From: Blastocatellia bacterium
Lineage (GTDB): Bacteria > Acidobacteriota > Blastocatellia > Chloracidobacteriales > JADJPF01
Assembly: GCA_025057015.1 (NCBI GenBank)
Contig: JANWYG010000017.1
Location: 124,001-188,000 of the forward strand
Length of the DNA: 64,000 nt
Reading direction: 5' to 3'
Position numbers and translations under genes: made by a program. Each line of letters starts with the position of its first letter. The first letter of the stretch is position 1. The notes under the pieces were generated by a model, which did not search any database, had not been told where the DNA came from, and saw only the letters and a program-made list of their open reading frames with translations. Positions 1 through 64,000 of this stretch are shown here, in pieces.

Positions 1-1
1 C

Positions 2-1456
2 ATCGAACGCTTCAGGCGAGAAGCATACGCTGCCATGCGCGTAAGGCATCCAAACGCAGTAGCAGTGCTTGACTTCGGTATCACAGAAGACCGACAGGTC
101 TATGTAGTAATGGAGCTGTTAGTAGGACAGCTATTGGCTGATAGGTTGAAGCAACGCGGTAGCCTACCTTTAGCAGAAGTAGGGCAAATAGTTCAGCAAA
201 TAGCTGCAGCATTGTCTGTAGCACATGCCCGAGGGATAGTACACAGAGATTTAAAGCCAGAAAACATATTCCTACAGGTGGAAGATGGACGCGAAACGGT
301 CAAAGTATTGGATTTTGGAATAGCACGCGTTCAAGAGCTGAGCATTAGCGAAGGTGGTGACTTAACGATGAGCGGCACTATCATCGGTACACCACACTAC
401 ATATCACCTGAACAAGCCTCGGGACAAGCCGTAGACCCTCGTTCAGACATATACTCGCTAGGTGTATTGACATACCAGATGCTGACAGGGCAAGTTCCTT
501 TCGACGGTCCGTCGACAATGATAGTGCTACTCAAGCAGCTAAACGAGCGCCCTGTTCCACCAATCGAACACAACCCAGATATCCCCGAGCGATTAAACAA
601 TCTCATACTTGCAGCCCTTGAAAAGGATCCTAGGGCACGACCGCAAACAGTAGAAAGCTTTGCGAAACAGTTCTTGGCTATAGCAGAAGAACAAGGTTTC
701 TCGGAAACGCTTTCGCGCACGCTTGAACCTTCTCACGTAGATTGGTTTATGAAACCGCTAGAAGAAACAATAGGAATAGTACCTTCAAGATCGCAGTCTC
801 CTCCAAAAGAGAGCAAAGGTGGCTCTGTATGTGCTAGACTGAGTTGGTTTGATCTAGCTGCTGTAGTCTATACGCTTGGTTCCCTCGAAGAGACAGGGTT
901 GCTTACTCTACACAACTGCGACTTGATAAGAGGTTTTGAAGACGAAGTAGATAAAGTAAGGCCGTTCGCCTGGGTATACCTAGAACGCGGGAAACTGACA
1001 AAGATAAAGCTAGGAGTAAGGAGCGGAGCAGAGGCATTCTACCAGTTGTTCCAAATGCCAATAGACGGAGTATTCAAGTTCAGGCACTGTAGCGAGCCAG
1101 CAGAGCTGCAAAGCATGCAAAAACTAGACCTGGACATCGTAGAACTCACACTTGAAGCTATGAACCTACGAACTCTGCTAGAACGATATACAGGCATGTT
1201 TCCCGATCTGCTTGTGACTTTTCAACGACAAGCCAAGGAAGTGCCTAAAGATCTGATAGGCAGCGAAGAGATTAAGTCGCTAGCTTCTTTTTTATGGGAC
1301 CTGCTAGGCGAAGGAGTAACATTGAGTGAGCTACTTGCACGTTCACCACAGTGCAATGCTAAAACCTATCAAGCCCTGGCAGCGCTGCTCGCTACAGGAA
1401 AGCTCGTACTATTGCGATTTACACCTTCAATAGACTCTTCTGATGAATGGGGCTAA
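2..1456 (+). CDS. Serine/threonine protein kinase with C-terminal DUF4388 (PATAN) domain, 5' end outside window
   Basis: The reading frame is already open at base 2 and the codons before the first ATG (35) spell a typical kinase stretch (ERFRREA...HPNAV), so the gene starts upstream of the window. The missing part holds the glycine loop and the ATP-binding lysine. Visible kinase motifs are HRDLKPEN (242-265), DFG (311-319) and SPEQ, so the catalytic loop is intact. A linker follows, then a DUF4388/PATAN-like region encoded at about 830-1100. DUF4388 domains are known from acidobacterial and myxobacterial signalling proteins; their ligand is not established. No membrane segment is visible in the fragment, so a cytoplasmic kinase is inferred. 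The stop codon lies one base before the proposed start of the FKBP gene, which suggests co-transcription. Confidence 0.93.
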
Positions 1457-1457
1457 A

Positions 1458-1862
1458 ATGAAAAAGTTAATGATTCTTTTGTTACTTATGACAATAGGAT
1501 GTAGCGATCCATTAACAGACGAAACCGGCGCCATACGCACACCCTCAGGCCTGAAGTATATAGAGCTTAGACTAGGCAGCGGCGAAACACCAAAAGCCGG
1601 TCAAACCGTATTTGTACATTACACTGGCTGGTTGACAGACGGTAGGCAGTTTGACAGTTCTATAGGACGGCAGCCCCTTGCTTTCAAGGTAGGTGTTGGC
1701 CAAGTCGTGCCAGGGTTTGAAGAAGGAGTAGCCTCGATGAAGGTAGGTGGTAAGCGTAAGCTGATAATACCGCCAAATCTAGGATACGGAGAACGTGGAG
1801 CAGGTATTATTCCTCCAAACTCTACCCTGATATTTGAAGTAGAGCTTCTAGGCGTCAAGTAA
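1458..1862 (+). CDS. FKBP-type peptidyl-prolyl cis-trans isomerase, probable lipoprotein
   Basis: The product is a proline isomerase that should act on folding proteins outside the cytoplasm. The N-terminus ([16 protein letters not shown]) is a hydrophobic signal ending in a lipobox-like TIGC, so membrane anchoring through the cysteine is likely. The rest is one FKBP domain with the family pattern: [38 protein letters not shown] and [13 protein letters not shown]. An earlier in-frame ATG at 1443 would overlap the kinase gene and place five polar residues ahead of the signal; 1458 gives a normal signal peptide and directly follows the kinase stop. About 134 residues is normal for a single-domain exported FKBP. 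Confidence 0.9.
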
Positions 1863-1929
1863 GTTTTGAAACCTTTTCTTAGCTCCAGCGTTAAGACCCT
1901 GCAAACGAGCAAATTCGGAGGTAACAACT

Positions 1930-2754
1930 ATGAACAAACTGCTCCTACTAGTACTTACATCTGCTCTTACCCTGGCTGGCGCCATTCCTAAAGCACTTGC
2001 ACAAACCGACTATGATCTTAGTGATGAAAGCGGCTGGATTTACTTTTTTACAAATAGAAAACAGCTGGGCGTGATGGTAGATGTGTCAGACTTAGGTCTA
2101 AAAGTAGCTAGCGTACTACCTAACAGTCCTGCACAAAGAGCCGGAATACAAGTAGGCGACGTGATAACTGCTATCAATGGTAAACAAGTAAAAGATATCA
2201 GCTCTATACGTGAGCGAGTGAATGAAATCGACTACGATCTACCATTTACTGTGACAGTACTGCGAAACAACAACCAGCTTGAGCTGTCAGCAACATTGCA
2301 AAAACCAAAGAACACTGCCTGGTACGGTACTCTACTAACCGGTAAAGGGCGTTTGGGCATATCCCTACAAGACCTGACCGACCAATTGAGAGAGTACTTC
2401 GGGGTAGAGAAGGAAACAGGAGTTTTGATAGCCTCGGTAGCAGAAGACAGCGCTGCTGCAAAGGCAGGGCTTAGGGCAGGAGATGTGATAGTTTCTATCA
2501 ACAACGTCAAGGTATCTGATGTAGAAGACGTACTCCGAGAAGTAGGTAAGATAGACTCTAGTATCTGCAAGCTACAAGTTGTAAGGAAAGGGGAAAAACG
2601 CGAGTTTGAAGTTATGCTACGTCCACTGCCGACGGAAAGCCCTAGACCAAATGATTGCCTCGAACTTTACTTTCCGGAGATTGAGCTTCCAAAGATAACC
2701 ATTCCCAAGGTTAGGATTAGAAGGAACATAGTTAACCTCAGGCGCGTAGTCTAA
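1930..2754 (+). CDS. Exported protein with two PDZ domains and no protease domain
   Basis: The start follows an excellent ribosome-binding site (GGAGG at about 1918-1922). A signal peptide of about 25 residues ends in ALAQ. Two PDZ domains follow, at roughly residues 45-125 and 137-225. Each carries the GLKV/GVLI carboxylate-loop region and the motif VLPNSPAQRAGIQVGDVI or VAEDSAAAKAGLRAGDVI. HtrA and DegP proteases have such tandem PDZ domains, but no trypsin-like domain is present here, so this is a binding protein rather than a protease. It probably recognises C-terminal peptides in the periplasm. Its place behind an exported proline isomerase suggests a role in envelope protein quality control, which is inference. 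Confidence 0.85.
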   Translation: MNKLLLLVLTSALTLAGAIPKALAQTDYDLSDESGWIYFFTNRKQLGVMVDVSDLGLKVASVLPNSPAQRAGIQVGDVITAINGKQVKDISSIRERVNEIDYDLPFTVTVLRNNNQLELSATLQKPKNTAWYGTLLTGKGRLGISLQDLTDQLREYFGVEKETGVLIASVAEDSAAAKAGLRAGDVIVSINNVKVSDVEDVLREVGKIDSSICKLQVVRKGEKREFEVMLRPLPTESPRPNDCLELYFPEIELPKITIPKVRIRRNIVNLRRVV

Positions 2755-2763
2755 TATTCGCGG

Positions 2764-2796
2764 CTCCTCATAATAGGAGTGGCCTGGCAGCAGGCC
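2764..2796. terminator. Two small hairpins between convergent genes
   Basis: The 89-base gap between the PDZ gene and the DUF4388-DnaJ gene holds CTCCT/AGGAG arms around a 6-base loop (2764-2779), and GGCCTG/CAGGCC arms around a 4-base loop (2781-2796). GGCCTG-type sequence recurs just downstream (about 2802-2814). There is no T-tract on either side, so intrinsic termination is possible but not shown. Confidence 0.35.
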
Positions 2797-2843
2797 ATCG
2801 CCCTGGCAGGCCATCCCGACACCCTCAATAAGAGGAACTCGTT

Positions 2844-4688
2844 TTAGGAAGCTACACTAAGATAGACGATAGCCATAACAAGCAGCAGCACAACTGCGAC
2901 AAGTGCATACTGAGTTGTAGGTGGCAAAGCAGAAAGTTTTGCCTTAATACCAGCAAGGCCACTTGCAGCAGCAGCTTCTTCCGAACTTGCAGCCTCTGCG
3001 CTCAGGTTCTTTAGTTCCCGCGCTGCAACCCTGTTTATTGGATCTATATTCAGCACTTCCTTAAACTTAGCCGTTGCCCTAGCCTTCATGTTTAGCTGTT
3101 TGTACATCTGTCCCAACATCAAGTGATACTGAGCATTCGTAGGCTCTGCCTTGACAAGTTCGTTCAGATGCTCTTCAGCTTCCCTAAACCACTTAGGATT
3201 GCGCATTAAGGCCTGCACAAGCACAAGCTTATATTGTTTGCTTTCAGGATTGATATTTACCGCCTCGCGCAACAGGTAAACAGCACGTACCAAATCCCCT
3301 CGATCCAGAGCCTGCTTACCCTGCTGAAAGTTTGCTTCGGCCACATCTGAAGTCTTTGCTGTCCTCGTAGCAGTGTTTTCCACACGCTGAGCTGTAAAAG
3401 CTGCTGCTTTAGCTCCAGCAGTAGATGGTGCTGCTGTAGCTGATGAGGGAGGCGAAGGCGAAGCAGTTGCTCCCGCAGGTGCAGTCGCCGCTGCAGTGGG
3501 CGTGGGAGCTTGCGACACAGACTCGGGCTTGCCACGCAATTGCTCGTCATACTTTTTGCGAGCTTCAGGATCTTTCAACTTCTCATACGCCTCTGTTATC
3601 TTTGCAAAAACCTTTTCCAAGTCCTGCTTTAGCCCAGGCACGTTGCTTGAGTGAGCTTTGTCCGGATGATATTTCTTTGCGTACTGATAATAGGCCTTCT
3701 TAATCTCCGCTTCGGAAGCTTTCCTAGTCACTCCCAGCACTTCATAGAGATCTGCTGAGGCAAAAAACGCTAGCATCCTTTTGACTTCCTGATGAAACTT
3801 TTCCGGACTCTCATCCTTTGGTTGCTGAGCAGCAGCAGGTTGTGGCTTCGCAGGTTGCTGCTGACGCTGTAGCTCCTGCTGAACTTGCTGTTGAGAAGTC
3901 GATCCTGTAGTACGTTGCTGCTGACGCTGCAACTCCTGCCGAATCTGCTGTTGAGAAAGTGATCCTGTAGTAAGCCTTGGCTGTGGTGGAGGTGGTTCAA
4001 TAAGCAGCAAACCAGCGCTACACAAGAGATAAATCCTGGCAAGCGCTTCTGGCTCCGGCAAGCCAGTCATAGTAATAGCATCGCGTATCGACGCAGGACT
4101 AGACAGCCCTGAAAGTATAAATCCCTCTATTGGCTCGAGGGGTGCGTTAGCAATCACCTGCTCCATTCCAGGTACAGCTCTGAGGTACATACTTCTGTCT
4201 TTTAGTAAGGACTCTGCTTTTGCAGCAGTAACGTAAGAGCGCAGCCCGGCAATTATAAGAGCGGGGGTTTGCTGCTGTAACTTTATATTTGCTGATACCC
4301 GAGCAGGTTGCTTCTGCTCTAATGAGTACTCACCTTCCTCCCAGCTAAAAATAGAAAGTATTATCTGGATTACAGTCCGCTTGATAGCTTCGTTGAGGTA
4401 CTCTGCGGGAACTAGTTTTTTCGAAACCAGTTCTTGAGCCAATTGAGTTGGAGTACTAGCTGAGCCAAACTGAGCAAGCTGTTCCTGCGAAATGCGACCT
4501 TCCTTGAGAAGCAGCGTCCCAAGCTGATCCTCTGGTGCGTTGCTAAGTGCAAATATTGGGCTACCGGACTCAAGGTACAGGATCTTCTGGGTTTTTCCCC
4601 GCGTTAAGGTAAGCACTCCGTTCAATTTCGAGCGATACAGCTCGCTCAATAGCACTTCAAAAGATTTGTCTTTTAGCTGCCCTTTCAT
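2844..4688 (-). CDS. DUF4388-DnaJ-TPR protein with C-terminal membrane anchor
   Basis: This 614-residue protein is read in domain order as follows. A DUF4388/PATAN domain lies at about 1-110, then a glutamine-rich linker with two 20-residue repeats (about 239-278). A J domain at about 313-385 keeps the HPD tripeptide (KKYHPDK), so it should be able to stimulate a DnaK ATPase. An Ala/Pro/Ser/Thr-rich linker leads to TPR-like repeats at about 445-560, and a hydrophobic helix occupies the last 25 residues. The terminal helix predicts tail anchoring in the inner membrane with the rest in the cytoplasm. A co-chaperone scaffold is inferred; the function is not established. Two more proteins of related design lie at 47.7-50.9 kb. 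The start has only a weak AGAGAA ribosome-binding site. Confidence 0.85.
3854..3973 (-). repeat. Tandem 60-bp duplication in Q-rich linker
   Basis: Two adjacent 60-base units (3854-3913 and 3914-3973) are about 85% identical by eye. They encode two versions of a 20-residue Q-rich segment (TGSxSQQQ...QELQRQQQ). The unit length is a multiple of three, so the frame is kept. It lies between the DUF4388 and J domains. Confidence 0.85.
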
Positions 4689-4836
4689 AGAAATTCTCTA
4701 AGCTTTAGTAAATAATACTGTACAAAGTAGATTCTACTCCTGTCAATCTGAAAAGGGCTAGCCGAGAAAACTTGCTCTCAATTCATTTCAGCAAAACAGA
4801 GAGACTAGATGTGACCTTAGAGCTACCGACCGTAAA

Positions 4837-5436
4837 TCACCAGTTACGGCAGACAATACGACATCCAGCAAGGCTGTACAACTCCTGCAAGCAGCAATCC
4901 TTATAAAGAGGCAGGACAGCAAAGTCTTCTTCGGTGAGCCAGCGCGAAAGCATACCCTCAATGATTAGCTGCGAGAGCACAACGGTACGCTCGATGTCTT
5001 GAGGCGGCAACTCACCGGACCTAACCGCAGTCACAATCACGGATCGAGCAATCTGGCCAAGCCGATCGTGAAAACGCCTTTTAGTACGCCTAAAGGCCTG
5101 GTTATGCGAGGCACTTGCAGCGAAGTACAGGTATGTACCGTAAAGAGCCCGGCTTTTCTGAGCAGAGGAGAAAAAATAGTTTACAACCTTAGTAATGAAT
5201 GAGGAAGCGGATTCAACTTGCTTAGCCAGCTCATCAAGCTCTGACAGTATGCGATCAGTAAGCCAAACAAACAGTTCGTCGAGCAACTGTTCCTTGCTGT
5301 TAAAGTAGTACACTGTAATTCCCTTGGAGACTCCTGCTCGAGCAGCCAAGGCATCCAAGGTAAGTGCCGCTAGCCCCCGAGCCGCTATTTCCTCATAAGC
5401 GGCCTCAAGCAACAGCTCCTTTTTGGCAGTAGACAT
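4837..5436 (-). CDS. TetR/AcrR family transcriptional regulator
   Basis: The first 50 residues form a TetR helix-turn-helix, with the family pattern ARGLAALTLDALAARAGVSKGITVYYFNSKEQLL. The remaining 150 residues form the variable ligand-binding and dimerisation part, which ends in a cysteine-containing tail. TetR proteins are dimeric repressors that leave their operator on binding a small molecule; the ligand cannot be told from sequence. A perfect TGACTA-N2-TAGTCA palindrome lies 15 bases upstream of the start codon, between GGAG and the rest of the promoter region, so autoregulation is likely. The divergent neighbour is ldhA, 314 bases away, which could share this control. Confidence 0.92.
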   Translation of the reverse strand: MSTAKKELLLEAAYEEIAARGLAALTLDALAARAGVSKGITVYYFNSKEQLLDELFVWLTDRILSELDELAKQVESASSFITKVVNYFFSSAQKSRALYGTYLYFAASASHNQAFRRTKRRFHDRLGQIARSVIVTAVRSGELPPQDIERTVVLSQLIIEGMLSRWLTEEDFAVLPLYKDCCLQELYSLAGCRIVCRNW

Positions 5437-5450
5437 AAGTTAAAAGCTCC

Positions 5451-5494
5451 TTGACTACATAGTCAGATACTATATATTTTAACCGTATAGTCAA
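5451..5494 (-). promoter_or_regulatory. Candidate TetR operator
   Basis: TGACTA (5452-5457) and TAGTCA (5460-5465) form a perfect inverted repeat with a 2-base centre, a usual size for a TetR-family dimer. A second TAGTCAA at 5488-5494 is the exact reverse complement of TTGACTA at 5451-5457, so two sites or one long looped site are possible. It lies immediately upstream of the regulator's own start. Confidence 0.6.
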
Positions 5495-5728
5495 TAACAA
5501 TCTTAGCACATCTCTTCTACATTGAAAATTTTGCGTGATCATATGACAGGCACTTTTATACTTTAGAATTTTACTAATCGGACAAAAGTAAAATACATAG
5601 TCAAATAGCACCAAAAATCTTGAAGTTATCTCCAAAGATTGTTAATCTGAAAAACAGTTTAACTCGGGAGCTAACGCGGATTTCTAGCAGTATGCACGGA
5701 AGGCACTTCAACTGAAAAGTTTCTAGAC

Positions 5729-5750
5729 AAGGAGGAAATAAGGAGGAAAT
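5729..5750 (+). promoter_or_regulatory. Duplicated Shine-Dalgarno sequence before ldhA
   Basis: The 11-base unit AAGGAGGAAAT occurs twice without a gap (5729-5739, 5740-5750), directly before the ATG at 5751. The near copy is only 4 bases from the start codon and the far copy is 15 bases away, so neither has the usual 5-9 base spacing. Confidence 0.75.
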
Positions 5751-6740
5751 ATGGACGTTTTAGTGTACGATGCCCACTCTTACGACCAAGCTTTTCTAGA
5801 CGCCGCAAATAAAGGCCGCCACCGACTGAAGTATACCCCTGTCCAGTTGGATGTCCAGACAGCAGCCCTAGCAAGAGACTACCCAGCAATATGCTGCTTC
5901 GTCAATGACAAAGCAAACGCGCAAGTAATAGAACAGCTAGCTGCAGGTAGCACCCGCCTGATAACACAGAGATCTACAGGTTATAACAACATAGACCTGG
6001 CTGCAGCGAAACGCTTTGGAATAACAGTAATGCGGGTAGGATACTATTCTCCCTACTCAGTAGCAGAGTTCGCTGTAGGACTACTACAGACACTTAACCG
6101 CCGAATACACCGTGCGTACAACCGCACGCGAGAGTTCAATTTCCGCTTAGCAGGGCTACTGGGACGAGATATTCACGGCAGTACGGTAGGCATAATAGGC
6201 ACAGGAAAGATAGGTACAGCTTTTGCCCACATTATGCATGGCTTCGGATGCACTCTACTAGGATATGACTTGGTACAGAACGACAAATGCCTGTCACTCG
6301 GGCTACGGTACACAAGCCTAGAAGAGCTGCTGAAGCTTTCAGACATAGTAAGCTTACACGTACCCTTATTACCAACGACCTACCACATGATCAATCGCCA
6401 AACTTTGGCATTAATGAAACGGGAAGCCATACTAATCAACACCAGCCGAGGTGGCTTAGTAGATACAGAAGCACTGATAGAAGTCCTGCTAGCCGGGAGG
6501 CTTGCCGGCGTAGGGCTTGACGTATATGAAGAAGAAGAGGGTGTATTTTTCCATGACTGCTCAGATATAGTTATCACTGATGAAGTGCTGGCTCGCTTGA
6601 TGACGTTCCCAAACGTACTAGTCACAGGTCATCAAGCGTTTTTTACCCGCGAAGCACTTACGACAATAGCCGAAACCACAATTCGCAATCTAACCGACTT
6701 CGAAGAAGGACGCAAAAATGAAAACTTGCTAACAATATAA
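5751..6740 (+). CDS. ldhA: Fermentative D-lactate dehydrogenase
   Basis: The product reduces pyruvate to D-lactate with NADH in the cytoplasm. It belongs to the D-2-hydroxyacid dehydrogenase family and matches the E. coli LdhA type in length (329 residues) and in segments such as FVND, GYNNIDLAAAK, LNRRIHRAYNRTR and GHQAFFTREALT. The NAD-binding loop is GTGKIG. The signature NTSRGGLVDT and the catalytic histidine in GHQAF are present. This points to fermentative capacity or redox balancing under low oxygen. Regulation by the divergent TetR protein is possible but is inferred from position only. Confidence 0.92.
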   Translation: MDVLVYDAHSYDQAFLDAANKGRHRLKYTPVQLDVQTAALARDYPAICCFVNDKANAQVIEQLAAGSTRLITQRSTGYNNIDLAAAKRFGITVMRVGYYSPYSVAEFAVGLLQTLNRRIHRAYNRTREFNFRLAGLLGRDIHGSTVGIIGTGKIGTAFAHIMHGFGCTLLGYDLVQNDKCLSLGLRYTSLEELLKLSDIVSLHVPLLPTTYHMINRQTLALMKREAILINTSRGGLVDTEALIEVLLAGRLAGVGLDVYEEEEGVFFHDCSDIVITDEVLARLMTFPNVLVTGHQAFFTREALTTIAETTIRNLTDFEEGRKNENLLTI

Positions 6741-6890
6741 AAAACTTAAATTCCTTTAGATAACAGCCGGCTGTTGAGAAAATGCTTGAATATTTCTAAC
6801 AGAAATCTCAAGTAAAGTCTAACTTTAACTTTTCTGCTTTAGTACAACGAAAACCTAGATTTGTCAGATGACAAAAAAACACACCACATC

Positions 6891-6921
6891 AACAGTCAAA
6901 GCAGTGACCGCTTTGACTGTT
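6891..6921 (-). terminator. Strong hairpin between ldhA and ssb
   Basis: AACAGTCAAAGC (6891-6902) pairs perfectly over 12 bases with 6910-6921 around a 7-base loop. On the minus strand the hairpin follows the ssb stop codon, and a run of seven T lies about ten bases further on. On the plus strand it lies 150 bases after ldhA. It may serve both convergent genes. Confidence 0.65.
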
Positions 6922-6938
6922 TGGTAAAGACCCACCGC

Positions 6939-7358
6939 TTAGAACGGAATATCGTCATCAGTGATAGGCTCGTCTGCTGGGTGAGGAGTCTTGGAAGTTT
7001 CCTCAACCTTGGGAACTTCGTCGGCTTTTGGTGCTCCGCCGAGCATATGGAGCTCAGTTCCAGTAACTTCGAGGGTTACTCTAACTCGGCCTTCTCTATC
7101 AGTCCACTCCCTAGCGCGCAGCCTACCTTCGATATAAACTTGCCGACCTTTCGCTAGGTACTGGCTGGCAATTTCCGCCTGACGATCCCAAAAGGTAACC
7201 CTGAACCAGGTAGTCTCCTCTTTGGTTTCTCCATTCTGATCGCGACGTCGATCGGTCGTAGCAACGGAGAAATCACATACTGGCTTGCCTTGAGGCGTGT
7301 AGCGCAACTCTGGATCTCGCCCAAGATGCCCCACTATGATTATCTTATTAAAAGACAT
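6939..7358 (-). CDS. ssb: Single-stranded DNA-binding protein
   Basis: SSB coats single-stranded DNA during replication, repair and recombination. The OB-fold occupies about residues 1-108 (NKIIIVGHLGRDPELRYTPQGKPV, WFRVTFWDRQAEIASQYLAKG). A short acidic linker leads to the C-terminal tip DDDIPF, which recruits partner proteins. The length of 139 residues is typical of a homotetrameric bacterial SSB. No rpsF or rpsR neighbours are present, so this may be a second copy rather than the ribosomal-operon gene. Confidence 0.96.
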   Translation of the reverse strand: MSFNKIIIVGHLGRDPELRYTPQGKPVCDFSVATTDRRRDQNGETKEETTWFRVTFWDRQAEIASQYLAKGRQVYIEGRLRAREWTDREGRVRVTLEVTGTELHMLGGAPKADEVPKVEETSKTPHPADEPITDDDIPF

Positions 7359-7428
7359 ATTTACCTCTCTCGTTCTCGTGTTGATGTGAGTGAATCAGGT
7401 CTCTACTTAAAATAAAAACGCAAAAACT

Positions 7429-8262
7429 TCATCTTCCTCTTCTTCGCTCAGGTACTACAGGAAGTTGCCGTAGCAGCTCGGATGCTTGCAACGCTTCAGC
7501 AGTACCAGGATGATTCTCGACAAGGAACTTAAGCTCCGAGGAAGCCTCTTTATAACGTTCGAGCTTAATAAGCGAGTCCGCTTTCTTAAGCCTAGCAGCA
7601 ATTATGCGGCTACTGCTAGGATAGCCAGCTATAAGCCTGTCGAACTCAATGACGGCGTTCTTGTAATCCAGCTGTTTGTATAGCGAATCTCCTATAAGGT
7701 ATTGGGCATTTGCAGCTCCTTCGGTGTTCGGAAAGCAATTAATGTAGTTGCGCAACTGAGCCACCGCCAGCGCATAATTCCCTCTGATATAGTCGCCATA
7801 AGCAGTTTCATACAGCTTATCACCTTCTTCGCAGTTCGTACTAAGTTGAGTAGGAGAAAAGATGCGTCGTAGTCCCTCAAGCTGCTCTTGCACCTTTTCT
7901 ATTCTTTGATCGGTAGCGTTAAGGCGCTCGCTCAGCCTTGTCACTTGCTGTGTCAAAGTATCGGCGTTACTCACCATTTCTCCTACACCGCGATCTACTA
8001 TTTCACGAATTTGCGCGACATCCCGACGCATGGAGTTCACGTTATCGAGAGCTTGATTGAGTAGAGCTTTCACTTCACCCGTATTCTTACTATCAAGCTC
8101 CTGCAGATCCTTGACCTGTCTTTGCAAGATCAGCAACTCTTGCTGCATCTTTATAATTTCATCCTTATCTTTCGCTTGTAGAGGTCGATCAAGGACGAAG
8201 GCAACTATTGTGAGCACACAAGCCAATGCCACTACAATACTACGCATAAAATCAAACCTCAT
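7429..8262 (-). CDS. cpoB: Cell-division coordinator CpoB / YbgF (Tol-Pal system)
   Basis: This is the last gene of the tol-pal operon. An N-terminal signal peptide is followed by a coiled coil (about residues 30-135, with many heptad-like stretches) that should drive trimerisation. A TPR region follows at about 145-270 (YETAYGDYIRGNYALAVAQLRNYI and two related repeats). CpoB links the Tol machinery to peptidoglycan synthesis at the division site in the periplasm. The start at 8262 is the longest ATG; an ATG at 8247 has a better-spaced GAGG and a cleaner signal peptide, and may be the true start. The protein ends in an Arg-rich tail. Confidence 0.88.
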   Translation of the reverse strand: MRFDFMRSIVVALACVLTIVAFVLDRPLQAKDKDEIIKMQQELLILQRQVKDLQELDSKNTGEVKALLNQALDNVNSMRRDVAQIREIVDRGVGEMVSNADTLTQQVTRLSERLNATDQRIEKVQEQLEGLRRIFSPTQLSTNCEEGDKLYETAYGDYIRGNYALAVAQLRNYINCFPNTEGAANAQYLIGDSLYKQLDYKNAVIEFDRLIAGYPSSSRIIAARLKKADSLIKLERYKEASSELKFLVENHPGTAEALQASELLRQLPVVPERRRGR

Positions 8263-8309
8263 AAAAACTGGTTTCCCCGCGAGAGGTAAGGACGCTGAGC
8301 CCTCACCCC

Positions 8310-9266
8310 TTAGGGACGTATAGCATCGCCCCCACGTTCATATTTAAAGTCATCACGCCTATCATGCGCCCATGAAGGCGGATTATCGGGTGTTCCTTCG
8401 GAACTACCTGCCGCATACCTCTTACCGTTACTGAGGACGTTAATCCTAGCTGGATCGATACCCTGCGAGATAAGGTAGTTTTTAGCCGCATTTGCTCTGC
8501 GGTCACCCAGAGCCAAGTTATATTCTTCAGATCCCCGAGGATCGCAGTTACCCTCGATCCGAAAAACTATGGAGCGATTTTCTTGCCTAAGCAGAAACTG
8601 CGCATGTCGATTAAGTGTCTGGATTGACTCTGGAGTCAGATCGGCCTTGTCAAAAGCGAAAAAGATAGAATAGCGAGCAACTTCCCGCTCAAACCGATCC
8701 CTGGCTGAGCTTGCAGACCCATCAGTTAGGGCGGAAGTTTGCTGAGGTGCAGTAACAGTAACGCGAGCACTTGCCGTAGCTTCTCCCCCTTTGCCGCGGG
8801 CTGTAGCCGTATAGGTAGTAGACTCAAACGGTGCTACCTCTAGCTCACCGTTCGGCCCGAAGGTACCAATTCCAGGAAAATCAACTCTATCCGCATTTTG
8901 AGTGGCCCATCGCAATCTAGCTTGCTCTCCTCGGCTGATAGCACTTGGTTCAGCAGTCAGGGAGATAGTCGGTGGGTTTGCAGCAACTTCAACAGTAACG
9001 GTTTTAGCATCCCTAGCTTGGCGGTTACCACTTCTACCGATCAGCTCGTAAGTAGTTGTCTCGGTCGGTTGGAAGAGCTGGGTGCCACTCTTAGCCACTT
9101 TTTCACCGTTAAGCAAGACCTCTTTAGCTGCCTGTGTCTTCCAGTTAACTGCAACAGACTCACCCTGTACGATCTGGGATTTAGAAACACTCAATTCGAC
9201 CTTGGGTTTTGCACAGGCTATTGAAAGGAGCAGCAAGCCTGTGAGAGCTAATTGTTTAGAGTTCAT
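8310..9266 (-). CDS. pal: Peptidoglycan-associated lipoprotein (Pal/OmpA family) with two Ig-like domains
   Basis: The start at 9266 has an AAAGGAG ribosome-binding site and gives a lipoprotein signal ending in SIAC. Two bacterial Ig-like domains follow (about residues 20-95 and 98-175), each with the pattern of a P-x-I or K-V-E-L start and a TTTY-E/TA-R end. The OmpA C-terminal domain (about 200-300) carries FAFDKADLTPES, EGNCDPRGSEEYNLALGDRRA and a final RRDD, and binds diaminopimelate-containing peptidoglycan. Standard Pal proteins are about 170 residues long with a short linker, so the Ig-like pair is an extension that would carry the peptidoglycan-binding domain further from the outer membrane. 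Its place between tolB and cpoB supports the Pal role. Confidence 0.9.
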   Translation of the reverse strand: MNSKQLALTGLLLLSIACAKPKVELSVSKSQIVQGESVAVNWKTQAAKEVLLNGEKVAKSGTQLFQPTETTTYELIGRSGNRQARDAKTVTVEVAANPPTISLTAEPSAISRGEQARLRWATQNADRVDFPGIGTFGPNGELEVAPFESTTYTATARGKGGEATASARVTVTAPQQTSALTDGSASSARDRFEREVARYSIFFAFDKADLTPESIQTLNRHAQFLLRQENRSIVFRIEGNCDPRGSEEYNLALGDRRANAAKNYLISQGIDPARINVLSNGKRYAAGSSEGTPDNPPSWAHDRRDDFKYERGGDAIRP

Positions 9267-9300
9267 CAACATCTCCTTTCCCGGCTGCAGCCGGTTAGTT

Positions 9301-10578
9301 TTATTTAGACCATGAAGGGCTACGTCCCCCCCCGCGAGAGACCTGCTTTTGACCGCTACCATCTATGTTCATTACATAGATCTCCCACTTACCGGTACGG
9401 TTTGACTGAAACGCAAGATGACGGCTATCCGGAGCCCAAGCAGGAGCTTCGTTGCTACCTGGCCCAAAAGTTAGCTGTACGGTCTGACCAGAGACTGGAT
9501 CAAGCAAAAATATATTCGACTGCGACGCACCGCTAGGCCTCCAGGTATATGCTATAAATTGCCCGTCAGGAGACCAAGCAGGCGAATCAGCCTGACCGCC
9601 AGCATGAAGGACACGGCGTACGTTCGAACCATCTGTATCCATGATGTAGATCTGCGGCGATCCAGACCTATCAGAGATAAAGGCAATCTCGTTTCCAGTC
9701 TTCGGATTCCATCGAGGAGAGGTATCTATTATACCAGAATTATTTGTCAAGCGGCGGGGTCTTGAACCGTCAGAATTACAAATATATATTTCCATGGCGT
9801 CGCTATCCTTACTTGACGCAAATGTAATCCGTCCATCCGGGGCAAACTGTGGTGAGCTAATTGTCCCACGGCTGAAGGATGAAAAACTATAGGGCAAGCC
9901 ATCTTTAGTCGAATGAACCTCTATAGTAGGTCTAGAAGTCTTATAAGAAATGTAAGCCAGTCGCGAACCATCAGGAGAAAGTGCCGGCAGTATTGCATAC
10001 GTACCGTCCTGTACCAAAGTCCGGACGTTATGGCCGTCGTAATCCATAATCATTATATCCTTGCCAGTAGTATAGGCTATTTTAGAAGTAGCTATGCCAT
10101 CAACATTAAAAAGTTTTTTCACAATGTCATCAGCAAAACGATGCGCTGACAAGCGCACAGAGTTTTCCCTATAAACAGTCTCTATGAGCTTAGTACCAGT
10201 CTTAACATCGTAGAAGAAAGCTCTAACCTCATTAGCTTCGACAGTGCCAAAAGCCAAGTAGTCAAGGTTTGCAGGCTCAGAACTCCACTCCTTTATCTTA
10301 AGTTCAGCCGGTGAAGCCAGCCCTTTCCTGGGATAGAGACTCTTGCCTACTATATCCAGCAACCCCGAAAAACGTAGATCCTCGAGCAGCACCTGGTTAA
10401 ACGTAGAAACATCTGCCTCGCTGGTACCACTACGTGGAAGGAAGTCTGCCACGCCTACTCTCTGGATCCCTCCTGGACGCACCAATATCTCTAGCCTTTC
10501 CTTGAGGCCCTTGTCCTGTGCCCTTATATCTAGAAGCACTGGCAGTAAAAAGAGTAGAACCATCGCTGTCTTCTTCAT
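9301..10578 (-). CDS. tolB: Tol-Pal system protein TolB
   Basis: TolB is a periplasmic beta-propeller that binds Pal and TolA during outer-membrane constriction. The signal peptide ends near residue 20 (LDIRAQD). An N-terminal alpha/beta domain covers about 30-165. Five or six PD40/WD-like blades follow, recognisable by LSPDGSRLAYIS, FAPDGRITFAS, WNPKTGNEIAFISDRSG, WSPDGQFIAY and WAPDSRHLAFQSNRTG. The length of 425 residues is normal. A GAGG ribosome-binding site precedes the ATG. Near the 3' end the coding strand has a run of eight G (9326-9333) just before the last few codons. Confidence 0.95.
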   Translation of the reverse strand: MKKTAMVLLFLLPVLLDIRAQDKGLKERLEILVRPGGIQRVGVADFLPRSGTSEADVSTFNQVLLEDLRFSGLLDIVGKSLYPRKGLASPAELKIKEWSSEPANLDYLAFGTVEANEVRAFFYDVKTGTKLIETVYRENSVRLSAHRFADDIVKKLFNVDGIATSKIAYTTGKDIMIMDYDGHNVRTLVQDGTYAILPALSPDGSRLAYISYKTSRPTIEVHSTKDGLPYSFSSFSRGTISSPQFAPDGRITFASSKDSDAMEIYICNSDGSRPRRLTNNSGIIDTSPRWNPKTGNEIAFISDRSGSPQIYIMDTDGSNVRRVLHAGGQADSPAWSPDGQFIAYTWRPSGASQSNIFLLDPVSGQTVQLTFGPGSNEAPAWAPDSRHLAFQSNRTGKWEIYVMNIDGSGQKQVSRGGGRSPSWSK

Positions 10579-10587
10579 AAAAGTACC

Positions 10588-11439
10588 TCACGGATATTGA
10601 AACCAAACCTCGGCAACAGCCTCATTGACACCGCTAAGGAACCCTGAAGGAAATGGCGGCAAGCCTTGCAAAGCGGTAGCGACTATAGCACGTTCCACGG
10701 CAAAGTTAAGCAGATCATTTTGACTCAAGGTCTTAAAGTATTGCCTAGGAACACGGCCGTTGATCACTGAAGTTACACGCCCATCTCTAGATATCTTGAC
10801 ATAAACAATTACAGTTGACACCCCAGAAATAGCTATCTGCGGCGGAGTAAAGTTGCGGCTCAAAATAGCTTGCACTCTACGGCCATACTCAGAACCACCA
10901 GGCAAACCTGTACCATAAGGATTACTTCCGTCGCCGATACCCACACCGCCAACTACATTAGGCTTACGGCTACCATAAGAGCTAGCAGTCTCGGCAGTAG
11001 AAGTACGAGAAAGCGCTTCCCGCGGCCTCCGCGAGTAGAGCTGCTCCTGTTTAGGCACTACAGGCAAGAAAGTTTTGCGAGCGTCCGGTGGAAGATATGG
11101 CTTGCTGACAGCAACCTCACCATCCAAATCATCTAAAGACTGATGCACGAGCCGAAGGTTATTAACCGTTTCGTTCTGATCAGCGCCCTCGTAACCTACT
11201 AGACGCCGCTTACTAAGGCCTAACTCCGCAGCATCAGCTAGTCCTACCTGTATAGCTCCGCCATCGCCTATTCCTCCCTCACCCTGACCTGCAGCAACAA
11301 ACAGCGGAGGCTGGCTTATTCCTAAGACCAAGGAAAGAACTATTATGTGCAGAGCAGTAGATACAAAACAGTACCTCAGCAAGTGTTTATTGTGTTCGCA
11401 AACTTGTTCAGACATAGTAATTACAGGCATCGAGCTCAA
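10588..11439 (-). CDS. tolA: TolA/TonB-type energy-transducing protein
   Basis: The protein has one N-terminal membrane helix (about residues 23-45), a Gly/Ser/Arg-rich periplasmic linker and a C-terminal TonB/TolA-like domain (about 185-283, from YGRRVQAILSRNFTPP to AEVWFQYP). It should link the TolQ-TolR proton channel to TolB and Pal. Compared with enterobacterial TolA (over 400 residues) the helical linker is short. Starts are ambiguous: TTG at 11439, ATG at 11430 and ATG at 11415 are all in frame and none has a clear ribosome-binding site. A perfect 23-base palindrome covers this junction. The order tolQ-tolR-tolA-tolB-pal-cpoB supports the call. Confidence 0.82.
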   Translation of the reverse strand: MSSMPVITMSEQVCEHNKHLLRYCFVSTALHIIVLSLVLGISQPPLFVAAGQGEGGIGDGGAIQVGLADAAELGLSKRRLVGYEGADQNETVNNLRLVHQSLDDLDGEVAVSKPYLPPDARKTFLPVVPKQEQLYSRRPREALSRTSTAETASSYGSRKPNVVGGVGIGDGSNPYGTGLPGGSEYGRRVQAILSRNFTPPQIAISGVSTVIVYVKISRDGRVTSVINGRVPRQYFKTLSQNDLLNFAVERAIVATALQGLPPFPSGFLSGVNEAVAEVWFQYP

Positions 11440-11454
11440 GTACTACTTGAGCTC
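11432..11454 (-). repeat. Perfect 23-base palindrome across tolR stop and tolA start
   Basis: GAGCTCAAGTA (11432-11442) and its exact reverse complement (11444-11454) flank one central base. The element contains the last codons and stop of tolR and the TTG candidate start of tolA. In mRNA it would form an 11-base-pair structure at the point where ribosomes pass from one gene to the next, or it may be a DNA-binding site. Confidence 0.8.
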
Positions 11455-11868
11455 TTCCGGTTCTGTCACGAGGCTAACTTGAGCTCCTACCTTCTTACAC
11501 TCCGCCAGAACGAAAGCTATGACACGATAGGGAGTGTCACCATCGCCACGCACATAAACCTTCTTCTCGTTTGACGTTGCTAACTTCTGCTGAAGTTGTT
11601 TCTGAAGTTCACCAGCTCTAATATTCAAAGGCCTCTTTTCAGAGCCAAGGTATACGTTACCCTCCTTATCTACAGAAAGTATTATTGCATTCGGAACCTC
11701 AACCTTGGTAGATGAGGCAGTCTTGGGAAGATTAACCTGTATACCCGTTTGGAGAATAGGAGCAGTGACCATAAATATCACTAGCAGCACCAGCATAACG
11801 TCCACAAGAGGTGTTACGTTAATTTCAGAAAGAGATGTCCGCGTACGACCGTGCTGATTAAAAGCCAT
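11443..11868 (-). CDS. tolR: Biopolymer transport protein TolR/ExbD
   Basis: This 141-residue protein has the ExbD/TolR layout. A short cytoplasmic start is followed by one membrane helix that includes the conserved aspartate (INVTPLVDVMLVLLVIFMVTAPI), then a periplasmic domain (about 45-140). It works with TolQ as a proton-driven motor that energises TolA. ATG overlaps the tolQ stop by one base (TAATG), so translation is probably coupled. GGAG precedes the start. The stop codon lies within the 23-base palindrome. Confidence 0.93.
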   Translation of the reverse strand: MAFNQHGRTRTSLSEINVTPLVDVMLVLLVIFMVTAPILQTGIQVNLPKTASSTKVEVPNAIILSVDKEGNVYLGSEKRPLNIRAGELQKQLQQKLATSNEKKVYVRGDGDTPYRVIAFVLAECKKVGAQVSLVTEPEELK

Positions 11869-12533
11869 TACTGCTCCACTAAATTAAGAAATTCCAGAAC
11901 AAATTCATCCATCTCGGAAGTTAAGATGCGAATTTTGTTCAAGAAGTGGTTATAAGCTATTGCCGCCGGCGTGGCAGCAGCAATGCCAGCTGCCGTCGCT
12001 ACAAGAGCCTCAGCAATTCCAGGTGCAACAGCTTGTATCGTGGCTTGAGTATTAGAGCTTAGTCCTTCAAAAGCGATTATAATGCCCACAACAGTACCAA
12101 ACAACCCGATAAAAGGAGATGCATTAGCAGTTGAGGCAAGCCATCCTATGCCGGCTTCCAATTTATTAGCCTCGCTTATAGACGCCCGTTGCATAGCCCG
12201 AGCAAGTGCCTGTGTGTTTTTGAGGCTACCAAAAGAACGTAGCTGTTTATCAAGTTCCTCATAGCCAGCTAGGAATATCGCCGTAAGTGGACTGCGACTA
12301 TAGTTGCGACAAACAGCATGCATATCCGCTAGCTTAGAGCTTCTGCGAAAAGCCTCAAGAAAGGCAGTTGTATGCAAATAAGCCTGCCTAAATGCATTAA
12401 GCTTCATTAAAATGATAGCCCAGGAAACAATTGAAAACCCAAGCAACAAAAGCAGCACCAACTTAGCTATGAAGCTAGCTTGCAAGATAAGATCAAGCAG
12501 GCTGTTTTGCTGCACCGCTAGATAGATGTCCAA
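11868..12533 (-). CDS. tolQ: Tol-Pal proton channel protein TolQ (MotA/TolQ/ExbB family)
   Basis: Three membrane helices are visible: one near the N-terminus (FIAKLVLLLLLGFSIVSWAI), and two in the C-terminal half (SPFIGLFGTVVGIIIAF and ALVATAAGIAAATPAAIAYN), with the conserved channel residues. The protein pairs with TolR to use the proton gradient. I chose a TTG start at 12533 because GGGAG precedes it at normal spacing and it yields the usual N-terminus and about 221 residues. A TTG at 12626 would add about 31 residues that look unlike the family. The operon reads tolQ to cpoB without an intervening gene. Confidence 0.9.
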   Translation of the reverse strand: MDIYLAVQQNSLLDLILQASFIAKLVLLLLLGFSIVSWAIILMKLNAFRQAYLHTTAFLEAFRRSSKLADMHAVCRNYSRSPLTAIFLAGYEELDKQLRSFGSLKNTQALARAMQRASISEANKLEAGIGWLASTANASPFIGLFGTVVGIIIAFEGLSSNTQATIQAVAPGIAEALVATAAGIAAATPAAIAYNHFLNKIRILTSEMDEFVLEFLNLVEQ

Positions 12534-12687
12534 AAGTTGCTCTCCCTTGCCTTTATGAAGATGCCATTCTAGCGAAGACAGCGCAAGGCTGACAAGAAGA
12601 GCAGTCGGTTCAAAGCATACTTCCAATTATTGCAAGATTCTTAAACCAAGACTACCGGTAAACAGAAACTTCCCCCGAAGCGCAACT

Positions 12688-12717
12688 TTGCAACCAGGTA
12701 AGACGAAGGTGTAATAT
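12688..12717 (+). promoter_or_regulatory. Promoter-like sequence upstream of miaB
   Basis: TTGCAA (12688-12693), an 18-base spacer and TAATAT (12712-12717) resemble a sigma-70 promoter about 70 bases before miaB. Downstream, GCCTT/AAGGC arms (12737-12753) flank TATAAT. The divergent tolQ promoter must lie in the same 250-base gap but was not identified. Confidence 0.35.
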
Positions 12718-12785
12718 TAGGAAGTAACAGCGCAAGGCCTTCTATAATAAGGCTAGTAGCAGTCATAGCACATACACATAAAGGT

Positions 12786-14198
12786 ATGGAGGAGCAAGTG
12801 CTATACCAGCTTAATAGGCGACGGACTACAGTAACTGGGAAAAAGTTTTATATAGAGACATATGGCTGTCAGATGAACGTACACGACTCGGAAAAAGCAG
12901 CAGCCGTACTGCTTGGCATGGGGTATGGACAAGTAGCAAAGCCTGAAGAAGCAGATCTTGTGCTTTTGAACACGTGCATGGTTCGCGAGAAGCCCGAAAA
13001 GAAAGTCTATAGCAGGGTAGGAGAGTTGAAGCGAGGTAGACGCGGCGAAAAGAAGAATGACAAAAAGGAGCAGATAATAGGAGTCATGGGCTGCGTAGCA
13101 CAGTCAGAAGCACAGAAGATATTTAGACGCGCACCAGAAGTAAAGCTCGTAGTAGGTACACACTCTATAGGAAAGTTGCCCCAACTGATAGCAGAACTCG
13201 AGGCAGGATTCGAACGAGCTATAGACGTGCGCCAGACAAAAGAGCCTGATTTTTTAGAGATCAGCCCAGCCGAACACCAAACGCCTTACGTCGCATACGT
13301 GACCATAATCGAAGGATGCGATAACTTCTGCAGCTTTTGTATAGTACCTTTCACGCGGGGAAGAGAACGCTCGAGGCCAGCTTTAAGAATACTGCAAGAG
13401 GTCATAGGTCTGCGCGAACGAGGTTACCAAGAAGTGCAGTTACTTGGACAGAACGTCAACTCCTATCGAGGTAGCTTTGACGGAGTAGACCTCAGTCTTC
13501 ACAGCGGAACGGAGGAGCCGTTCGTGAGGCTATTAGAACTATTAGCACAGCGCTCGGGTATGAAGCGCATAAAATACACAACCTCACATCCGAGAGATTT
13601 CAACGCCAGGATAGTGGAAGTTATGGATGAATATGAAAACCTCTGCCCTTGGGTACACCTGCCAGCGCAGTCTGGCTCAACCAGAATATTACGCTTGATG
13701 CGGCGAGACTATAGCAGACAAGAATACCTTGAGCGAATAGAAGCGATAAAGAAAGCCAAACGTGACATATCAATTACGGGTGATATGATAGTAGGCTACC
13801 CTGGCGAAACTGAAGCCGACTTTGAGGAGACACTTTCATTAGTCCGTGAGGTAGAGTATGATGGTCTATACATGTTCAAATACTCGCCGCGGCCAAATAC
13901 CCATGCAGCTAAGCGCAAGGACAGCGTGCCTGAGCAAGTGAAAACCGAACGGCTGCTGCGCCTACAACAGGTACAGGCCGAGGTGCAACGACGGCGATAC
14001 GAGCGTTACATAGGCCGCGAGGTAGAGGTACTGGTAGAAGGTCATTCAGCGCGAGGACAAGGACAGATGACTGGACACACGGCCTGCAACAAGGTGGTAA
14101 ATTTCGCGGCATCGGAATCAGTGGTTGGCAAGCTCGTCAGGGTAAGGATCACATCTACTACACAAAACAGCCTACTAGGAGAGTTATTGGAGGGATAA
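12786..14198 (+). CDS. miaB: tRNA-2-methylthio-N6-isopentenyladenosine synthase
   Basis: MiaB is a radical-SAM enzyme that adds a methylthio group to isopentenyl-adenosine-37 of tRNAs reading UNN codons. The N-terminal UPF0004 domain (about 18-140) has the three cysteines of the auxiliary cluster (YGCQMN, NTCMVRE, GCVAQ). The radical-SAM domain follows, with the motif CDNFCSFC (CxxxCxxC), and a TRAM RNA-binding domain ends the protein (about 405-468). The length of 470 residues is normal. No good ribosome-binding site precedes the ATG at 12786 (only AAGG very close to it). The stop overlaps the next start by one base. Confidence 0.96.
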   Translation: MEEQVLYQLNRRRTTVTGKKFYIETYGCQMNVHDSEKAAAVLLGMGYGQVAKPEEADLVLLNTCMVREKPEKKVYSRVGELKRGRRGEKKNDKKEQIIGVMGCVAQSEAQKIFRRAPEVKLVVGTHSIGKLPQLIAELEAGFERAIDVRQTKEPDFLEISPAEHQTPYVAYVTIIEGCDNFCSFCIVPFTRGRERSRPALRILQEVIGLRERGYQEVQLLGQNVNSYRGSFDGVDLSLHSGTEEPFVRLLELLAQRSGMKRIKYTTSHPRDFNARIVEVMDEYENLCPWVHLPAQSGSTRILRLMRRDYSRQEYLERIEAIKKAKRDISITGDMIVGYPGETEADFEETLSLVREVEYDGLYMFKYSPRPNTHAAKRKDSVPEQVKTERLLRLQQVQAEVQRRRYERYIGREVEVLVEGHSARGQGQMTGHTACNKVVNFAASESVVGKLVRVRITSTTQNSLLGELLEG

Positions 14199-14701
14199 TG
14201 GAAATAGAAGTAAAGATACGTGGTTTGGTAATAGATCCCACGGCAAACACTCCTATAGTGATACTAAAAGACGTAAATAGTGACACGCTCTTGCCGATCT
14301 GGGTGGGTACGTACGAGGCTAATGCTATAGCTTTGGAGATCGAGAAGGTGGCAACCCAGCGTCCGATGACGCACGACTTGCTCAAGAACGTAATCCAGCA
14401 AATGGGAGCCCAAGTTGACCGCGTCGTAGTAACGGAACTGCGCGATAACACGTTCTACGCAGTGATAGAGCTATCCATGAACGGCAAGAAGATCTTCATA
14501 GACTCCAGACCTTCAGACGCTATAGCGCTGGCTCTGAGGACAGACAGCCCTATATACGTAAACGAAGAGGTTCTTAGAAACTCGCGCAACACAATCAGCG
14601 ACAAAGCTACCGAGGAAGAAGAGGAACCTCAAATAGAAATAGAAGAAGAGATCGAATGGCCAGATGAGATAGACGACAGCGATATAAAGTACAAAATGTA
14701 G
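14198..14701 (+). CDS. Bifunctional nuclease family protein (DUF151)
   Basis: The first 130 residues match the DUF151 bifunctional nuclease family (MEIEVKIRGLVIDP, LPIWVGTYEANAIALEIE, RPMTHDLLKNV, FYAVIEL, IDSRPSDAIALALR). Members in Mycobacterium and plants have RNase and DNase activity. The tail is strongly acidic (about 145-167, runs of E/D), which is a common extension. The start overlaps the miaB stop (TAATG), so the two are translated together. A GGAGGGATA sequence gives a good ribosome-binding site. The pairing with miaB is known from other bacteria. Confidence 0.9.
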   Translation: MEIEVKIRGLVIDPTANTPIVILKDVNSDTLLPIWVGTYEANAIALEIEKVATQRPMTHDLLKNVIQQMGAQVDRVVVTELRDNTFYAVIELSMNGKKIFIDSRPSDAIALALRTDSPIYVNEEVLRNSRNTISDKATEEEEEPQIEIEEEIEWPDEIDDSDIKYKM

Positions 14702-14704
14702 TTC

Positions 14705-15307
14705 TTAACGCTTAGTCTCCTTCATCTTTCGAAGTAGCCATCTCTCAAAACGTTCCAGGTAGGGGCGCAGCGGCTTAAGTAGCTTAGCGCGTAGGCCACC
14801 GTGCTTGTCTCTCCAGAGAACAAAGTTGCGCTCGGCGTAGGTTCTGACGGGAGCCTCAGGAGCGCGCTTTTTCTTCATCCCATGAGAGAAAGATATGTGA
14901 TAATGCTGACCTATCGTGGCTAGAAGAGCTCCAGCCACTTGTGCCCTAAAGTTCAGCCTAGCCATCAACCGCTTGTGAAAAGCCTCGCCCTTCAGCAGAA
15001 AACGCGCTAGAGCAATCTCTATGTACGCAGGATTAAGCGGAGTCTTGGGATGGTAGAGTATAGGCTGAGGGTCCTTAGTGGCAAGTTGTAACCTGCGATC
15101 AAGAGTTATCTCATCAACTATGACAACCTTGGTGATGCCAATAGTATGCTCTCTAGGTACTGAGTCAAACACGCTATTTATTAACTTTTCTATATCTACA
15201 GGAGCCTTTAAAGTAGAATTGTTTTCTATCTTGACCGGCATATAAGTACAGTTAATATAGTCTAGCACAAAGAATAAAGTTAAAGCCAAAACAACAAATC
15301 TAGTCAA
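14705..15307 (-). CDS. Uncharacterised exported or membrane-attached protein
   Basis: I do not recognise this family. A hydrophobic N-terminus (TTG start at 15307) ends in INC, which may be a signal peptide or a weak lipobox; the first ATG would be at residue 23 and would remove it. The middle is mixed alpha/beta, with KVVIVDEITLD and a helix ALARFLLKGEAFHKRL. The C-terminal 60 residues are rich in Lys and Arg (KMKETKR at the end). The start lies only five bases from the divergent xerD start, so its promoter must overlap xerD. No ribosome-binding site is visible. The stop follows the DUF151 stop closely (convergent). Confidence 0.7.
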   Translation of the reverse strand: MTRFVVLALTLFFVLDYINCTYMPVKIENNSTLKAPVDIEKLINSVFDSVPREHTIGITKVVIVDEITLDRRLQLATKDPQPILYHPKTPLNPAYIEIALARFLLKGEAFHKRLMARLNFRAQVAGALLATIGQHYHISFSHGMKKKRAPEAPVRTYAERNFVLWRDKHGGLRAKLLKPLRPYLERFERWLLRKMKETKR

Positions 15308-15312
15308 GAGAA

Positions 15313-16194
15313 ATGAGAGATTTTAAAAAGGAGTATATCGCATATCTAGCAGCCGAACGCGGGCTTTCTACAAATACCCTGGAAGCATACTGCAGAGACG
15401 TCGATGGACTAAGCAGATATGCAACCGAGCGGGGAAAGTGCCTGCTCACGCTCGAGCGAGCAGATGTAGCTGAATATCTCAAGCATCTGCGCCAGCGCGG
15501 TCTTGGCGCTAACACCGTCATGAGGCACATAGCCTCAATACGAGGACTCTATAAGTTTCTCCTCCTGGACGGCCATATAAAAGCTGATCCAACGGTAGAC
15601 TTAAAAGCTCCAAGAGGCCGGCAGATACTGCCAAAATTCTTGACACTAGAAGAAATAGAACTTTTGCTCGCTCAGCCAGACCGTAGTACAGACGAAGGTA
15701 TACGCGACCTAGCCATGCTGCAGTTATTATATGCCACAGGTCTACGCGTGTCAGAATTGGTAATGCTGAAGCTGAAAGATATAAACCTAGAAACAGGCCT
15801 ACTGAACTGTTTTGGCAAGGGTAGCAAGGAGCGTAGCGTTCCCTTCGGTAAAGCTGCAGAGAAAGCCCTACGCGACTATTTGCCGGTAAGACAACGCCTT
15901 CTGAGCAATAAAGCTAGCACCTATCTGTTTGTTGGAGCCAACGGCAAAAAGCTTTCTAGACAGCAATTTTGGAAGGCAATAGCAGAGTACGGCTATAAAG
16001 CAGGTATAGGACACATAACACCGCACATGATACGACATACCTTCGCTACTCACTTACTAGAGCACGGAGCTGACTTGCGCTCGGTACAGATAATGCTAGG
16101 TCACAGCGACATATCCACGACTCAAGTATACACGCACGTTACAAACGAGCGTCTGCGCGAGGTTTATGAAAGATGCCATCCGCGGGCAAAGTAG
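15313..16194 (+). CDS. xerD: Site-specific tyrosine recombinase XerD (XerC/D family)
   Basis: This enzyme resolves chromosome dimers at dif together with its partner XerC. The N-terminal SAM-like core-binding domain covers about 1-90. The catalytic domain has the full set of active residues: R145 (TGLRVSEL), K172 (KGSKER), H238 and R241 (HMIRHTFATH), H264 (LGHSDISTTQ) and Y273 (VYTHV). The length of 293 residues is normal. XerC and XerD are hard to separate by eye; the ERGLSTNTLEAYCRD start resembles XerD. A dif-like site lies about 10 kb away in the same window (25876-25903). Confidence 0.92.
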   Translation: MRDFKKEYIAYLAAERGLSTNTLEAYCRDVDGLSRYATERGKCLLTLERADVAEYLKHLRQRGLGANTVMRHIASIRGLYKFLLLDGHIKADPTVDLKAPRGRQILPKFLTLEEIELLLAQPDRSTDEGIRDLAMLQLLYATGLRVSELVMLKLKDINLETGLLNCFGKGSKERSVPFGKAAEKALRDYLPVRQRLLSNKASTYLFVGANGKKLSRQQFWKAIAEYGYKAGIGHITPHMIRHTFATHLLEHGADLRSVQIMLGHSDISTTQVYTHVTNERLREVYERCHPRAK

Positions 16195-16195
16195 C

Positions 16196-16567
16196 TCAGC
16201 GTATTGAAATGTGGAGCGTAAATTTAACAGGCCTTTTGGTTCTCCTGGCAGCCGCGCGGGTCAAGCCAGTCACGATAATGTAGTCGTCAGAAGCAGGGAG
16301 GCGACCGCTCCATTCTGTCGTTTCCGCAGGACTACCTTGAAAGTGCCTGCCTTGGCCGTCGAAGATCGAAAAAACAACATGCGGATTAGCTGACGATAGC
16401 TTAACAGACATGGTTTGTCCTTCAGAGGCCCTAAGGATATACTCCGCAAGTTGATAACCTTTAACACTACCGCTTATCGCGGTCGATGAAGTACCTTTTT
16501 GAAATGTGACCCGCTGCGGTTGGGATACAGGTACAAACAGTAGGAGCAAACAAACTAATACCATCAT
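16196..16567 (-). CDS. Small exported protein with a PPC-like beta domain
   Basis: The first 18 residues form a signal peptide (MMVLVCLLLLFVPVSQPQ). The rest, about 105 residues, is a single beta-sandwich-like domain. It resembles bacterial pre-peptidase C-terminal domains (VTFQKGTSSTAISGSVKGYQ, EYILRASEGQTMSVKLSS, FSIFDGQG, YIIVTGLTRAA). Such domains occur in secreted enzymes, and also alone as small periplasmic proteins of uncertain role. It is divergent from the flippase-like gene, with only 36 bases between starts, and its stop lies directly next to the xerD stop. Confidence 0.75.
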   Translation of the reverse strand: MMVLVCLLLLFVPVSQPQRVTFQKGTSSTAISGSVKGYQLAEYILRASEGQTMSVKLSSANPHVVFSIFDGQGRHFQGSPAETTEWSGRLPASDDYIIVTGLTRAAARRTKRPVKFTLHISIR

Positions 16568-16603
16568 AAACTCTATGACTACTTTACTATACGAGGGGCT
16601 AAT

Positions 16604-17641
16604 GTGACAACTGAGAAAGTAAAATCAGCTGCCTTGCTGACAGCCAAGCTGGCCTTAAGTGGCGCAATACTTGGGTATATCTTTTACAAAGTTGGTATAA
16701 GAAACATATATGTCAGTCTGTTAACAGCAGACGCTAAACACGTACTAATGTCGCTAGTCTTCATCTTCATATCGTATTTCCTGGGAATAAAGAGGTGGCA
16801 GGAACTGGCGCGGGCCGTAGATGTAACTGCTAGTTACCGTCGACTGGCAGCGCTATACTTTCTAGGCCTGTTTTGTAACTATTTTTTACCTGCTGGAATA
16901 GGCGGAGACATAGTCAAAGCCTACTACTTGGGACGTTCAGCGAAGCACCGCAAAGCATTTCTTTCAGTCTTCCTAGACAGGTACGTCGGACTTCTGGTGT
17001 TACTATTCGTGTCATCACTCGTGGCAATATTCCACCGCAACAAAGGTTGGATGGCTCCCGTAGCCTACTCTATCTGGGGCCTATCCATAGGCTTCATAGT
17101 AGGCGGGGCAATAGGCCTGTACTTCGCACAGCTACTGGCAGGCTTGCTTGACAAATTTAATAAGCAGATATGGGCAGAGCGACTACGAGAAGTAGCTGCT
17201 TTGACGAAAGGACTAGCAAAGAACTACCGCGTGCTGATTACAGCAAGCCTGCTCTCAGTGGGAGCCCAATTTGCGGCCATCCTTGCCATGGATCAGCTTT
17301 CCCTGGCTGTGGGCGCTCGTTCTGATCTAACATCCATGTTCCTAATAGTCCCAATAGTTTTTCTAGCAAGCGCTTTACCACTGTCACCAGGTGGGCTAGG
17401 AACTCGCGAGGCAGCTATGGTATTCCTAATGTCAGAGCTCTATAGCGGCCTAGGCATGCAGCCTGACTCAGCGCGCAGCACAGCCGCCGCCGTGGCCTTG
17501 CTGTGGCTAGGCATAAACCTGCTTTCCAGTCTGCCAGGTATCGTAAGCTATCCTTTGGTAGCTCGCCTCAGGAGGATGGGCAACGCAAGTGTTGAAGAAG
17601 CTCATACTAGTTGTGGTGCTGATAGTCTCGGCACCAGCTGA
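16604..17641 (+). CDS. Flippase-like integral membrane protein (UPF0104 / LPG synthase TM family)
   Basis: The start is GTG, with GAGGGG about ten bases upstream. About eight hydrophobic helices span the protein, with the family pattern in the middle (FCNYFLPAGIGGDIVKAYYLGR, DRYVGLL) and near the end (PIVFLASALPLSPGGLGTREAAMVF). Homologues include the membrane part of MprF and AglD-type proteins, which move lipids or lipid-linked sugars. No synthetase domain is attached. The next gene starts 53 bases before its stop, so it heads a coupled run of four genes (16604-24215). Confidence 0.85.
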   Translation: MTTEKVKSAALLTAKLALSGAILGYIFYKVGIRNIYVSLLTADAKHVLMSLVFIFISYFLGIKRWQELARAVDVTASYRRLAALYFLGLFCNYFLPAGIGGDIVKAYYLGRSAKHRKAFLSVFLDRYVGLLVLLFVSSLVAIFHRNKGWMAPVAYSIWGLSIGFIVGGAIGLYFAQLLAGLLDKFNKQIWAERLREVAALTKGLAKNYRVLITASLLSVGAQFAAILAMDQLSLAVGARSDLTSMFLIVPIVFLASALPLSPGGLGTREAAMVFLMSELYSGLGMQPDSARSTAAAVALLWLGINLLSSLPGIVSYPLVARLRRMGNASVEEAHTSCGADSLGTS

Positions 17642-20600
17642 AGAAAAAGGCATCTTGCTGCAAGGCCGAGTAGTAAACGAGGACGGCCAACCGCTGGTCG
17701 CTGCAAGCGTGACCATACTGCAAGAAGGTACCCTGCTGCAATCAACTCAAACTTCTTCCGAAGGTACATTCATAGTTGCGCTAGCTAAGCCAGGACAATA
17801 CGACATAGCAATAAGCTTAGACGGCTTCAGGCCTCATTCGGAATCAATAAACGTACAGCGCGAGGAAATGAAGGTTTTTCAACTACTGCCCAGCTCGCTT
17901 CACGTCGTGGTGCTAGACATACAACAGGAAAAACTGTCGGACGCTGTAGTGACGGTTAAGGGTGAGGACGGGGTGGTACGCAGGGCTATCGAATCTCCAA
18001 AAGGAGATTACTACTTCGGCCGGCTGAAGCCCGGTATCTACCAACTGGAAGTCTCTATGCCTGGCTATGAAGTGGCAGTAGATGACGGAGTATACATCCC
18101 CCCCGATAACAGGACTATGCTGAGAACGCAAATACTCGTGCGAGCATCAGCCATACCTTTGGCAGATAAGCCAAAGCAAAGATATGTCTTTCCTCAGCTG
18201 CCTTCTAATCGAGTACTTGCGTTAACTCAAGATGGAAGTGGTGCAATTTGGGTAGGCACGGCAAAAGGAGTAGCTAGGTTCAGCGGAAGAGACGGCGAAG
18301 ACATTCAAGACCATGACAAGCTAAACGGTTTTGAGGTCGAGCAGATAGTCGAGCAAAGCGACGGTACCTACTGGTTTGTAACTGACAAGGGGCTCTACTA
18401 CCGCAAACCAGCTAGTTACTGCTGTGAGCAATTCCAGCTCCCAGGACGCCGAGTAAGGGCGGTTTTGGAAAACAAAGGGAGAATATGGATAGCTACTGAC
18501 CGAGGCCTCATTAGCCTACATGCGGGTATATGGACAGAGTATTCAACCAAACAAGGGCTTCCCTCGGAGGATATACGCTGCCTTGCCGCCTCACAACGAA
18601 GCGAAGCATTGCTTGCTGGAACCGCGGCTGGCCTGGTTGAAGTGGCCAACGGACGCATGCGGCTCATCGATACTGACCCTGCTCTGTCAATACTTGAAGA
18701 TAGCCAAGGCAGAACGTGGATTTTGACAGGCGAAAAAGTCAAGTATTTCGATGGCGAAAGCGTCAAGGCCTTCGATAAGCTAAGTCAGCCAGCAACCAAA
18801 GTCGCCGAGGATAGGTTTGGAAATGTATGGTTCGCAGGCCTTCGCCACGGAGTTTATGTCTACGATCCGCTTCGGGATGAAGTAGGAAAGTTCTACCAAT
18901 CAGACCGAATACTGGCTCTCTTGGTAGACAAGGAAGGTAGCTTGTGGTTCGGTACCGAAAACGGATTGATCTACCAGGACTTCAGTAGCTTCGTAAACTT
19001 CGATACGAGCAAAGGTCTGCAAGTGACAGACATTAGGTCACTTGCAGTCGATCCTAGCGGTAGGAGCAACCTCTGGGTAGGTACTGCAGCCGGATTGATA
19101 CACTTTGACGGCGTTAGATTTTCCAGAGTTACTGCCATACCGACTGAGGTCACGGTAAATCACATAATAGCCGACAGCGAAAGGGCACTTTGGGTTGCTA
19201 CTACGAACGGGCTTTACAGGTCTTTTGCCGGACGCTGGACGCGCTTCAGTACCTCAGATGGATTGCCAAGTAACGATATAAGAAGCATATGTGAGGATGA
19301 CAGGCGCAAAGGACTGTGGGTGGCTACCGAAAAAGGCGTAGTACACTTTGGAGCTCCATCCCAAGTTAGCCTACTGCAGATAAAAGCAGCCGTAAGGCAC
19401 ATCTACCGTCAGCCTGGAGGCCTGCTGTGGTTTGCTGCCGACAGAGGTGTCTATAGATACGATCCAAGCAGAAATGACCTTACGATAGTGCAACTCGACA
19501 GTTCTGACGTGAGATGGATAGAAGAAGATTCAGGCATGCTGCTGTTTGCCACAAGCAAAGGTATAGAGCTTTGTGATGGGCAGAAGCTAGTATGTAAGCA
19601 GCTACCTGCTCTGATAGGCGAAAGCATGAATGTCTTGCTGCGCGACCGAGATGGCATGTTTTGGCTCGGTGCAGAAGACGGTAAAATACGCAAGCTGCGC
19701 TACACAGGCTTGCCAGAAGTGGGGTATGAAGGGGCTGTTCTTGTATCTTACCCTGCCGACAGATACGACATAGCCGGTAACAGCATCCGCTCCATAGTTC
19801 AGGATAAGAGCGGTGCCATCTGGTTTGCTACAGACGCAGGCCTGGTAAGGCACCTACCGAATCTAGTGGTACCTAAGATAGAGTGCCGGCTAGAAGTAAA
19901 CGGTGCCGAGCGAGCCCCCGGCGAGATAGAAGCTGGCAGACACAACGTAAAGTTCAAATTTTGGGCTGTAGGTGCCAATCTCGAGACGGGTTTCATTTAC
20001 AGGATGTTGATCAACGGGCAACCTCAAGAGTTCCGCTGGCTGAGCCACCAGTCAGGGCGCCGCGAAGCAACCTTTAATGCCCTGGGAGAAGGAGAGCATA
20101 CCTTTGAGCTAAGAGCAGTAAATCGGGATCTCTACTTTTCCCAACCTTTGCGTCTGAGCATCAAAATAGACCGACCCTTTTGGAAAAAACTTCACTTGCA
20201 GTTGCTTTTCATACTGACGCTAACTACGGCAACTGCCACGCTTGCGCTAGTGCGCCGATACCAAACGAAGGGCTACCCCTTCTTGGTAACTAAGGACTTT
20301 CAGCCCATAGAGCCAAACCCGTACATAGCAGGTAACCCAATTCGTAGTCCATCGATGTTCTTCGGTCGTGAGGACGATTTTAACTACGCAAGGCTTAAGC
20401 TCGAAGGTGCCACCCAGGGCGGAGTCGTGCTTGTATTTTGCGGCGAGCGTCGGGCAGGTAAAAGCTCAATACTTTACCAGATAGCTAATGGCCGACTTGG
20501 AGAGCAGTTTGTCCCAGTTTTCATAGACCTACAGGAAATGGTAGTGTCAACTGACGGCGAGTTTTTCGATCGGGTGGCTAGGCTTATCCTCGAAGCAATA

Positions 20601-21464
20601 AGGCAGCGTGAGCTGGGTGAGTTGGACACCGAGCAGTTTCCGTTTCGCGACAGTAAGTGCAACGCCTTTCATCTGTTCTCCGACTTTATCTCCATAGCCC
20701 TCAGCGCTATAGGCGAGCGACGGCTGGTCATACTCATAGATGAGTATGAACTGCTTGAAGATAAAGTCAAAGACGGAAAGCTCTCGAAGGAAATCTTTGC
20801 CTTCTTGGCGTCATTGATCGAGTCTCGCGATCGGCTCTCGTTCATTTTTACCGGCTCTCGCCGGCTTGAGGAGCGCGACCGACGCTACTGGCGGGAAATG
20901 TTGCGTCGCTCGCTCTTCCGGAAAGTCTCCTTCCTCTCAGAACGCGATACGCTGCGTTTGATAACGGTTCCGGTCAAAGGCAAGGTCAAGTATGGCCGTA
21001 AGGCGGCAGAGAGAATTCAGAGATTAACCGGTGGGCAACCCTTTTATACGCAGTATATATGCCAGTCAATGGTTGACTATTTGAACGAAAAGCGAAGTAA
21101 CTATGTTTCCGAACAGGACATAGAGCGCATAGCCGAGGAGGTCGTCGATAATCCATTGCCGCAAATGATCTACTTCTGGCAAGGGTTCAGCGCCGACGAA
21201 AAGCTGGTTATGTCCCTACTGGCTGAAGTGCTAGACAAGCCGGAGTCAGTAGCTACGGCAGCAAGGATAGCCAAGGTGGTCGCAAAGCAAGGCTATCCCG
21301 TACTGCTGTCGGAAAACAGCATAAGGCTGATTCTCGAAGAGCTAGTCCGAGCAGATGTGCTGAAGCGGATAGGTGACGAAGGATACTGTTTTCGGTTAGA
21401 TTTATTCAGGTTGTGGATACGCAAAAGCCACGGTTTTTGGAGCATAGTGCGAGAAGTAGCATGA
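17589..21464 (+). CDS. Periplasmic two-component-type propeller sensor joined to a cytoplasmic STAND-like P-loop NTPase
   Basis: This 1291-residue protein reads as follows. A signal peptide or start anchor occupies 1-18. Two carboxypeptidase regulatory-like (CarboxypepD_reg) domains lie at about 24-92 and 102-170. Many Reg_prop blades (about 200-757) show repeats such as ALTQDGSGAIWVGT, DKEGSLWFGTENGL and VQDKSGAIWFATDAG. A Y_Y_Y-type Ig-like domain lies at about 764-860, a membrane helix at about 868-889, and a P-loop ATPase at about 905-1291. The ATPase has Walker A GERRAGKSS (about 952) and Walker B LVILIDEYE (about 1046). In most proteins of this layout a histidine kinase follows the Y_Y_Y domain; here an NTPase takes its place. 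Sensing of a polymer or glycan outside and NTP-driven switching inside is inferred. The start is GTG, overlapping the previous gene by 53 bases. A seven-C run lies at 18098-18104. Confidence 0.9.
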   Translation: MLKKLILVVVLIVSAPAEEKGILLQGRVVNEDGQPLVAASVTILQEGTLLQSTQTSSEGTFIVALAKPGQYDIAISLDGFRPHSESINVQREEMKVFQLLPSSLHVVVLDIQQEKLSDAVVTVKGEDGVVRRAIESPKGDYYFGRLKPGIYQLEVSMPGYEVAVDDGVYIPPDNRTMLRTQILVRASAIPLADKPKQRYVFPQLPSNRVLALTQDGSGAIWVGTAKGVARFSGRDGEDIQDHDKLNGFEVEQIVEQSDGTYWFVTDKGLYYRKPASYCCEQFQLPGRRVRAVLENKGRIWIATDRGLISLHAGIWTEYSTKQGLPSEDIRCLAASQRSEALLAGTAAGLVEVANGRMRLIDTDPALSILEDSQGRTWILTGEKVKYFDGESVKAFDKLSQPATKVAEDRFGNVWFAGLRHGVYVYDPLRDEVGKFYQSDRILALLVDKEGSLWFGTENGLIYQDFSSFVNFDTSKGLQVTDIRSLAVDPSGRSNLWVGTAAGLIHFDGVRFSRVTAIPTEVTVNHIIADSERALWVATTNGLYRSFAGRWTRFSTSDGLPSNDIRSICEDDRRKGLWVATEKGVVHFGAPSQVSLLQIKAAVRHIYRQPGGLLWFAADRGVYRYDPSRNDLTIVQLDSSDVRWIEEDSGMLLFATSKGIELCDGQKLVCKQLPALIGESMNVLLRDRDGMFWLGAEDGKIRKLRYTGLPEVGYEGAVLVSYPADRYDIAGNSIRSIVQDKSGAIWFATDAGLVRHLPNLVVPKIECRLEVNGAERAPGEIEAGRHNVKFKFWAVGANLETGFIYRMLINGQPQEFRWLSHQSGRREATFNALGEGEHTFELRAVNRDLYFSQPLRLSIKIDRPFWKKLHLQLLFILTLTTATATLALVRRYQTKGYPFLVTKDFQPIEPNPYIAGNPIRSPSMFFGREDDFNYARLKLEGATQGGVVLVFCGERRAGKSSILYQIANGRLGEQFVPVFIDLQEMVVSTDGEFFDRVARLILEAIRQRELGELDTEQFPFRDSKCNAFHLFSDFISIALSAIGERRLVILIDEYELLEDKVKDGKLSKEIFAFLASLIESRDRLSFIFTGSRRLEERDRRYWREMLRRSLFRKVSFLSERDTLRLITVPVKGKVKYGRKAAERIQRLTGGQPFYTQYICQSMVDYLNEKRSNYVSEQDIERIAEEVVDNPLPQMIYFWQGFSADEKLVMSLLAEVLDKPESVATAARIAKVVAKQGYPVLLSENSIRLILEELVRADVLKRIGDEGYCFRLDLFRLWIRKSHGFWSIVREVA

Positions 21465-23386
21465 AGAATCCCTATCTAAACCGAGTAGCTATAAAGGATC
21501 CGGCTCAGTTCTATGGCAGGCGCAAAGAGGTGGCGCGAGTGCTTTCGCGCATAGGAGCCCCTCGCCCACAATCCGTGGCAATAGTTGGTGAGCGCAAGAT
21601 AGGAAAGTCTTCACTGCTTAATTACATCTATGCCCCTGAAGTCAGACGTAGAGTACTTGATGATAACTATCTTTTTGTCTTCATTGACCTACAGCAGCGG
21701 CGCTACAACAGCGCAGAAGAGTTCCTTGCCGAGGTAGTGTCGAAGGTAAGCGAGGTGCTTCCTGAGGCTTCGGTAGATCCTAAGTGCAGCAGCTTCGACG
21801 AAGTGCGTAGGGCACTTACCCGCCTCCAGAAATGCGGCTACAAGCTGGTGCTGCTGCTTGACGAGTTTGACGCCATAACTAGCAACAGCGCTTTCGGCCT
21901 GGAATTCTTCGCCTTCTTGCGCTCGGCAGCAAACAACTACGATGTAGCCTATATCACGTCTTCTGCAAGGGATCTGCACGAGCTGTGCCATACTGACCAA
22001 ATAGCTGACTCACCCTTTTTCAACATTTTCACAAATCTGTATCTACGGGCCTTTAGCGCAGAAGAAGCCGAGCAGCTGATAAGCGAGCCCTCAGCAAAAG
22101 CTGGGTTGCCACTTCAGCCGTATAGCAGCCACATTTGCGAGCTCGCAGGACATTTTCCCTTCTTTTTGCAGATTGCCTGCGGGAGCTTCTTCGACCAACT
22201 GTCGGAAGGTATGATGGATTTAAAGAAGATAGAAGAGAGTTTTCTCGATGAGGCCCAAGTGCACTTTCGCTACATGTGGCAGCACCTACGTGAGGAAGAG
22301 CGTTCCCTGATAAAGCAGTTCCTGTCCGGTTACGGAATTGCCAAGACCAGGGAGCATGTTTTCGAAAAGCTAAGGCGCAACGGCTACTTTATAGCGAGTA
22401 ATGGGCAAACCCGTCTTTTCTCGCGTGTCTTTGCACAGGTAGTAGCAGAAGAAGACTACATCCCGCCGACAGATCCGGTCCTGGATCGAACCAAGTTGGA
22501 GCAGAGAAGGAGAGGCTTTTCTGCCAGAGATGATTCAAGTGGTGAGCAACTGCCGCAGCAGCTAGGCAGGTTTCTCCTCACTAGGCGGTTGGGCAGGGGA
22601 GGTATAGGCGTGGTCTACTCTGCGACTGACCTGGAGCTAGGTAGAGAAGTGGCGATAAAACTGCTACGGCACTGCTACCTGCAGGATGGGCTAACCAGAA
22701 GGCGGTTCCTGCGCGAGGCCAGGGCGGCTTCCATGATATCTCACCCCAGCGTCTGCGCTATCTACGAAGTGGGGCAAGCTGACGGCATGCCGTACATAGC
22801 GATGGAGTTTGTCAAGGGCGTAACTCTCTCGGAGCGTCTACGGAAGACCGGCCCGCTGCCATTTAGGGAAATCATAGACTTAGGTGTGCAGGTCGCCGAA
22901 GCGCTGAGTAAGGCCCATCTGGTGGGAGTAGTGCACAGGGACATAAAGCCGTCCAACATACTCATAGACGAGCAGGGAAGAGCTAAGGTGCTAGATTTTG
23001 GCCTGGCTAAGCAGCTGCTTGAGCGGGAGGAAGAGGACCTCACCGAGCCTGGAGTCCTGCTTGGCACCGTTAGTTACATGTCTCCTGAGCAAGCTCAGGG
23101 ATTAGATAACTTGGACGCCCGATCTGACATTTTCTCCCTGGGAGTGGTGCTTTATGAAATCACTACAGGCAAGCTACCTTTTGGCGCCGAGACTTACTTC
23201 CAGACGATGGAGGCCATAATAAAGTTGCCGCATGTACCTGTTGAAAAGCTGCGCAAGAACGTCCCGACATCTCTTGTCAGGGTCATAGACCGAGCGTTGG
23301 AGAAACTTCCTGAGAACAGGTTCCAGACTGCTGCTGAGCTCGCGGCAGAGCTAACGGCTGTAGGCGCTGAGGTGACAGATGCATAA
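21461..23386 (+). CDS. STAND-like P-loop NTPase fused to a serine/threonine protein kinase
   Basis: ATG at 21461 overlaps the previous stop as ATGA, so translation is coupled; an upstream in-frame alternative start at 21413 would lie within the preceding gene. The N-terminal part opens with a version of the motif seen before the NTPase of the preceding protein (NPY...FxGRxxE), so the two NTPases are related. Walker A is GERKIGKSS (about 43-51) and Walker B is LVLLLDEFD (about 128-136). The kinase (about 367-630) keeps LGRGGIGVVY, VAIK, VVHRDIKPSN, DFGLAK and SPEQ, so it should be active. No membrane helix is visible. The likely role is the cytoplasmic output of the preceding receptor, working through NTPase-NTPase contact; that is inference. 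Confidence 0.92.
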   Translation: MKNPYLNRVAIKDPAQFYGRRKEVARVLSRIGAPRPQSVAIVGERKIGKSSLLNYIYAPEVRRRVLDDNYLFVFIDLQQRRYNSAEEFLAEVVSKVSEVLPEASVDPKCSSFDEVRRALTRLQKCGYKLVLLLDEFDAITSNSAFGLEFFAFLRSAANNYDVAYITSSARDLHELCHTDQIADSPFFNIFTNLYLRAFSAEEAEQLISEPSAKAGLPLQPYSSHICELAGHFPFFLQIACGSFFDQLSEGMMDLKKIEESFLDEAQVHFRYMWQHLREEERSLIKQFLSGYGIAKTREHVFEKLRRNGYFIASNGQTRLFSRVFAQVVAEEDYIPPTDPVLDRTKLEQRRRGFSARDDSSGEQLPQQLGRFLLTRRLGRGGIGVVYSATDLELGREVAIKLLRHCYLQDGLTRRRFLREARAASMISHPSVCAIYEVGQADGMPYIAMEFVKGVTLSERLRKTGPLPFREIIDLGVQVAEALSKAHLVGVVHRDIKPSNILIDEQGRAKVLDFGLAKQLLEREEEDLTEPGVLLGTVSYMSPEQAQGLDNLDARSDIFSLGVVLYEITTGKLPFGAETYFQTMEAIIKLPHVPVEKLRKNVPTSLVRVIDRALEKLPENRFQTAAELAAELTAVGAEVTDA

Positions 23387-24215
23387 GTTGTTATTAGTCT
23401 ATCTTCTGCTGTGCAGTGTGGCCTATGCTCAGCGGGTAGAGTACTTCTTCGGCTTAGAGCAACAAGTGGAGTTGCCTCCCTTCCGCTGTGCTTATGCAGC
23501 GCTAGAAGGAAACAATTCCGAAGAAGGGAGGAGAGGAAGTGGTGAGCCAGCAGCAGGGAGCGCTGGCTCGAGCCTGATTGTGTCGCAGCAGGAAGGCTTC
23601 CGCTGGAAAGACGCTCTCATCCAGTCCATGCGTTTTTTAATAATTCAGCACTCCTTCAGACTGCTTACTGAGAAGGGCACAAGAGACGAGTTAGCAGGTC
23701 CGTTTCTGAGAGACTACTTTAGAACGTTGAAGCGTATCAAAGGTTGGGACGATGGAGATCCGTTTCTGGTCAACTACGTTGGCCATCCGATGATGGGGGC
23801 CGTAGGTGGCTACATACAGATACATAACGATCCGGCAGGCCCTAGGAAACTTGCCGCCAGCCGCAGATATCTCGTCAGCCGGCTGAAAGCTCTCGGCTGG
23901 TCGGCAGCGTACAGTACCCAATTTGAGATAGGCCCAATAAGCGAGGCTTCTATTGGCAACGTAGGCATCAGACCAACTCGCCGGGCAAGGAACCCGATGG
24001 CACTTGTGGATCTGGTGGTTACGCCAACGCTCGGAGTAGCACTTATAGTAGGCGAGGACGCTATTGACAAGTATTTCATAGAGGGAGTAGTGGAGCGGTA
24101 TACGAGAAATAGGGCAGTTAGGGCACTTGCACGTGGTTTCCTCAATCCGTGCCGTAGCTTCGCTAACATGCTGCGTCTTAGGTGGATGTGGTACCGGGAC
24201 ACCCGCTCCCTCTGA
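23379..24215 (+). CDS. Uncharacterised exported protein, last gene of the sensor-kinase run
   Basis: The start overlaps the kinase gene by eight bases and has GAGGTGACAG before the ATG. A signal peptide of about 17 residues (MHKLLLVYLLLCSVAYAQ) is followed by a low-complexity segment (about 45-70, Gly/Ser/Glu). The distinctive core is GWDDGDPFLVNYVGHPMMGAVGGYIQIHNDP. Short exported proteins with this HPMxG...NDP pattern are, as I recall, common in Acidobacteria and resemble DUF3943 proteins, but the assignment is uncertain. The core helices are short and amphipathic. Position suggests it is the envelope partner or output of the relay. Confidence 0.75.
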   Translation: MHKLLLVYLLLCSVAYAQRVEYFFGLEQQVELPPFRCAYAALEGNNSEEGRRGSGEPAAGSAGSSLIVSQQEGFRWKDALIQSMRFLIIQHSFRLLTEKGTRDELAGPFLRDYFRTLKRIKGWDDGDPFLVNYVGHPMMGAVGGYIQIHNDPAGPRKLAASRRYLVSRLKALGWSAAYSTQFEIGPISEASIGNVGIRPTRRARNPMALVDLVVTPTLGVALIVGEDAIDKYFIEGVVERYTRNRAVRALARGFLNPCRSFANMLRLRWMWYRDTRSL

Positions 24216-24261
24216 AGGCTAGACCGCACTTTCCCTGCGAGGATTGAGTGCTAGATGCAAG

Positions 24262-25263
24262 CTAGAAAAAACGCCTGTAGATGTTAAAGCCAATGGTCAG
24301 GCCTTTCCGCAAATCGCCGAAGTTGCCGAAGCCTGAGTTCATCCTGCTCGAAGTCGTCTGTTGTGTGTTTGAGAACGTCAAGGTGAATATGTGCCTATAG
24401 GTACGCTTCTGTATACCAAACGAGATGGTGGCGTCAGGCTGAGGTTTGTACCCTACACGCGGAATGTACTCAAAGATCAGGCTTGCCGTGGGCCGGAAGT
24501 TGAGCTGTCCGCCAAGGCCGAAGGCTACGGTATGGTTGTCTGCCTCGCCTTGGTTGGGAGGAGAGCTGCTACTGAATATGACTGCAGGTTCGTCAACGTT
24601 GCTGTTGAGCGAGATTATCGGAGAGAAATGTATCGAGCCATATTGCTTGATGCTATGAGCAAGCTGAAAGCCTATGTTCGCAGTGTAACGCTCGCTGAAG
24701 TTGTCGCGGCCTTCAACGCTGAAGTAAGCCGCGGCATCAAGCGGAATGCGCTTACCCTGCCGCAACAAGTTCAGACCTAGCAGCAGTTCAACGTTCCTTT
24801 CGAGCGGCGTGCGGTAGGCCCTCGCGTACAATCGGTCAGTGATCCCATAAGATAACCCAAAGCCTGAATAGGAAAAGCTGTCCAGCCCGAATAGGTCTGG
24901 TGGAGAGTCTTTAGTAAAGAACGGCTGAGTAAATCGGTGGGTGAAGTGAATGGCGAGGGAGTTTTTCTCGAACCTGCGCGGCGTTGGCAGGTTAACTAAT
25001 TCGTAGCCATAGCTAGGTTCTTCGTTCTCATCCTTCGGCTCTGCCCCCTTCTGCGCTTGCTGCTGCGAGATGTCTTGGCTAGTGGTCTCCTGCTGCCGAG
25101 CAGCTAGCGGGGTAGGACTGGCGGGGTCATCGACTGTCCAAATCTGCCGAGCGGTGTCCACCTTTATCTTTTTGCCGTGGATTTGTATGACTGCCTCTGA
25201 TGGGCTAGTAAAAGTGACTATTGGTTCTTCAGTCAACAGCAGTAACGCCAGTAGTACGTACAT
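24262..25263 (-). CDS. Outer-membrane beta-barrel protein (DUF5777-like)
   Basis: A short signal peptide (about 1-13) leads to a 70-residue polar Gln/Pro/Glu-rich region. A beta-rich domain follows, with alternating hydrophobic strands and many aromatic residues (IHFTHRFTQPF, GFGLSYGITDRLYARAYRT, AAYFSVEGRDNFSERYTANIGFQL, FIYEYIPRVGY-type strands). The final residue is Phe (FNIYRRFF), as expected for a BAM-assembled barrel. A DUF5777-type barrel fits best; the substrate or function is unknown. GGAGG stands at proper distance from the ATG. On the plus strand this gene is G-rich, which matters for the skew observation at 25.8 kb. Confidence 0.75.
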   Translation of the reverse strand: MYVLLALLLLTEEPIVTFTSPSEAVIQIHGKKIKVDTARQIWTVDDPASPTPLAARQQETTSQDISQQQAQKGAEPKDENEEPSYGYELVNLPTPRRFEKNSLAIHFTHRFTQPFFTKDSPPDLFGLDSFSYSGFGLSYGITDRLYARAYRTPLERNVELLLGLNLLRQGKRIPLDAAAYFSVEGRDNFSERYTANIGFQLAHSIKQYGSIHFSPIISLNSNVDEPAVIFSSSSPPNQGEADNHTVAFGLGGQLNFRPTASLIFEYIPRVGYKPQPDATISFGIQKRTYRHIFTLTFSNTQQTTSSRMNSGFGNFGDLRKGLTIGFNIYRRFF

Positions 25264-25273
25264 ATAACCTCCT

Positions 25274-25774
25274 TTAAACGAGCTTCTTATAGCTTGCTCC
25301 GGTTTGCGAAATTGCGGGTAGCCTGGCGTCCGAGAACAGATGGACGTAGGCGTAGACTTGGCCTCTGTGGTGGCTTATGTGCATCAGGGTCCTGATCAAG
25401 AGACTTCCTATAGTGTGCGGAGTGCGATCTGGCAAAAAAACCAGCTTTTGCAGGTCCTGCTCGGTGAGATAGTGAAAGACCCTTCGGCGCACTTGAGCCA
25501 CTTCATTTAGGTACTCAGATATCCTTTGCGGATCAGGCAGAGCCTCGCGTGTCGTCCACTCGTGCGGATGATCCCAGTAGTTAGCACTTAACCCGTTGAA
25601 CAAGTACTCCTGTATCTGGGCTATGTGAATGATGAGCTCGCCGACTGAGAGCACTTTCAGAAAGGTAGCATGTGAGAAGGGTTTCCAGTAGATTCTGTCG
25701 GGCGGTACTATTTTGAGGATCTCCTGCAAGTTGGAGTCGACAATCTCAAACTCGTTGCGAAGTTCCGCAAGCAT
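25274..25774 (-). CDS. DinB-family protein
   Basis: This 166-residue protein is a four-helix bundle of the DinB/YfiT type. The metal-binding histidines are visible in ELIIHIAQIQEYLF (first) and LMHISHHRGQVYAYVHL (second and third). Family members are thiol S-transferases or metal-dependent enzymes of unknown substrate; the name from DNA damage induction does not imply a role in repair. AGGT precedes the ATG. It is ten bases upstream of the barrel gene on the same strand, so the two may be co-transcribed. On the other side lies the dif-like region. Confidence 0.88.
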   Translation of the reverse strand: MLAELRNEFEIVDSNLQEILKIVPPDRIYWKPFSHATFLKVLSVGELIIHIAQIQEYLFNGLSANYWDHPHEWTTREALPDPQRISEYLNEVAQVRRRVFHYLTEQDLQKLVFLPDRTPHTIGSLLIRTLMHISHHRGQVYAYVHLFSDARLPAISQTGASYKKLV

Positions 25775-25875
25775 CTTACTACCTCTATGTTAGGAGACTT
25801 GAACCGAGTATATAGCCGTAGAAAATTTGGCGCTACTGTGAAGGGCGGACTCTGGGGAACTTAGACATAACAGTT

Positions 25876-25903
25876 GCGTCTGATAATAGATCTTATGTTA
25901 TAT
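25876..25903 (+). other. Candidate dif site (XerC/XerD recombination site)
   Basis: The sequence fits an 11-6-11 dif layout: left arm GCGTCTGATAA (25876-25886), centre TAGATC (25887-25892), right arm TTATGTTATAT (25893-25903). The right arm differs from the E. coli XerD arm (TTATGTTAAAT) at one position. The inner ATAA/TTAT symmetry is present. The left arm is weaker, matching mainly at its inner end. It lies in a 215-base gap that holds no gene, where the G/C skew changes sign. Assignment depends on genome-wide data. Confidence 0.45.
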
Positions 25904-25989
25904 ATCCGCATTACCTGCGAGGTGTACATCGCTAAGAACTGCCTGCCGTGCTAAGCTAAGTACCACACCTAACTTCGCATGGAGGCTGC

Positions 25990-26568
25990 ATGGAAGCACA
26001 AAAGCAGCAGGGCTACCACGTGCAAGGTAGCCTCATTAAGGCAAGAATACTCTACATACACGTCAACCATGGAGCAAGTGCCCTAAAGGAAGTCTTGGCT
26101 CTGCTACCCGAAGACCTAAGGGGTATGCTGTCCAAGCCAGTCTATATAGGCGAGTGGTACCCGCTAGCGTTACTTACAGAGCTGGATCGCGCTATAGTTA
26201 ACCTACTCGGCCAAGGAAACGAACGGGTGCACGAGGAGCTAGGGTCATTTTCGGCCGACATTAATCTGAGCGGTGCTTATGAGCCGCTAGTGCACCAAGA
26301 TATACACGAGTTTTTGCGCCTTACAGCCTTCCTTCACCGAAACTACCAAGACTTCGGAGAAGCCAGGTACATCAAGCTTGGCGAAACCGCTGCCTTGCTG
26401 CAGTTCAGCTACCCACAGGCTCCGCCCGAAGCCTTCTGCAAAAGCGGAGCGGGCTACTTCAGGCGCGCTGTGGAGCTCTGTGGCGGTTTGCGCGTCTCAG
26501 TCAAGATAGCAGCCTGCATGAGGCTGGGCGATCCCAAATGCGAGTTCAGAATAGAGTGGTCAACATAG
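25990..26568 (+). CDS. V4R / DUF2378-like small-molecule-sensor domain protein
   Basis: The 192-residue protein has no signal and no membrane helix. Its C-terminal part (GGLRVSVKIAACMRLGDPKCEFRIEW) has the Cys-x-x-x-Gly-Asp-x-x-Cys-x-F arrangement typical of V4R domains. The rest resembles the fold shared by V4R, heme-NO-binding and myxobacterial DUF2378 proteins, with IYIHVNHGASALKEVL-like opening strands. V4R domains bind small hydrocarbons or a tetrapyrrole precursor and often act as sensors. Three cysteines (about residues 154, 167 and 178) are well placed for a metal. It is the first gene to the right of the dif-like site. GGAGG stands four bases from the ATG. Confidence 0.65.
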   Translation: MEAQKQQGYHVQGSLIKARILYIHVNHGASALKEVLALLPEDLRGMLSKPVYIGEWYPLALLTELDRAIVNLLGQGNERVHEELGSFSADINLSGAYEPLVHQDIHEFLRLTAFLHRNYQDFGEARYIKLGETAALLQFSYPQAPPEAFCKSGAGYFRRAVELCGGLRVSVKIAACMRLGDPKCEFRIEWST

Positions 26569-26640
26569 GCTGGCTTGGTTGTGAAACTGCCAAGGGATAG
26601 AATCGTGTTTAGAGTTTAAATTAAACTTACAGAGTATAAA

Positions 26641-27804
26641 CTAGTTTGATTTAGTGAACTTTACTTCCAGCACGTTGTCGCAGAAGCGTGCTCTTGTGGG
26701 GCGATATCCCGCCATAGCTGGCGGCAAGCTGATTATCCGACGTTGATTGTCCAGCTGCAGGATGAGCTCGCTGCCCGTACTGCGTATTCTTAGGTGCTCC
26801 TTGCACAACATAGGTAAGCACATGCACAGCAGGTACTCGCCCCCCTCCTTTCTAAATTCAATTACTCTCGCCCGGTGTAAGAGCGCTGCCGGATCAGTTT
26901 CAGCAAAAATATCTCTCGCAAGCTGCTCAAGAGACTCAAGCCCAACGACCTCAGAAGGATAGAATGGCGCCTTAAGTACCGGCAGGGGAGCAAAGCTGTG
27001 ACTAATCTCGTCGACATAGCTGTTCTGCCGTAGTCGCCAGCCGTCAAGATATCCAGCCTCCTTGCTGAGCACTCTGTTGACAATAACCGCATCCACCAGC
27101 AAGCCATAGAGACTCAGGTACGTAAGCGTGCGCTTGGACTCCTGAATAACCACCTTTTCAGGATTGAGAACCAGCCGCACGGAAGTGGATACTGTATCCC
27201 CCAGCAGTGATTTGAGCGACCTGAGTTTGGTCAACATTTCATCCAGAGCCTCAAAGACCTCTTCCGGTGCCAGATAGTCTTCAAGAGGTCCGGCTATTGC
27301 AGCAAACGGCTTTACAATTGCCCGGGCGCGCCTGAGAAGTTTCACCGTCCATGACAATGTTTGCGGCAGTGCAAGTAAACGCAGGGTTTCCCCGCTCGAC
27401 GCAGCGTCAACTACCACCAGGTCATAACTGGCTGCCAGATCCTTTATCCTGGCAAGACTAAACAGCTCATCCATCCCCGGCAATACAGCTATCTCATCCG
27501 CCAAAACCTCATCAAGTCCTTGCAGCGCAACCAACCGAGCGATGTGCTCCCGCACCGCTCCCCAATTCAGCTCCAACTCCCTGTAGGAGTTAATTTCCAC
27601 TGCCGCTAAGTTCTCTGCCACTTGCTTTGGAACATCGCCTAACTCCACACCCAAGCAGTCGCCGAGACTATGAGCTGCATCGGTGCTCATTACCACCGTT
27701 TTTAGACCTCGCTGCGCTGCTGCCAATGCCGTCGCCGCCGCAACTGACGTTTTACCCACTCCACCTTTGCCAGTGTAGATTATTACTCGCACCGCCAAAA
27801 TCAC
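26641..27804 (-). CDS. ArsA/GET3-type ATPase
   Basis: A deviant Walker A (YTGKGGVGKTSVAAATALA) opens a P-loop ATPase of the ArsA/Get3 group. Switch motifs follow (DAAHSLGDCLG, VVVDAASSGETLRLL). The C-terminal 75 residues are a beta-sandwich-like extension, as in the HSP20-type tail seen in some bacterial ArsA proteins. There is only one ATPase domain, whereas the arsenite-pump ArsA has two, so arsenite export is unlikely and no arsB neighbour is present. Homologues occur in phototrophic and acidobacterial genomes and may act in tail-anchored protein or cofactor insertion. The start is uncertain: GTG at 27804 or GTG at 27792, neither with a clear ribosome-binding site. Confidence 0.85.
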   Translation of the reverse strand: MILAVRVIIYTGKGGVGKTSVAAATALAAAQRGLKTVVMSTDAAHSLGDCLGVELGDVPKQVAENLAAVEINSYRELELNWGAVREHIARLVALQGLDEVLADEIAVLPGMDELFSLARIKDLAASYDLVVVDAASSGETLRLLALPQTLSWTVKLLRRARAIVKPFAAIAGPLEDYLAPEEVFEALDEMLTKLRSLKSLLGDTVSTSVRLVLNPEKVVIQESKRTLTYLSLYGLLVDAVIVNRVLSKEAGYLDGWRLRQNSYVDEISHSFAPLPVLKAPFYPSEVVGLESLEQLARDIFAETDPAALLHRARVIEFRKEGGEYLLCMCLPMLCKEHLRIRSTGSELILQLDNQRRIISLPPAMAGYRPTRARFCDNVLEVKFTKSN

Positions 27805-27972
27805 ACTCTATCTTCATCCTGCAAGGCTCCACAAAAACCTTCAACGCCCTTGCGCTCGCCACGAGGGCATAATCTAACACACAACTACATCCAGTTGAAA
27901 GCCCTGAACCGGATGACGCAAGTTGACTGCCTCAAAAGGCAAAGCTAAGCTTGTTAGGCCAAGCGAGAGCCT

Positions 27973-29223
27973 ATGAAGATATTCCAGACAATATCAGTAC
28001 TACTGACTACTGCTGCAGCCGCAAGTTACATCAATCATAAGATTGTCAGGCTTCCACCAACAATAGGCCTGATGGCATTATCAATGCTTGCCTCACTAGT
28101 TGCAGTAGGTCTGGGCAAGTTGGGGCTCGTCGAGCTAAATCGGATTGCTCTGTTTGTCAACCAGATAGACTTCGAGCAGATGCTGCTGCACGGCATGCTT
28201 GCGCTACTGCTGTTTGCCGGAGCTCTACATGTGGATCTCGGAGATCTCAAAGCCGTGCGCCTGCCGCTGACCATCTTGTCTACCGTTGGCGTAGCCATCG
28301 CTGCAGTAGCCACTGGAGCGCTCTTCTGGGCGGGTCTCAGCTACGCCGGAATGCAACTGCCCCTTATATACGCCCTCCTATTCGGAGCTCTGACCTCGCC
28401 AACGGACCCGATAGCAGTTCTCGGCATAATAAGGAAGGTCGGAGCACCGAAGGTCCTCGAGGCGAAGATAGCCGGCGAATCGCTGTTTAACGATGGCGTC
28501 GGCGTAGTTGTCTTCCTGACAATCCTCAGCTTCCTTACAAGCCCCCAAGCGCCAACCGCTAGCCAGGTTTTACTACTTCTCCTTCAGGAAGCCGTAGGCG
28601 GCGCAGCGTTCGGGCTGGCAATCGGCTATGCTTTCTACATATTCCTCAAATCAGTTGACGCTTATCAGGTCGAGATACTGCTTACCCTCGCCCTCGCTTG
28701 CGGAGGATACACCCTTGCCGAGGCGCTGCATCTGTCGGCTCCGATAGCCATAGTTGTGGCCGGCCTTCTAATAGGTAACCAAGGCCGCTCGCACGCTATG
28801 TCTGAAACCACCCGCCAGCATCTAGACACTTTCTGGGAGCTGATTGACGAGATCCTTAATTCGGTGCTGTTCGTATTAATAGGCCTTGAGCTAATCGTCA
28901 TACCATTAACCTGGAGCTACCTCGCCGCCGGACTATTCGGCATAGCAGCTTCCCTCGTAGGCCGCTACGTGAGTGTGATCCTGCCAATAGCGCTTCCTGG
29001 ACCAAAGCTAGGACCTCCTTTAAGAACTGGATTCCTACTCACCTGGGGAGGCTTACGTGGCGGAATATCCATAGCGCTTGCCCTGTCGCTTCCAAGTGGC
29101 CAGGAACGCGAGATGCTGCTTGCGGTTACTTACCTTACAGTCAGCTTCTCCGTGCTGGTACAAGGGCTTACCTTTGGAAAGCTAATAGGCTGCCTCAATC
29201 CGGCAGCCTCCTCGAAGAACTGA
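27973..29223 (+). CDS. Na+/H+ antiporter, CPA1 (NhaP-like) family
   Basis: About twelve membrane helices run through the 416 residues. The CPA1 signatures are the PTDPIAVLGI-type segment (FGALTSPTDPIAVLGIIRKVGAP) and FNDGVGVVVFL, with the acidic residues that bind the cation, plus the late motif TWGGLRGGISIALALSLP. The protein exchanges sodium for protons across the inner membrane, for pH and salt balance. A cytoplasmic C-terminal tail is almost absent. GCGAGAG is the only ribosome-binding-like sequence. It is divergent from the ArsA-like gene, with about 170 bases between starts. Confidence 0.93.
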   Translation: MKIFQTISVLLTTAAAASYINHKIVRLPPTIGLMALSMLASLVAVGLGKLGLVELNRIALFVNQIDFEQMLLHGMLALLLFAGALHVDLGDLKAVRLPLTILSTVGVAIAAVATGALFWAGLSYAGMQLPLIYALLFGALTSPTDPIAVLGIIRKVGAPKVLEAKIAGESLFNDGVGVVVFLTILSFLTSPQAPTASQVLLLLLQEAVGGAAFGLAIGYAFYIFLKSVDAYQVEILLTLALACGGYTLAEALHLSAPIAIVVAGLLIGNQGRSHAMSETTRQHLDTFWELIDEILNSVLFVLIGLELIVIPLTWSYLAAGLFGIAASLVGRYVSVILPIALPGPKLGPPLRTGFLLTWGGLRGGISIALALSLPSGQEREMLLAVTYLTVSFSVLVQGLTFGKLIGCLNPAASSKN

Positions 29224-29271
29224 AATACGCCAGTCCCCAACCAAACATTTATGGAAAGAGAGGTATAACCC

Positions 29272-30072
29272 ATGTTTGACTTTACCAATAAAGTGGTGTT
29301 CGTTGCAGGTGGCACAAGCGGCATTAATTTAGCCATCGCTGAAGCATTCGCTGCTGCCGGTGCCTCTGTGGCAGTGCTTTCTCGCTCGCAACAGAAGGTA
29401 GAAGCGGCTGTAAAGCTGCTGAACCAGCACTCCAGCAACATTGCAGGATTTACCGCCGATGTCAGAGACTTTGCCGGAACTCAGGAAGCTCTAAGGCAAG
29501 CTCACGACAAACTGGGCCCGTTTGACGTGCTCATCTCGGGTGCTGCTGGCAACTTCCCTGCCCCTGCGCTAGGCATGTCAGCTAACGCCTTTAAGTCAGT
29601 AGTGGACATAGATCTGCTGGGAACATTCAACGTGCTACGAGCCGGCTTCGAATTCCTCCACAAGCCTGGTGCCTGCATCATCAACATCTCTGCTCCGCAA
29701 GCATACTGTCCTATGGAGTTACAAATGCACGTTTGTGCTGCCAAAGCCGGCGTTGACATGATAACACGCGTGGCGGCGCTGGAGTGGGCACCGTTCGGGA
29801 TCCGGGTCAATTCCGTTGTACCAGGGCCTATAGACGACACCGAAGGGATGAAACGCCTTGCCCCCACGGCCGAGATACGTTCTACCATCGCCAGCTCTGT
29901 TCCGCTCGGACGCCTCGGCACCAAGCAGGACGTAGCAAACGCCTGCCTCTGGCTATGCACTCCAGCCGCTTCTTATATCACCGGCGTGGTTCTCGCTGTC
30001 GACGGCGGTTGGAGCCTAGGTGGGGCAGCTTCCTCAGCTAGTGCACTCAAAAACGCTTTCTTCAAACAGTAA
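29272..30072 (+). CDS. Short-chain dehydrogenase/reductase, 2,4-dienoyl-CoA reductase-like
   Basis: This Rossmann-fold NAD(P)H enzyme begins with GGTSGINLAIA, where the usual third glycine of the TGxxxGIG motif is Asn. The NAxG-like block is SGAAGNFPAPALGMSANAFKSV, as in peroxisomal 2,4-dienoyl-CoA reductases. The active-site Tyr of YxxxK is replaced: the segment reads HVCAAKAG, keeping only the Lys, and dienoyl-CoA reductases of the DECR type also lack that Tyr. A role in unsaturated fatty-acid breakdown is therefore plausible. GAGAGG precedes the ATG. A strong hairpin follows the stop. Confidence 0.85.
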   Translation: MFDFTNKVVFVAGGTSGINLAIAEAFAAAGASVAVLSRSQQKVEAAVKLLNQHSSNIAGFTADVRDFAGTQEALRQAHDKLGPFDVLISGAAGNFPAPALGMSANAFKSVVDIDLLGTFNVLRAGFEFLHKPGACIINISAPQAYCPMELQMHVCAAKAGVDMITRVAALEWAPFGIRVNSVVPGPIDDTEGMKRLAPTAEIRSTIASSVPLGRLGTKQDVANACLWLCTPAASYITGVVLAVDGGWSLGGAASSASALKNAFFKQ

Positions 30073-30080
30073 ACGATCTT

Positions 30081-30117
30081 GGCAGGGAAGGTAAGCCTTC
30101 CTATTACCTTCCCTACC
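30081..30117 (+). terminator. Hairpin after the short-chain dehydrogenase gene
   Basis: GGCAGGGAAGGTAA (30081-30094) pairs over 14 bases, with one G-T pair, with 30104-30117 around a 9-base loop. Only a short GTTTT lies about ten bases after it. It probably ends the dehydrogenase transcript before the XRE gene. Confidence 0.6.
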
Positions 30118-30146
30118 AGAAGATGTTTTGGACACTACAAGGGTTT

Positions 30147-30173
30147 AATGCTATTCTAGAAGCATCAATGCTA
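30147..30173 (+). promoter_or_regulatory. Operator-like repeats before the XRE regulator
   Basis: AATGCTA occurs at 30147-30153 and again at 30167-30173, exactly 20 bases (two helical turns) apart. AGCAT at 30161-30165 makes an inverted repeat with the first copy. They lie just before the XRE start, as expected for an autoregulatory site. Confidence 0.45.
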
Positions 30174-30189
30174 AGTAGAGAGGTCTAAA

Positions 30190-30582
30190 ATGCTTAGAAG
30201 TTTAGGGGATAAAATTAGGGATAGAAGACGGTTTTTAGGTCTAAGCCAGGCTGAGCTAGGACAGCAGATAGGAGTGCATCAGAAGCAGATCTCTGCATAT
30301 GAGCGAGGTGTAAACCTTCCCTCAAGCGACGTCTTAATCAAACTTTCCGAAATCTTGGGAGTCAGTCTAGACTACCTCTGTCGTGAACAAACCACCAATC
30401 AACCAGCCGCTCCGAATGACAAACCAGATGAAAAGACCCCGGCAGATACTCTCATGGATGCTATCCTCCTGGAAAAGCTAAGGGAGCTATCTGAAGTCCC
30501 CCCCGAAGAGCGTCAGGCCGCCATACAGGTTATAGATCTGGTCGTGCTCAAGTATCGAATGAGGCGCTTGCTAGGGCTCTGA
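30190..30582 (+). CDS. XRE-family helix-turn-helix regulator
   Basis: A Cro/CI-type helix-turn-helix fills about residues 5-64 (GDKIRDRRRFLGLSQAELGQQIG, KQISAYERGVNLPSSDVLIKLSEILGVSLDYL). The rest is a 65-residue charged tail (EKLRELSEVPPEERQAAIQVIDLVVLKYRMRRLL) that looks helical and may dimerise. Such small regulators often control stress or mobile-element genes; no such partner is next to it, so the target is unknown. It has an AGAGAGG ribosome-binding site and direct repeats upstream. A run of seven C at 30498-30504 lies in the tail. Confidence 0.9.
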   Translation: MLRSLGDKIRDRRRFLGLSQAELGQQIGVHQKQISAYERGVNLPSSDVLIKLSEILGVSLDYLCREQTTNQPAAPNDKPDEKTPADTLMDAILLEKLRELSEVPPEERQAAIQVIDLVVLKYRMRRLLGL

Positions 30583-30755
30583 CATAATAGGGTGCTCGTG
30601 CTATCCTCTCAGCCATCCGAGACTGACACTCCGACCACGCTTAACCGGGCAAGCCTCGGAAAGGAAGTTCCTTTAACGAAATCTTTACTTCAACAGGCAA
30701 ACCACTTCCGCTAAATTCTAAGCGCAGGTTTTTCACACGAAACAGGTTGGAGAAC

Positions 30756-31166
30756 ATGAAAAGAGTGCTTATACTCTGTACCGCAAACAGTGCCAGATCG
30801 CAGATGGCTGAAGGCCTACTGAGGAGTCTAACCGATGGCAACCTGGAGGTTCACTCCGCAGGAACACGACCTGGCAGTGTCCACCCGCTCGCCATTGCTG
30901 CGATGGCTGACCTCGGCATAGATATCTCCTCACATCGGTCGAAGTCGGTTGACGAGTTCTTAGGAAAAGACTTTGATGTCATGATAACCGTTTGCGACAG
31001 TGCGAGGCAGGAGTGCCCATTTTTTCCCGCAAAACAGGTGTTGCACTGGAGCTTTGAGGATCCGGCAGCTGTCACAGGTACGGATGCTGAGCGGCTTGCC
31101 GCTTTTAAACAGGTAAGAGATCAAATAAAGCACAGACTGGAAGAGTTTATTAGGTCGCTAGGGTAG
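30756..31166 (+). CDS. arsC: Thioredoxin-coupled arsenate reductase (low-molecular-weight phosphatase fold)
   Basis: The catalytic loop CTANSARS (C-x5-R) opens the protein. A second pair of cysteines in TVCDSARQECPFF sits where Bacillus-type ArsC has its disulfide cascade (C82, C89), followed by HWSFEDPA. These features favour arsenate reductase over protein tyrosine phosphatase. It reduces arsenate to arsenite in the cytoplasm using thioredoxin. An upstream in-frame TTG at 30747 is less likely because GGAG precedes the ATG at 30756. No arsR or arsB neighbour is seen. The last nine bases overlap the end of the convergent NtrC gene. Confidence 0.88.
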   Translation: MKRVLILCTANSARSQMAEGLLRSLTDGNLEVHSAGTRPGSVHPLAIAAMADLGIDISSHRSKSVDEFLGKDFDVMITVCDSARQECPFFPAKQVLHWSFEDPAAVTGTDAERLAAFKQVRDQIKHRLEEFIRSLG

Positions 31167-32522
31167 ATCTATCTTCAGCTCTTTCATTTTGCTAAGCAGC
31201 GTCTTGTAGCTTATCCTCAGCGATTCAGCAGCCTTGGCTTTGTTAAAGCCACTTTCGCGTAGTGCCATCTCTATCTTTTTTTTCTGAACCAAATTGAGCG
31301 CCCGTTCGCTGACCTCGTCAAGCGATCCGCTGTAGTCAAACTCGCTCGGTTCAACCTTACGGGTCTGCTCGAGCTGCAGATCTACAGAAGTGACCTTCTT
31401 ACCATCGCACAATATGACTGCCCGCTCTATGCAGTTTTCCAGCTCACGCACATTTCCGGGCCAGTCATAAGACTTAAGCGCCGCCAGGGCCTCTTCGTCA
31501 AAGGAAAGGTCCGTTTTGCGAATCTCTCTAGCATATCGCCTCAAGAACTCCAGTGCCAGGGGTTCTATATCTTCCCGCCTTGCGCGCAGCGGTGGTATCA
31601 CTACTGGGAAGACAGCTAGCCTAAAGTATAGGTCTTCGCGAAATCGCTTTTCGGACATAGCCTTTCCCAGATCCTGGTTTGTTGCGGCCACAATCCGCAC
31701 GTTTACAGGAATATCGCTACGGCCGCCCACGCGAGTGATACGGCGCTCTTGAAGCACGCGTAGCAGCTTTGTTTGCAAATTAGGTGGGAGCTCAGCTATC
31801 TCATCCAAAAACAAGGTCCCGTTCTGCGCTAGCTCAAACTTTCCTATAGCCCTAGAGTCAGCCCCTGTGTATGCTCCTCGCTCATGCCCAAACAGTTCGT
31901 TCTCAATGAGTGACTCAGGTATAGCAGCACAGTTAATAGCCACGAAAGGGCCTTCGCGCCGCTTGCTGAGATAGTGAACGGCACGTGCAAAAAGCTCCTT
32001 CCCGCACCCAGACTCTCCAAGCAGCAGAACTGTAGCGTCCGTATCTGCAACCTGCTGGATAGCTTTACTAGCCTTCTTGATACCTTCGGATTCGCCTATT
32101 ATCCGCGGAAAGCCGTACCTGCGTGAAAATTCCTCTTTGAGAAGAAGATTTTCCGTGCGCAACCGCATCGATTCTATTGCCCGCTCCATCAGCAGCAGCA
32201 AATGCCTCGTATCCACAGGTTTCTGCAGGAAGTCGTATGCTCCTTCCTTCATAGCTTGTACTGCCTCATCTACCGATCCATACGCAGTCATCACTATTAC
32301 CGGTGCTTCTGGACAAACTTCCTTGGAGTACTTAAGCACGTCAAGACCACTGCCGCGGGGCAACCTCAGGTCGGTCAGCACAAGCTGGATTGCTCTACTG
32401 TCGAGTACCTTGACAGCTTCTGCGAGGTCTCTTGCCTCTAAAGCCTGATAGCCAGCATGCTCGAGCGTTAGTCGCAGAACCTGACGCAAGGAGTCCTTGT
32501 CCTCAACTATGAGGATGTCCAT
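31158..32522 (-). CDS. NtrC-family sigma-54-dependent response regulator
   Basis: A receiver domain (about 1-120, with the phosphorylated Asp in LVLTDLRLPRGSG) is followed by an AAA+ activator domain. The latter has Walker A GESGCGKELFARAVH, the sigma-54 contact loop GAYTGA (Tyr in place of the common Phe) and Walker B GTLFLDEIAELP. A Fis-type helix-turn-helix ends the protein (NKAKAAESLRISYKTLLSKMKEL). It opens sigma-54 promoters when phosphorylated. No histidine kinase is next to it. It starts directly after the stop of the upstream coiled-coil gene (TGA then ATG), so the two are co-transcribed. Confidence 0.95.
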   Translation of the reverse strand: MDILIVEDKDSLRQVLRLTLEHAGYQALEARDLAEAVKVLDSRAIQLVLTDLRLPRGSGLDVLKYSKEVCPEAPVIVMTAYGSVDEAVQAMKEGAYDFLQKPVDTRHLLLLMERAIESMRLRTENLLLKEEFSRRYGFPRIIGESEGIKKASKAIQQVADTDATVLLLGESGCGKELFARAVHYLSKRREGPFVAINCAAIPESLIENELFGHERGAYTGADSRAIGKFELAQNGTLFLDEIAELPPNLQTKLLRVLQERRITRVGGRSDIPVNVRIVAATNQDLGKAMSEKRFREDLYFRLAVFPVVIPPLRARREDIEPLALEFLRRYAREIRKTDLSFDEEALAALKSYDWPGNVRELENCIERAVILCDGKKVTSVDLQLEQTRKVEPSEFDYSGSLDEVSERALNLVQKKKIEMALRESGFNKAKAAESLRISYKTLLSKMKELKIDLP

Positions 32523-33293
32523 TCATCTCCCACGCCTGAGCCGCTCAACCTCTTCATTGAGCCGCTGTATTTCTTGTTGTGCTTCCTGTATACCTTTTTC
32601 AGACTCCTCGATAGTCTTACGCAGTTCTGGATCTGTGTAGTACGGATCACCTATTCTCAATTGGCTAGGCCTTGCCTGAAAAGTCCGCGTCCTAGCCTCG
32701 TTTATCCGCAATTGATACATTCTGATCTTCTCCTCGGCCGCCCTTATCCTTTCCTCCAAGCTTCTCGCTCGGGATTCGTTATAGTCCTTCCTACTTTGTC
32801 CTGGCGCTGGTTGATCAGGTTTCTCTTTAAAGCCCTTTGTGCTACCCTCATCCTTGAGCTTGTTTACCTCCCGGCGCGCATCTTCGTACTGACCATTAAG
32901 CTGCTTAAGCTGTTCCTGCAGATCTGCTATCTGGGCCGATATCTCAGAGCCAGCCTGAGGCTGTCTTAGCTGATTACGCAGCTCTTGTATCTGCAACTCT
33001 ATTCTAGTGCGTTGCATATCCAAGCTGCGCATCTTATCTTGCGCCTGGCTATATTGCTGCTGCCAAGCCTTTTCCTCCTCTTCTTTCTTGGAATCTCGCT
33101 TAGCCTCTCCTGTAGCCTGGCCGGACTCTTTTTCTGGCTTTTCGGACTTCTGCTCGGCACTTTCCGTCCTACTTCCAGAAGCAAAGTCTTCATTAGTAAA
33201 TGTTTTCCCCTTCTGGGCGTAGACAGCAGCACTGAGAGCCAGAACCAAGCTAAGCTTGAGGGTGTTTGCCGCCAGCGACGTTAAAAGTGACAT
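32523..33293 (-). CDS. Exported coiled-coil protein upstream of the NtrC regulator
   Basis: A signal peptide (about 1-26, ending VYAQ) is followed by a Lys/Glu-rich region and long coiled coils (about 70-150 and 175-255), with repeated LQEQLKQL, ARREVNKLKDEG and EIQRLNEEVERLRR. No catalytic motif is visible. A periplasmic structural or adaptor role is inferred. AAGGAGGA precedes the ATG. It is the first gene of a two-gene run with the sigma-54 regulator, which may control envelope stress or respond to it. Confidence 0.8.
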   Translation of the reverse strand: MSLLTSLAANTLKLSLVLALSAAVYAQKGKTFTNEDFASGSRTESAEQKSEKPEKESGQATGEAKRDSKKEEEEKAWQQQYSQAQDKMRSLDMQRTRIELQIQELRNQLRQPQAGSEISAQIADLQEQLKQLNGQYEDARREVNKLKDEGSTKGFKEKPDQPAPGQSRKDYNESRARSLEERIRAAEEKIRMYQLRINEARTRTFQARPSQLRIGDPYYTDPELRKTIEESEKGIQEAQQEIQRLNEEVERLRRGR

Positions 33294-33310
33294 TATTTCT
33301 TCCTCCTTCT

Positions 33311-34267
33311 CTAGGAATTAAGCATCCGCTTATAACCGTCTTCTCTTTCTGCCCAATCCAGTATTTCTGAGACCCGCCAGACGGGAAACGGGTGGCTCAT
33401 GCTACTTGCTATTAAGGTTGTCCAGAATTTATCCAGGTAGTTTTCAGCAAAGTTCTTATCAAACTGCCTCGCTTGCGCTACAAATTCATCTTGGTCGAGC
33501 TTAGAGGCAAGTGTACCGCCGGCCATTTTCATCAGCGCGCTTATCACCACCCGCTCATCCTGTGTCACAAGAAGTGAGGCTCTATCGCAGCTAAGCTCGG
33601 CCTTGTGCCGCCAAGTAAGCAGCGCTAGCTTCGCCGGCAGCGAGAACAAATCTGCTATGCCTGCAAACGGGCCCAACCTAAGCACTACGTCTGTCAGTAA
33701 GAACAGTATGTCTGCAGCAACCTTATACAACAGATGCTTCGCATGTATGTGTCCAGCTTCGTGAGCAAGGACAGCCAGTACTTCCAGATCGTCAAGGCGT
33801 TCAAGCAACGAGGAATATATGACTATGAAAGGCTGCTCGACGCCTCCGGTGAAGGCATTAAAGCCAAGCCCTCCTTGTGGCCCCGTGACCGAAACATACA
33901 GATGCGGCTTTTCTATACCCAAAGTCGAGCAGACGACCTCAAGCTTTGCATCCAGATCGGGACACTGACGCGGGGTTACCTGCACGGCGTTGGCCGTAAA
34001 GAAGACCTTGCTGGATCTTTCATGCGTCACCTCAAGCAGCTTCTTAAGCACACTATCTATACCCGGGATTTTCCGAAGTGCTGACAGAGCTTGCCTATCA
34101 AGCGGATGTATGTAAGTATCCGGATCCAGATACTGCCACTTCTTATGAGGATCGTCACTAAGCGGCAATTTACAGTTGCCACAGCGCACTTTCTTTTCGG
34201 TCGCTCTCCTAACCTTGTTCTGCTTGCTACAGTAGCGACACCTTATCTTTTCTCCTTCGTCTTGCAC
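33311..34267 (-). CDS. M48-family metallopeptidase with N-terminal zinc ribbon
   Basis: The N-terminal 40 residues carry two CxxC pairs (CRYCSKQN and CGNCKLP), a small zinc ribbon. The peptidase domain has HEAGH in the HExxH arrangement (LAVLAHEAGHIHAKHLL) and a downstream SCDRASLL acidic element that could supply the third zinc ligand. HtpX and other M48 proteases cut misfolded membrane proteins; here two hydrophobic stretches (around ADILFLLTDVVL and LFSLPAKLALL) may contact the membrane. The start is GTG, with GGAGGGGAG upstream. The zinc-ribbon fusion is unusual and may bind a partner or nucleic acid. Confidence 0.85.
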   Translation of the reverse strand: MQDEGEKIRCRYCSKQNKVRRATEKKVRCGNCKLPLSDDPHKKWQYLDPDTYIHPLDRQALSALRKIPGIDSVLKKLLEVTHERSSKVFFTANAVQVTPRQCPDLDAKLEVVCSTLGIEKPHLYVSVTGPQGGLGFNAFTGGVEQPFIVIYSSLLERLDDLEVLAVLAHEAGHIHAKHLLYKVAADILFLLTDVVLRLGPFAGIADLFSLPAKLALLTWRHKAELSCDRASLLVTQDERVVISALMKMAGGTLASKLDQDEFVAQARQFDKNFAENYLDKFWTTLIASSMSHPFPVWRVSEILDWAEREDGYKRMLNS

Positions 34268-34283
34268 AATTCTCCCCCTCCCA

Positions 34284-35828
34284 TCAATGCCGTAAGTGCC
34301 GTATGCCGGTAAACACCATGGCTAAGTTATGCTCATCAGCCGCATCAATTACCTCTTGGTCTCTTATGGAGCCTCCCGGCTGGATTATGGCAGTTACGCC
34401 CTGCCTTGCTGCTTCATCCACGCTGTCTCTAAACGGAAAGAAGGCATCACTTGCCATCACCGCCGCAGACAAACCACTTTCTACTTTTTGTGCTCCGAAC
34501 CTGGCAGCGTCGATTCGACTTGTCTGTCCAGCTCCTATGCCAAGCAGCTTGCTGTTCCTAACATAAACTATAGCATTAGATTTCGCGTGCTTGCAGATAG
34601 TCCATGCTAGCTTCATATCCTGCCACTCTAGTTCCGTCGGTTGGCGCTTGGTTTTGACTTGGCATCCTGCACGCTCGAAAGTTCTATCATCGCTTGTCTG
34701 CACTAGCAGACCCCCTCCCTCTACCGACCTAACTTCTTGCCCTCTCTCGCCACTAGAAGCTCTTACCACCAGCCGCAAATTTTTCCTTTGGCTAAGCCTT
34801 TCCAAAGCTTCTTTGCTAAAACCAGGAGTTACGATCACTTCAAAAAACGTCTTCGCTATCTCCTCAGCCGTTACAGCATCAACAGGAGCATTAAATGCCA
34901 CTATCCCACCAAATGCGGAGACTTGATCTACAGCTCTCGCTTCAAGGAACGCCTCTAAGGCACTTCTCCCAAGCCCTACTCCGCATGGGTTAGTATGCTT
35001 TACAATCACACACGCAACCTCGTCCAGCTCATCCACTAACCCTACTGCAGCATCCATATCCAGGTAATTGTTGTAAGAAAGTTCTTTACCTTGAAGTTGC
35101 ACAGCCTCGGTTATGCCTGAGCATGGCCTGAAGGCATCTACATACAAAGCTGCAAACTGGTGAGGATTCTCGCCATACCTAAGCTTTGTCTTGCGTTTAA
35201 GAAATAGGATCTGTTCTTCGTCCTCGACAGTTCCCAATTCTTCCGGTAAGCATTTACTTAGACCAGCAAAATATGCTGCCACCGTCAAGTCATACTTCGC
35301 CGTATGAGAAAAGGCTTTTGTCGCTAACCTCAGTCGCAACGCTTCTGAAAGCTCATCGCCTTCTATAGCACGCACTATCAGATTATAGTCAGCAGGATCA
35401 ACTACCACCGTCACAAACCGATAATTCTTCGCCGCAGCTCTAATCATTGCTGCTCCACCGATGTCTATATTTTCTATTGCCACCTCTAGTGGTCCGCTCA
35501 AAGCCTGCTTGAACGGATATAGGTTCACGACAAGCAAGTCGATGTAATCTAGTCCTAGCTGCTGCATCATCTGCTGGTGCTCAGGCTTATCTCGTTCTGC
35601 TAGCAGTCCGGCATATATCCGCGGGTGCAAAGTTTTCACTCTGCCTCCTAAGATCTCGGCAAAGCCGGTTAGCTGTGACACCTCCACGGTTGCTATTCCT
35701 GCTTCTCTAAGCACGCTAGCCGTACCACCCGTAGAGAGCATCTTGACGTGGTGTGCCGCAAGAAACTTAGCCAGCTCTACTAAGCCTGTTTTATCTGAAA
35801 CGCTTATCAACGCAGTCTTTATATGCAT
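34284..35828 (-). CDS. purH: Bifunctional purine biosynthesis protein PurH
   Basis: PurH performs the last two steps of IMP synthesis: AICAR formylation and IMP ring closure. The N-terminal cyclohydrolase (about 1-200) begins TALISVSDKTGLVELAKFL, with SGGTASVLREAG-type and GRVKTLHPRIYAGLL motifs. The transformylase follows (LRYGENPHQFAALY, VKHTNPCGVG, SAFGGIVAFN, and a late LLGIGAGQTSRIDAAR). The start at 35828 removes 20 N-terminal residues of a longer frame (35888); GGAAGG lies 12 bases upstream. The length of about 514 residues is normal. It is separated from the M48 gene by 16 bases, so co-transcription is possible. Confidence 0.95.
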   Translation of the reverse strand: MHIKTALISVSDKTGLVELAKFLAAHHVKMLSTGGTASVLREAGIATVEVSQLTGFAEILGGRVKTLHPRIYAGLLAERDKPEHQQMMQQLGLDYIDLLVVNLYPFKQALSGPLEVAIENIDIGGAAMIRAAAKNYRFVTVVVDPADYNLIVRAIEGDELSEALRLRLATKAFSHTAKYDLTVAAYFAGLSKCLPEELGTVEDEEQILFLKRKTKLRYGENPHQFAALYVDAFRPCSGITEAVQLQGKELSYNNYLDMDAAVGLVDELDEVACVIVKHTNPCGVGLGRSALEAFLEARAVDQVSAFGGIVAFNAPVDAVTAEEIAKTFFEVIVTPGFSKEALERLSQRKNLRLVVRASSGERGQEVRSVEGGGLLVQTSDDRTFERAGCQVKTKRQPTELEWQDMKLAWTICKHAKSNAIVYVRNSKLLGIGAGQTSRIDAARFGAQKVESGLSAAVMASDAFFPFRDSVDEAARQGVTAIIQPGGSIRDQEVIDAADEHNLAMVFTGIRHLRH

Positions 35829-35908
35829 CTCCAGCAGAACCTTCCGAAAAAAAGATAGCGCCACAAGGCGCCATCTTACTGCAAACAATCCAGTATATAC
35901 TTGTTAAC

Positions 35909-36502
35909 CTATCCACCGCTTCCCTTCTTGAGCTCCACGAGCACTTGCTTAGCCACGGCCTTCAGCGTATCAAACACGCCTATACCCTTGTTTGCTACAG
36001 CTTCAAAAACAGGCTCGCCCTTCCTCATCAATTCCCTTTTCAACTCCTCCACGCTTACAACATTAGGCAAGTCACGTTTGTTGAGCTGCAAAACATAGGG
36101 AATTTTCATCAGATCATACCCTTGCGCCTTCAAATTCGTCTCCAGGTTCCACAGCGATTCTATATTAGCGTCCATGCGCTCGACCTGGCTATCAGCTACG
36201 AAGACGACGCCATCCACTCCCTTTAGTATTAGTTTACGGGAGGCATCATAGAAAACCTGCCCTGGGACTGTATACAGGTGAAAGCGCGTCTTGAACCCGC
36301 GCACTGTACCCAACTCTAGTGGCAGGAAGTCAAAGAACAGCGTACGATCTGTCTCCGTAGCCAAGCTGATCAGTTTCCCCTTGGCTTGTGGCGCAGTAGT
36401 GTCATAGATGTATTGCAGATTTGTAGTCTTGCCCCCAAGACCAGGGCCATAATAGACTATCTTACAGTTTATCTCGCGGGAAGCGTAATTTATGAATGTC
36501 AA
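35909..36502 (-). CDS. mglA: MglA-type small Ras-like GTPase
   Basis: This 197-residue GTPase has the family start TFINYASREINCKIVYYGPGLGGKTTNLQYIY with P-loop GPGLGGKTT. The switch II region reads TVPGQVFYDASRK, where eukaryotic Ras has DTAGQ, and the base-recognition motif is LNKRDLP. In Myxococcus MglA sets cell polarity and is controlled by the MglB (Roadblock) GAP. The upstream gene on the same strand is a Roadblock protein. A TTG start (36502) is likely, because it gives the standard N-terminus; AAGGG lies ten bases upstream. Confidence 0.92.
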   Translation of the reverse strand: MTFINYASREINCKIVYYGPGLGGKTTNLQYIYDTTAPQAKGKLISLATETDRTLFFDFLPLELGTVRGFKTRFHLYTVPGQVFYDASRKLILKGVDGVVFVADSQVERMDANIESLWNLETNLKAQGYDLMKIPYVLQLNKRDLPNVVSVEELKRELMRKGEPVFEAVANKGIGVFDTLKAVAKQVLVELKKGSGG

Positions 36503-36538
36503 GGCTAAACGACCCTTCGTAATTTTTTAAGATATTTT

Positions 36539-37033
36539 CTATTCCCGGAATAGATTGTCAATATCTTCATCTGTAATCTCGGCAAAAGGCGAGTCAAAAT
36601 CTGCACCGCGCTCTTTTTCTGCCTCGATCTTCCTCATTATTGACTCAAACACTTCGGTAAGCTCATTCGAAGCACGCTTTACCCTTAGTCTTACAAGTCC
36701 CAGACTTGACCTCTCGTCAAAAATCACTACCAATATTACTCGCTGAGCTACTATCGAGATGTGTATGTTGTCGCGCTCACCTTCGTGCGAAAGTACCGGA
36801 AATTCTTTCTCACCTATTAACCTAGCTAGTCCGTCAGTAGCAGCAACATTGCCTGCCGTAAGCGATGCTAGCGACGTCGTATCTATATTGCCTATCTCTC
36901 CATGCGAAGCTATTTGTTGCCCATTCTTATCTACTAAAAATACCATCTTAGCATTGGCGTCATCACACAGCTTGGCAATGATCGACTTTATCTGCTGATA
37001 CTCTTCCTCATACATTACCACAGCATTAGACAT
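36539..37033 (-). CDS. Roadblock/LC7-domain protein (MglB-like)
   Basis: The Roadblock fold spans about residues 10-125 (MYEEEYQQIKSIIAKLCDDANAKMVFLVDKNGQQIASHGE and ANELTEVFESIMRK-type helices). A 30-residue acidic tail follows (GADFDSPFAEITDEDIDNLF). Roadblock dimers commonly activate GTP hydrolysis by the MglA-type GTPase; the gene lies directly upstream of it with 36 bases between, so a working pair is very likely. GAGG lies ten bases before the ATG. In acidobacteria such pairs can control polarity, surface motility or envelope traffic. Confidence 0.9.
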   Translation of the reverse strand: MSNAVVMYEEEYQQIKSIIAKLCDDANAKMVFLVDKNGQQIASHGEIGNIDTTSLASLTAGNVAATDGLARLIGEKEFPVLSHEGERDNIHISIVAQRVILVVIFDERSSLGLVRLRVKRASNELTEVFESIMRKIEAEKERGADFDSPFAEITDEDIDNLFRE

Positions 37034-37244
37034 TGCAAACTAACCTCAAAACTAATACTCAGTTACAAGCCAATAGCTCTTCTAGACGACGCCGTAAAGT
37101 AGGCAAAATATATAACACACCAACCGATACTGTTCAAGTTTTTTCTAGACTGTACAAACAACCGTAAACTACGAAAATATAGCCTTAAGTCTTAGCTAAG
37201 TATATAATACAGAGCGGTGTAATTAATGACGAAAGGGAACTCTG

Positions 37245-38222
37245 ATGCGATATACAGACCGGTTCCAGCAGTGGAGAAAAAAAGCTGAAGAAACAGCTAA
37301 ACAGCTAGATGACAAGTTCAAGATAAAAGACAAGATAGACGGCAGTATCAAAGCTGCCGAAGATGCCGTGAGAAAGGGTGCCGAATCGATCGGCGACCTT
37401 GCTAGGTCCGGCAAAGAAGCTTTCACCGAGCATTTCCAGCAACAAATTTCCCAGCTGGATGAGCGCTTTGTTGAGCAAGCGAGAGCCGCTGGAGAAAAGG
37501 CTGCCGAGGCTTTCCGGCAAAGCTCGCACAAAGCATCGGAAGTTGCCTCAGAACTTAGCGACAAGGCAAAAGATTATACGCAAAAAGCTAGAGACTACTA
37601 CGAAAAGGCATCCGAAGCCTACAACTCTTCCCAAGCTGCTTCACACCTTGCCCAATCGCTATCACAGGGAGCAAGCTCACTCCTCAGCTGGGTGAAAAAT
37701 AACCCGACAAAAGCTACTGCAACTATATTGTCCATCTTACTTGGCTCTCGCCTAGGAGTTGCTTGGCCTAATATTGGTACTAAACTTGGGCTTGGCAACC
37801 ACTGGTTCTTTAAATCTGCTGCGCTAGCCCTCGCTTCTAAAAAACTTTCCGAAAAATACCAGGACTATTTGGAAAAGCAAAAGCGACTCTTGGCTGAGAA
37901 CAAACTCTCTGACGCCGAACGTCTACGCCTTGAGTTTGAGTTAGATATTGCCAAGTTCGTAGGCGCACCGCTCGTCGCAGCTTTCAATATAGCCAGCGGG
38001 CTAGTCATCCTGAGCGAAATTTTCTCCCCTAGGAAAATCGTAGGCTTCCCTCTAGAGCTTATCCTTGGTGCTAACCCTGTACTACAAGCAGTCTACCTCT
38101 TCTCGAACGGCGTTATATGTATATACAACGGCTATGAGCTCATTATGATGGCCGTGTCTGACCAAGATGAAATCAAAAACATCGTAAGGGAGATAAAAGC
38201 ACTTTTACCAGAAGCTGTCTAA
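37245..38222 (+). CDS. Uncharacterised protein with amphipathic N-terminal helix region and hydrophobic C-terminal segments
   Basis: I do not recognise this family. The first 145 residues form long amphipathic helices rich in Ala, Lys, Glu and Gln (LEA- or apolipoprotein-like: AEETAKQLDDKFK, SELSDKAKDYTQKARDYYEKASEAY). A short membrane-like stretch lies near TKATATILSILLGSRLGVAW. Another helical region follows, then two hydrophobic segments near the end (APLVAAFNIASGLVILSEIF and NPVLQAVYLFSNGVICIY). The N-terminal part could bind lipid surfaces. AAAGGGA precedes the ATG and TATAAT stands at 37203-37208. The gene overlaps the end of the convergent AlbA gene by four bases. Confidence 0.75.
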   Translation: MRYTDRFQQWRKKAEETAKQLDDKFKIKDKIDGSIKAAEDAVRKGAESIGDLARSGKEAFTEHFQQQISQLDERFVEQARAAGEKAAEAFRQSSHKASEVASELSDKAKDYTQKARDYYEKASEAYNSSQAASHLAQSLSQGASSLLSWVKNNPTKATATILSILLGSRLGVAWPNIGTKLGLGNHWFFKSAALALASKKLSEKYQDYLEKQKRLLAENKLSDAERLRLEFELDIAKFVGAPLVAAFNIASGLVILSEIFSPRKIVGFPLELILGANPVLQAVYLFSNGVICIYNGYELIMMAVSDQDEIKNIVREIKALLPEAV

Positions 38223-39478
38223 GCAGCACTTAGCTCAACCTTAAACTCTTCCCTGCTCTTCATTAGCTTCAAGGTGCTTCCTATCTTTTTACTCACCCTC
38301 CTTGCAGCCAGTAGCCCTCCTCTTCTCCCTCGGCAGACGTACTGCTCAAATACTGACTCAATTCGAGGATTGGGCCTCTGCTTCAGACCATACAGCTCTA
38401 TTGCTTTCCTTGACAGCTCACCTGCAACAGGATTCGTTAACTCTATCCTATCATCAAACACACTCAACTTTATTCCTTCAGGCCGATAATAATCCCTGTG
38501 TACCAATGCGTTTGAAAGCACTTCTCTGACAGCCATCTCCGAGTAATTGCCTCGGGCAAGTGCCAGTCCCTCGCTTGGCACCTTTCTCAAAACTGCTCCT
38601 TCACTCCACAGATCACAGTACCTGTTTATAAAGCCAAGTCCCAGCTCGTATAGCACTACTACATTTCCATAGTAGGTACAAGCTTCCACTATGTCTCCTC
38701 TGCTACCTGAGTACCTCACAGCTTCCAACCGGCTGCGCGGAAACTTCTCCTTAATGCTACTGACACTACCAAATAACAAAAGCCCGGCTACGGTAAGCAC
38801 TGTCTGCTCACCGTAGTCGATTGCTAACCCCATCTCTTTCATCACCTCAGCCGTTGGATATCCACAAGGCTTGAAATCTTCCGCCTGACACTTGCGCACG
38901 TAGTCCCACAAAATAGCCTCGTCGACATCCGATATCGTCGTGCCTATTAATGGCACCGACTCAAAGCCGGTAGGCCGAAGCTTAGCGTAAAGCTGCATTA
39001 GCTCTGTAACCGTCGCCTCGCGCTTTCTAGAGCCTTCTCTTATGTAATACCGATAGTCAAACGCATAGTGCGGAGCTGCCCTGCTGTCCACCTCCAGCAC
39101 TAGTATCCGCCTACCATTGTCGAAACATATCTTGTCTATGTACGGAAACACAGGCGGCTTTATCTCATAAGCACATATTTCACGCAGCTGTTCCTCTATG
39201 TCTTCAGGATCGTCTATGCCCTCAACTCTGTGATTGTCATTAACGCCGAATATTATTGCGCCGCCACCAGTATTTGCCATGGCAACTATCTCTGCTACCA
39301 ACTTCTGGGTGTTGGTAAATCTCACCTTCAGTTCTAAATAAGTGTCCTCGCCACCCTTGATGACGTTTACTAAGTCTAGCTCTTCCAGTCCGTAGTGACG
39401 AGTCTTTAAAAAAGACTGCTCATAAAACGAGCGCTCCGAATGTGGCTCCCTCCCATATCTGTGCTGCTTCTTACTCAT
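38219..39478 (-). CDS. ATP-binding protein with AlbA_2 (Schlafen-like) domain
   Basis: The AlbA_2 domain (about 35-150) is recognisable by EDTYLELKVRFTN, ANTGGGAIIFGVND and PPVFPYI. It is followed by a GHKL-type ATP-binding domain of the HATPase_c_4 kind (about 290-370, AVREVLSNALVHRDYYR with the N-box Asn, and IELTNP). Such proteins are annotated as transcriptional regulators or Schlafen-type RNA- or DNA-directed proteins; the target is unknown. The start overlaps the upstream TPR gene by four bases (ATGA), so translation is coupled. The last bases overlap the convergent gene. Confidence 0.88.
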   Translation of the reverse strand: MSKKQHRYGREPHSERSFYEQSFLKTRHYGLEELDLVNVIKGGEDTYLELKVRFTNTQKLVAEIVAMANTGGGAIIFGVNDNHRVEGIDDPEDIEEQLREICAYEIKPPVFPYIDKICFDNGRRILVLEVDSRAAPHYAFDYRYYIREGSRKREATVTELMQLYAKLRPTGFESVPLIGTTISDVDEAILWDYVRKCQAEDFKPCGYPTAEVMKEMGLAIDYGEQTVLTVAGLLLFGSVSSIKEKFPRSRLEAVRYSGSRGDIVEACTYYGNVVVLYELGLGFINRYCDLWSEGAVLRKVPSEGLALARGNYSEMAVREVLSNALVHRDYYRPEGIKLSVFDDRIELTNPVAGELSRKAIELYGLKQRPNPRIESVFEQYVCRGRRGGLLAARRVSKKIGSTLKLMKSREEFKVELSAA

Positions 39479-40293
39479 CTCCGGCCCTCACCTCTCAACT
39501 TTCTTATTTCTTCCGTCGAAAAGTCCCCGGCTGCTTCGCTTAAACCCAAATGTTCCAACTGCCTTACCGCTGCCTCTAGGTACTGCAACGCCTCTTGTCG
39601 ATGCCCCCGCGCGAGTTCCTCTCGCGCTAACAACGCAAGCAGCACAGGTCCAAACCCACCTCTTATATGTAACTCTTCTTTTATGTACTTGCTACTGCCG
39701 TCCTCTTCCAATGCATAAGATATTACCAATATTGGGTCCAGCTTTCCTCTACCCTTTAAGAACTCCAAAACAGGCTCGCTCAACTCATAGACTCTAGCGA
39801 CTTCAGAAATAAACTCAAGCAGCATCTCTGCCAAGACTTCAGTACTCCGCTCTGCAACTAAATCCAAACGAGCTACTTCGAGTCGCTGCTTCAAACCTTC
39901 GTCAAGCGGCATTATCTTAAACAACTGCTCTAACCTCGACAGCGCTTTCCTGTAATCACCTAGCATCACATAGCTTTCAGCTAACTGCACAGTAGCTATC
40001 GGATTTCCTACATCTACCTTTTCCAAATACTTTACTGCTTCTGCCCACTGCCCTCTTCCATAAAGCAATGAACCCAACAAAAAGTTCACCTCTGCGTCAC
40101 TACTATCTAATTCAACCGCTTTATACAGCTCTATAGTAGCCTTTCCGGTACGTTCCAAAGCATAGTACGCCACAGCCCGCTCGTAATACCATCTCACGCT
40201 ACCCTTTCTGACGTGCTCCCTCCCCTCCCCCAACTCTCCTCTACCGCCTTCTGCAGCAATAAACATGTTCAACACTAACGCTAGCATCCACAT
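39475..40293 (-). CDS. TPR-repeat protein, probably exported
   Basis: A short signal peptide (MWMLALVLNMFIAAEG) is followed by about 250 residues of helical repeats. At least three fit the TPR pattern (VRWYYERAVAYYALERTGKATIELYKAV, AEVNFLLGSLLYGRGQWAEAVKYLEKV, AESYVMLGDYRKALSRLEQL), and later helices are less regular. Such scaffolds gather partner proteins; the partner is unknown. The gene overlaps the AlbA/ATPase gene by four bases and is probably co-expressed with it. The start at 40293 has no clear ribosome-binding site. Confidence 0.78.
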   Translation of the reverse strand: MWMLALVLNMFIAAEGGRGELGEGREHVRKGSVRWYYERAVAYYALERTGKATIELYKAVELDSSDAEVNFLLGSLLYGRGQWAEAVKYLEKVDVGNPIATVQLAESYVMLGDYRKALSRLEQLFKIMPLDEGLKQRLEVARLDLVAERSTEVLAEMLLEFISEVARVYELSEPVLEFLKGRGKLDPILVISYALEEDGSSKYIKEELHIRGGFGPVLLALLAREELARGHRQEALQYLEAAVRQLEHLGLSEAAGDFSTEEIRKLRGEGRR

Positions 40294-40371
40294 ATCTTGA
40301 TTTTATCGCCTTCCGTCTCCTCTTTGAAAATCCATCTTAACACTTAACAAACCTTCTTGATCTCAGCTCCA

Positions 40372-40408
40372 ATTTCTCAGTTGTACCTGAGAAATAAAAT
40401 GATAAAAT
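40372..40408 (+). promoter_or_regulatory. Promoter with overlapping inverted repeat, before the response regulator
   Basis: ATTTCTCAG (40372-40380) and CTGAGAAAT (40387-40395) are exact inverted repeats around TTGTAC. TTGTAC (40381-40386), a 16-base spacer and TAAAAT (40403-40408) also read as a sigma-70 promoter. The repeat thus straddles the -35 box, which is typical of a repressor site. Confidence 0.55.
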
Positions 40409-40439
40409 ACGCCCTACAGAACTATTTGAGGGGATCTCC

Positions 40440-40850
40440 ATGGATGGTGACGATAGTGACAAAGCCCTGATCCTTGTAGTAGACGACGAAGCGGACCTGC
40501 TGGAAGCTATCAAAGTTTTTCTTCAGGCCAAAGAAAACGCTGTCTATGAGGTAGTTACCACGACCGATCCCAAGAGAGCTGCGCTCATCCTACAGCTCGA
40601 ATCTCACAGAATCAAACTTATACTCCTCGATCTGCACATGCCCAACTTCAGCGGCCTAGAGTTACTACATCAAATACGCAGTACGCCTGAACTTGCTCAA
40701 GTACCAATCCTCATCATAAGCGGCGATAGAACCGGCAGACGCAAAGTCGCCGAACAAAAAGACCCATACCTGGACTTCCTACTTAAGCCGTTTAACCCTG
40801 AAGTACTCTACTACAGAGTAATGCGCTCCGGATTGCTAAAAACGGCTTAA
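40440..40850 (+). CDS. Single-domain response regulator
   Basis: The product is a stand-alone CheY-like receiver (136 residues). The acidic pair DDEADL is at the start, the phospho-acceptor Asp is in LILLDLHMPNFSG, a Ser lies in LIISGD, and the conserved Lys is in LLKPFNP. No output domain is attached, so it must act by binding another protein, or be part of a phosphorelay; hybrid kinases in the genome are candidates. GAGGGG lies six bases from the ATG. The stop abuts the end of the convergent ferritin-like gene. Confidence 0.92.
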   Translation: MDGDDSDKALILVVDDEADLLEAIKVFLQAKENAVYEVVTTTDPKRAALILQLESHRIKLILLDLHMPNFSGLELLHQIRSTPELAQVPILIISGDRTGRRKVAEQKDPYLDFLLKPFNPEVLYYRVMRSGLLKTA

Positions 40851-41426
40851 CTATTGAGGCAGTTCAGTCTTACCATACAGCTCCATTAGCGCATACGGCA
40901 CTACTTTGCCGTTATAGGGTGCTATCTTGTCTTTGAGCTTCAGAACTAACAATGTCCTCAGTACCCCAACATGCTGAGCCTCTACGGCACATATATCCAG
41001 AAAGATCGAGCGCCCCACTCTGGTAAGCAGCTTTCCTCCATATCCGTCGTAATAGCTCTTCGCAATGACCGTTTCCAATACCGCAGCATACCTTACAGCA
41101 TCAACATCCTTCTTGACAGAAGGTATCTGAAAAGGGGTCACTTCGATCTGGCGAGGCTGCATTTTCAACTCGTTTGCTATAACCGCTACCAGTGCCTCCT
41201 TGTGAGCTGCATGGTCACGCACAAACGAGTTAACCATGTCCATATACTCCTTGCTTTTGAGCAACTTGACCAGCTCACGATATGTCTCTATAGCACGCTG
41301 CTCTAACTCGATTGCTGCTAGGAGTATTTCAAAGTCGTTTTCCGCAGCACTCTTTCCTTGAGCTCGGCCAACCACTGCCAAAGTTGACGCCCCGAGCAAA
41401 CCTGCTAATACTTCGCGCCTGTTCAT
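40851..41426 (-). CDS. Tat-exported ferritin-like protein
   Basis: The start at 41426 has AGGGAG at good distance. A longer in-frame alternative (TTG-type, 41480) lacks a signal-like start. The N-terminus has the twin-arginine form (MNRREVLAGLLGASTLAVVGRAQG), so export in folded form is likely. The ferritin-like four-helix bundle has acidic and histidine ligands in IELEQRAIETYREL, VRDHAAHKEAL and AVEAQHVGVLRTL. Such proteins may bind a di-metal centre and handle iron or peroxide. A homologous protein without signal lies divergently at 41567. Confidence 0.85.
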   Translation of the reverse strand: MNRREVLAGLLGASTLAVVGRAQGKSAAENDFEILLAAIELEQRAIETYRELVKLLKSKEYMDMVNSFVRDHAAHKEALVAVIANELKMQPRQIEVTPFQIPSVKKDVDAVRYAAVLETVIAKSYYDGYGGKLLTRVGRSIFLDICAVEAQHVGVLRTLLVLKLKDKIAPYNGKVVPYALMELYGKTELPQ

Positions 41427-41566
41427 CTGATCTCCCTGAGCTAAGTTAATCCACTCTGCTTCAGTCCAACAGTATAACAAATCTGACCCCGAAAGTATTT
41501 TTATTTGCTCTCTAGACCAAACTTGCAGATAATCTCATCTAACAGTTTACCCCCTGGAGACACCAC

Positions 41567-42094
41567 ATGTTTCTAACTGACTTGACTTACCTCGCTCTAG
41601 AACCTCAGACAAAAGCCAAGGATTCTTCCTTCCTCGCTGCAGCTATACAGCTAGAGCAAAAAGCTATCAACACTTACCAAGCCGCTATAAGCAAGGACCT
41701 CCTTAAAACTCCCAACCTACTAGACATCGCTGTCGATTTTGTCTATGACCACTCACATCATAGAGATAGGCTTTACAAAGCAATGCGCATCTACTTTTCT
41801 GCTACTCCGCCACTTATAGAAAACCTCGGCCACTTCCCACTGCCCGATTCTACCGCTGAAAAGGATTTACTTAACTACTTCCTAAAGCTAGAGCTGTTTA
41901 TTTCTAAGACCTACTTCGACGCAGCGGCCAACCTTGCCTCTAGCGAAGCACGCAACGTCGTTGCATCCACTCTGCCCATAGAACTACAGCACGTAGCAGC
42001 CTATAGAACCATTCTCTTTGCTATGATGAAGGAGAAAGGTGACCTCGTACCCTTCAGCCTCTTCTCTAAGCAGACCATGCCAACCCTACCCTAA
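41567..42094 (+). CDS. Cytoplasmic ferritin-like protein, paralogue of the Tat-exported one
   Basis: This 175-residue protein aligns by eye with its divergent neighbour: AIQLEQKAINTYQAA, VYDHSHHRDRL and IELQHVAAYRTIL replace the corresponding ligand segments. It lacks a signal peptide, so it should stay in the cytoplasm. TGGAG precedes the ATG. A divergent pair from one gap suggests shared regulation, perhaps by metal or oxidative stress, though no binding site was recognised there. Its last nine bases overlap the end of the convergent homoserine dehydrogenase gene. Confidence 0.85.
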   Translation: MFLTDLTYLALEPQTKAKDSSFLAAAIQLEQKAINTYQAAISKDLLKTPNLLDIAVDFVYDHSHHRDRLYKAMRIYFSATPPLIENLGHFPLPDSTAEKDLLNYFLKLELFISKTYFDAAANLASSEARNVVASTLPIELQHVAAYRTILFAMMKEKGDLVPFSLFSKQTMPTLP

Positions 42095-43366
42095 ATCCAA
42101 TATCGGATATGCCGTTGGAGCACCTACCACAAAGTCTTGTCTCGCTATCTCGCTTACCGCCTTTTGCACCGCTAAATCACTAGTCTCGTTCAAAGTAATG
42201 ATAAAGGGTAGAGTCTCTCGCGCCGTATACCGCTTGTTCTGAAGTACCGCATCAATACTTATCTCATGCGAAGCCAATATCTCACCCAACTTTGCCACTA
42301 TTCCTGCTCTGTCGCAAACCTTCATCCTTAACATCCATCTCTGAGCTCGATCACTACAAGCGAGTTCCACAGACTTCATCTCTACGTACCCCAAGGGATT
42401 AATTTTTTCACCTCTAGCTATACGTACTATGTCAGATACTATTGCCACCCCAGTAGGCCCAGCTCCTGCGCCCTTTCCCTGCAAGTAGTTACTTCCGCCA
42501 GCTCTACCAACTAGCAATACGGCATTCATAGCTCCTCTCAACCTACCGAACGGTGTATCCAAACCCACCAGCGTTGGCCGAACTGACACTACTAACTTGC
42601 CATCGCAACGCTCCGCCCTGCATACTAACCTTATCGTATACCCTAGATCGCTTGCATATGCCACGTCACAAGACTCTACAGAGCTGATCCCTATCGTCGG
42701 TATGCTCTCTACCGATACCGCCCCTCCAAAGCACAACGTGCACAATATCGCCAGCTTGTCCCTAGCGTCTAATCCCTCTACGTCAAGGCTAGGATCAGCT
42801 TCGGCATAGCCCAAAGCCTGCGCTTCTGCAAGTGTCTCACCATAACCTTTCCCACTTCGCTCCATTTCTGTGAGTATATAGTTCGTCGTGCCATTCAATA
42901 TGCCATAGACACGCTCAAAACTCTCTCCAGCTAGCCCTTCACGGATTGCCGTAAGTACTGGCACTCCGCCAGCTACGGACGCCTCTATCCCCAAAGCCAC
43001 TCCTCGTACCATCGCTAGCTTAGCCAAATCTAATCCATGCCTAGACAGCAAAGCTTTGTTTGCTGTGACTACCGACTTGCCTGCTTCTATAGCTCTCACC
43101 AAATACTCCCTAGCAGGCTCTATCCCCCCTATCGCCTCTACTACTATGTCTATTTCAGGATCATCTATTACTTCGTAGGCATCCACAGTAAAGCTTACAC
43201 CTGAAGGCACTACCGACCTGTCCCTATTGAAGATCGATCGACTGCATATCGACTTTATCCGCAAACTACATCCTGCTCTACGCTCCAACTCACCAACGCC
43301 TTCGCTCAAAATTTTTACCGCTCCAGACCCTACTGTACCAAAACCCAAAAAACCTATGGCTACCAC
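42086..43366 (-). CDS. hom: Homoserine dehydrogenase
   Basis: The enzyme reduces aspartate semialdehyde to homoserine for Thr and Met synthesis. The Rossmann start IGFLGFGTVGSGAVKIL, the catalytic region EASVAGGVPVLTAIREGL with NGTTNYILTEM, and a C-terminal ACT domain (about 345-415, DRAGIVAKLGEILASHEISIDAVL) for threonine feedback are all present. The length of 426 residues is normal. The GTG start has GGGAGGAG upstream. On the plus strand this gene is strongly C-rich, as other minus genes to the right of 26 kb. Confidence 0.96.
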   Translation of the reverse strand: MVAIGFLGFGTVGSGAVKILSEGVGELERRAGCSLRIKSICSRSIFNRDRSVVPSGVSFTVDAYEVIDDPEIDIVVEAIGGIEPAREYLVRAIEAGKSVVTANKALLSRHGLDLAKLAMVRGVALGIEASVAGGVPVLTAIREGLAGESFERVYGILNGTTNYILTEMERSGKGYGETLAEAQALGYAEADPSLDVEGLDARDKLAILCTLCFGGAVSVESIPTIGISSVESCDVAYASDLGYTIRLVCRAERCDGKLVVSVRPTLVGLDTPFGRLRGAMNAVLLVGRAGGSNYLQGKGAGAGPTGVAIVSDIVRIARGEKINPLGYVEMKSVELACSDRAQRWMLRMKVCDRAGIVAKLGEILASHEISIDAVLQNKRYTARETLPFIITLNETSDLAVQKAVSEIARQDFVVGAPTAYPILDLG

Positions 43367-43454
43367 AAAACTCCTCCCACCTTCCTAGACTTAGCTTCAT
43401 TCGCTCGATATAATAAGCCCTTCCCAAAAGCCTGCTTACTCGAGGAGAAGGATT

Positions 43455-44738
43455 ATGAAAGATACTCTCACGGTAATCGACAACCGCACCGGCAAAACCT
43501 ATGAGATACCTATCACAAACGGCACTATTCGCGCTATGGACTTACGTCAAATAAAAGTTAGTGATGACGATTTCGGTCTAATGAGCTACGATCCAGCTTT
43601 CACGAATACCGCTTCCTGTCGCAGCAAAATAACCTTCATCGACGGCGACAAGGGCATCCTTGAATACAGAGGCTACCCAATAGAACAACTCGCCGAAAAG
43701 AGCACCTACCTTGAAACTGCTTACCTCATACTCCACGGCGAACTACCTAACAAAAAACAGCTCGAAGAGTGGACATACAACATCACCACACACACTATTA
43801 TTCATGAAAACATCCGCAAGATGATGGACAGTTTCCATTATGACGCCCATCCGATGGGCATGCTTGTAAGTACCGTGGGCGCACTATCTACCTTCTACCC
43901 AGAAGCTAAGGCTATAAAAGATCCCGAAATACGCCGCAAGCAGATATACAGGTTGATAGCCAAAATGCCCACCATCGCTGCCTTCGCTTACCGCCACAGC
44001 AGAGGCTTGCCTTATGCCTACCCAGACAACGACCTGTCCTATGTAGGCAACTTCCTCAACATGCTCTTCAAGATGACCGAGGTTAAATACAAACCTAATC
44101 CCGTCATAGAGCGGGCGCTAGATATCCTCTTTATAACCCATGCCGACCATGAACAAAACTGCTCGGCCAACGCCATGCGTAGCGTAGGCAGCTCCGAAGT
44201 CGATCCTTACTCGGCTACGGCTGCTGCTGTCGCAGCCCTCTACGGTCCATTGCACGGCGGTGCTAACGAAGCCGTACTAAGAATGCTGACCGAAATAGGT
44301 TCTAAAGATAACATCCCTGCTTTCATAGAAAGAGTCAAACGCGGCGAACGTAGACTCATGGGCTTCGGACATAGAGTTTATAAAAATTATGACCCAAGAG
44401 CAAAGATTATCAAAGAAATGGCGCATCAAGTCTTCGAGGTTACCGGCCGTAATCCTCTACTTGATATAGCACTCGAGCTTGAAAAGATAGCCCTCAATGA
44501 TGAATACTTCATCAAACGCAAACTATACCCCAATGTTGACTTCTACTCCGGCCTTATCTACCAGTCGATGGGATTACCCGTAGACCTCTTCCCCGTCCTC
44601 TTTGCTGTACCTAGGACTGTAGGCTGGCTAGCTCAGTGGGAGGAAATGCTCCAGGATCCAGAGCAAAAGATTGCACGTCCCCGCCAAATCTATCTGGGAC
44701 ACAGAAACAGAAACTACATACCTATAGATGAACGTTAG
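43455..44738 (+). CDS. gltA: Citrate synthase
   Basis: This TCA-cycle enzyme condenses oxaloacetate and acetyl-CoA. Motifs are HADHEQNCSANAMRSVGSS and GPLHGGANEAVLRML (catalytic His residues), FGHRVYKNYDPRAKIIKE, and VDFYSGLIYQSMGLP (catalytic Asp). The N-terminal 35 residues are the extended form of hexameric type II citrate synthases that are regulated by NADH, though the allosteric residues were not checked. GAGGAGAAGG precedes the ATG. The length of 427 residues is normal. Confidence 0.97.
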   Translation: MKDTLTVIDNRTGKTYEIPITNGTIRAMDLRQIKVSDDDFGLMSYDPAFTNTASCRSKITFIDGDKGILEYRGYPIEQLAEKSTYLETAYLILHGELPNKKQLEEWTYNITTHTIIHENIRKMMDSFHYDAHPMGMLVSTVGALSTFYPEAKAIKDPEIRRKQIYRLIAKMPTIAAFAYRHSRGLPYAYPDNDLSYVGNFLNMLFKMTEVKYKPNPVIERALDILFITHADHEQNCSANAMRSVGSSEVDPYSATAAAVAALYGPLHGGANEAVLRMLTEIGSKDNIPAFIERVKRGERRLMGFGHRVYKNYDPRAKIIKEMAHQVFEVTGRNPLLDIALELEKIALNDEYFIKRKLYPNVDFYSGLIYQSMGLPVDLFPVLFAVPRTVGWLAQWEEMLQDPEQKIARPRQIYLGHRNRNYIPIDER

Positions 44739-44746
44739 TGCTTTCT

Positions 44747-44787
44747 ATGCCCTCGGTAAATCCTCCAATGGCTCTTTCCGAGGGCAT
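44747..44787. terminator. Hairpin between gltA and the BrxC-like gene
   Basis: ATGCCCTCGG (44747-44756) pairs perfectly with 44778-44787 around a 21-base loop. It lies in the 48-base gap of convergent genes, and its outer arm reaches the stop codon of the minus-strand gene. There is no T-tract, so it may act as a bidirectional terminator or mRNA-end barrier. Confidence 0.5.
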
Positions 44788-47573
44788 TATATCAACCTGT
44801 ACTTCTGTCTTTGTCCGTCAAACAAACTCGCTCGACTACCTTGCAAGCTTATATGCACCTTTCCTCCTTCTAGCTCGACAACACACACTACCTCCTTAAG
44901 CCGCTTCTCAATCATCAAACGCCGGGCTGCATCAAAGATCATAGCTTCCAAGCTTTCCTCAGAAATTGTCTGCTGTTGTTCATAAATTCTACAAGCCTCG
45001 AAAAATTCCCTGCACAAATACTCTACTTCCTTCCTAGATACCCTCTCGTTCACCACTCTGCGCTGTGCAATCACTTGCGAGACCTCTTGAGATACAACCT
45101 CCTCGACAGGAGCTGCTACTTCCTGATTAACCTCACTACGCCTGCTACCCGTCTGAGTGAAAAATCCCGTTTGATAGAACTCTACTAGCACGTCCTCACT
45201 CGTAAAACACGGTTCATCATCAAACTCCTGTATCGGCTCTCCAAAGGCTTCTTGCAGTGCATCCTCCAGTAGCTCGTCCAGTTGTCCCTTAAAGTACACC
45301 TCCTCAGCATTTACAACCGGCTCTTGCAGCAGCTCTGCATCGTAGATCCTGGAATAAGAGTTTACATCTGCACCCTGCCTTAACCCCGCACTCGACAAAA
45401 TAACTTCGCCCTGTTCATCAGCAAGCACAACTAGTCCTGCTGCCGCCGCACCTATTGCCATCAGCAGTGCCACTGGCGGTTGTATACCGTACGGCGGTTT
45501 TCGCAGCACACGTTCAAGCTCCACCCTACTAACCCACCGCTGAGGTGACAATCTTACCTTCGTAAGCAAATACCCTAATGCCGTATCGGCTTCTACTTCC
45601 TGCCAAGTGACAAACCTCCAGCCGGCCACATCGCGTTTAACTAGTTGTAGAGGCTCCGCAAAATCACGCAGCAACTCGATATTACGCTCCATAGACCACT
45701 CCGGATGGTAGAAAAATAGCCTGATCAGCTCGCGTAAAGCCCTTTCACCGAGCGCCGATCGAAACTTGGGATGCCTATGAAACAACGTTTCTAACTCATT
45801 GCTAAAGATGCTAGCAAGCACCCCAGCAAGACGCCTGCTGTTCGGAAATAGTCTGGTTTCGATATCGAAGTTCCTTGAACGTACCCTAAAAAGTAACTCT
45901 CCATATCTACCAGCTTCTACGTATACACGTAGAAAAATCCTAACTATTTGCGCCAGTAGATATGCCCTTTCTGAGTCTAGCTTAGCGGCCATGTCTACTA
46001 TCTGATCTACCGCTACATACCTTTTGAGAATCTCTACTTCCTCAGGAAGTAGTTCTGCCGGATACCAATACATCTTACAGTTAGTCCGCTCAGCAAGAGC
46101 CTTCAAGGGTTCGTCCTCACCCTGCCCTTTGAACGAGTTTATAGGTACAATCTGCAGAACCCAGTCAAAACCTACTTCCCGTTCACCCAGTAGTATCGCC
46201 CCACGCCGTGCCGTCCCTCGCCATATTATCTCTACCTCAGCATACCCACAGCTTCCTAACTCAGCTGGCCAATCCTTGAAACAATGACTGCCCCCTTCAA
46301 GCAAAGCCAATGTCAAACGCTCATCCTCATCGCTTATTTGGGCCGCTGCCTCTGCTACAGGATCCCTTACTTCTTGGGATAACCTTAACCGATAAGCCAA
46401 CTCCCCGTCCCTGATTACTTCGATACTATCCCCAGCCGTAATAGCCATAAGCTCCATATAAGACGCCATTCGCTGCTTGAAACCTTCTCCTTCATCAAAC
46501 AGCATCACAGCATCTAAAATCTCTGCCAGCGTCCTTGCCTTACCGCTTATAGATAACACGGTCAAACCAGTAAGTAACAATTTGCCATAGATCTGTTGTG
46601 ACTGCGGCAATGCCCTGACGAACGTTACACTTAATTTGTCATAAACTGAAAGCAAATAAACCAGATCGTCTATCTTGCGAAACTCAAACTCAAACGCTTC
46701 GAAAAGGTGTACCACTGTTATCAAGTTGAAGTCGCGCTTTAGCATTGCCCGCGAGATCACGGAATAGAAGAAACCAAAAAATGAAAACTTTCCGCTATAT
46801 TTTCTTAGGTTTGGGATGAGTTCAAGTAGCTGCGGATGTACTGGATATAGCCTAACAAACTCATCTGATGTGGCGGAGAATGTTGGTAGCTCAGCCTTAA
46901 TCCGAGAATAAAGCTTTCGTAGCTCAGACCTCTGCATGGCATCCTTCACCGCTATTCGCTGCTCGAACACTTCCGCCAGCGCCCAAAGTCCTAAGCTCTC
47001 GAACGCAAACTCAGTCGACCCAGTAGCCAGATGGCTAGCTTCTTCATACATTTCTACGTATACTTTTATCCCTCCCTCAGCAGCTAGCTCCAGCAACTGT
47101 TGCCACCACCGCAATACGTTTGAGTTACCGCTAACTAGATATCTGCTTATCCCGTCAACGAAAACAGTAACTAGCTTACCACGAGACATCAAGCTTCTTA
47201 TAGCGCCTAATGACTCGTTTGCTATACGTTCTACCTCTAACTCAGCATTGAAATATATCGGAAATACTAGCGGTCTTTCAGAAGGCAATCGTGGATTTAT
47301 TATTCGCTTAGCTTCATCATCTAACTTCTCCAGCAAGCTTGGACTGGCCAAGATGGATCGAATGAATGCCAGCATATGACTCTTGCCAACCCCGCGCTCA
47401 CCTGTCAATACCATGTGCTGCCCTTTAGAAGCCTTCTCTAGACACGAGGATATTACCCGTGCCAAGCTGACCGTACATTGATAAGAGTCTACTATGCTGT
47501 CAGGACTTGCCTGATCAAACCTCAATATTTGCGCAACATGCATTAGCTTAATTAGCGACTTCACCTGCATCAT
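44787..47573 (-). CDS. Large ATPase resembling BrxC/PglY (DUF6079-like)
   Basis: Walker A GERGVGKSHML (about residues 58-67) stands close to the N-terminus, after a motif like SPDSIVDSYQCTVSLARVI. A Walker B-like VTVFVDGIS follows (about 137-145). Later segments (LYPVHPQLLELIPNLRKYS) resemble those of PglY/BrxC-type ATPases of BREX systems and DUF6079 proteins. The 928-residue length is shorter than the usual roughly 1200 of BrxC. The C-terminal 200 residues are acidic and probably helical. No BrxZ, BrxL, PglX methylase or other defence partner lies nearby, so defence is not shown. The start is uncertain (TTG at 47594 or ATG at 47573/47570); AGAAG precedes the ATG. Neighbours are DUF4388-TPR proteins in the divergent direction. 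Confidence 0.65.
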   Translation of the reverse strand: MMQVKSLIKLMHVAQILRFDQASPDSIVDSYQCTVSLARVISSCLEKASKGQHMVLTGERGVGKSHMLAFIRSILASPSLLEKLDDEAKRIINPRLPSERPLVFPIYFNAELEVERIANESLGAIRSLMSRGKLVTVFVDGISRYLVSGNSNVLRWWQQLLELAAEGGIKVYVEMYEEASHLATGSTEFAFESLGLWALAEVFEQRIAVKDAMQRSELRKLYSRIKAELPTFSATSDEFVRLYPVHPQLLELIPNLRKYSGKFSFFGFFYSVISRAMLKRDFNLITVVHLFEAFEFEFRKIDDLVYLLSVYDKLSVTFVRALPQSQQIYGKLLLTGLTVLSISGKARTLAEILDAVMLFDEGEGFKQRMASYMELMAITAGDSIEVIRDGELAYRLRLSQEVRDPVAEAAAQISDEDERLTLALLEGGSHCFKDWPAELGSCGYAEVEIIWRGTARRGAILLGEREVGFDWVLQIVPINSFKGQGEDEPLKALAERTNCKMYWYPAELLPEEVEILKRYVAVDQIVDMAAKLDSERAYLLAQIVRIFLRVYVEAGRYGELLFRVRSRNFDIETRLFPNSRRLAGVLASIFSNELETLFHRHPKFRSALGERALRELIRLFFYHPEWSMERNIELLRDFAEPLQLVKRDVAGWRFVTWQEVEADTALGYLLTKVRLSPQRWVSRVELERVLRKPPYGIQPPVALLMAIGAAAAGLVVLADEQGEVILSSAGLRQGADVNSYSRIYDAELLQEPVVNAEEVYFKGQLDELLEDALQEAFGEPIQEFDDEPCFTSEDVLVEFYQTGFFTQTGSRRSEVNQEVAAPVEEVVSQEVSQVIAQRRVVNERVSRKEVEYLCREFFEACRIYEQQQTISEESLEAMIFDAARRLMIEKRLKEVVCVVELEGGKVHISLQGSRASLFDGQRQKYRLI

Positions 47574-47666
47574 AAAACTTCTGCTACACAGCAAGAATGG
47601 TTATAATTTCCCAATATACCAAGACCTTGATACATTTTCTAACGCTTTTCTCTGTGAGAGTAGACA

Positions 47667-48725
47667 ATGAAACTGGCCTATCTGCTCGGTGAACACTTTG
47701 CCTGCCGTAATACTGGCACGCTTACTGTTAAGATAGATTCGGACCTTAAGGACATAATTTTCAAAGAAGGTGAGATCATCTCGGTTGCTTCGACCAACGA
47801 ACAAGAGTCTCTTCTACCTTCGCTACTTAGATGGAAAATACTTTCTACCGAAGCCGTAGACCTCATAAAACAACTACTCGCCGAAGCTAACCTCGAACTG
47901 GAGCAAATACTGCTCGAGATGAATTACACTGATGTTAACAATCTGGCATCACTCACCGAAAGGAATTTTCAGGAAATCCTATTTAATTCATTTACTAAGA
48001 CAGTTTCAGAGTTTAGCTTCATCGACTCAATTCCCACAAGTATACGGCACAAGTTTTCAAAACCTACCTACCTGCTCTTGACCGAGCTGTTTGACTCCCT
48101 TGGCGATGATTGGCGCAGTCTGCTCGACGATGAATCTACACCTCTCTCACTAGTTGATAATCATCCGACACCTACCGAAGAACTAGGTCTCAACGATGAC
48201 CAACTACTTATCTTGCAATGCTTACAGCGTAAGCCTATGCCGATAAAAGAGTTACTTGAACTCTTCCTACCTGAAGACATTATTCTAAAAACAGTGGCAA
48301 AATGGCGTGCTATCGGCCTTCTTAAGCTAACACTGAACACCGATACTGCCTTTGAGTTGGCAGCCCAGAAAAAATCTGCTAGTGCGCTTTACATGGAAAG
48401 CCAAAGGTTACTGGCCGAGGGTCAAGTTGAGGCGGCGCTCGACTGTATTTCTAAAGCTCTGGAAATTAGCCACTCCGATCCAGAATTCTGGGCACAACTT
48501 GCCAGATGCTACTCTAAAATAAACGGCAAGCACCGAGAAGCCGAAGGCGCTTATTTTGAGGCTATCTCCCGCGACAGCTCTGATCCTACCTACCCCTATG
48601 AACTGGGCCAGCTCTATCTCAAATTTAACCTAAAGAAAAGAGCGCTTGAGATGTTTAAGCAAGCCTTAGCTATAGACCCAAACTATATGCCAGCTAAGGA
48701 CTCCATGAAATTGCTAAGCAAGTGA
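47667..48725 (+). CDS. DUF4388-TPR protein
   Basis: An N-terminal DUF4388/PATAN-like domain (about 1-110, LGEHFACRNTGTLTVKIDSDLKDIIFKEGEIISVAS) is followed by a middle region rich in Leu and acidic residues. Three TPR units (about 235-350, ALYMESQRLLAEGQVEAALDCISKALEI and two more, ending in YMPAKDSMKLLSK) complete it. The protein has no signal or membrane helix, so it should be cytoplasmic. It resembles the 2844-4688 protein without a J domain and anchor. It is divergent from the BrxC-like gene (about 90 bases between starts) and upstream of another DUF4388-J-TPR protein. Confidence 0.85.
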   Translation: MKLAYLLGEHFACRNTGTLTVKIDSDLKDIIFKEGEIISVASTNEQESLLPSLLRWKILSTEAVDLIKQLLAEANLELEQILLEMNYTDVNNLASLTERNFQEILFNSFTKTVSEFSFIDSIPTSIRHKFSKPTYLLLTELFDSLGDDWRSLLDDESTPLSLVDNHPTPTEELGLNDDQLLILQCLQRKPMPIKELLELFLPEDIILKTVAKWRAIGLLKLTLNTDTAFELAAQKKSASALYMESQRLLAEGQVEAALDCISKALEISHSDPEFWAQLARCYSKINGKHREAEGAYFEAISRDSSDPTYPYELGQLYLKFNLKKRALEMFKQALAIDPNYMPAKDSMKLLSK

Positions 48726-48806
48726 TAACAAAAATTCTTGCGTATCACATCCCTTCCTAAAGTATAATCTTACACTACTAACTAAATCACTAGTCACTAA
48801 AGCTCT

Positions 48807-50942
48807 ATGATGCCCGTTCCTAAGATAATAGCCCAGCAGTTTCTAAACGGCTCGACAGGCATACTTGTCCTCAGAAACCTCGAAGTTACTAAAACTATAC
48901 ACTTCGAGCTAGGCACGTGCAGATTTGCTACGAGCAGTATCTATGAAGACAGGCTCGGCGAAAGATTGATGCAGTGGGGCGTAATCACCGAATTCGAGTT
49001 TTCCAGAGTTAGCGAGGCTATGAAACAGAAACAGCTCAAGTTCGGCCAAGCACTAGTACAGTTACAGCTTGTAGAAGAACAAGAGCTATTTTACTTCCTT
49101 CAAAGACAACTCAAGGAAATAATTTTCTCTACTTTCACTACACCGTTTTCAGAACACAGGTTTGATAATTGCTTGCTGCCAGAATACGAACTCCCAGTAT
49201 ACCTTAACACCCCTCAGATTATTCTCGAAGGTATGCGACGCATCGACGAGCTAGAGGTATTACAGAAATTCTTACCTAACTGGGATGTTAACCTATCGCT
49301 TGCCGTCCCGCCTCAACAAATACACGATGCCCTACAGCTAGAGCCCCAAGAAGCATACATAGTCTCCTTGCTTGAATCCACTGCACAAAGCATTAGAAAA
49401 ATTCTCTCAGATACCAGTCTATCTCAACGGGACGTATTAGCTACTGTTTACACCCTGACCTGCCTCAACTTTCTTGAAGAATCTACCCCTGCTGCAGCTA
49501 TCTCTGTTTCGCCTGAAGTTACGACTAGCTTTAGTGCAGCTCAAGAGCCGGATTCTGAAATCCGGAAGCTGCAAATCTTCTGTTATGAGATAGAAAACAA
49601 AATAGCTGCCATCGACAACAACAGTTCCTATTATGAGCTGCTTGAAATATCAATAGACACTCCGTTACCCGAAATTCGTCGCGCTTACAATGAGCTGTAC
49701 AACAAGTTTAATCCTAGCAGACAAGCCGAGCTCTCCAAGCTCAAAATCGATATGCTCCAAAAGTTAGAGCGCATCTCGAAGCACTTAACAAAGGCTGTGC
49801 AGACGCTAGTCAATCCTGAAGCCAAACGTGCTTACGATCAGTCCCTCTTGACTGCGACCTCTGGCAATGGCGAGATCTCTAAGTTACTTACTTCTCCAGA
49901 TCTAGATCCAGCAGAGCTTGAAAAGATTCCATCGGCACAACCTGAAAAACTGATGTCAAAGGCTGAAGCCGAATCCTTCTGCACAGCTATAGATGCCAAG
50001 ATTCGCCTCATCAAATCTGAGGCAAGCTATTACCAAATCCTAGAACTACCTTACCAAAGCGATTCTCGCCTTATCGAGCAAGCCTACTTGAGCCTGATGG
50101 AAAAGTTTGCGCTAATCAAACAGATGCACCTGTCACCTTATGGCTATGACAAACGGGCTGAACTCGACCAGATACGAATCACTTTGCTCAGAGCATATAA
50201 TACGCTCTCAGATCCACGCAGCCGCACAGACTATGACCGCAAGCTCTCGTCAGAAGTAAAAAGCTCCTGGACGGAAATGAAACCTATTGCTGCTCCTTCA
50301 GCTAATCGACCTGCTTCGGGGCAGACTCCAAGCGGAGCTTTTACGCCACCGGCAACTACTAAGGCTCAGGTTGGTCCTATCAAAGCCCAACCGGTCCCTA
50401 TAAAAGCCTCTCCAGCTCCTACCCCACCACCCGCTACCCCTTCACAAGCTATACGGAATCCTAATTCCACAACAGGTACGCATAGCACTTTGCCTCAATC
50501 CAATACTCCGATCCCAGGCGGCAAAAGTCGCTCTTTCGAAGCAGCTGAAATCTACCTGAAAGTTATCGAGGCAGAAGATGCTTCTAGAATTGCCGAAGCC
50601 GTCGCATTAATGAGGAAAGTTGTCTCACTTGTCCCAAAAGACCCTCATTATTGGGCACACCTTGGCAGGTTATTGGCTTCTGATCCAAAAGCCTTCCTGG
50701 AAGCTGAATCTGCTATAAAGGAAGCAATCAAGCTTGATCCTAAAGACCCCGACTATTATGCAGAGCTAGGCTCCCTTTACCGCCAGCACAACCGACTTCA
50801 GGAAGCAATACGGATGTTCGAGCACGCAATTCAGATCAATCCCCAGCACTCAACAGCACGCAAAGCTCTGGCCGAGCTTAAAGATCCAAATCCCGATCCG
50901 AAACCTAAAACCGGAGGATTATTGAGAAAATTCGGTCTGTAA
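48807..50942 (+). CDS. DUF4388 protein with two degenerate J domains and TPR repeats
   Basis: Domain order in 711 residues: DUF4388 (about 1-110), J-like domain 1 (about 272-346), J-like domain 2 (about 408-478), a Pro/Ala/Thr-rich linker (about 485-570), and TPR units (about 580-700). Each J-like domain keeps the helix pattern (SYYELLEI...IRRAYNELY and SYYQILEL...IEQAYLSLM, NPEAKRAYD and DPRSRTDYD), but the HPD tripeptide is absent (FNPS in domain 1, a different loop in domain 2). They are thus unlikely to stimulate DnaK and may be pure protein-binding modules. It follows the DUF4388-TPR gene with an 81-base gap holding a TATAAT. Confidence 0.85.
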   Translation: MMPVPKIIAQQFLNGSTGILVLRNLEVTKTIHFELGTCRFATSSIYEDRLGERLMQWGVITEFEFSRVSEAMKQKQLKFGQALVQLQLVEEQELFYFLQRQLKEIIFSTFTTPFSEHRFDNCLLPEYELPVYLNTPQIILEGMRRIDELEVLQKFLPNWDVNLSLAVPPQQIHDALQLEPQEAYIVSLLESTAQSIRKILSDTSLSQRDVLATVYTLTCLNFLEESTPAAAISVSPEVTTSFSAAQEPDSEIRKLQIFCYEIENKIAAIDNNSSYYELLEISIDTPLPEIRRAYNELYNKFNPSRQAELSKLKIDMLQKLERISKHLTKAVQTLVNPEAKRAYDQSLLTATSGNGEISKLLTSPDLDPAELEKIPSAQPEKLMSKAEAESFCTAIDAKIRLIKSEASYYQILELPYQSDSRLIEQAYLSLMEKFALIKQMHLSPYGYDKRAELDQIRITLLRAYNTLSDPRSRTDYDRKLSSEVKSSWTEMKPIAAPSANRPASGQTPSGAFTPPATTKAQVGPIKAQPVPIKASPAPTPPPATPSQAIRNPNSTTGTHSTLPQSNTPIPGGKSRSFEAAEIYLKVIEAEDASRIAEAVALMRKVVSLVPKDPHYWAHLGRLLASDPKAFLEAESAIKEAIKLDPKDPDYYAELGSLYRQHNRLQEAIRMFEHAIQINPQHSTARKALAELKDPNPDPKPKTGGLLRKFGL

Positions 50943-51010
50943 GAAGCCTTTTTCCAATCCTTTGGTGTTAAAATAGTAGATGACGCTTTTTCCCCCATAG
51001 AGATTGCAGC

Positions 51011-52858
51011 ATGGACAAGCGGAAAATTCTCATCATAGAAGACGATGACCAGTTCAGAACAGTCCTGCTCAAGAGGCTGCAAATGCCTAACTACGACGTC
51101 CTTGCCGCAGAAAATGGCCTCGTAGGCTGGGAACTAATCAAGACGTACCATCCTGATTTAATCATCTCAGATCTAATGATGCCCGGTATAGACGGCCAGC
51201 AATTATGTAAAAAGGTTAAGTCTGACCCAGCCTTAGAACACATCTACTTCATCATGCTAACAGCACGGGACTCGATAGACGATCGAGTAGCAGGTCTTGA
51301 AATAGGTGCTGATGATTACATCTCTAAGCCTGTTAACAATAAAGAACTCATAGCACGTGTTAAAGCCGGGCTACGTATAAGCAGCCTCTACAATCAAGTG
51401 AAGGCATCCGAAAAACGCCTACGAGCACTTATAGAAAACGCTTCTGATGCTATAGTAATTTTTAACTCTGAAAGCCAAATCATCGAAGCAAACGAGAAAG
51501 CCTGCCAGCTGTTCCGATATACTAAAAATCAGATGCTTTCAATGTCTTTTGCTGACCTACTTGCAGAACATAATCGCGCCCAGGCCAAGGAAAAGTTCGA
51601 TGCGATGCGCCGGATAGGCAACTTTACAGAAGAGCTGCTAATGCAGCGTTGCGATGGTGCCTTAGTGCCTGTAGAGTCGGCAAACTCGGTTATAGATACC
51701 GATCTCGGCAAAGTCTTTCAGTCAATTTTACGCGACCTGACCCGACGCAAAGAAGTCGAGCAACACTTGCTCCAAGTAGAGAAACTGCGTGCTCTAGGTG
51801 GGATGGTAAGCGGCATTGCACACGACTTCAACAACCTACTTGCTGCGATATTAGGATACACGGAACTAGCTATTAGAGATACAAAAGACAGTACGCTACT
51901 TCGTAGGCTCAAAATTATAGAGAAGGCTGCAAAAGATGGAGCTGAAACTGTCAGGTTACTACAAGAATTTGCTAAGGTGCGCAGTAACTCTCCGATACAA
52001 GCACTCGATGTGAATAAGACTCTAGAGCAGGCCCTACTGTTGACGCGCCATAAATGGAAAGACGAGGCTTACGCCCGCGGTGTCTCAATAAAAGTAGAAA
52101 CCTCTCTCGCCCAGCTGCCCCCTGTACAAGCAGTTTTGCCAGAACTGAGAGAAGCTTTCACGAACATAATCTTTAACGCCGTCGATGCTATCCTTGAAAA
52201 GGAAACCGACAATGGCTTAATTACTATCAAAACCTACGCTAAGAACGAACAAGTCTTCATAGAGATAATAGATAACGGCATAGGTATGTCACACGACATC
52301 CAAGATCGCCTCTTTGAACCTTTCTTTACTACCAAAGGGCCTTCGCATAGCGGACTAGGTCTACCTGCTTGCTACGGGATTATTCAGAGATATGGTGGTA
52401 CGATAAGAGCAGAAAGTAGCCTAGGCTCGGGATCAACTTTTCACATCTGTCTTCCAGCTACCAAGCCCACCGTCACGCTTGCCGAGCAACCTAAAGGGCA
52501 CTATTCAGTCCTACTTATAGACGATGAAGACATAGTCCGTGGAGCAATGGAGGAAATCTTACTCGACGAGGGTTTTGCAGTTGTTCCGGCAACGACTGGT
52601 GCCGAAGGCATAGAACTGTTTCTATCGCGTCATTTTGACCTCGTCATCACTGATCTCGGCATGCCGGGTCTTCATGGCTGGGATGTTATCAAGCAGGTCA
52701 AGGAAAAATCACCTACCACACCTGTAATTCTGTTGACTGGTTGGGCTAATCAAACCGATCTGACCCTGGCACAAGAACGCGCCGTCACTCTTCTAGCTAA
52801 ACCTATTTCTGGTAACGAACTCGTTACTGTTATTGCTAAGCTACTCAAAGGTAAGTAA
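51011..52858 (+). CDS. Hybrid histidine kinase (REC-PAS-HisKA-HATPase-REC)
   Basis: The 615 residues start with a receiver domain (about 1-120, Asp in LIISDLMMPG), followed by a PAS domain (about 130-240), a HisKA dimer helix with phospho-His in GGMVSGIAHDFNNLLAAILGY (about 265-290), a HATPase (about 340-480, NIIFNAVDAI, DNGIGM, PFFTTKG, GLGL), and a second receiver (about 497-612, DLVITDLGMPG). It is soluble; no membrane helix is visible, so it reads an internal signal or receives input from the first receiver. Likely partners include the lone receiver at 40440 and the NtrC regulator, but this is not shown. Confidence 0.95.
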   Translation: MDKRKILIIEDDDQFRTVLLKRLQMPNYDVLAAENGLVGWELIKTYHPDLIISDLMMPGIDGQQLCKKVKSDPALEHIYFIMLTARDSIDDRVAGLEIGADDYISKPVNNKELIARVKAGLRISSLYNQVKASEKRLRALIENASDAIVIFNSESQIIEANEKACQLFRYTKNQMLSMSFADLLAEHNRAQAKEKFDAMRRIGNFTEELLMQRCDGALVPVESANSVIDTDLGKVFQSILRDLTRRKEVEQHLLQVEKLRALGGMVSGIAHDFNNLLAAILGYTELAIRDTKDSTLLRRLKIIEKAAKDGAETVRLLQEFAKVRSNSPIQALDVNKTLEQALLLTRHKWKDEAYARGVSIKVETSLAQLPPVQAVLPELREAFTNIIFNAVDAILEKETDNGLITIKTYAKNEQVFIEIIDNGIGMSHDIQDRLFEPFFTTKGPSHSGLGLPACYGIIQRYGGTIRAESSLGSGSTFHICLPATKPTVTLAEQPKGHYSVLLIDDEDIVRGAMEEILLDEGFAVVPATTGAEGIELFLSRHFDLVITDLGMPGLHGWDVIKQVKEKSPTTPVILLTGWANQTDLTLAQERAVTLLAKPISGNELVTVIAKLLKGK

Positions 52859-52904
52859 TCCCGCACTCTTTGTCTATAACCTACACATGTGCTAAAGTAG
52901 CTCG

Positions 52905-54176
52905 ATGACAAAGAAAGAGCTGATCGAGAAGGTAGCAAGCAAGACCGGCTTGAGTAAACACGTCGTCAGACGTTGCTTCGGCGCACTTATTAGCGTAATG
53001 AAGCTCTCCTTGGCAAACGGTAGAGGTGTTAAATTACGCGGTTTCGGACATTTTTATTTGCAGTCCCGGGCCGGCAAGAAAAGAATATGCTTCAAGCCTG
53101 CCGAAACGCTGGTCTTCATCTCGCAGCCATCACACAGCACAAACCTTAGCGGAGGAACCATGGAGATATCAAACGAGACACAAGCACAACAGACCACCTG
53201 CTTTGGCCTCGATGTAGGTACTAGCCGGATAGTTCTTGCAAGCGGCTCGATTAATGATATCAAGTCCCAGAGCCAACTAAATGCTTTTGTTTCCGTTCCT
53301 TACTCGAAATTTACAGAAAACATACTCAGACAAAACAAAATACCCTTTCAAAGAAATGGTAACAAAGAGTTGCTAGTTTTCGGCAATGAGTCGGAGAAGT
53401 TTGCAAACTCCTTTAATGTAGAAGCTCGCCGCCCTATGTGCAATGGTTTACTAAATCCAAACGAACCAAATGGCACTCAAGTAATACGCTCAATCATAGA
53501 ACTGCTCGTAAAAAGCACCGACAAGCACGATACCATTTGCTTTTCTATACCTGGCATTCCAAGAGGTGGGGAAGCTAACCTTGTCTACCATGAAGGAATG
53601 ATTAAGAACCACCTTCAGTCACTGGGCTATACTGCTAAAAGCGTCAACGAAGGTCTTGCAGTCGTTTTCGCCGAACTTGAAAAGGAAAATTTCACCGGCA
53701 TAGGTATCAGCTGTGGCGGAGGTATGTGCAACGTATGCTTTGCTTTCATGTCGGTTCCTGTGTTTTCTTTCAGCATACCAAAAGCCGGTGATTACATCGA
53801 CCAAGCTGTCGCCGCCGTAACTAACGAGTTGCCAACCAGAATACGCGTCATCAAAGAAGAATCCCTAGATCTTTCTCGAATGCCAAAAGATAAATATGAA
53901 AACGCCATGCATATCTACTACGAGGAAATGATCCTCACACTAGTAGAAGCCCTACGTGCAGAACTTTCTGAATCCCGCAATATGCCAAAACTCGATCGTC
54001 CAATACCTATAGTCATCTCCGGCGGTACAGCCAGCCCTAAAGGTTTCCTCGAAAAATTCGAGAGAATCTTCAAACAGAACGAATTTCCTATAAAGATCTC
54101 CGAAATTAGAGTATCTAAAGAACCACTCACAGCTACGGCCCGCGGTTGCTATATCGCAGCTGTTTATGAAGCGTAA
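52905..54176 (+). CDS. HU-like DNA-binding domain fused in frame to an actin/MreB/DnaK-like ATPase
   Basis: Residues 1 to about 75 match HU/IHF (MTKKELIEKVASKTGLSKHVVRRCFGALISVM, GVKLRGFGHFYLQ, FKPAETLVF), with the DNA-contacting arm (the RNPxTG loop of HU) missing or much shortened. From about residue 95 an actin-like ATPase follows: phosphate-1 GLDVGTSRIVLASG, phosphate-2 SCGGGMCNVCFAF, adenosine motif VISGGTASPKG, and a long middle with GNKELLVFGNESEKFANSF. Between them lies a GGAGG followed by ATG at 53160 (residue 86), so a separate 338-residue actin-like protein could also be made. Its stop overlaps the next start by one base (TAATG). The fold is clear; the role (nucleoid-cytoskeleton link) is inference. 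Confidence 0.88.
   Translation: MTKKELIEKVASKTGLSKHVVRRCFGALISVMKLSLANGRGVKLRGFGHFYLQSRAGKKRICFKPAETLVFISQPSHSTNLSGGTMEISNETQAQQTTCFGLDVGTSRIVLASGSINDIKSQSQLNAFVSVPYSKFTENILRQNKIPFQRNGNKELLVFGNESEKFANSFNVEARRPMCNGLLNPNEPNGTQVIRSIIELLVKSTDKHDTICFSIPGIPRGGEANLVYHEGMIKNHLQSLGYTAKSVNEGLAVVFAELEKENFTGIGISCGGGMCNVCFAFMSVPVFSFSIPKAGDYIDQAVAAVTNELPTRIRVIKEESLDLSRMPKDKYENAMHIYYEEMILTLVEALRAELSESRNMPKLDRPIPIVISGGTASPKGFLEKFERIFKQNEFPIKISEIRVSKEPLTATARGCYIAAVYEA
53151..53162 (+). promoter_or_regulatory. Internal ribosome-binding site and start codon inside the HU-actin frame
   Basis: GGAGG (53151-53155), a four-base spacer and ATG (53160-53162) lie exactly at the boundary between the HU-like and actin-like parts, in the same frame. 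This would allow a second, shorter protein (MEISNETQ...) from one gene. Confidence 0.6.
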
Positions 54177-54985
54177 TGCGCACTTTGTTAGTTATAGCTG
54201 TGATCATGTACACGACGAGCACTCTCGTGGCGGCAACACAAATCAAAAAAAAATTGTCGCCACCTAGTTCTGTCCTGCTTACAGCAGTCGCCGGTATCGT
54301 TTTTCATAGCGGCGCTATAGCCACTAGATGGATTGAAGTTGGTCGCTTTCCGCTCATACTACAAGCCGAAGTTCTATGTTTTTTGGGCTGGTGCATAGCA
54401 GCCTACTTCATTTTCTCATCCATCCTCGCCCATACTCACTTGCTTGGCTACACCCTTCTGCTCGCAATAATTCCCACATCCGTAGCCGCCGCTCTGCCGT
54501 CACCAGCCGTCACACCCGCAAAATTTCGTCCTTTCGAAGATACACTGCTGTTCCCACTGCACGCTACTATGATCATACTAGCTTACGCAGCCTTCATAAT
54601 CACTTTTCTAGCTGGTGTGTTGTATATATGGCAAGAATACAAGCTGAAGAAAAAGCGCCCCGCAAGCTTGAAACTACCTGGCCTCGATACCTGTGACGAA
54701 CTTAGCTACAGATCGATGAGCATAGGCTTCGTCGCACTCACTCTCGGAATCGTCAGCGGATTTGTTTGGTCAAGAAGACATTTCGGGACTTACCTACATG
54801 GGGATCCCATCGAAATCCTTACTCTGACTATATGGCTACTGTACTTTTTTATGATTCACTACAGAATCACCGCAGGCTGGCGAGGCCGCAGAACTGCTAT
54901 AATAGCCGTGGTCGGATTTGTATTCGTATTGTTCATACTCTTCGGCCTACAATATCTGGGCGGATTTCATGTATTTTCGAGCTAG
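54176..54985 (+). CDS. Cytochrome c assembly / HemX-like membrane protein
   Basis: About eight hydrophobic helices in 269 residues, with the late segment GFVWSRRHFGTYLHGDPIEILTLTIWLLYF (a variant of the CcmC/CcsA tryptophan-rich region). It belongs to the CcsA/HemX family. In many bacteria this gene lies directly upstream of hemA, as here, and encodes a heme-handling or HemA-regulating protein. A tryptophan-rich WWD-like core is not strong, so HemX is more likely than a full cytochrome c synthetase. The start overlaps the previous stop by one base and the next gene starts four bases after its stop. Confidence 0.85.
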   Translation: MRTLLVIAVIMYTTSTLVAATQIKKKLSPPSSVLLTAVAGIVFHSGAIATRWIEVGRFPLILQAEVLCFLGWCIAAYFIFSSILAHTHLLGYTLLLAIIPTSVAAALPSPAVTPAKFRPFEDTLLFPLHATMIILAYAAFIITFLAGVLYIWQEYKLKKKRPASLKLPGLDTCDELSYRSMSIGFVALTLGIVSGFVWSRRHFGTYLHGDPIEILTLTIWLLYFFMIHYRITAGWRGRRTAIIAVVGFVFVLFILFGLQYLGGFHVFSS

Positions 54986-54988
54986 GGT

Positions 54989-56272
54989 ATGATACTCCTC
55001 GTAGGACTAAATCATAGAACTGCTCCAGTAGAAGTCAGGGAGAAATTAGCCTTCCATGAAGCAGGGATCAAAGAAGCTCTGCTCAGACTGGTGGACCACA
55101 ATACTATCGACGAAGCCATGATCGTATCTACCTGCAACAGAGTCGAAATTCTCGCCTGCTCCCGTAGCACGGCCAACAGCGCAGTTGAACACATCTGCAA
55201 TTTCTTGTCAGACTTCCACAAATTCCATCCCCTGCCCAAGGAATATCTTTACAAGTACGTCGACCGCTGTGCCATACACCATGTCTTTCGTGTCACTGCC
55301 AGCTTAGACTCCATGGTAGTTGGTGAACCTCAGATTCTTGGTCAAGTTAAACAAGCCTTTTCAAAAGCCCAAGCAGCAGGCACTATAGGCAGATTGCTCA
55401 ACCGACTAATGAGCAGGGCATTCAGTGTAGCTAAAAAAGTGCGCTCCCAGACACTCATAGGTTCTGCAGCTACTTCTATCAGTTCTGCAGCGGTAGAGCT
55501 AATCAAAACCGTGTTTGACAATCTTGCTTCTAAAACAGTGTTGCTACTTGGTGCAGGCTGTATGGCCGAAGCTGCCGCAAAGCATCTTGTCGAAGAAGGT
55601 GTAAAAAATTTTATAGTTTGCAACAGAACCCTTGAAAATGCTGCTCAACTAGCTACCTCTTTTGGAGCTCAAGCAGCCGATTTCTCACAACTACTCTCCC
55701 TACTGCCCAAAGCAGACATATTAATCTGCTCTACAGGAGCCGACAGTTACGTGCTTACTTATGAAGATTGCAAAGGACTTGTAGAGAAGCGTCGCTATCG
55801 TCCGATCTTTCTGATTGACATCTCAGTACCGCGCAATCTTGATCCGAACATCGCCAAGCTAGAAAATCACTTCGTGTTTGACATAGACGACTTGCAGCAA
55901 GCAGTCGATAGCAATCTCCAACAACGTCACTTAGAAGCTTCAAAAGCTGAGAGAATCGTCGAAGCAGAAGTTGAACTCTTCTTACAAAGTTTCGATGGAA
56001 TTGATGTAGGGCCAACAATCACCGCTTTGCGGCGTCACCTAGCCGATGTCGTCGAAGCAGAACTCCTCAGAGTAAGAAATAAACTTCAGCTTTCCCCAGA
56101 ACAGGAATCGGCTATAAGAAGTCACTTGCTTACCCCACTCGTTAGTAAGCTGTTACACCCGTTAACTGTGGTGATACGCGAAGGTATACGCCAAGGCTCC
56201 GATCCTAGGCATATCATTGATCTCTACCACAAGGCCTATAAACTCGACACAAAACCCGAGATCGAAGAATAA
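54989..56272 (+). CDS. hemA: Glutamyl-tRNA reductase
   Basis: HemA makes glutamate-1-semialdehyde from glutamyl-tRNA in the first committed step of tetrapyrrole synthesis. Motifs are LLVGLNHRTAPVEVREKL, the nucleophilic Cys in STCNRVEI, HVFRVTASLDSMVVGEPQILGQVK, the NADPH-binding segment LLLGAGCMAEAAAKHL, and a dimerisation helix region at the end. The length of 427 residues is normal. It stands four bases after the HemX-like gene and four bases before hemC. Confidence 0.96.
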   Translation: MILLVGLNHRTAPVEVREKLAFHEAGIKEALLRLVDHNTIDEAMIVSTCNRVEILACSRSTANSAVEHICNFLSDFHKFHPLPKEYLYKYVDRCAIHHVFRVTASLDSMVVGEPQILGQVKQAFSKAQAAGTIGRLLNRLMSRAFSVAKKVRSQTLIGSAATSISSAAVELIKTVFDNLASKTVLLLGAGCMAEAAAKHLVEEGVKNFIVCNRTLENAAQLATSFGAQAADFSQLLSLLPKADILICSTGADSYVLTYEDCKGLVEKRRYRPIFLIDISVPRNLDPNIAKLENHFVFDIDDLQQAVDSNLQQRHLEASKAERIVEAEVELFLQSFDGIDVGPTITALRRHLADVVEAELLRVRNKLQLSPEQESAIRSHLLTPLVSKLLHPLTVVIREGIRQGSDPRHIIDLYHKAYKLDTKPEIEE

Positions 56273-56276
56273 AACC

Positions 56277-57191
56277 ATGCTTAGAATAGGTTCTCGCGGC
56301 AGCAAGTTAGCACTCTGGCAAGCGGAATGGGTTAAGACAAAGCTCCTTAAGCGCTTTCCCACGCTAGAAATTGCCATCAGAGTAATTAAAACCTCGGGAG
56401 ATACACCAGATGTTCCGATTTCAAAAGGTGCTTTTACTAAACAGCTTCAAGACGCTATTTTGCGCAACGAGATCGATCTGGCTGTACATAGCCTCAAGGA
56501 TGTGCCAACCGAAATACACGAATGTCTTCAGCTTACAGCTATCACCAAGCGAGAGGAACCCTGTGATGCTCTCGTTTGCGCAGTCCAAGGCTTAAAACTA
56601 GCTGACTTGCCGCCAGGTTCGAAAGTTGGTACCAGCTCTCTCCGGCGTAAGACCCAACTGCTCAAACTACGTCCAGATCTACGCGTAGAAGAGCTGCGCG
56701 GTAACGTAGACACGCGACTACGCAAGCTAGACTCTGGTGACTATGATGCTATCATCCTCGCCGCAGCTGGCCTGTATCGTTTAGGCTTACAAGAGCGAAT
56801 CTCAGAACTGCTTTCTCCCGAAGTCATGATTCCAGCCGCAGGCCAGGGTGCCCTTGCCATAGAAACTAGGAGAGATGATGAGCAGACCCAATGCTACGTC
56901 CGAACTCTTAACCACAAGCAAACTCAGATAGCCTGCCAAGCCGAGCGGGCCTTTCTGGCTGCTCTAGGCGGTGGCTGTCGTGTCCCAGTAGCTGCATATG
57001 CTTATATCGATTCTTCAGGACTACACCTACGAGGCTGTGTAGCAAGCCTCGATGGACGCGAGCTAATCAAGCGTAGCATCTGTGGTTCACCCGAAGATTG
57101 CGAAATTCTCGGCCGCAAACTGGCAGAAAAACTGCTAGCCTCTGGTGCAGACCGTTTGATACTTGAGGCCAAAAGGATTCTGAAAAACTGA
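56277..57191 (+). CDS. hemC: Porphobilinogen deaminase (hydroxymethylbilane synthase)
   Basis: HemC joins four porphobilinogens into hydroxymethylbilane. Motifs are IGSRGSKLALWQAEWVK, VHSLKDVPTE, GTSSLRRKTQLL, RGNVDTRLRKLDSGDYDAIILAAAGL and the cofactor-binding Cys in GGGCRVPVAAYA. The start at 56277 replaces an upstream one (56217) that lies inside hemA; with it the gene is four bases from hemA. About 304 residues is normal. Confidence 0.96.
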   Translation: MLRIGSRGSKLALWQAEWVKTKLLKRFPTLEIAIRVIKTSGDTPDVPISKGAFTKQLQDAILRNEIDLAVHSLKDVPTEIHECLQLTAITKREEPCDALVCAVQGLKLADLPPGSKVGTSSLRRKTQLLKLRPDLRVEELRGNVDTRLRKLDSGDYDAIILAAAGLYRLGLQERISELLSPEVMIPAAGQGALAIETRRDDEQTQCYVRTLNHKQTQIACQAERAFLAALGGGCRVPVAAYAYIDSSGLHLRGCVASLDGRELIKRSICGSPEDCEILGRKLAEKLLASGADRLILEAKRILKN

Positions 57192-57946
57192 TGTACGTAC
57201 TTCTTACCGGTACAAAGCGACAAGATGATCCGCTTGCTTCTATACTTACCGCAGCAGGTGCAATCGTAGCCCACTGTCCAATGGTGAAAATTGTTCCGCC
57301 ACAAAGTTACACCCAACTCGACAAAGCATTAAGAGAACTTGAATCGTACGATTGGGCGCTGTTTACAAGTCGGTACGCCGTAGAAAGTTGCATTGAACGA
57401 CTTGCCCATCTGAGCTTAAGCTTCCCAAGCCGACTATCTGTGCTCGCCGTAGGTCGCTCCACGGCAAAAATACTCTTCCAAAACGATATCAAAGTTTCGC
57501 TCATGCCGGAAATTTTCAATGCAGAAGCGGCCGTTTCTGCTCTACTTGAGAAGCTAGAGTCAGTAAAAGGACTGAAATTTTTCTTTCCCCGATCAGCTCA
57601 AGGCCGAGAAACTCTCATCGATCGCCTCTCAGCACTTGGCGCATATGTGCATTTCGTAGAAGCTTACCAAACAGTAGTACCAGAAGACGCCAAAACTTCA
57701 TTAGCCAAGTTGCTAGAACGTTGCCCTGACGTAGTGACCTTCGCAAGCCCTTCAGCAGTACGCAACCTAGCCGAACTGCTCCTGCCTATACCGCTGTACC
57801 AGGCTCTATGCAGCTCTCTTATCGCTTGCATAGGTCCAGTCACCGCCGCAGCTGTAAAAGAACAAGGACTACCTGTAGACATAGTAGCCGAAGAAGCTTC
57901 CTCAGAAGCACTGGCGAAAGCTGTCTTATCGCGATTCACTTCCTAA
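57191..57946 (+). CDS. hemD: Uroporphyrinogen-III synthase
   Basis: HemD closes the tetrapyrrole ring. It is a divergent family; the order hemA-hemC-hemD and the TGATG overlap with hemC support the call, along with an alpha/beta two-domain pattern (LLTGTKRQDDPLASIL, DWALFTSRYAVESCIE, FAVEAYQTV-like segments, VVTFASPSAVRNLAELL, ACIGPVTAAAVKEQGLPVD). The length of 251 residues is normal. The end overlaps lpxB by 11 bases (convergent). Confidence 0.9.
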   Translation: MYVLLTGTKRQDDPLASILTAAGAIVAHCPMVKIVPPQSYTQLDKALRELESYDWALFTSRYAVESCIERLAHLSLSFPSRLSVLAVGRSTAKILFQNDIKVSLMPEIFNAEAAVSALLEKLESVKGLKFFFPRSAQGRETLIDRLSALGAYVHFVEAYQTVVPEDAKTSLAKLLERCPDVVTFASPSAVRNLAELLLPIPLYQALCSSLIACIGPVTAAAVKEQGLPVDIVAEEASSEALAKAVLSRFTS

Positions 57947-59108
57947 ACCGCTCGATCGTACTATCTCCATCTAGAATCCTTGCTACTAAACCTGCTGCTC
58001 TCTCCGATGCTCCGCTACTACCCAACCGCAAGCGTACCGCTTCATAGCCCTTTGCCAAACTTTCTCGCAACTGTTCGCTTGCTAATAACCGTTCCAACTC
58101 CGCCGCTATCGCTGCTGCATGTGCATTATGCTGTATTAACTCAGGTACAAAACGCTCCCCCAATATCCAGTTTGGAAGGCCATAATAAGGCAATCGTGTA
58201 TAGCGTGACCAAATCAACCAAGTAAGAGGCTTCACTCTGCCTACTATCACCTGAGGTGTACCAAGTAAAGCTGCCTCTAAAGTCGCTGTTCCTGCCGCTA
58301 CCACAGCACAGCTAGCCACCGACAAAAGATCATAAGTGCTATTTTCAATCGCAATGATAGGCAAATCCTTAGGCAAGAAGGGCTCGAGCTCGCGCATATT
58401 GATAGTACTAGCTACAGGCAGTACAAACTGCCTACTACGATCTGCTGCATAAAGTAGCCTAGCAGCTCCCACCAAATGCTTCAACAATAGAGCTAGTTCT
58501 ACGCGTCTGCTACCAGGCAGTAATGCTATAACAGAGCCCTGCTTGAGATCGTGACGACAAAGTATCTCCTCAGGCGCAGCAGAAGGTCTAACTATGTCCA
58601 GCAAAGGATGCCCGACAAAATGCACCCGAAGCCCATAGCGGTTGTAAAAGTCTACTTCAAAAGGCAAAATGACTATCATATAGTCAACTACTGCGGCAAA
58701 ACGTGGCAATCTTTGCGCCCGCCAAGCCCATAGCTGAGGACTTATGTACCAAACTATTAGTACACCTAAACCTTTTAGACGCTCGGCCAACCGCAGGTTG
58801 AAATCTGGAAAGTCTACCAAGATCGCCACATCTGGACGAGCTCTCACTGCCTCCCGGACTAAAGAACGCAGTGTTCGCAAAATAACAGGTAGCTTGCTCA
58901 CTACTTCCACTAGACCTATCACACTTACTGTCCTCAAATCCTGGATCAGGCGGACACCAGCCTCTGCCATCGCCGTGCCTCCCATTCCATAGCAGTCCAC
59001 TGCCGGCATTATTGCGGATAGACTACGCACTAGATTTGCCGCGTGCAAGTCCCCTGAAGCCTCGCCTGCTACTATTAGCACCCTTTTAGCAGATGTTCTC
59101 CCAACCAT
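57936..59108 (-). CDS. lpxB: Lipid-A-disaccharide synthase
   Basis: LpxB joins UDP-2,3-diacylglucosamine and lipid X in lipid A synthesis, at the inner face of the membrane. Motifs are VLIVAGEASGDLHAANLVRSL near the start, DFPDFNLRLAERLK, ISPQLWAWRAQRL, FVGHPLLD, LLPGSRRVEL and SGTATLEAALLGTP-like AAGTATLEAALLGTPQVI. The start at 59108 is better than a TTG at 59126, because GGGGA precedes it. The presence of LpxB supports a classical lipopolysaccharide outer membrane. Confidence 0.95.
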   Translation of the reverse strand: MVGRTSAKRVLIVAGEASGDLHAANLVRSLSAIMPAVDCYGMGGTAMAEAGVRLIQDLRTVSVIGLVEVVSKLPVILRTLRSLVREAVRARPDVAILVDFPDFNLRLAERLKGLGVLIVWYISPQLWAWRAQRLPRFAAVVDYMIVILPFEVDFYNRYGLRVHFVGHPLLDIVRPSAAPEEILCRHDLKQGSVIALLPGSRRVELALLLKHLVGAARLLYAADRSRQFVLPVASTINMRELEPFLPKDLPIIAIENSTYDLLSVASCAVVAAGTATLEAALLGTPQVIVGRVKPLTWLIWSRYTRLPYYGLPNWILGERFVPELIQHNAHAAAIAAELERLLASEQLRESLAKGYEAVRLRLGSSGASERAAGLVARILDGDSTIERFRK

Positions 59109-59200
59109 CTTTTCTTCCCCTTGCAAAAACTGTTGGATTTTGAACTTTGTTGGCTATAATAGTCTTGCCTTCAAGCCTGATCCTAGAAAACAGGTGTGTT

Positions 59201-59476
59201 ATGGAAAGATACTTTGACAATCTGGAAGATCTTGCAAGATGGGCAACAGCACATGCGATTAGCGTAATTTCTATAGACGCCCACAAGTGCCTTACTGTAA
59301 ACGGTAGCGTCAAATATGGCCTCAGTTGTAAAGCTTACCTAGATCAATCCCGCAGGGCTCAGTTTAACACCTCTAAGTTTTCTGATCCTAGTCTAATGGA
59401 CAAGGAAGCCGACAAGATAGAGCGCAAACTACGTAGCTTTGGGCTCAGAATCTCACGCACACCGCTTCCCGTTTGA
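59201..59476 (+). CDS. Small uncharacterised protein
   Basis: I do not recognise this 91-residue frame. It is soluble and basic (MERYFDNLEDLARWATAHAISVISIDAHKCLTVNGS...KADKIERKL-type tail). The ATG at 59201 is preferred over an upstream alternative at 59147 in the lpxB promoter region; the ribosome-binding site is weak. It lies between lpxB (divergent) and the methyltransferase gene (its stop directly abuts), so it could be real or a chance frame. Confidence 0.5.
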   Translation: MERYFDNLEDLARWATAHAISVISIDAHKCLTVNGSVKYGLSCKAYLDQSRRAQFNTSKFSDPSLMDKEADKIERKLRSFGLRISRTPLPV

Positions 59477-60088
59477 TTAACGATACATGTAAATGCTAAA
59501 TTCATAAAGCGGGTAGTCATGCCTTAACTGGAGCCGGCGAGTAAGCTTCCTACAGTAATCGAATATTTCCAAGGGATTGGCGTAGTAGAGCCTTTCTACA
59601 CGGTAATCGACGTAGTCGGTCATCATGTTGAACGCTACGCCTTGGCTTGCTAGTTCATACATCCTTGCTATCATCGCCTTGCAGAACTCACCCCAATCAT
59701 TATCATTGTTTTTAGCTTTGAGATGGAATACTCCACAACAAATCACGTAGTCGTAGCACTGCCTACCTCTAGTAGTAAGTATGTCTTCAACTTCAAGATC
59801 GAGGTTTGGACGAGCTTGTTTAGCCGCAGCTATCATTGCAGGCGAGATATCAACTCCTCTATAGTGCCGAGGCTGGATACCGCGAAGAACCAGGAAATCA
59901 TGAAAATGCCCTAATCCACAACCTACATCGAGCACAGAAGCACCTGTCAAATCTGCCACCTGCGAAAGCACTTCAAAACGCAAATACTGAGATTGTTGCC
60001 CATTATAGTCCACGCCACGCGCATCGTCTCCATGCAGAGCCAGACACTTCTCGAAGTAGTCAATCACGCTAGCACTATCGACTCCCAC
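59477..60088 (-). CDS. Class I SAM-dependent methyltransferase
   Basis: Motif I is ASVLDVGCGLGHFHDFL, motif II is YRGVDISPAMIAAAKQARP, and later motifs include YDYVICCGVFHLK, typical of small-molecule or sugar methyltransferases. The 203 residues have no membrane helix. The GTG start has GAGGAG at seven bases. It is the last gene of the glycan cluster, one base after the glycosyltransferase, so a sugar or its lipid carrier is a likely substrate. Confidence 0.88.
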   Translation of the reverse strand: MGVDSASVIDYFEKCLALHGDDARGVDYNGQQSQYLRFEVLSQVADLTGASVLDVGCGLGHFHDFLVLRGIQPRHYRGVDISPAMIAAAKQARPNLDLEVEDILTTRGRQCYDYVICCGVFHLKAKNNDNDWGEFCKAMIARMYELASQGVAFNMMTDYVDYRVERLYYANPLEIFDYCRKLTRRLQLRHDYPLYEFSIYMYR

Positions 60089-60089
60089 C

Positions 60090-61016
60090 TTAGAACTCCT
60101 CGTCTACAACGTAATATGGCCTACCCTTCATTTCTCTATATATCCTCGATATATACTCACCTATCACCCCTAAAAAGAGCAGCTGTATACCTGCCAAGAA
60201 GGTAATCCCCACGAATATAGACGCATAACCAGGTACATCTATTATTCCTAAGAGACGACGAACAGCCATATAACTTCCTACCGCTATCGCGATAACAGCC
60301 ATAGCTGCTCCTGTATAGCTTGCTGCCCGCAACGGAAAGTCAGAAAAACCTACCAGCATGTCTAGTGTCAGGTAAATTAGCTTGAAAGTAGAATATTTAG
60401 ACTGACCATATCGACGAACATCGTGTTTTACCTGTACCCCAGCATGACTAAAACCCAGGTAAACCATCATCAACGACGTATCATATTGTTGCTCATGTAT
60501 CGTGTTTAAAGTATTAACTACCTTACGGCTAATTATACGAAAACCGCTAATCATATCCTCCGGCACAGGAAGTCCCAACAACCACTTGCTTAGCCGCATA
60601 ACCAGCTTAGAGCCCCAAAGCCGCCAGCTAGCGTCTGAACGACCTTCTCTTATTCCATACACTACATCATAACCTTCTAGATATTTTTCATACAGCCTAC
60701 TAATCTCTTCCGGAGGGTTCTGCAGATCGGCATCTATCAGTACTACGGCTTCACCCCTTGCCCTATGCAGTCCAGCTACTATGGCCGGATGCTGCCCAAA
60801 GTTACGTGTAAGCTTTACTACTCTGACAGCTGTATCCGCCGCTCGGATACGCTTCATCACCTTCAAACTGGCATCGTTACTGCCATCATCAACGAAGATT
60901 ATCTCATAGTCCTTACCTAGAGACTGCAAAGTAGCCCGCAACCGACGATATAGCTCTTCCAGGGTTTCTTCCTCATTAAAAACCGGAACTACTACAGAAA
61001 TTGCTACTTGCTGCAT
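60090..61016 (-). CDS. Family 2 glycosyltransferase with C-terminal membrane helices (ArnC/GtrB-like)
   Basis: The GT2 domain (about 5-230) opens ISVVVPVFNEEETLEELYRRLRATL, with IIFVDDGSNDAS, ADLQNPPEEI and FGQHPAIVAGL. Two membrane helices follow (about 232-252 and 265-290, with FVGITFLAGIQLLFLGVIGEYISRIYREMK). ArnC- and GtrB-type enzymes move a sugar from a nucleotide to undecaprenyl phosphate at the inner membrane. It overlaps the aminotransferase gene by 13 bases. Adjacent aminotransferase and small EamA-like genes suggest an amino sugar as donor. Confidence 0.92.
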   Translation of the reverse strand: MQQVAISVVVPVFNEEETLEELYRRLRATLQSLGKDYEIIFVDDGSNDASLKVMKRIRAADTAVRVVKLTRNFGQHPAIVAGLHRARGEAVVLIDADLQNPPEEISRLYEKYLEGYDVVYGIREGRSDASWRLWGSKLVMRLSKWLLGLPVPEDMISGFRIISRKVVNTLNTIHEQQYDTSLMMVYLGFSHAGVQVKHDVRRYGQSKYSTFKLIYLTLDMLVGFSDFPLRAASYTGAAMAVIAIAVGSYMAVRRLLGIIDVPGYASIFVGITFLAGIQLLFLGVIGEYISRIYREMKGRPYYVVDEEF

Positions 61017-62134
61017 ACTAGCTTTTTGACCGTGCCTATTATGTACTCCACTTCTTCATCAGTCAGCTTACTGTAAAGAGGCAGAGTTATTGTCATAGCA
61101 CCTATACGCTCAGCTACTGGAAAGTTTCCTTCGCGGTAACCGTAGCGGTTACGATAGTAACTCATCAAGTGGCAAGGGAGATAATTTACGGTAACAGCTA
61201 TACCTTCAGCACGTAGTCGAGATATCAAACTATCTCTTAGATCAGGATCAACTTGTATCGTAAACAGATGTCGAGCGCTTACCGTGCCGGGCAAGACCTT
61301 TGGAAAACTAAGTTCAGCGAGATCTTCAAATGCTTCCTCATATCGCCGGCAAATTTGTTCGCGACGCAACAACCGCTCATCCACGCGTCGCAGTTGCGGC
61401 GTAAGCAATGCTGCCTGCACGTTTGACATGTTATATTTCCATCCAAGCAGTTCCATATCCCAGTGACTAAACTCACCCTTGTAGCGTTCTGCAGCTGATT
61501 TGTTCATCCCATGTAGCGTCAGCTTGCGTAGTAGTTGCGCCTGCTCGTCGCTGTTAGTGACAATTGCGCCACCTTCACCACAGGTAATACTTTTCGTGGC
61601 ATAAAAACTGAAAGCCGCAAAGTCACCAAGCTGCCCAGGCCTATAACCATCACGACTCCCTTCTAAACAGTGTGCTGCATCTTCTACTATCGCCAACCCA
61701 TGCGCATCAGCAATCTGGCGCAGCGTTTTCATATCACACATGTGGCCATATAGATGCACCGGCAATATAGCTTTCGTACGCTTAGTTATTGCCCGTTCAA
61801 CCAAAGCAGCATCTATATTACCCGTCATCGGCTCAACATCTACGAAAATCGGTTCTGCACCAGCATGGAGTATAGCGTTTGGAGTGGCGACAAACGTAAG
61901 CGGCGTAGTAATAACTTCGTCACCTGGTCCGACACCGCAGGCAAGCAGTGCAAGGTGCAAAGCAGCCGTACAGCTCATTACTCCTATGGCTCGCTTTACT
62001 CCTAGATAATTTGCGAGTTCCCGTTCAAACTCGTAGACGTATTCTCCCGTAGTGAGAAATATTGAGTCTAGAGCTTTTAAAATTTGTCGTTTTTCCTCAT
62101 CCCCTATGTTGTGCCGGTAGAATTCTACCCTCAT
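61004..62134 (-). CDS. DegT/DnrJ/EryC1/StrS-family sugar aminotransferase (ArnB-like)
   Basis: This PLP enzyme transaminates 4-keto (or 3-keto) nucleotide sugars. The PLP Lys stands in AFSFYATKSITCGEGGAIV. Other motifs are GVMSCTAALHLALLACGVGPGDEVITTPLTFVAT, HLYGHMCDMKTL, IVEDAAHC and WKYNMSNVQAAL. It is closest to ArnB-like members. The start overlaps the EamA-like gene by one base and the end overlaps the glycosyltransferase by 13, so it is coupled to both. Confidence 0.93.
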   Translation of the reverse strand: MRVEFYRHNIGDEEKRQILKALDSIFLTTGEYVYEFERELANYLGVKRAIGVMSCTAALHLALLACGVGPGDEVITTPLTFVATPNAILHAGAEPIFVDVEPMTGNIDAALVERAITKRTKAILPVHLYGHMCDMKTLRQIADAHGLAIVEDAAHCLEGSRDGYRPGQLGDFAAFSFYATKSITCGEGGAIVTNSDEQAQLLRKLTLHGMNKSAAERYKGEFSHWDMELLGWKYNMSNVQAALLTPQLRRVDERLLRREQICRRYEEAFEDLAELSFPKVLPGTVSARHLFTIQVDPDLRDSLISRLRAEGIAVTVNYLPCHLMSYYRNRYGYREGNFPVAERIGAMTITLPLYSKLTDEEVEYIIGTVKKLVCSK

Positions 62135-62496
62135 TAGCTCCTCGATACTAAGAACACTCCCAAGCAGATGACTAGTACACCTATGAACCTCACTAGCCCG
62201 ACAGGCTCGCCGAAGAAAACCCTAGATAGCAGCACGACCAACACAAAACCTAGGCTAGTAAACGGATAGGCAAAGCTTAGATCCAGCTTAGACACAGCAG
62301 CTATCCAAGCAAGCGAACCTATGAAAGCTAATACAAATCCTGCCAGCACCCACAAGTTCATCAACGCCTTAACCAGGAAAGCTGTTCCTTGCAGGAGATC
62401 TGTCGGCATTTCGCCGAGGTGGTTCGTCGCATGTTTCAGCATTAATTGCCCTGCTACAGTACAGACTACCGTGATGAAAATATATAAATATGCCAT
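62134..62496 (-). CDS. Small EamA/SMR-type transporter (ArnE/ArnF-like)
   Basis: The 120-residue protein has four membrane helices (AYLYIFITVVCTVAGQLMLKHATNH, FLVKALMNLWVLAGFVLAFIGSLAWIAAVS, DLSFAYPFTSLGFVLVVLLS, VGLVRFIGVLVICLGVFLVS). ArnE/F-type proteins flip lipid-linked amino sugars across the inner membrane; an unusual name-only call is possible, but position next to an aminotransferase and a GT2 supports it. It starts one base after the epimerase stop. Confidence 0.85.
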   Translation of the reverse strand: MAYLYIFITVVCTVAGQLMLKHATNHLGEMPTDLLQGTAFLVKALMNLWVLAGFVLAFIGSLAWIAAVSKLDLSFAYPFTSLGFVLVVLLSRVFFGEPVGLVRFIGVLVICLGVFLVSRS

Positions 62497-62497
62497 A

Positions 62498-63520
62498 TCA
62501 ATAATACTCTACCGTGCCATCACGCTTTTTAATAGGCACATGCCGCATCCACTGCAGTTTTTTCCACCAATCGACGTTTGAGGCATACCAATCTATAGTT
62601 TTTTCCAATCCCTTCTCGAAGCTCGTCTTTGGACGCCAGCCGAGGCGTTTATGTAACTTCTCATACGTCGCTAAGTGATGCTGTACCTGTCCTGGTCTCT
62701 CGCCTATAAACCTAATAAGCGTCTTAGGCTTATCCAGAAGTTCGAGCACTTTCTCTGCCAAGCTCAGCACGTCTAGATCAAAGCCTGTACCGACATTGAA
62801 TACCTCACCTTTGACAAGTGATAGGTCAGCATGTAAGACAGCATCGATAGCTTCACAGGTATCTTCCACAAAGCTCCAATCACGTCTAGACTGTCCGTCA
62901 CCGTGCACAGTAAGTGGCTCATTTTGTAGTGCAGCAGTGATAAACCTCGGTACTACCTTCTCTAAGTGTTGATAAGGTCCGTATTGGTTAAACGGGCGCA
63001 GTATCACTGCAGGTATGTCATAAGTCGCCCAATACGAGTAAACTAGCCGGTCAGCTCCTGCTTTAGCGCTCGCATACGGCGTCATCGGGTTCAGGGGATG
63101 GTCCTCATCCATTGGGAAACGTAATGCTGTCCCATAGACCTCGGATGTCGATATATGTATGAAACGCTCAACTCGCGAATGCTCTAGCACTGCAGCAGCT
63201 ACGGTCTGAGTACCTAGAACGTCGGTTTCGAAAAATATTCGATCGTCAAAGATAGATCTAGCTACATGTGATTCAGCGGCAAAATGGACTACGGCGTCAC
63301 TTCGTGATACCAAGCTCTCTACTAGCCCAGCATTATTCACGTTCCCGTACCAAAACTCAAATCTCGGACTGCCTTTTATCTCTTCCGGTATATTTTCCAG
63401 ACTACCTGCATAAGTAAGCAGGTCAAGCACCAGCAGCCTATAAGGATACTTATGGTATAAATAACGCACGAAGTTACTACCTATAAATCCTGCCCCACCG
63501 GTTATAAGTATGGTTTTCAT
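62498..63520 (-). CDS. NAD-dependent epimerase/dehydratase (RmlB-like)
   Basis: A Rossmann start (ILITGGAGFIGSNFVRYLY) is followed by VVHFAAESHVARSI, HISTSEVYG (Ser-Glu in place of the Thr-Asp-Glu typical of RmlB), YASAKAG (Tyr-x-x-x-Lys) and RPFNQYGPYQ. It may be a 4,6-dehydratase or an epimerase acting on a nucleotide sugar. It would supply the ketosugar for the aminotransferase. The gene is adjacent to the next on both sides (one-base gaps), which suggests one operon. Confidence 0.9.
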   Translation of the reverse strand: MKTILITGGAGFIGSNFVRYLYHKYPYRLLVLDLLTYAGSLENIPEEIKGSPRFEFWYGNVNNAGLVESLVSRSDAVVHFAAESHVARSIFDDRIFFETDVLGTQTVAAAVLEHSRVERFIHISTSEVYGTALRFPMDEDHPLNPMTPYASAKAGADRLVYSYWATYDIPAVILRPFNQYGPYQHLEKVVPRFITAALQNEPLTVHGDGQSRRDWSFVEDTCEAIDAVLHADLSLVKGEVFNVGTGFDLDVLSLAEKVLELLDKPKTLIRFIGERPGQVQHHLATYEKLHKRLGWRPKTSFEKGLEKTIDWYASNVDWWKKLQWMRHVPIKKRDGTVEYY

Positions 63521-63521
63521 C

Positions 63522-64000
63522 TCAGTTCTGTCTTAGCACGGAAGCGCTATGGTCACCGTAGTTCATTATCAGATCCAGGGCTGAGCAGTAAGGAATGAAG
63601 TCTCCATGTAGCTGATTGTAGACAGGATGATGATAACCATGGTACTCCACTTCTATACCATAGCAGCCAAACAGCTCTTCATCCAGGTAGTTTTTAGCTG
63701 CATCTCCGGTAAGATATTTCTTCGCGCCGAGCTTGCGACATATCTCCACAAGCCGCTCAGTCTTACTACCAGCTACGCCAAGCCGCGAAGAGTACACAAT
63801 CGGTGTAGATATCTCCAACCATTCTCTCAGATACATTATCAGATGCATATCTAGGTCGAGCAAAAGCTTATATTGCTGGCATAGTATTTGTCGCAAGCCT
63901 GCAAAAACCCTGTCAAAGAAAGGTGCTCGAGCATAACAGGCTTTAATAGATCCAAGATGTTTCCTGATCCAGTTCTGAGAGTAATCTATCAAAGCTTGAT
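63522..64000 (-). CDS. WbqC-family protein, 5' end outside window
   Basis: The frame is open beyond the last base of the window, so the N-terminus is missing; a TTG at 63992 is not a true start. The visible part (WIRKHLGSIKACYARAPFFDRVFAGLRQIL, PIVYSSRLGVAGSKTERLVEICRKLGAKKYLTGDAAKNYLDEELF, VEYHGYHHPVYNQLHGDFIPYCSALDLIMNYG) matches the C-terminal part of WbqC-like proteins of O-antigen and glycan clusters. They are thought to transfer amino acids or acyl groups to amino sugars, though their activity is poorly known. It is first in the cluster that ends at 59477. Confidence 0.85.
   Translation of the reverse strand, partial: QALIDYSQNWIRKHLGSIKACYARAPFFDRVFAGLRQILCQQYKLLLDLDMHLIMYLREWLEISTPIVYSSRLGVAGSKTERLVEICRKLGAKKYLTGDAAKNYLDEELFGCYGIEVEYHGYHHPVYNQLHGDFIPYCSALDLIMNYGDHSASVLRQN

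Follow-up and report, generated by a model that had tools for sequence, protein, structure and literature searches.

The window analysed here, a stretch of 64,000 nucleotides, carries between positions 16604 and 24215 a run of four open reading frames on the forward strand, which overlap by 53, 4 and 8 bases as the preliminary description had reported. The first (16604..17641, +) encodes a flippase-like protein (LPG_synthase_TM, 6.6e-44 in Pfam, with TIGR00374 also matched) and by its layout would be co-transcribed with the two genes that follow, those of a 1291-residue receptor with a GTG start (17589..21464, +) and of a 641-residue protein that joins an NTPase to a Ser/Thr kinase (21461..23386, +). 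The last gene (23379..24215, +) encodes a protein with a signal-peptide-like start and a sub-threshold Pfam match to DUF3943, probably exported. All orthologues of the kinase have their start close to NPYLNRV, and the preferred start codon of the gene is therefore the ATG at 21461, inside the ATGA that forms the 4-base overlap with the receptor gene. Promoter and terminator scans returned sites no more numerous than in shuffled sequence.

The receptor is composed of a signal peptide, two CarboxypepD_reg domains, Reg_prop beta-propellers, one transmembrane helix and a cytoplasmic NTPase, hereafter RN. The propeller region (approximately residues 204-760; 18198..19868, +) matches the Reg_prop blades in Pfam (1.1e-40), with BT4663-type hybrid two-component sensors (4a2l, 3v9f) as its nearest solved relatives, and the helix (residues 870-888; 20196..20252, +) was predicted from hydropathy. 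The arrangement of blades outside and NTPase inside that had been described for this protein was recovered, but the Y_Y_Y domain also attributed to it was a weak match, at 14.7 bits far below the Pfam cut-off of 26.6. The extracellular part weakly resembles PorZ. RN itself (20298..21461, +) is a STAND-type NTPase with a C-terminal winged-helix region, as indicated by its structural model (pLDDT 91) and by fold neighbours that include Cdc6/Orc1, the archaeal ATPase PABY2304 (2qen) and an NLR resistosome. Its Walker A (GERRAGKS, 20442..20465, +) and Walker B (DE, 20739-20744, +) motifs are intact, and it reaches the nSTAND2 profile (PF20702) marginally, with 24.4 bits against a cut-off of 24. 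A periplasmic propeller sensor followed by a single transmembrane helix is also the plan of the Reg_prop hybrid two-component systems (BT4663, PDB 4a2l), but here the cytoplasmic part is an NTPase, and Pfam gave no match to HisKA, HATPase_c or Response_reg in either the receptor or the NTPase-kinase. Ten other Reg_prop receptors sampled in the source genome end in histidine kinase modules (eight) or SpoIIE phosphatase domains (two) and none in an NTPase, which bears out the view that the NTPase stands where a histidine kinase usually does and makes this receptor an exception within its own genome.

The neighbouring protein, which lacks a transmembrane helix, begins with a second NTPase, hereafter KN (21464..22459, +; signature SPFFNIF), that matches nSTAND2 strongly (4e-65; 220.3 bits against the same cut-off of 24) and aligns along nearly its whole length with the archaeal ATPase 2fna in sequence searches. 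Its Walker A (GERKIGKS, 21587-21610, +) and Walker B (DE, within DEFD, 21860-21865, +) motifs are likewise complete. A PknB-type Ser/Thr kinase domain follows (22580..23329, +; Pkinase, 5.4e-48), with HRD at 22934-22942 and DFG at 22994-23002, and its catalytic motifs (lysine, HRD and DFG; PF00069) are invariant among 15 orthologues, so that the description of a related NTPase leading into a complete kinase holds. The domain models as PknB in fold searches (TM-score 0.94, target side) and is 37-39% identical to M. tuberculosis PknB; unlike the membrane-bound PknB (PASTA) kinases, this kinase has neither a transmembrane helix nor PASTA domains, and its receptor is a separate protein.

RN and KN are homologous (27% identity, E about 1e-13), and both carry the Walker A, Walker B and C-terminal winged-helix features of the STAND / AAA+ NTPase superfamily. 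Both Walker motifs are intact in RN and in every kinase-bearing KN examined; Spirochaetal subunits consisting of KN only have DD instead of DE at Walker B and may be inactive. The shared lead NPY...F.GR..E, which had been noted at this locus, is real and conserved across both families; as a family-level trait, it was set aside as special evidence of contact between RN and KN. A tree of 76 domains separated RN, along with its distant relatives, from KN and the majority of the KN relatives, with moderate support for the split (SH-aLRT about 87-90), long branches and an arbitrary root, which suggests that RN and KN are separate old clades of one STAND-type NTPase family.

The run of four genes does not represent a four-gene system, as had been proposed. 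Neighbourhood comparison and genome searches with both outer genes showed that the flippase-like gene adjoins the pair only in the source species and, within the same family, in one relative (G002); many genomes that carry the pair lack it. The gene of the exported protein lies directly behind the kinase gene only in the source genome and is scattered in other genomes: it is encoded away from the pair in some pair-bearing genomes (G004-G011), absent from others (G002, G003, G014, G017) and present in two without the full pair (G018, G019). With the flippase-like gene linked only within one family and the exported protein distributed independently, neither is a core partner, and the suggestion that the latter acts as ligand or partner of the system can be dismissed. 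The neighbourhood comparison also revealed no recurring neighbour, as a candidate target gene, beside the pair beyond close relatives. The conserved unit is two genes, a propeller receptor with an internal NTPase and an NTPase-Ser/Thr kinase.

Profile searches of 297 genomes of the phylum detected RN in 23, KN in 23 and both in 21, usually as one copy of each per genome (Fisher p = 8e-28, which is indicative only because the genomes are related); by family, 11 have both, one has RN only and two have KN only. Of the unpaired genomes, G233 and G226 are incomplete or fragmented assemblies, and G166 and G309 gave weak, distant matches; G166 has its own divergent KN-like gene adjacent. Searches of 78 relatives with the receptor NTPase recovered the orthologous receptor and, more weakly, its paralogous match in the NTPase-kinase. 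The two genes lie side by side or no more than 2 kb apart, on the same strand, in two families (f1 and f3: G000, G002, G003, G014, G021, G025, G033, G040, G044), and both are kept in others (G004-G012, G017, G029, G085, G295) although they are unlinked or on separate contigs; retention of both where they lie far apart provides independent evidence of joint function. The co-occurrence that was to be expected of a functional pair is thus conserved regardless of linkage, and the searches turned up no homologue characterised in an unrelated role. The distance matrices of RN and KN are also correlated (Mantel r 0.80, permutation p 2e-4, 25 pairs), although pairing and similar distances would be expected of any co-inherited operon and are no proof that the two proteins touch.

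The pair extends across at least eight phyla. Searches with RN alone identified relatives at 38-46% identity in named genomes beyond the source phylum, in the groups listed next and others, and KN again accompanies RN in Glassbacteria, Gemmatimonadota (Gemmatimonadales), Desulfobacterota (Desulfobacterales), Spirochaetota (Spirochaetales), Calditrichota, Krumholzibacteriota, Latescibacterota and Poribacteria. Whole-genome searches detected KN, mostly in one or two copies, in 20 of the 23 named genomes found via RN or its neighbourhood; in the other three RN sits close to the end of a contig, and one of these contigs breaks inside an adjacent kinase gene. The genes next to RN encode a kinase-KN fusion (kinase first, NTPase second) in some of these phyla, KN alone together with a cyclase-KN protein in Spirochaetales, and KN together with a KN-cyclase in Desulfobacterales and Poribacteria.

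Across these loci, the two NTPases divide the labour consistently. A transmembrane helix was called outside the NTPase in 38 of 41 RN proteins (within 60 residues of it in 36) and in none of 48 KN proteins, from hydropathy only and with three RN proteins under the threshold. The sensors attached to RN include Reg_prop propellers, TPR, CarboxypepD_reg, PEGA and sets of 7-10 helices, and are placed before the NTPase in 19 proteins, behind it in 15 and as a membrane domain of at least four helices in four; Reg_prop and TPR sensors precede the NTPase, PEGA sensors follow it (helix, then PEGA), and at one locus (L076) a gene of its own, upstream, encodes the propeller. As output, KN carries either a PknB-type kinase or a class III cyclase, and both types occur at either end: the kinase is C-terminal in Acidobacteriota and N-terminal in Glassbacteria, Gemmatimonadota and Latescibacterota, and the cyclase is N-terminal in Spirochaetales and C-terminal in Desulfobacterales and Poribacteria.

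These patterns are best explained by a relay from a sensor NTPase to an effector NTPase that replaces His-Asp transfer, a reading to which we give a probability of about 0.65 and in which RN-KN contact, ligand sensing, an ATP/ADP switch and activation by proximity are inferred. The periplasmic propellers would sense a ligand and pass the signal through the single transmembrane helix to the cytoplasmic RN, which in an ATP-bound, open form would recruit soluble KN and nucleate a mixed head-to-tail assembly. Such an assembly would draw the PknB-like kinase domains together for mutual activation in trans, leading to phosphorylation of cytoplasmic targets, and ATP hydrolysis would reset the switch. 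The same pair would drive class III nucleotide cyclases in other lineages. Dimerisation activates PknB-type kinases as well as class III cyclases, and nucleation of an effector-NTPase assembly by RN could explain why two unrelated outputs are exchangeable on one NTPase and why the order of fusion appears irrelevant. STAND proteins are known as ADP/ATP switches that form head-to-tail multimers once activated, and for MalT such switching, by ADP/ATP together with multimerisation, has been established; the kinase PknK belongs to the MalT subfamily (PMC4381067). MalT and PknK, the latter a STAND Ser/Thr kinase, resemble the present pair in using an AAA-type NTPase with a winged helix as the switch; however, they are single soluble intracellular sensors, whereas here sensor and output reside on two proteins joined by homologous NTPases.

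Literature searches yielded no described membrane STAND receptor with a kinase or cyclase partner, in keeping with the earlier impression that no system of this composition is on record; the nearest is an operon that encodes two nSTAND2 proteins and is predicted to act against invaders (Kaur et al. 2021, eLife 10:e70394, Fig. 6C; PMC8195603). Like the present locus, it consists of two adjacent genes that each encode an nSTAND2-related NTPase, with a variable domain fused to one of them, and a mixed ring was proposed for its two NTPases. A distant, soluble RN/KN pair in one genome (G026, locus L114) carries an HEPN-like effector, seen only there, and the present system and the published operon are thus probably of common ancestry. 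The kinase domain also matches the PD-T4-6 kinase models of PADLOC. Our pair might then be a membrane-anchored branch of such conflict systems, in which envelope sensing of a phage or toxin by the receptor would set off a kinase harmful to the cell or to the invader, but we regard this as quite improbable. The PADLOC matches are limited to the generic kinase domain, with none in the receptor, and a defence assignment on that basis was rejected; the sensors resemble nutrient or envelope receptors; and the core clade is present in one copy per genome, evolves slowly in a vertical-looking manner and is kept when unlinked. Furthermore, the effector-fused NTPase of the published operon is described as eroded and its effectors as most commonly GT4 or HEPN, whereas in the core clade here the motifs of both NTPases are intact and the output is a Ser/Thr kinase or a cyclase. 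That operon is also called mobile; the genes described above are mostly single-copy and often unlinked, with correlated distances, but RN is patchy in other phyla (7 of 148 genomes in one Spirochaetal class). No membrane receptor, kinase or cyclase is mentioned for the operon in the main text of that paper, although some of these loci might be listed in its source data. Given the eroded NTPase and the GT4 and HEPN effectors of that operon, we call the pair a new membrane-signalling variant and not a member of the conflict system.

The relay also has to be weighed against two readings that keep both proteins in ordinary physiology. Receptor and kinase might serve one process without touching, RN acting elsewhere and the kinase being under the control of its own NTPase and of a different ligand, as might be expected where the pair is unlinked, as in many genomes, and where the NPY...F.GR lead, being a trait of the broad family, need not mark mutual contact. 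The near-perfect co-occurrence of two homologous NTPases, and their constancy as a pair when sensors as well as outputs are swapped, make this arrangement unlikely. Alternatively, the signal might run in reverse, with the soluble kinase sensing a cytoplasmic cue and phosphorylating or gating the receptor, whose propellers would act outside the cell, for example in polysaccharide or protein export. Direction is not readable from sequence, and the weak likeness to PorZ would suit such a role, but KN proteins have no obvious cytoplasmic sensor, RN proteins bear variable extracytoplasmic modules of receptor type, and the exchange of kinase for cyclase suggests that KN is the output side; we consider a reversed signal very improbable.

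How bacterial Ser/Thr kinases and cyclases that lack sensors of their own receive outside signals is largely open, and the sensor-to-effector NTPase relay, if true, would offer a direct and testable path, free of His-Asp chemistry, from an outside ligand to a kinase or a cyclic nucleotide. It would also tie STAND switches of the immune type to ordinary signal transduction. The split between a membrane and a soluble protein, together with an NTPase pair that stays constant while outputs are exchanged, makes this hypothesis easy to test. More tentatively, the pair might constitute its own class of transmembrane signalling parallel to two-component systems, in which RN and KN, as products of a single old duplication, build a mixed assembly that depends on ATP and carries the signal across it, with freely exchanged sensors and outputs in at least eight phyla. 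The kinase domains of the two fusion orders fall into different groups, which suggests that a kinase was recruited to KN more than once.

The sensor attached to the receptor's STAND-type NTPase (RN) was not of one type, as in some Acidobacteriota families a membrane domain of 7-10 helices replaces the propellers (loci L118, L124, L125 and L147). The Spirochaetal version comprises three NTPases, with an RN-PEGA receptor, a subunit consisting only of the nSTAND2 NTPase that characterizes the soluble effector (KN), and a cyclase-KN protein (L075, L078, L080, L081, L085, L087 and L088). The Walker B motif of the Spirochaetal KN-only subunit reads DDF rather than DEF, and its gene is separated from the receptor gene by a gap of ~0.8-1.1 kb. 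More distant, soluble RN/KN-like pairs carry HEAT repeats or a HEPN-like effector (L107, L114, L115 and L123), and these are probably conflict systems of the type predicted by Kaur 2021.

On other contigs of the same Blastocatellia genome, Ser/Thr kinase genes directly adjoin several Reg_prop histidine kinase receptors (L131, L134, L139 and L140), an adjacency hinting that propeller receptors and Ser/Thr kinases are more widely linked.

Within the window, the exported protein encoded directly downstream of the NTPase-kinase (23379-24215) showed a weak match to DUF3943, and is conserved with 45-64% identity at unrelated loci in other Blastocatellia families. At 35909-37033, a small GTPase-like protein with a weak Arf match and an MglA-like start adjoins a Roadblock/LC7 protein, the same arrangement as in MglA/MglB polarity pairs. 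A protein of 935 residues (44787-47594) partially matched DUF6079 (4.5e-9).

Follow-up and report, generated by a model that had tools for sequence, protein, structure and literature searches.

A probable chromosomal dif site at a GC-skew step in a Blastocatellia (Acidobacteriota) genome

The GC skew of the plus strand falls next to a short dif-like sequence in the genome of a bacterium placed in the class Blastocatellia (Acidobacteriota). Is this sequence the dif site of the chromosome, and does the skew around it fit a replication terminus? The window, which is the whole stretch of 64,000 nucleotides analyzed, corresponds to C8:124001-188000 of the draft genome G000 (3.33 Mb, 23 contigs, 97% complete). 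From sequence comparisons, we conclude that positions 25876-25903 of the window are very probably the chromosomal dif site of this bacterium (probability about 0.94).

The candidate site and its resemblance to E. coli dif

An earlier note, made from the letters of the window, had described an 11-6-11 site in a 215-base gap. The gap (25775-25989) separates a DinB_2 gene on the minus strand from a plus-strand gene that matches V4R only weakly, and the site is present in it at 25876-25903. Its distance is 101 bases to the left gene and 86 bases to the right gene. The full candidate dif is GCGTCTGATAA-TAGATC-TTATGTTATAT, which gives 28 bp with two 11-bp arms, a 6-bp centre and an XerD-type right arm. 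When repeats were searched for within the 215-base gap, just short, chance-like matches were found. The features are listed in Table 1.

Table 1. Positions of the candidate dif site, its surroundings and xerD in the window
Feature	Positions	Strand	Remarks
Position of the outer A-Y-A-Y element (ATAA here)	25868..25871	+	5-8 bases outside the left arm
dif left arm, XerC-type, GCGTCTGATAA	25876..25886	+	same letters in 8 other BLAST-matched genomes; base of the class-wide pattern
dif central region, TAGATC	25887..25892	+	6 bases; length fixed by the pattern used
dif right arm, XerD-type, TTATGTTATAT	25893..25903	+	single difference from the E. coli XerD arm
xerD	15313..16194	+	293 aa; TIGR02225 353.3 bits (cut-off 329.6); Phage_integrase and SAM-like N-terminal domain
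Left neighbour gene, DinB_2 family	25274..25774	-	context only
Right neighbour gene	25990..26568	+	V4R match weak, below cut-off; context only

The 28-mer occurs once in the 64-kb window. In the own genome (assembly 97% complete), one site was detected for the whole 28-mer with up to 3 mismatches, and no better dif match was found elsewhere at this threshold. Since only one dif site was found, there is no sign of a second replicon in this genome.

The XerD (right) arm of E. coli dif is TTATGTTAAAT. The right arm of the candidate differs from it at one base, just as the note had reported, and both start with TTATGTTA. The left arms are different: GCGTCTGATAA, the class consensus, in the host, and GGTGCGCATAA in E. 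coli. No other sequence of the window comes closer to E. coli dif than the site, which matches at 19/28. However, 19/28 or better was reached in 46 of 200 simulated windows with the same dinucleotide make-up. Thus, likeness to E. coli dif is no evidence by itself, and judging the site by this similarity alone was ruled out. The same simulation speaks for an alternative, in which the dif-like sequence is a chance match and the skew step arises from a change of gene orientation or an acquired segment alone.

Conservation in the class and the recombination machinery

To find the site without presupposing a motif, the whole 215-base gap was compared by BLAST with 58 genomes (G000 included). Nine genomes matched, including the own genome. 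In the remaining eight, only the dif core was aligned, over 24 to 42 bases with 81-100% identity (up to 25/25). Of 162 genomes of the class, 66 contain the pattern GCGTCTGATAAN6TTATG, and these belong to 23 of 53 genera; read backwards, the pattern was detected in none of the 162. This result, together with the skew switch at the sites of the relatives (below), contradicts a chance match, and we regard that alternative as very improbable. The exact pattern is absent from 96 of the 162 genomes, which was counted against the site; the absence is due in part to variation (GAGTC and GCGTCC forms) and to incomplete assemblies. With up to 2 mismatches, 31 of 35 chosen genomes were matched, several of them by chance as judged from the control columns, and no match was obtained for the remaining 4 of 35. 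The sequence is present in related genomes; its absence from them had been named in the earlier note as an outcome that would speak against its reading.

Within the class, the inner TTATGT of the right arm is conserved and its outer five bases only loosely so, and the letters of the centre are biased to TA-A-A. The centre TAGATC itself is found unchanged in Pyrinomonas (G027) and in G046. With the outer right arm as its loose part, the class differs from E. coli and B. subtilis.

Three relatives from the same order as the host (G006, G007 and G008) consist of two contigs each, of 2.64-2.68 and 1.00-1.08 Mb. The variant GAGTCTGATAAN6TTAYGT (GAGTCTGATAA form) was found on each of the two replicons in all three genomes, with one additional 2-mismatch match on G006 C2. 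In 6/6 of these replicons, the plus-strand skew is positive to the left and negative to the right of dif. The switch is sharp in Pyrinomonas (G027 C3; +0.187 and -0.175 in 40 kb on each side), which makes 7/7 replicons with dif at the skew switch; the contig of the window has a strong step without a positive left arm. The direction is the same, with weak values, in G060 (+0.013/-0.033) and G110 (+0.009/-0.058).

The copy number also bears on a further possibility, namely that the site is a landing site of mobile elements exploiting the Xer system and not the dif of the chromosome itself. The class pattern is present in two or three copies in 5 of the 66 genomes, and in Pyrinomonas methylaliphatogenes (L107:7460-7560) the dif centre and right half are followed by two more tandem copies of about 22-23 bases; both observations would suit such elements. 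Against this, exactly one copy was found in 61 of the 66 genomes, and each replicon of the two-replicon relatives carries one. Moreover, the neighbouring DNA is not shared, the window seems to carry the site without an integrated element, and the tyrosine recombinases of the own genome are XerC and XerD only. We therefore give the landing site hardly any weight. The finding of one dif copy per chromosome, in the own genome and in the relatives, is as in a chromosomal dif.

The genome encodes XerC, XerD and an FtsK with a gamma domain. xerD is located 9.7 kb from dif, and XerC (306 aa) is encoded on C11. Each protein scored above its own NCBIfam equivalog cut-off and below that of the other (TIGR02225 for XerD, TIGR02224 for XerC), and these two were the only Phage_integrase matches in the own genome. 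FtsK, encoded on C15, has alpha, motor and gamma domains, with FtsK_gamma above the cut-off. Single-recombinase systems (XerS/difSL and XerH/difH) were ruled out, since two recombinases exceed the TIGR02225 and TIGR02224 cut-offs. Thus, class conservation, the sites on each replicon, the skew switch in the relatives and the presence of XerC, XerD and FtsK gamma strongly support the dif reading.

The system resembles dif/XerCD of E. coli and B. subtilis in the 28-base 11-6-11 layout, in separate XerC and XerD, in FtsK with a gamma domain and, as seen in the relatives, in the position at the skew switch. By analogy with E. coli, the left arm would be bound by XerC and the right arm by XerD. When sister chromosomes have been fused by recombination, FtsK at the division septum would bring the two dif copies together, and its gamma domain would activate XerD. 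XerD and then XerC would exchange strands across the 6-base centre, and the sisters would be separated. The system is thus the familiar XerC/XerD/dif; what is new is the lineage consensus and one small unexplained outer element.

In Kono et al. 2011 (PMC3025954), dif was predicted for three Acidobacteria, with Acidobacterium capsulatum named. Those sites are from the same phylum and are the same type of prediction, with skew support. The authors report that in their genomes xerC is close to dif, with xerD in the vicinity of the origin. Here xerD is the near gene, which departs slightly from their finding. In the order of the host, the gene near dif is xerD and not xerC (10 kb in the window and 37 kb in three relatives). 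Twelve genomes were searched for the xerD orthologue (best match). Its distance from dif is 37 kb (G006-G008), 18 kb (G022), 73 kb (G027) or 136 kb (G021), and in the remaining 6 genomes a different contig carries the gene or the distance exceeds 1 Mb.

Literature searches brought up no study of dif for Blastocatellia or Chloracidobacterium. For a phylum that has received little study, the results provide a dif consensus at the class level, which is backed by both replicons of the two-replicon relatives. With this consensus, termini and replicon number can be deduced for uncultured Acidobacteriota from their draft genomes.

GC skew around the site

The site would be placed in the replication terminus region, where the forks are presumed to meet, and the skew step at the site may be explained by this proposed location. 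The skew of the own contig was analyzed over 420,000 of the 420,249 bases of C8. The six hand counts of G and C on which the note had based its skew claim were exact (6/6). Its switch from plus to minus was confirmed in part: a fall from positive to negative is present near 26.0-26.8 kb, but there is no G-rich left replichore. In the own genome, the skew makes a step from about zero to negative and no clean plus-to-minus switch.

The cumulative skew within the window is maximal at 26766. After detrending, the cumulative skew of the whole contig peaks at C8:150796, 0.9 kb from the centre of the site; the raw curve, not detrended, has its maximum at the first base of C8. With 40-kb flanks, the downward step at the site exceeds those at all 1360 grid positions and is the largest of the contig. 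With 10-, 20- and 100-kb flanks, every larger step lies within 9 kb to the right of the site. Judged by the largest step, a skew maximum far from this position, which the note had set against its own reading, was not observed. A single likelihood changepoint of G versus C in the window fell at 31168, 5 kb right of the site, which counts against it; this shift is explained by the negative skew, which deepens rightward.

To the right of the site, 27/27 bins of 10 kb are negative. In the 150 kb to the left, 4/15 bins are positive, with a weakly negative mean. Skew in the other own contigs sampled is mostly of a size of about 0.1. The segment C8:1-149800, which includes positions 1-25800 of the window, has almost no net GC skew, and its third-position skew has the "wrong" sign.

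Third-codon-position skew is largely free of the gene-orientation effect; the values given are means over both gene strands. To the left, they are about -0.17, -0.14 and -0.10 in three 50-kb steps toward the site and about zero over the final 14 kb. In the 38 kb to the right, the value is about -0.28. Since the left side has the sign of the right side at a weaker level and approaches zero in the last 14 kb, the local positive skew is partly due to gene orientation. This contribution on the left side favors the explanation of the step by gene orientation. However, the non-coding skew also jumps across the site, from -0.008 to -0.171, which argues against orientation alone. The skew thus makes a sharp step at the site, but the left arm is not positive as it would be at a textbook terminus.

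The polarity of GGGNAGGG words was also counted. The words pointing toward the site outnumber the others 17 to 1 on the right arm of the own contig and 80 to 27 on the sampled G008 C1. On the left 150 kb, the count was 5 to 4, that is, no polarity. When other own contigs were included, they were oriented by their skew, and the count is partly circular. Because the word also follows G richness, its polarity is weak evidence. When KOPS-like words (7- and 8-mers with polarity) were looked for, no single one stood out.

How can the left side be explained, if dif is real? We lean slightly toward a recent movement or inversion of the left 150 kb, either real or caused by an assembly error, which would leave the terminus skew visible from the right only. 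The third-position skew of the left piece, with the sign of the right arm before it vanishes close to the site, and the lost GGGNAGGG polarity agree with this idea, whereas no breakpoint was identified. As to the kind of event, a recent inversion, a transfer or an assembly fault of the ~150 kb is possible. A moved or inverted left piece adds to the explanation by dif and does not compete with it. Here dif and skew disagree on one side of the terminus, and such disagreement is a possible sign of recent rearrangement.

A short element outside the left arm

The flank of the left arm was compared among 47 distinct sites from entries titled Acidobacteriota and 30 sites from other phyla, where chance matches may be included in the latter. 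The base directly before the left arm was numbered 0. Since the sample was drawn with the exact left arm, it describes the flank and says nothing on variation within that arm. A was found at -6 in 40/47 Acidobacteriota sites versus 11/30 from other phyla, and at -8 in 31/47 versus 9/30; the counts in the other phyla are near background. A pyrimidine occupies -7 in 39/47 and -5 in 37/47 Acidobacteriota sites, and the pyrimidine-A step at -7/-6 is present in 33/47 versus 4/30. Against the background of the sample itself, the binomial tails are 4.5e-16 at -6 and 6.4e-8 at -8. The window fits this A-Y-A-Y at -8, -7 and -6, but not at -5.

Farther out in the flank, from -17 to -9, the columns stay close to background (smallest tail 0.01). 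Therefore, common descent of the flanks explains A-Y-A-Y poorly. Among 20 variant sites, a sample partly independent of the first, A was found in 12/20 at each of -6 and -8, which is weaker support.

In literature searches on dif, no description of an A-Y-A-Y element was found; it is something that 28-base dif models leave out. We tentatively suggest, as an idea with rather less than even chances, that the Acidobacteriota dif is an extended site composed of the 28-mer and a functional A-Y-A-Y, which might be read in synapsis by a lineage-specific XerC contact or by a further protein.

Lineage-specific dif flanks have a precedent, because the Thermococcales dif has conserved AT-rich flanks of ~23 bases (PMC2958812). 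The two lineages are alike in having lineage-specific conserved sequence outside the 28-mer. They are different in that the Thermococcales flanks comprise ~23 AT-rich bases with one recombinase, XerA, whereas the element here is four bases, on the XerC side, with two recombinases. In Acinetobacter, one family of insertion sequences inserts at a distance of 5 bp from the XerC arm, on its outer side (PMC10132070).

On the other side of dif, a GGCTTTGCC-type word is located a few bases to the right in several genera (L020, L162, L168 and L085). In some of them AAAGGC comes next. The word may belong to a shared hairpin or repeat.
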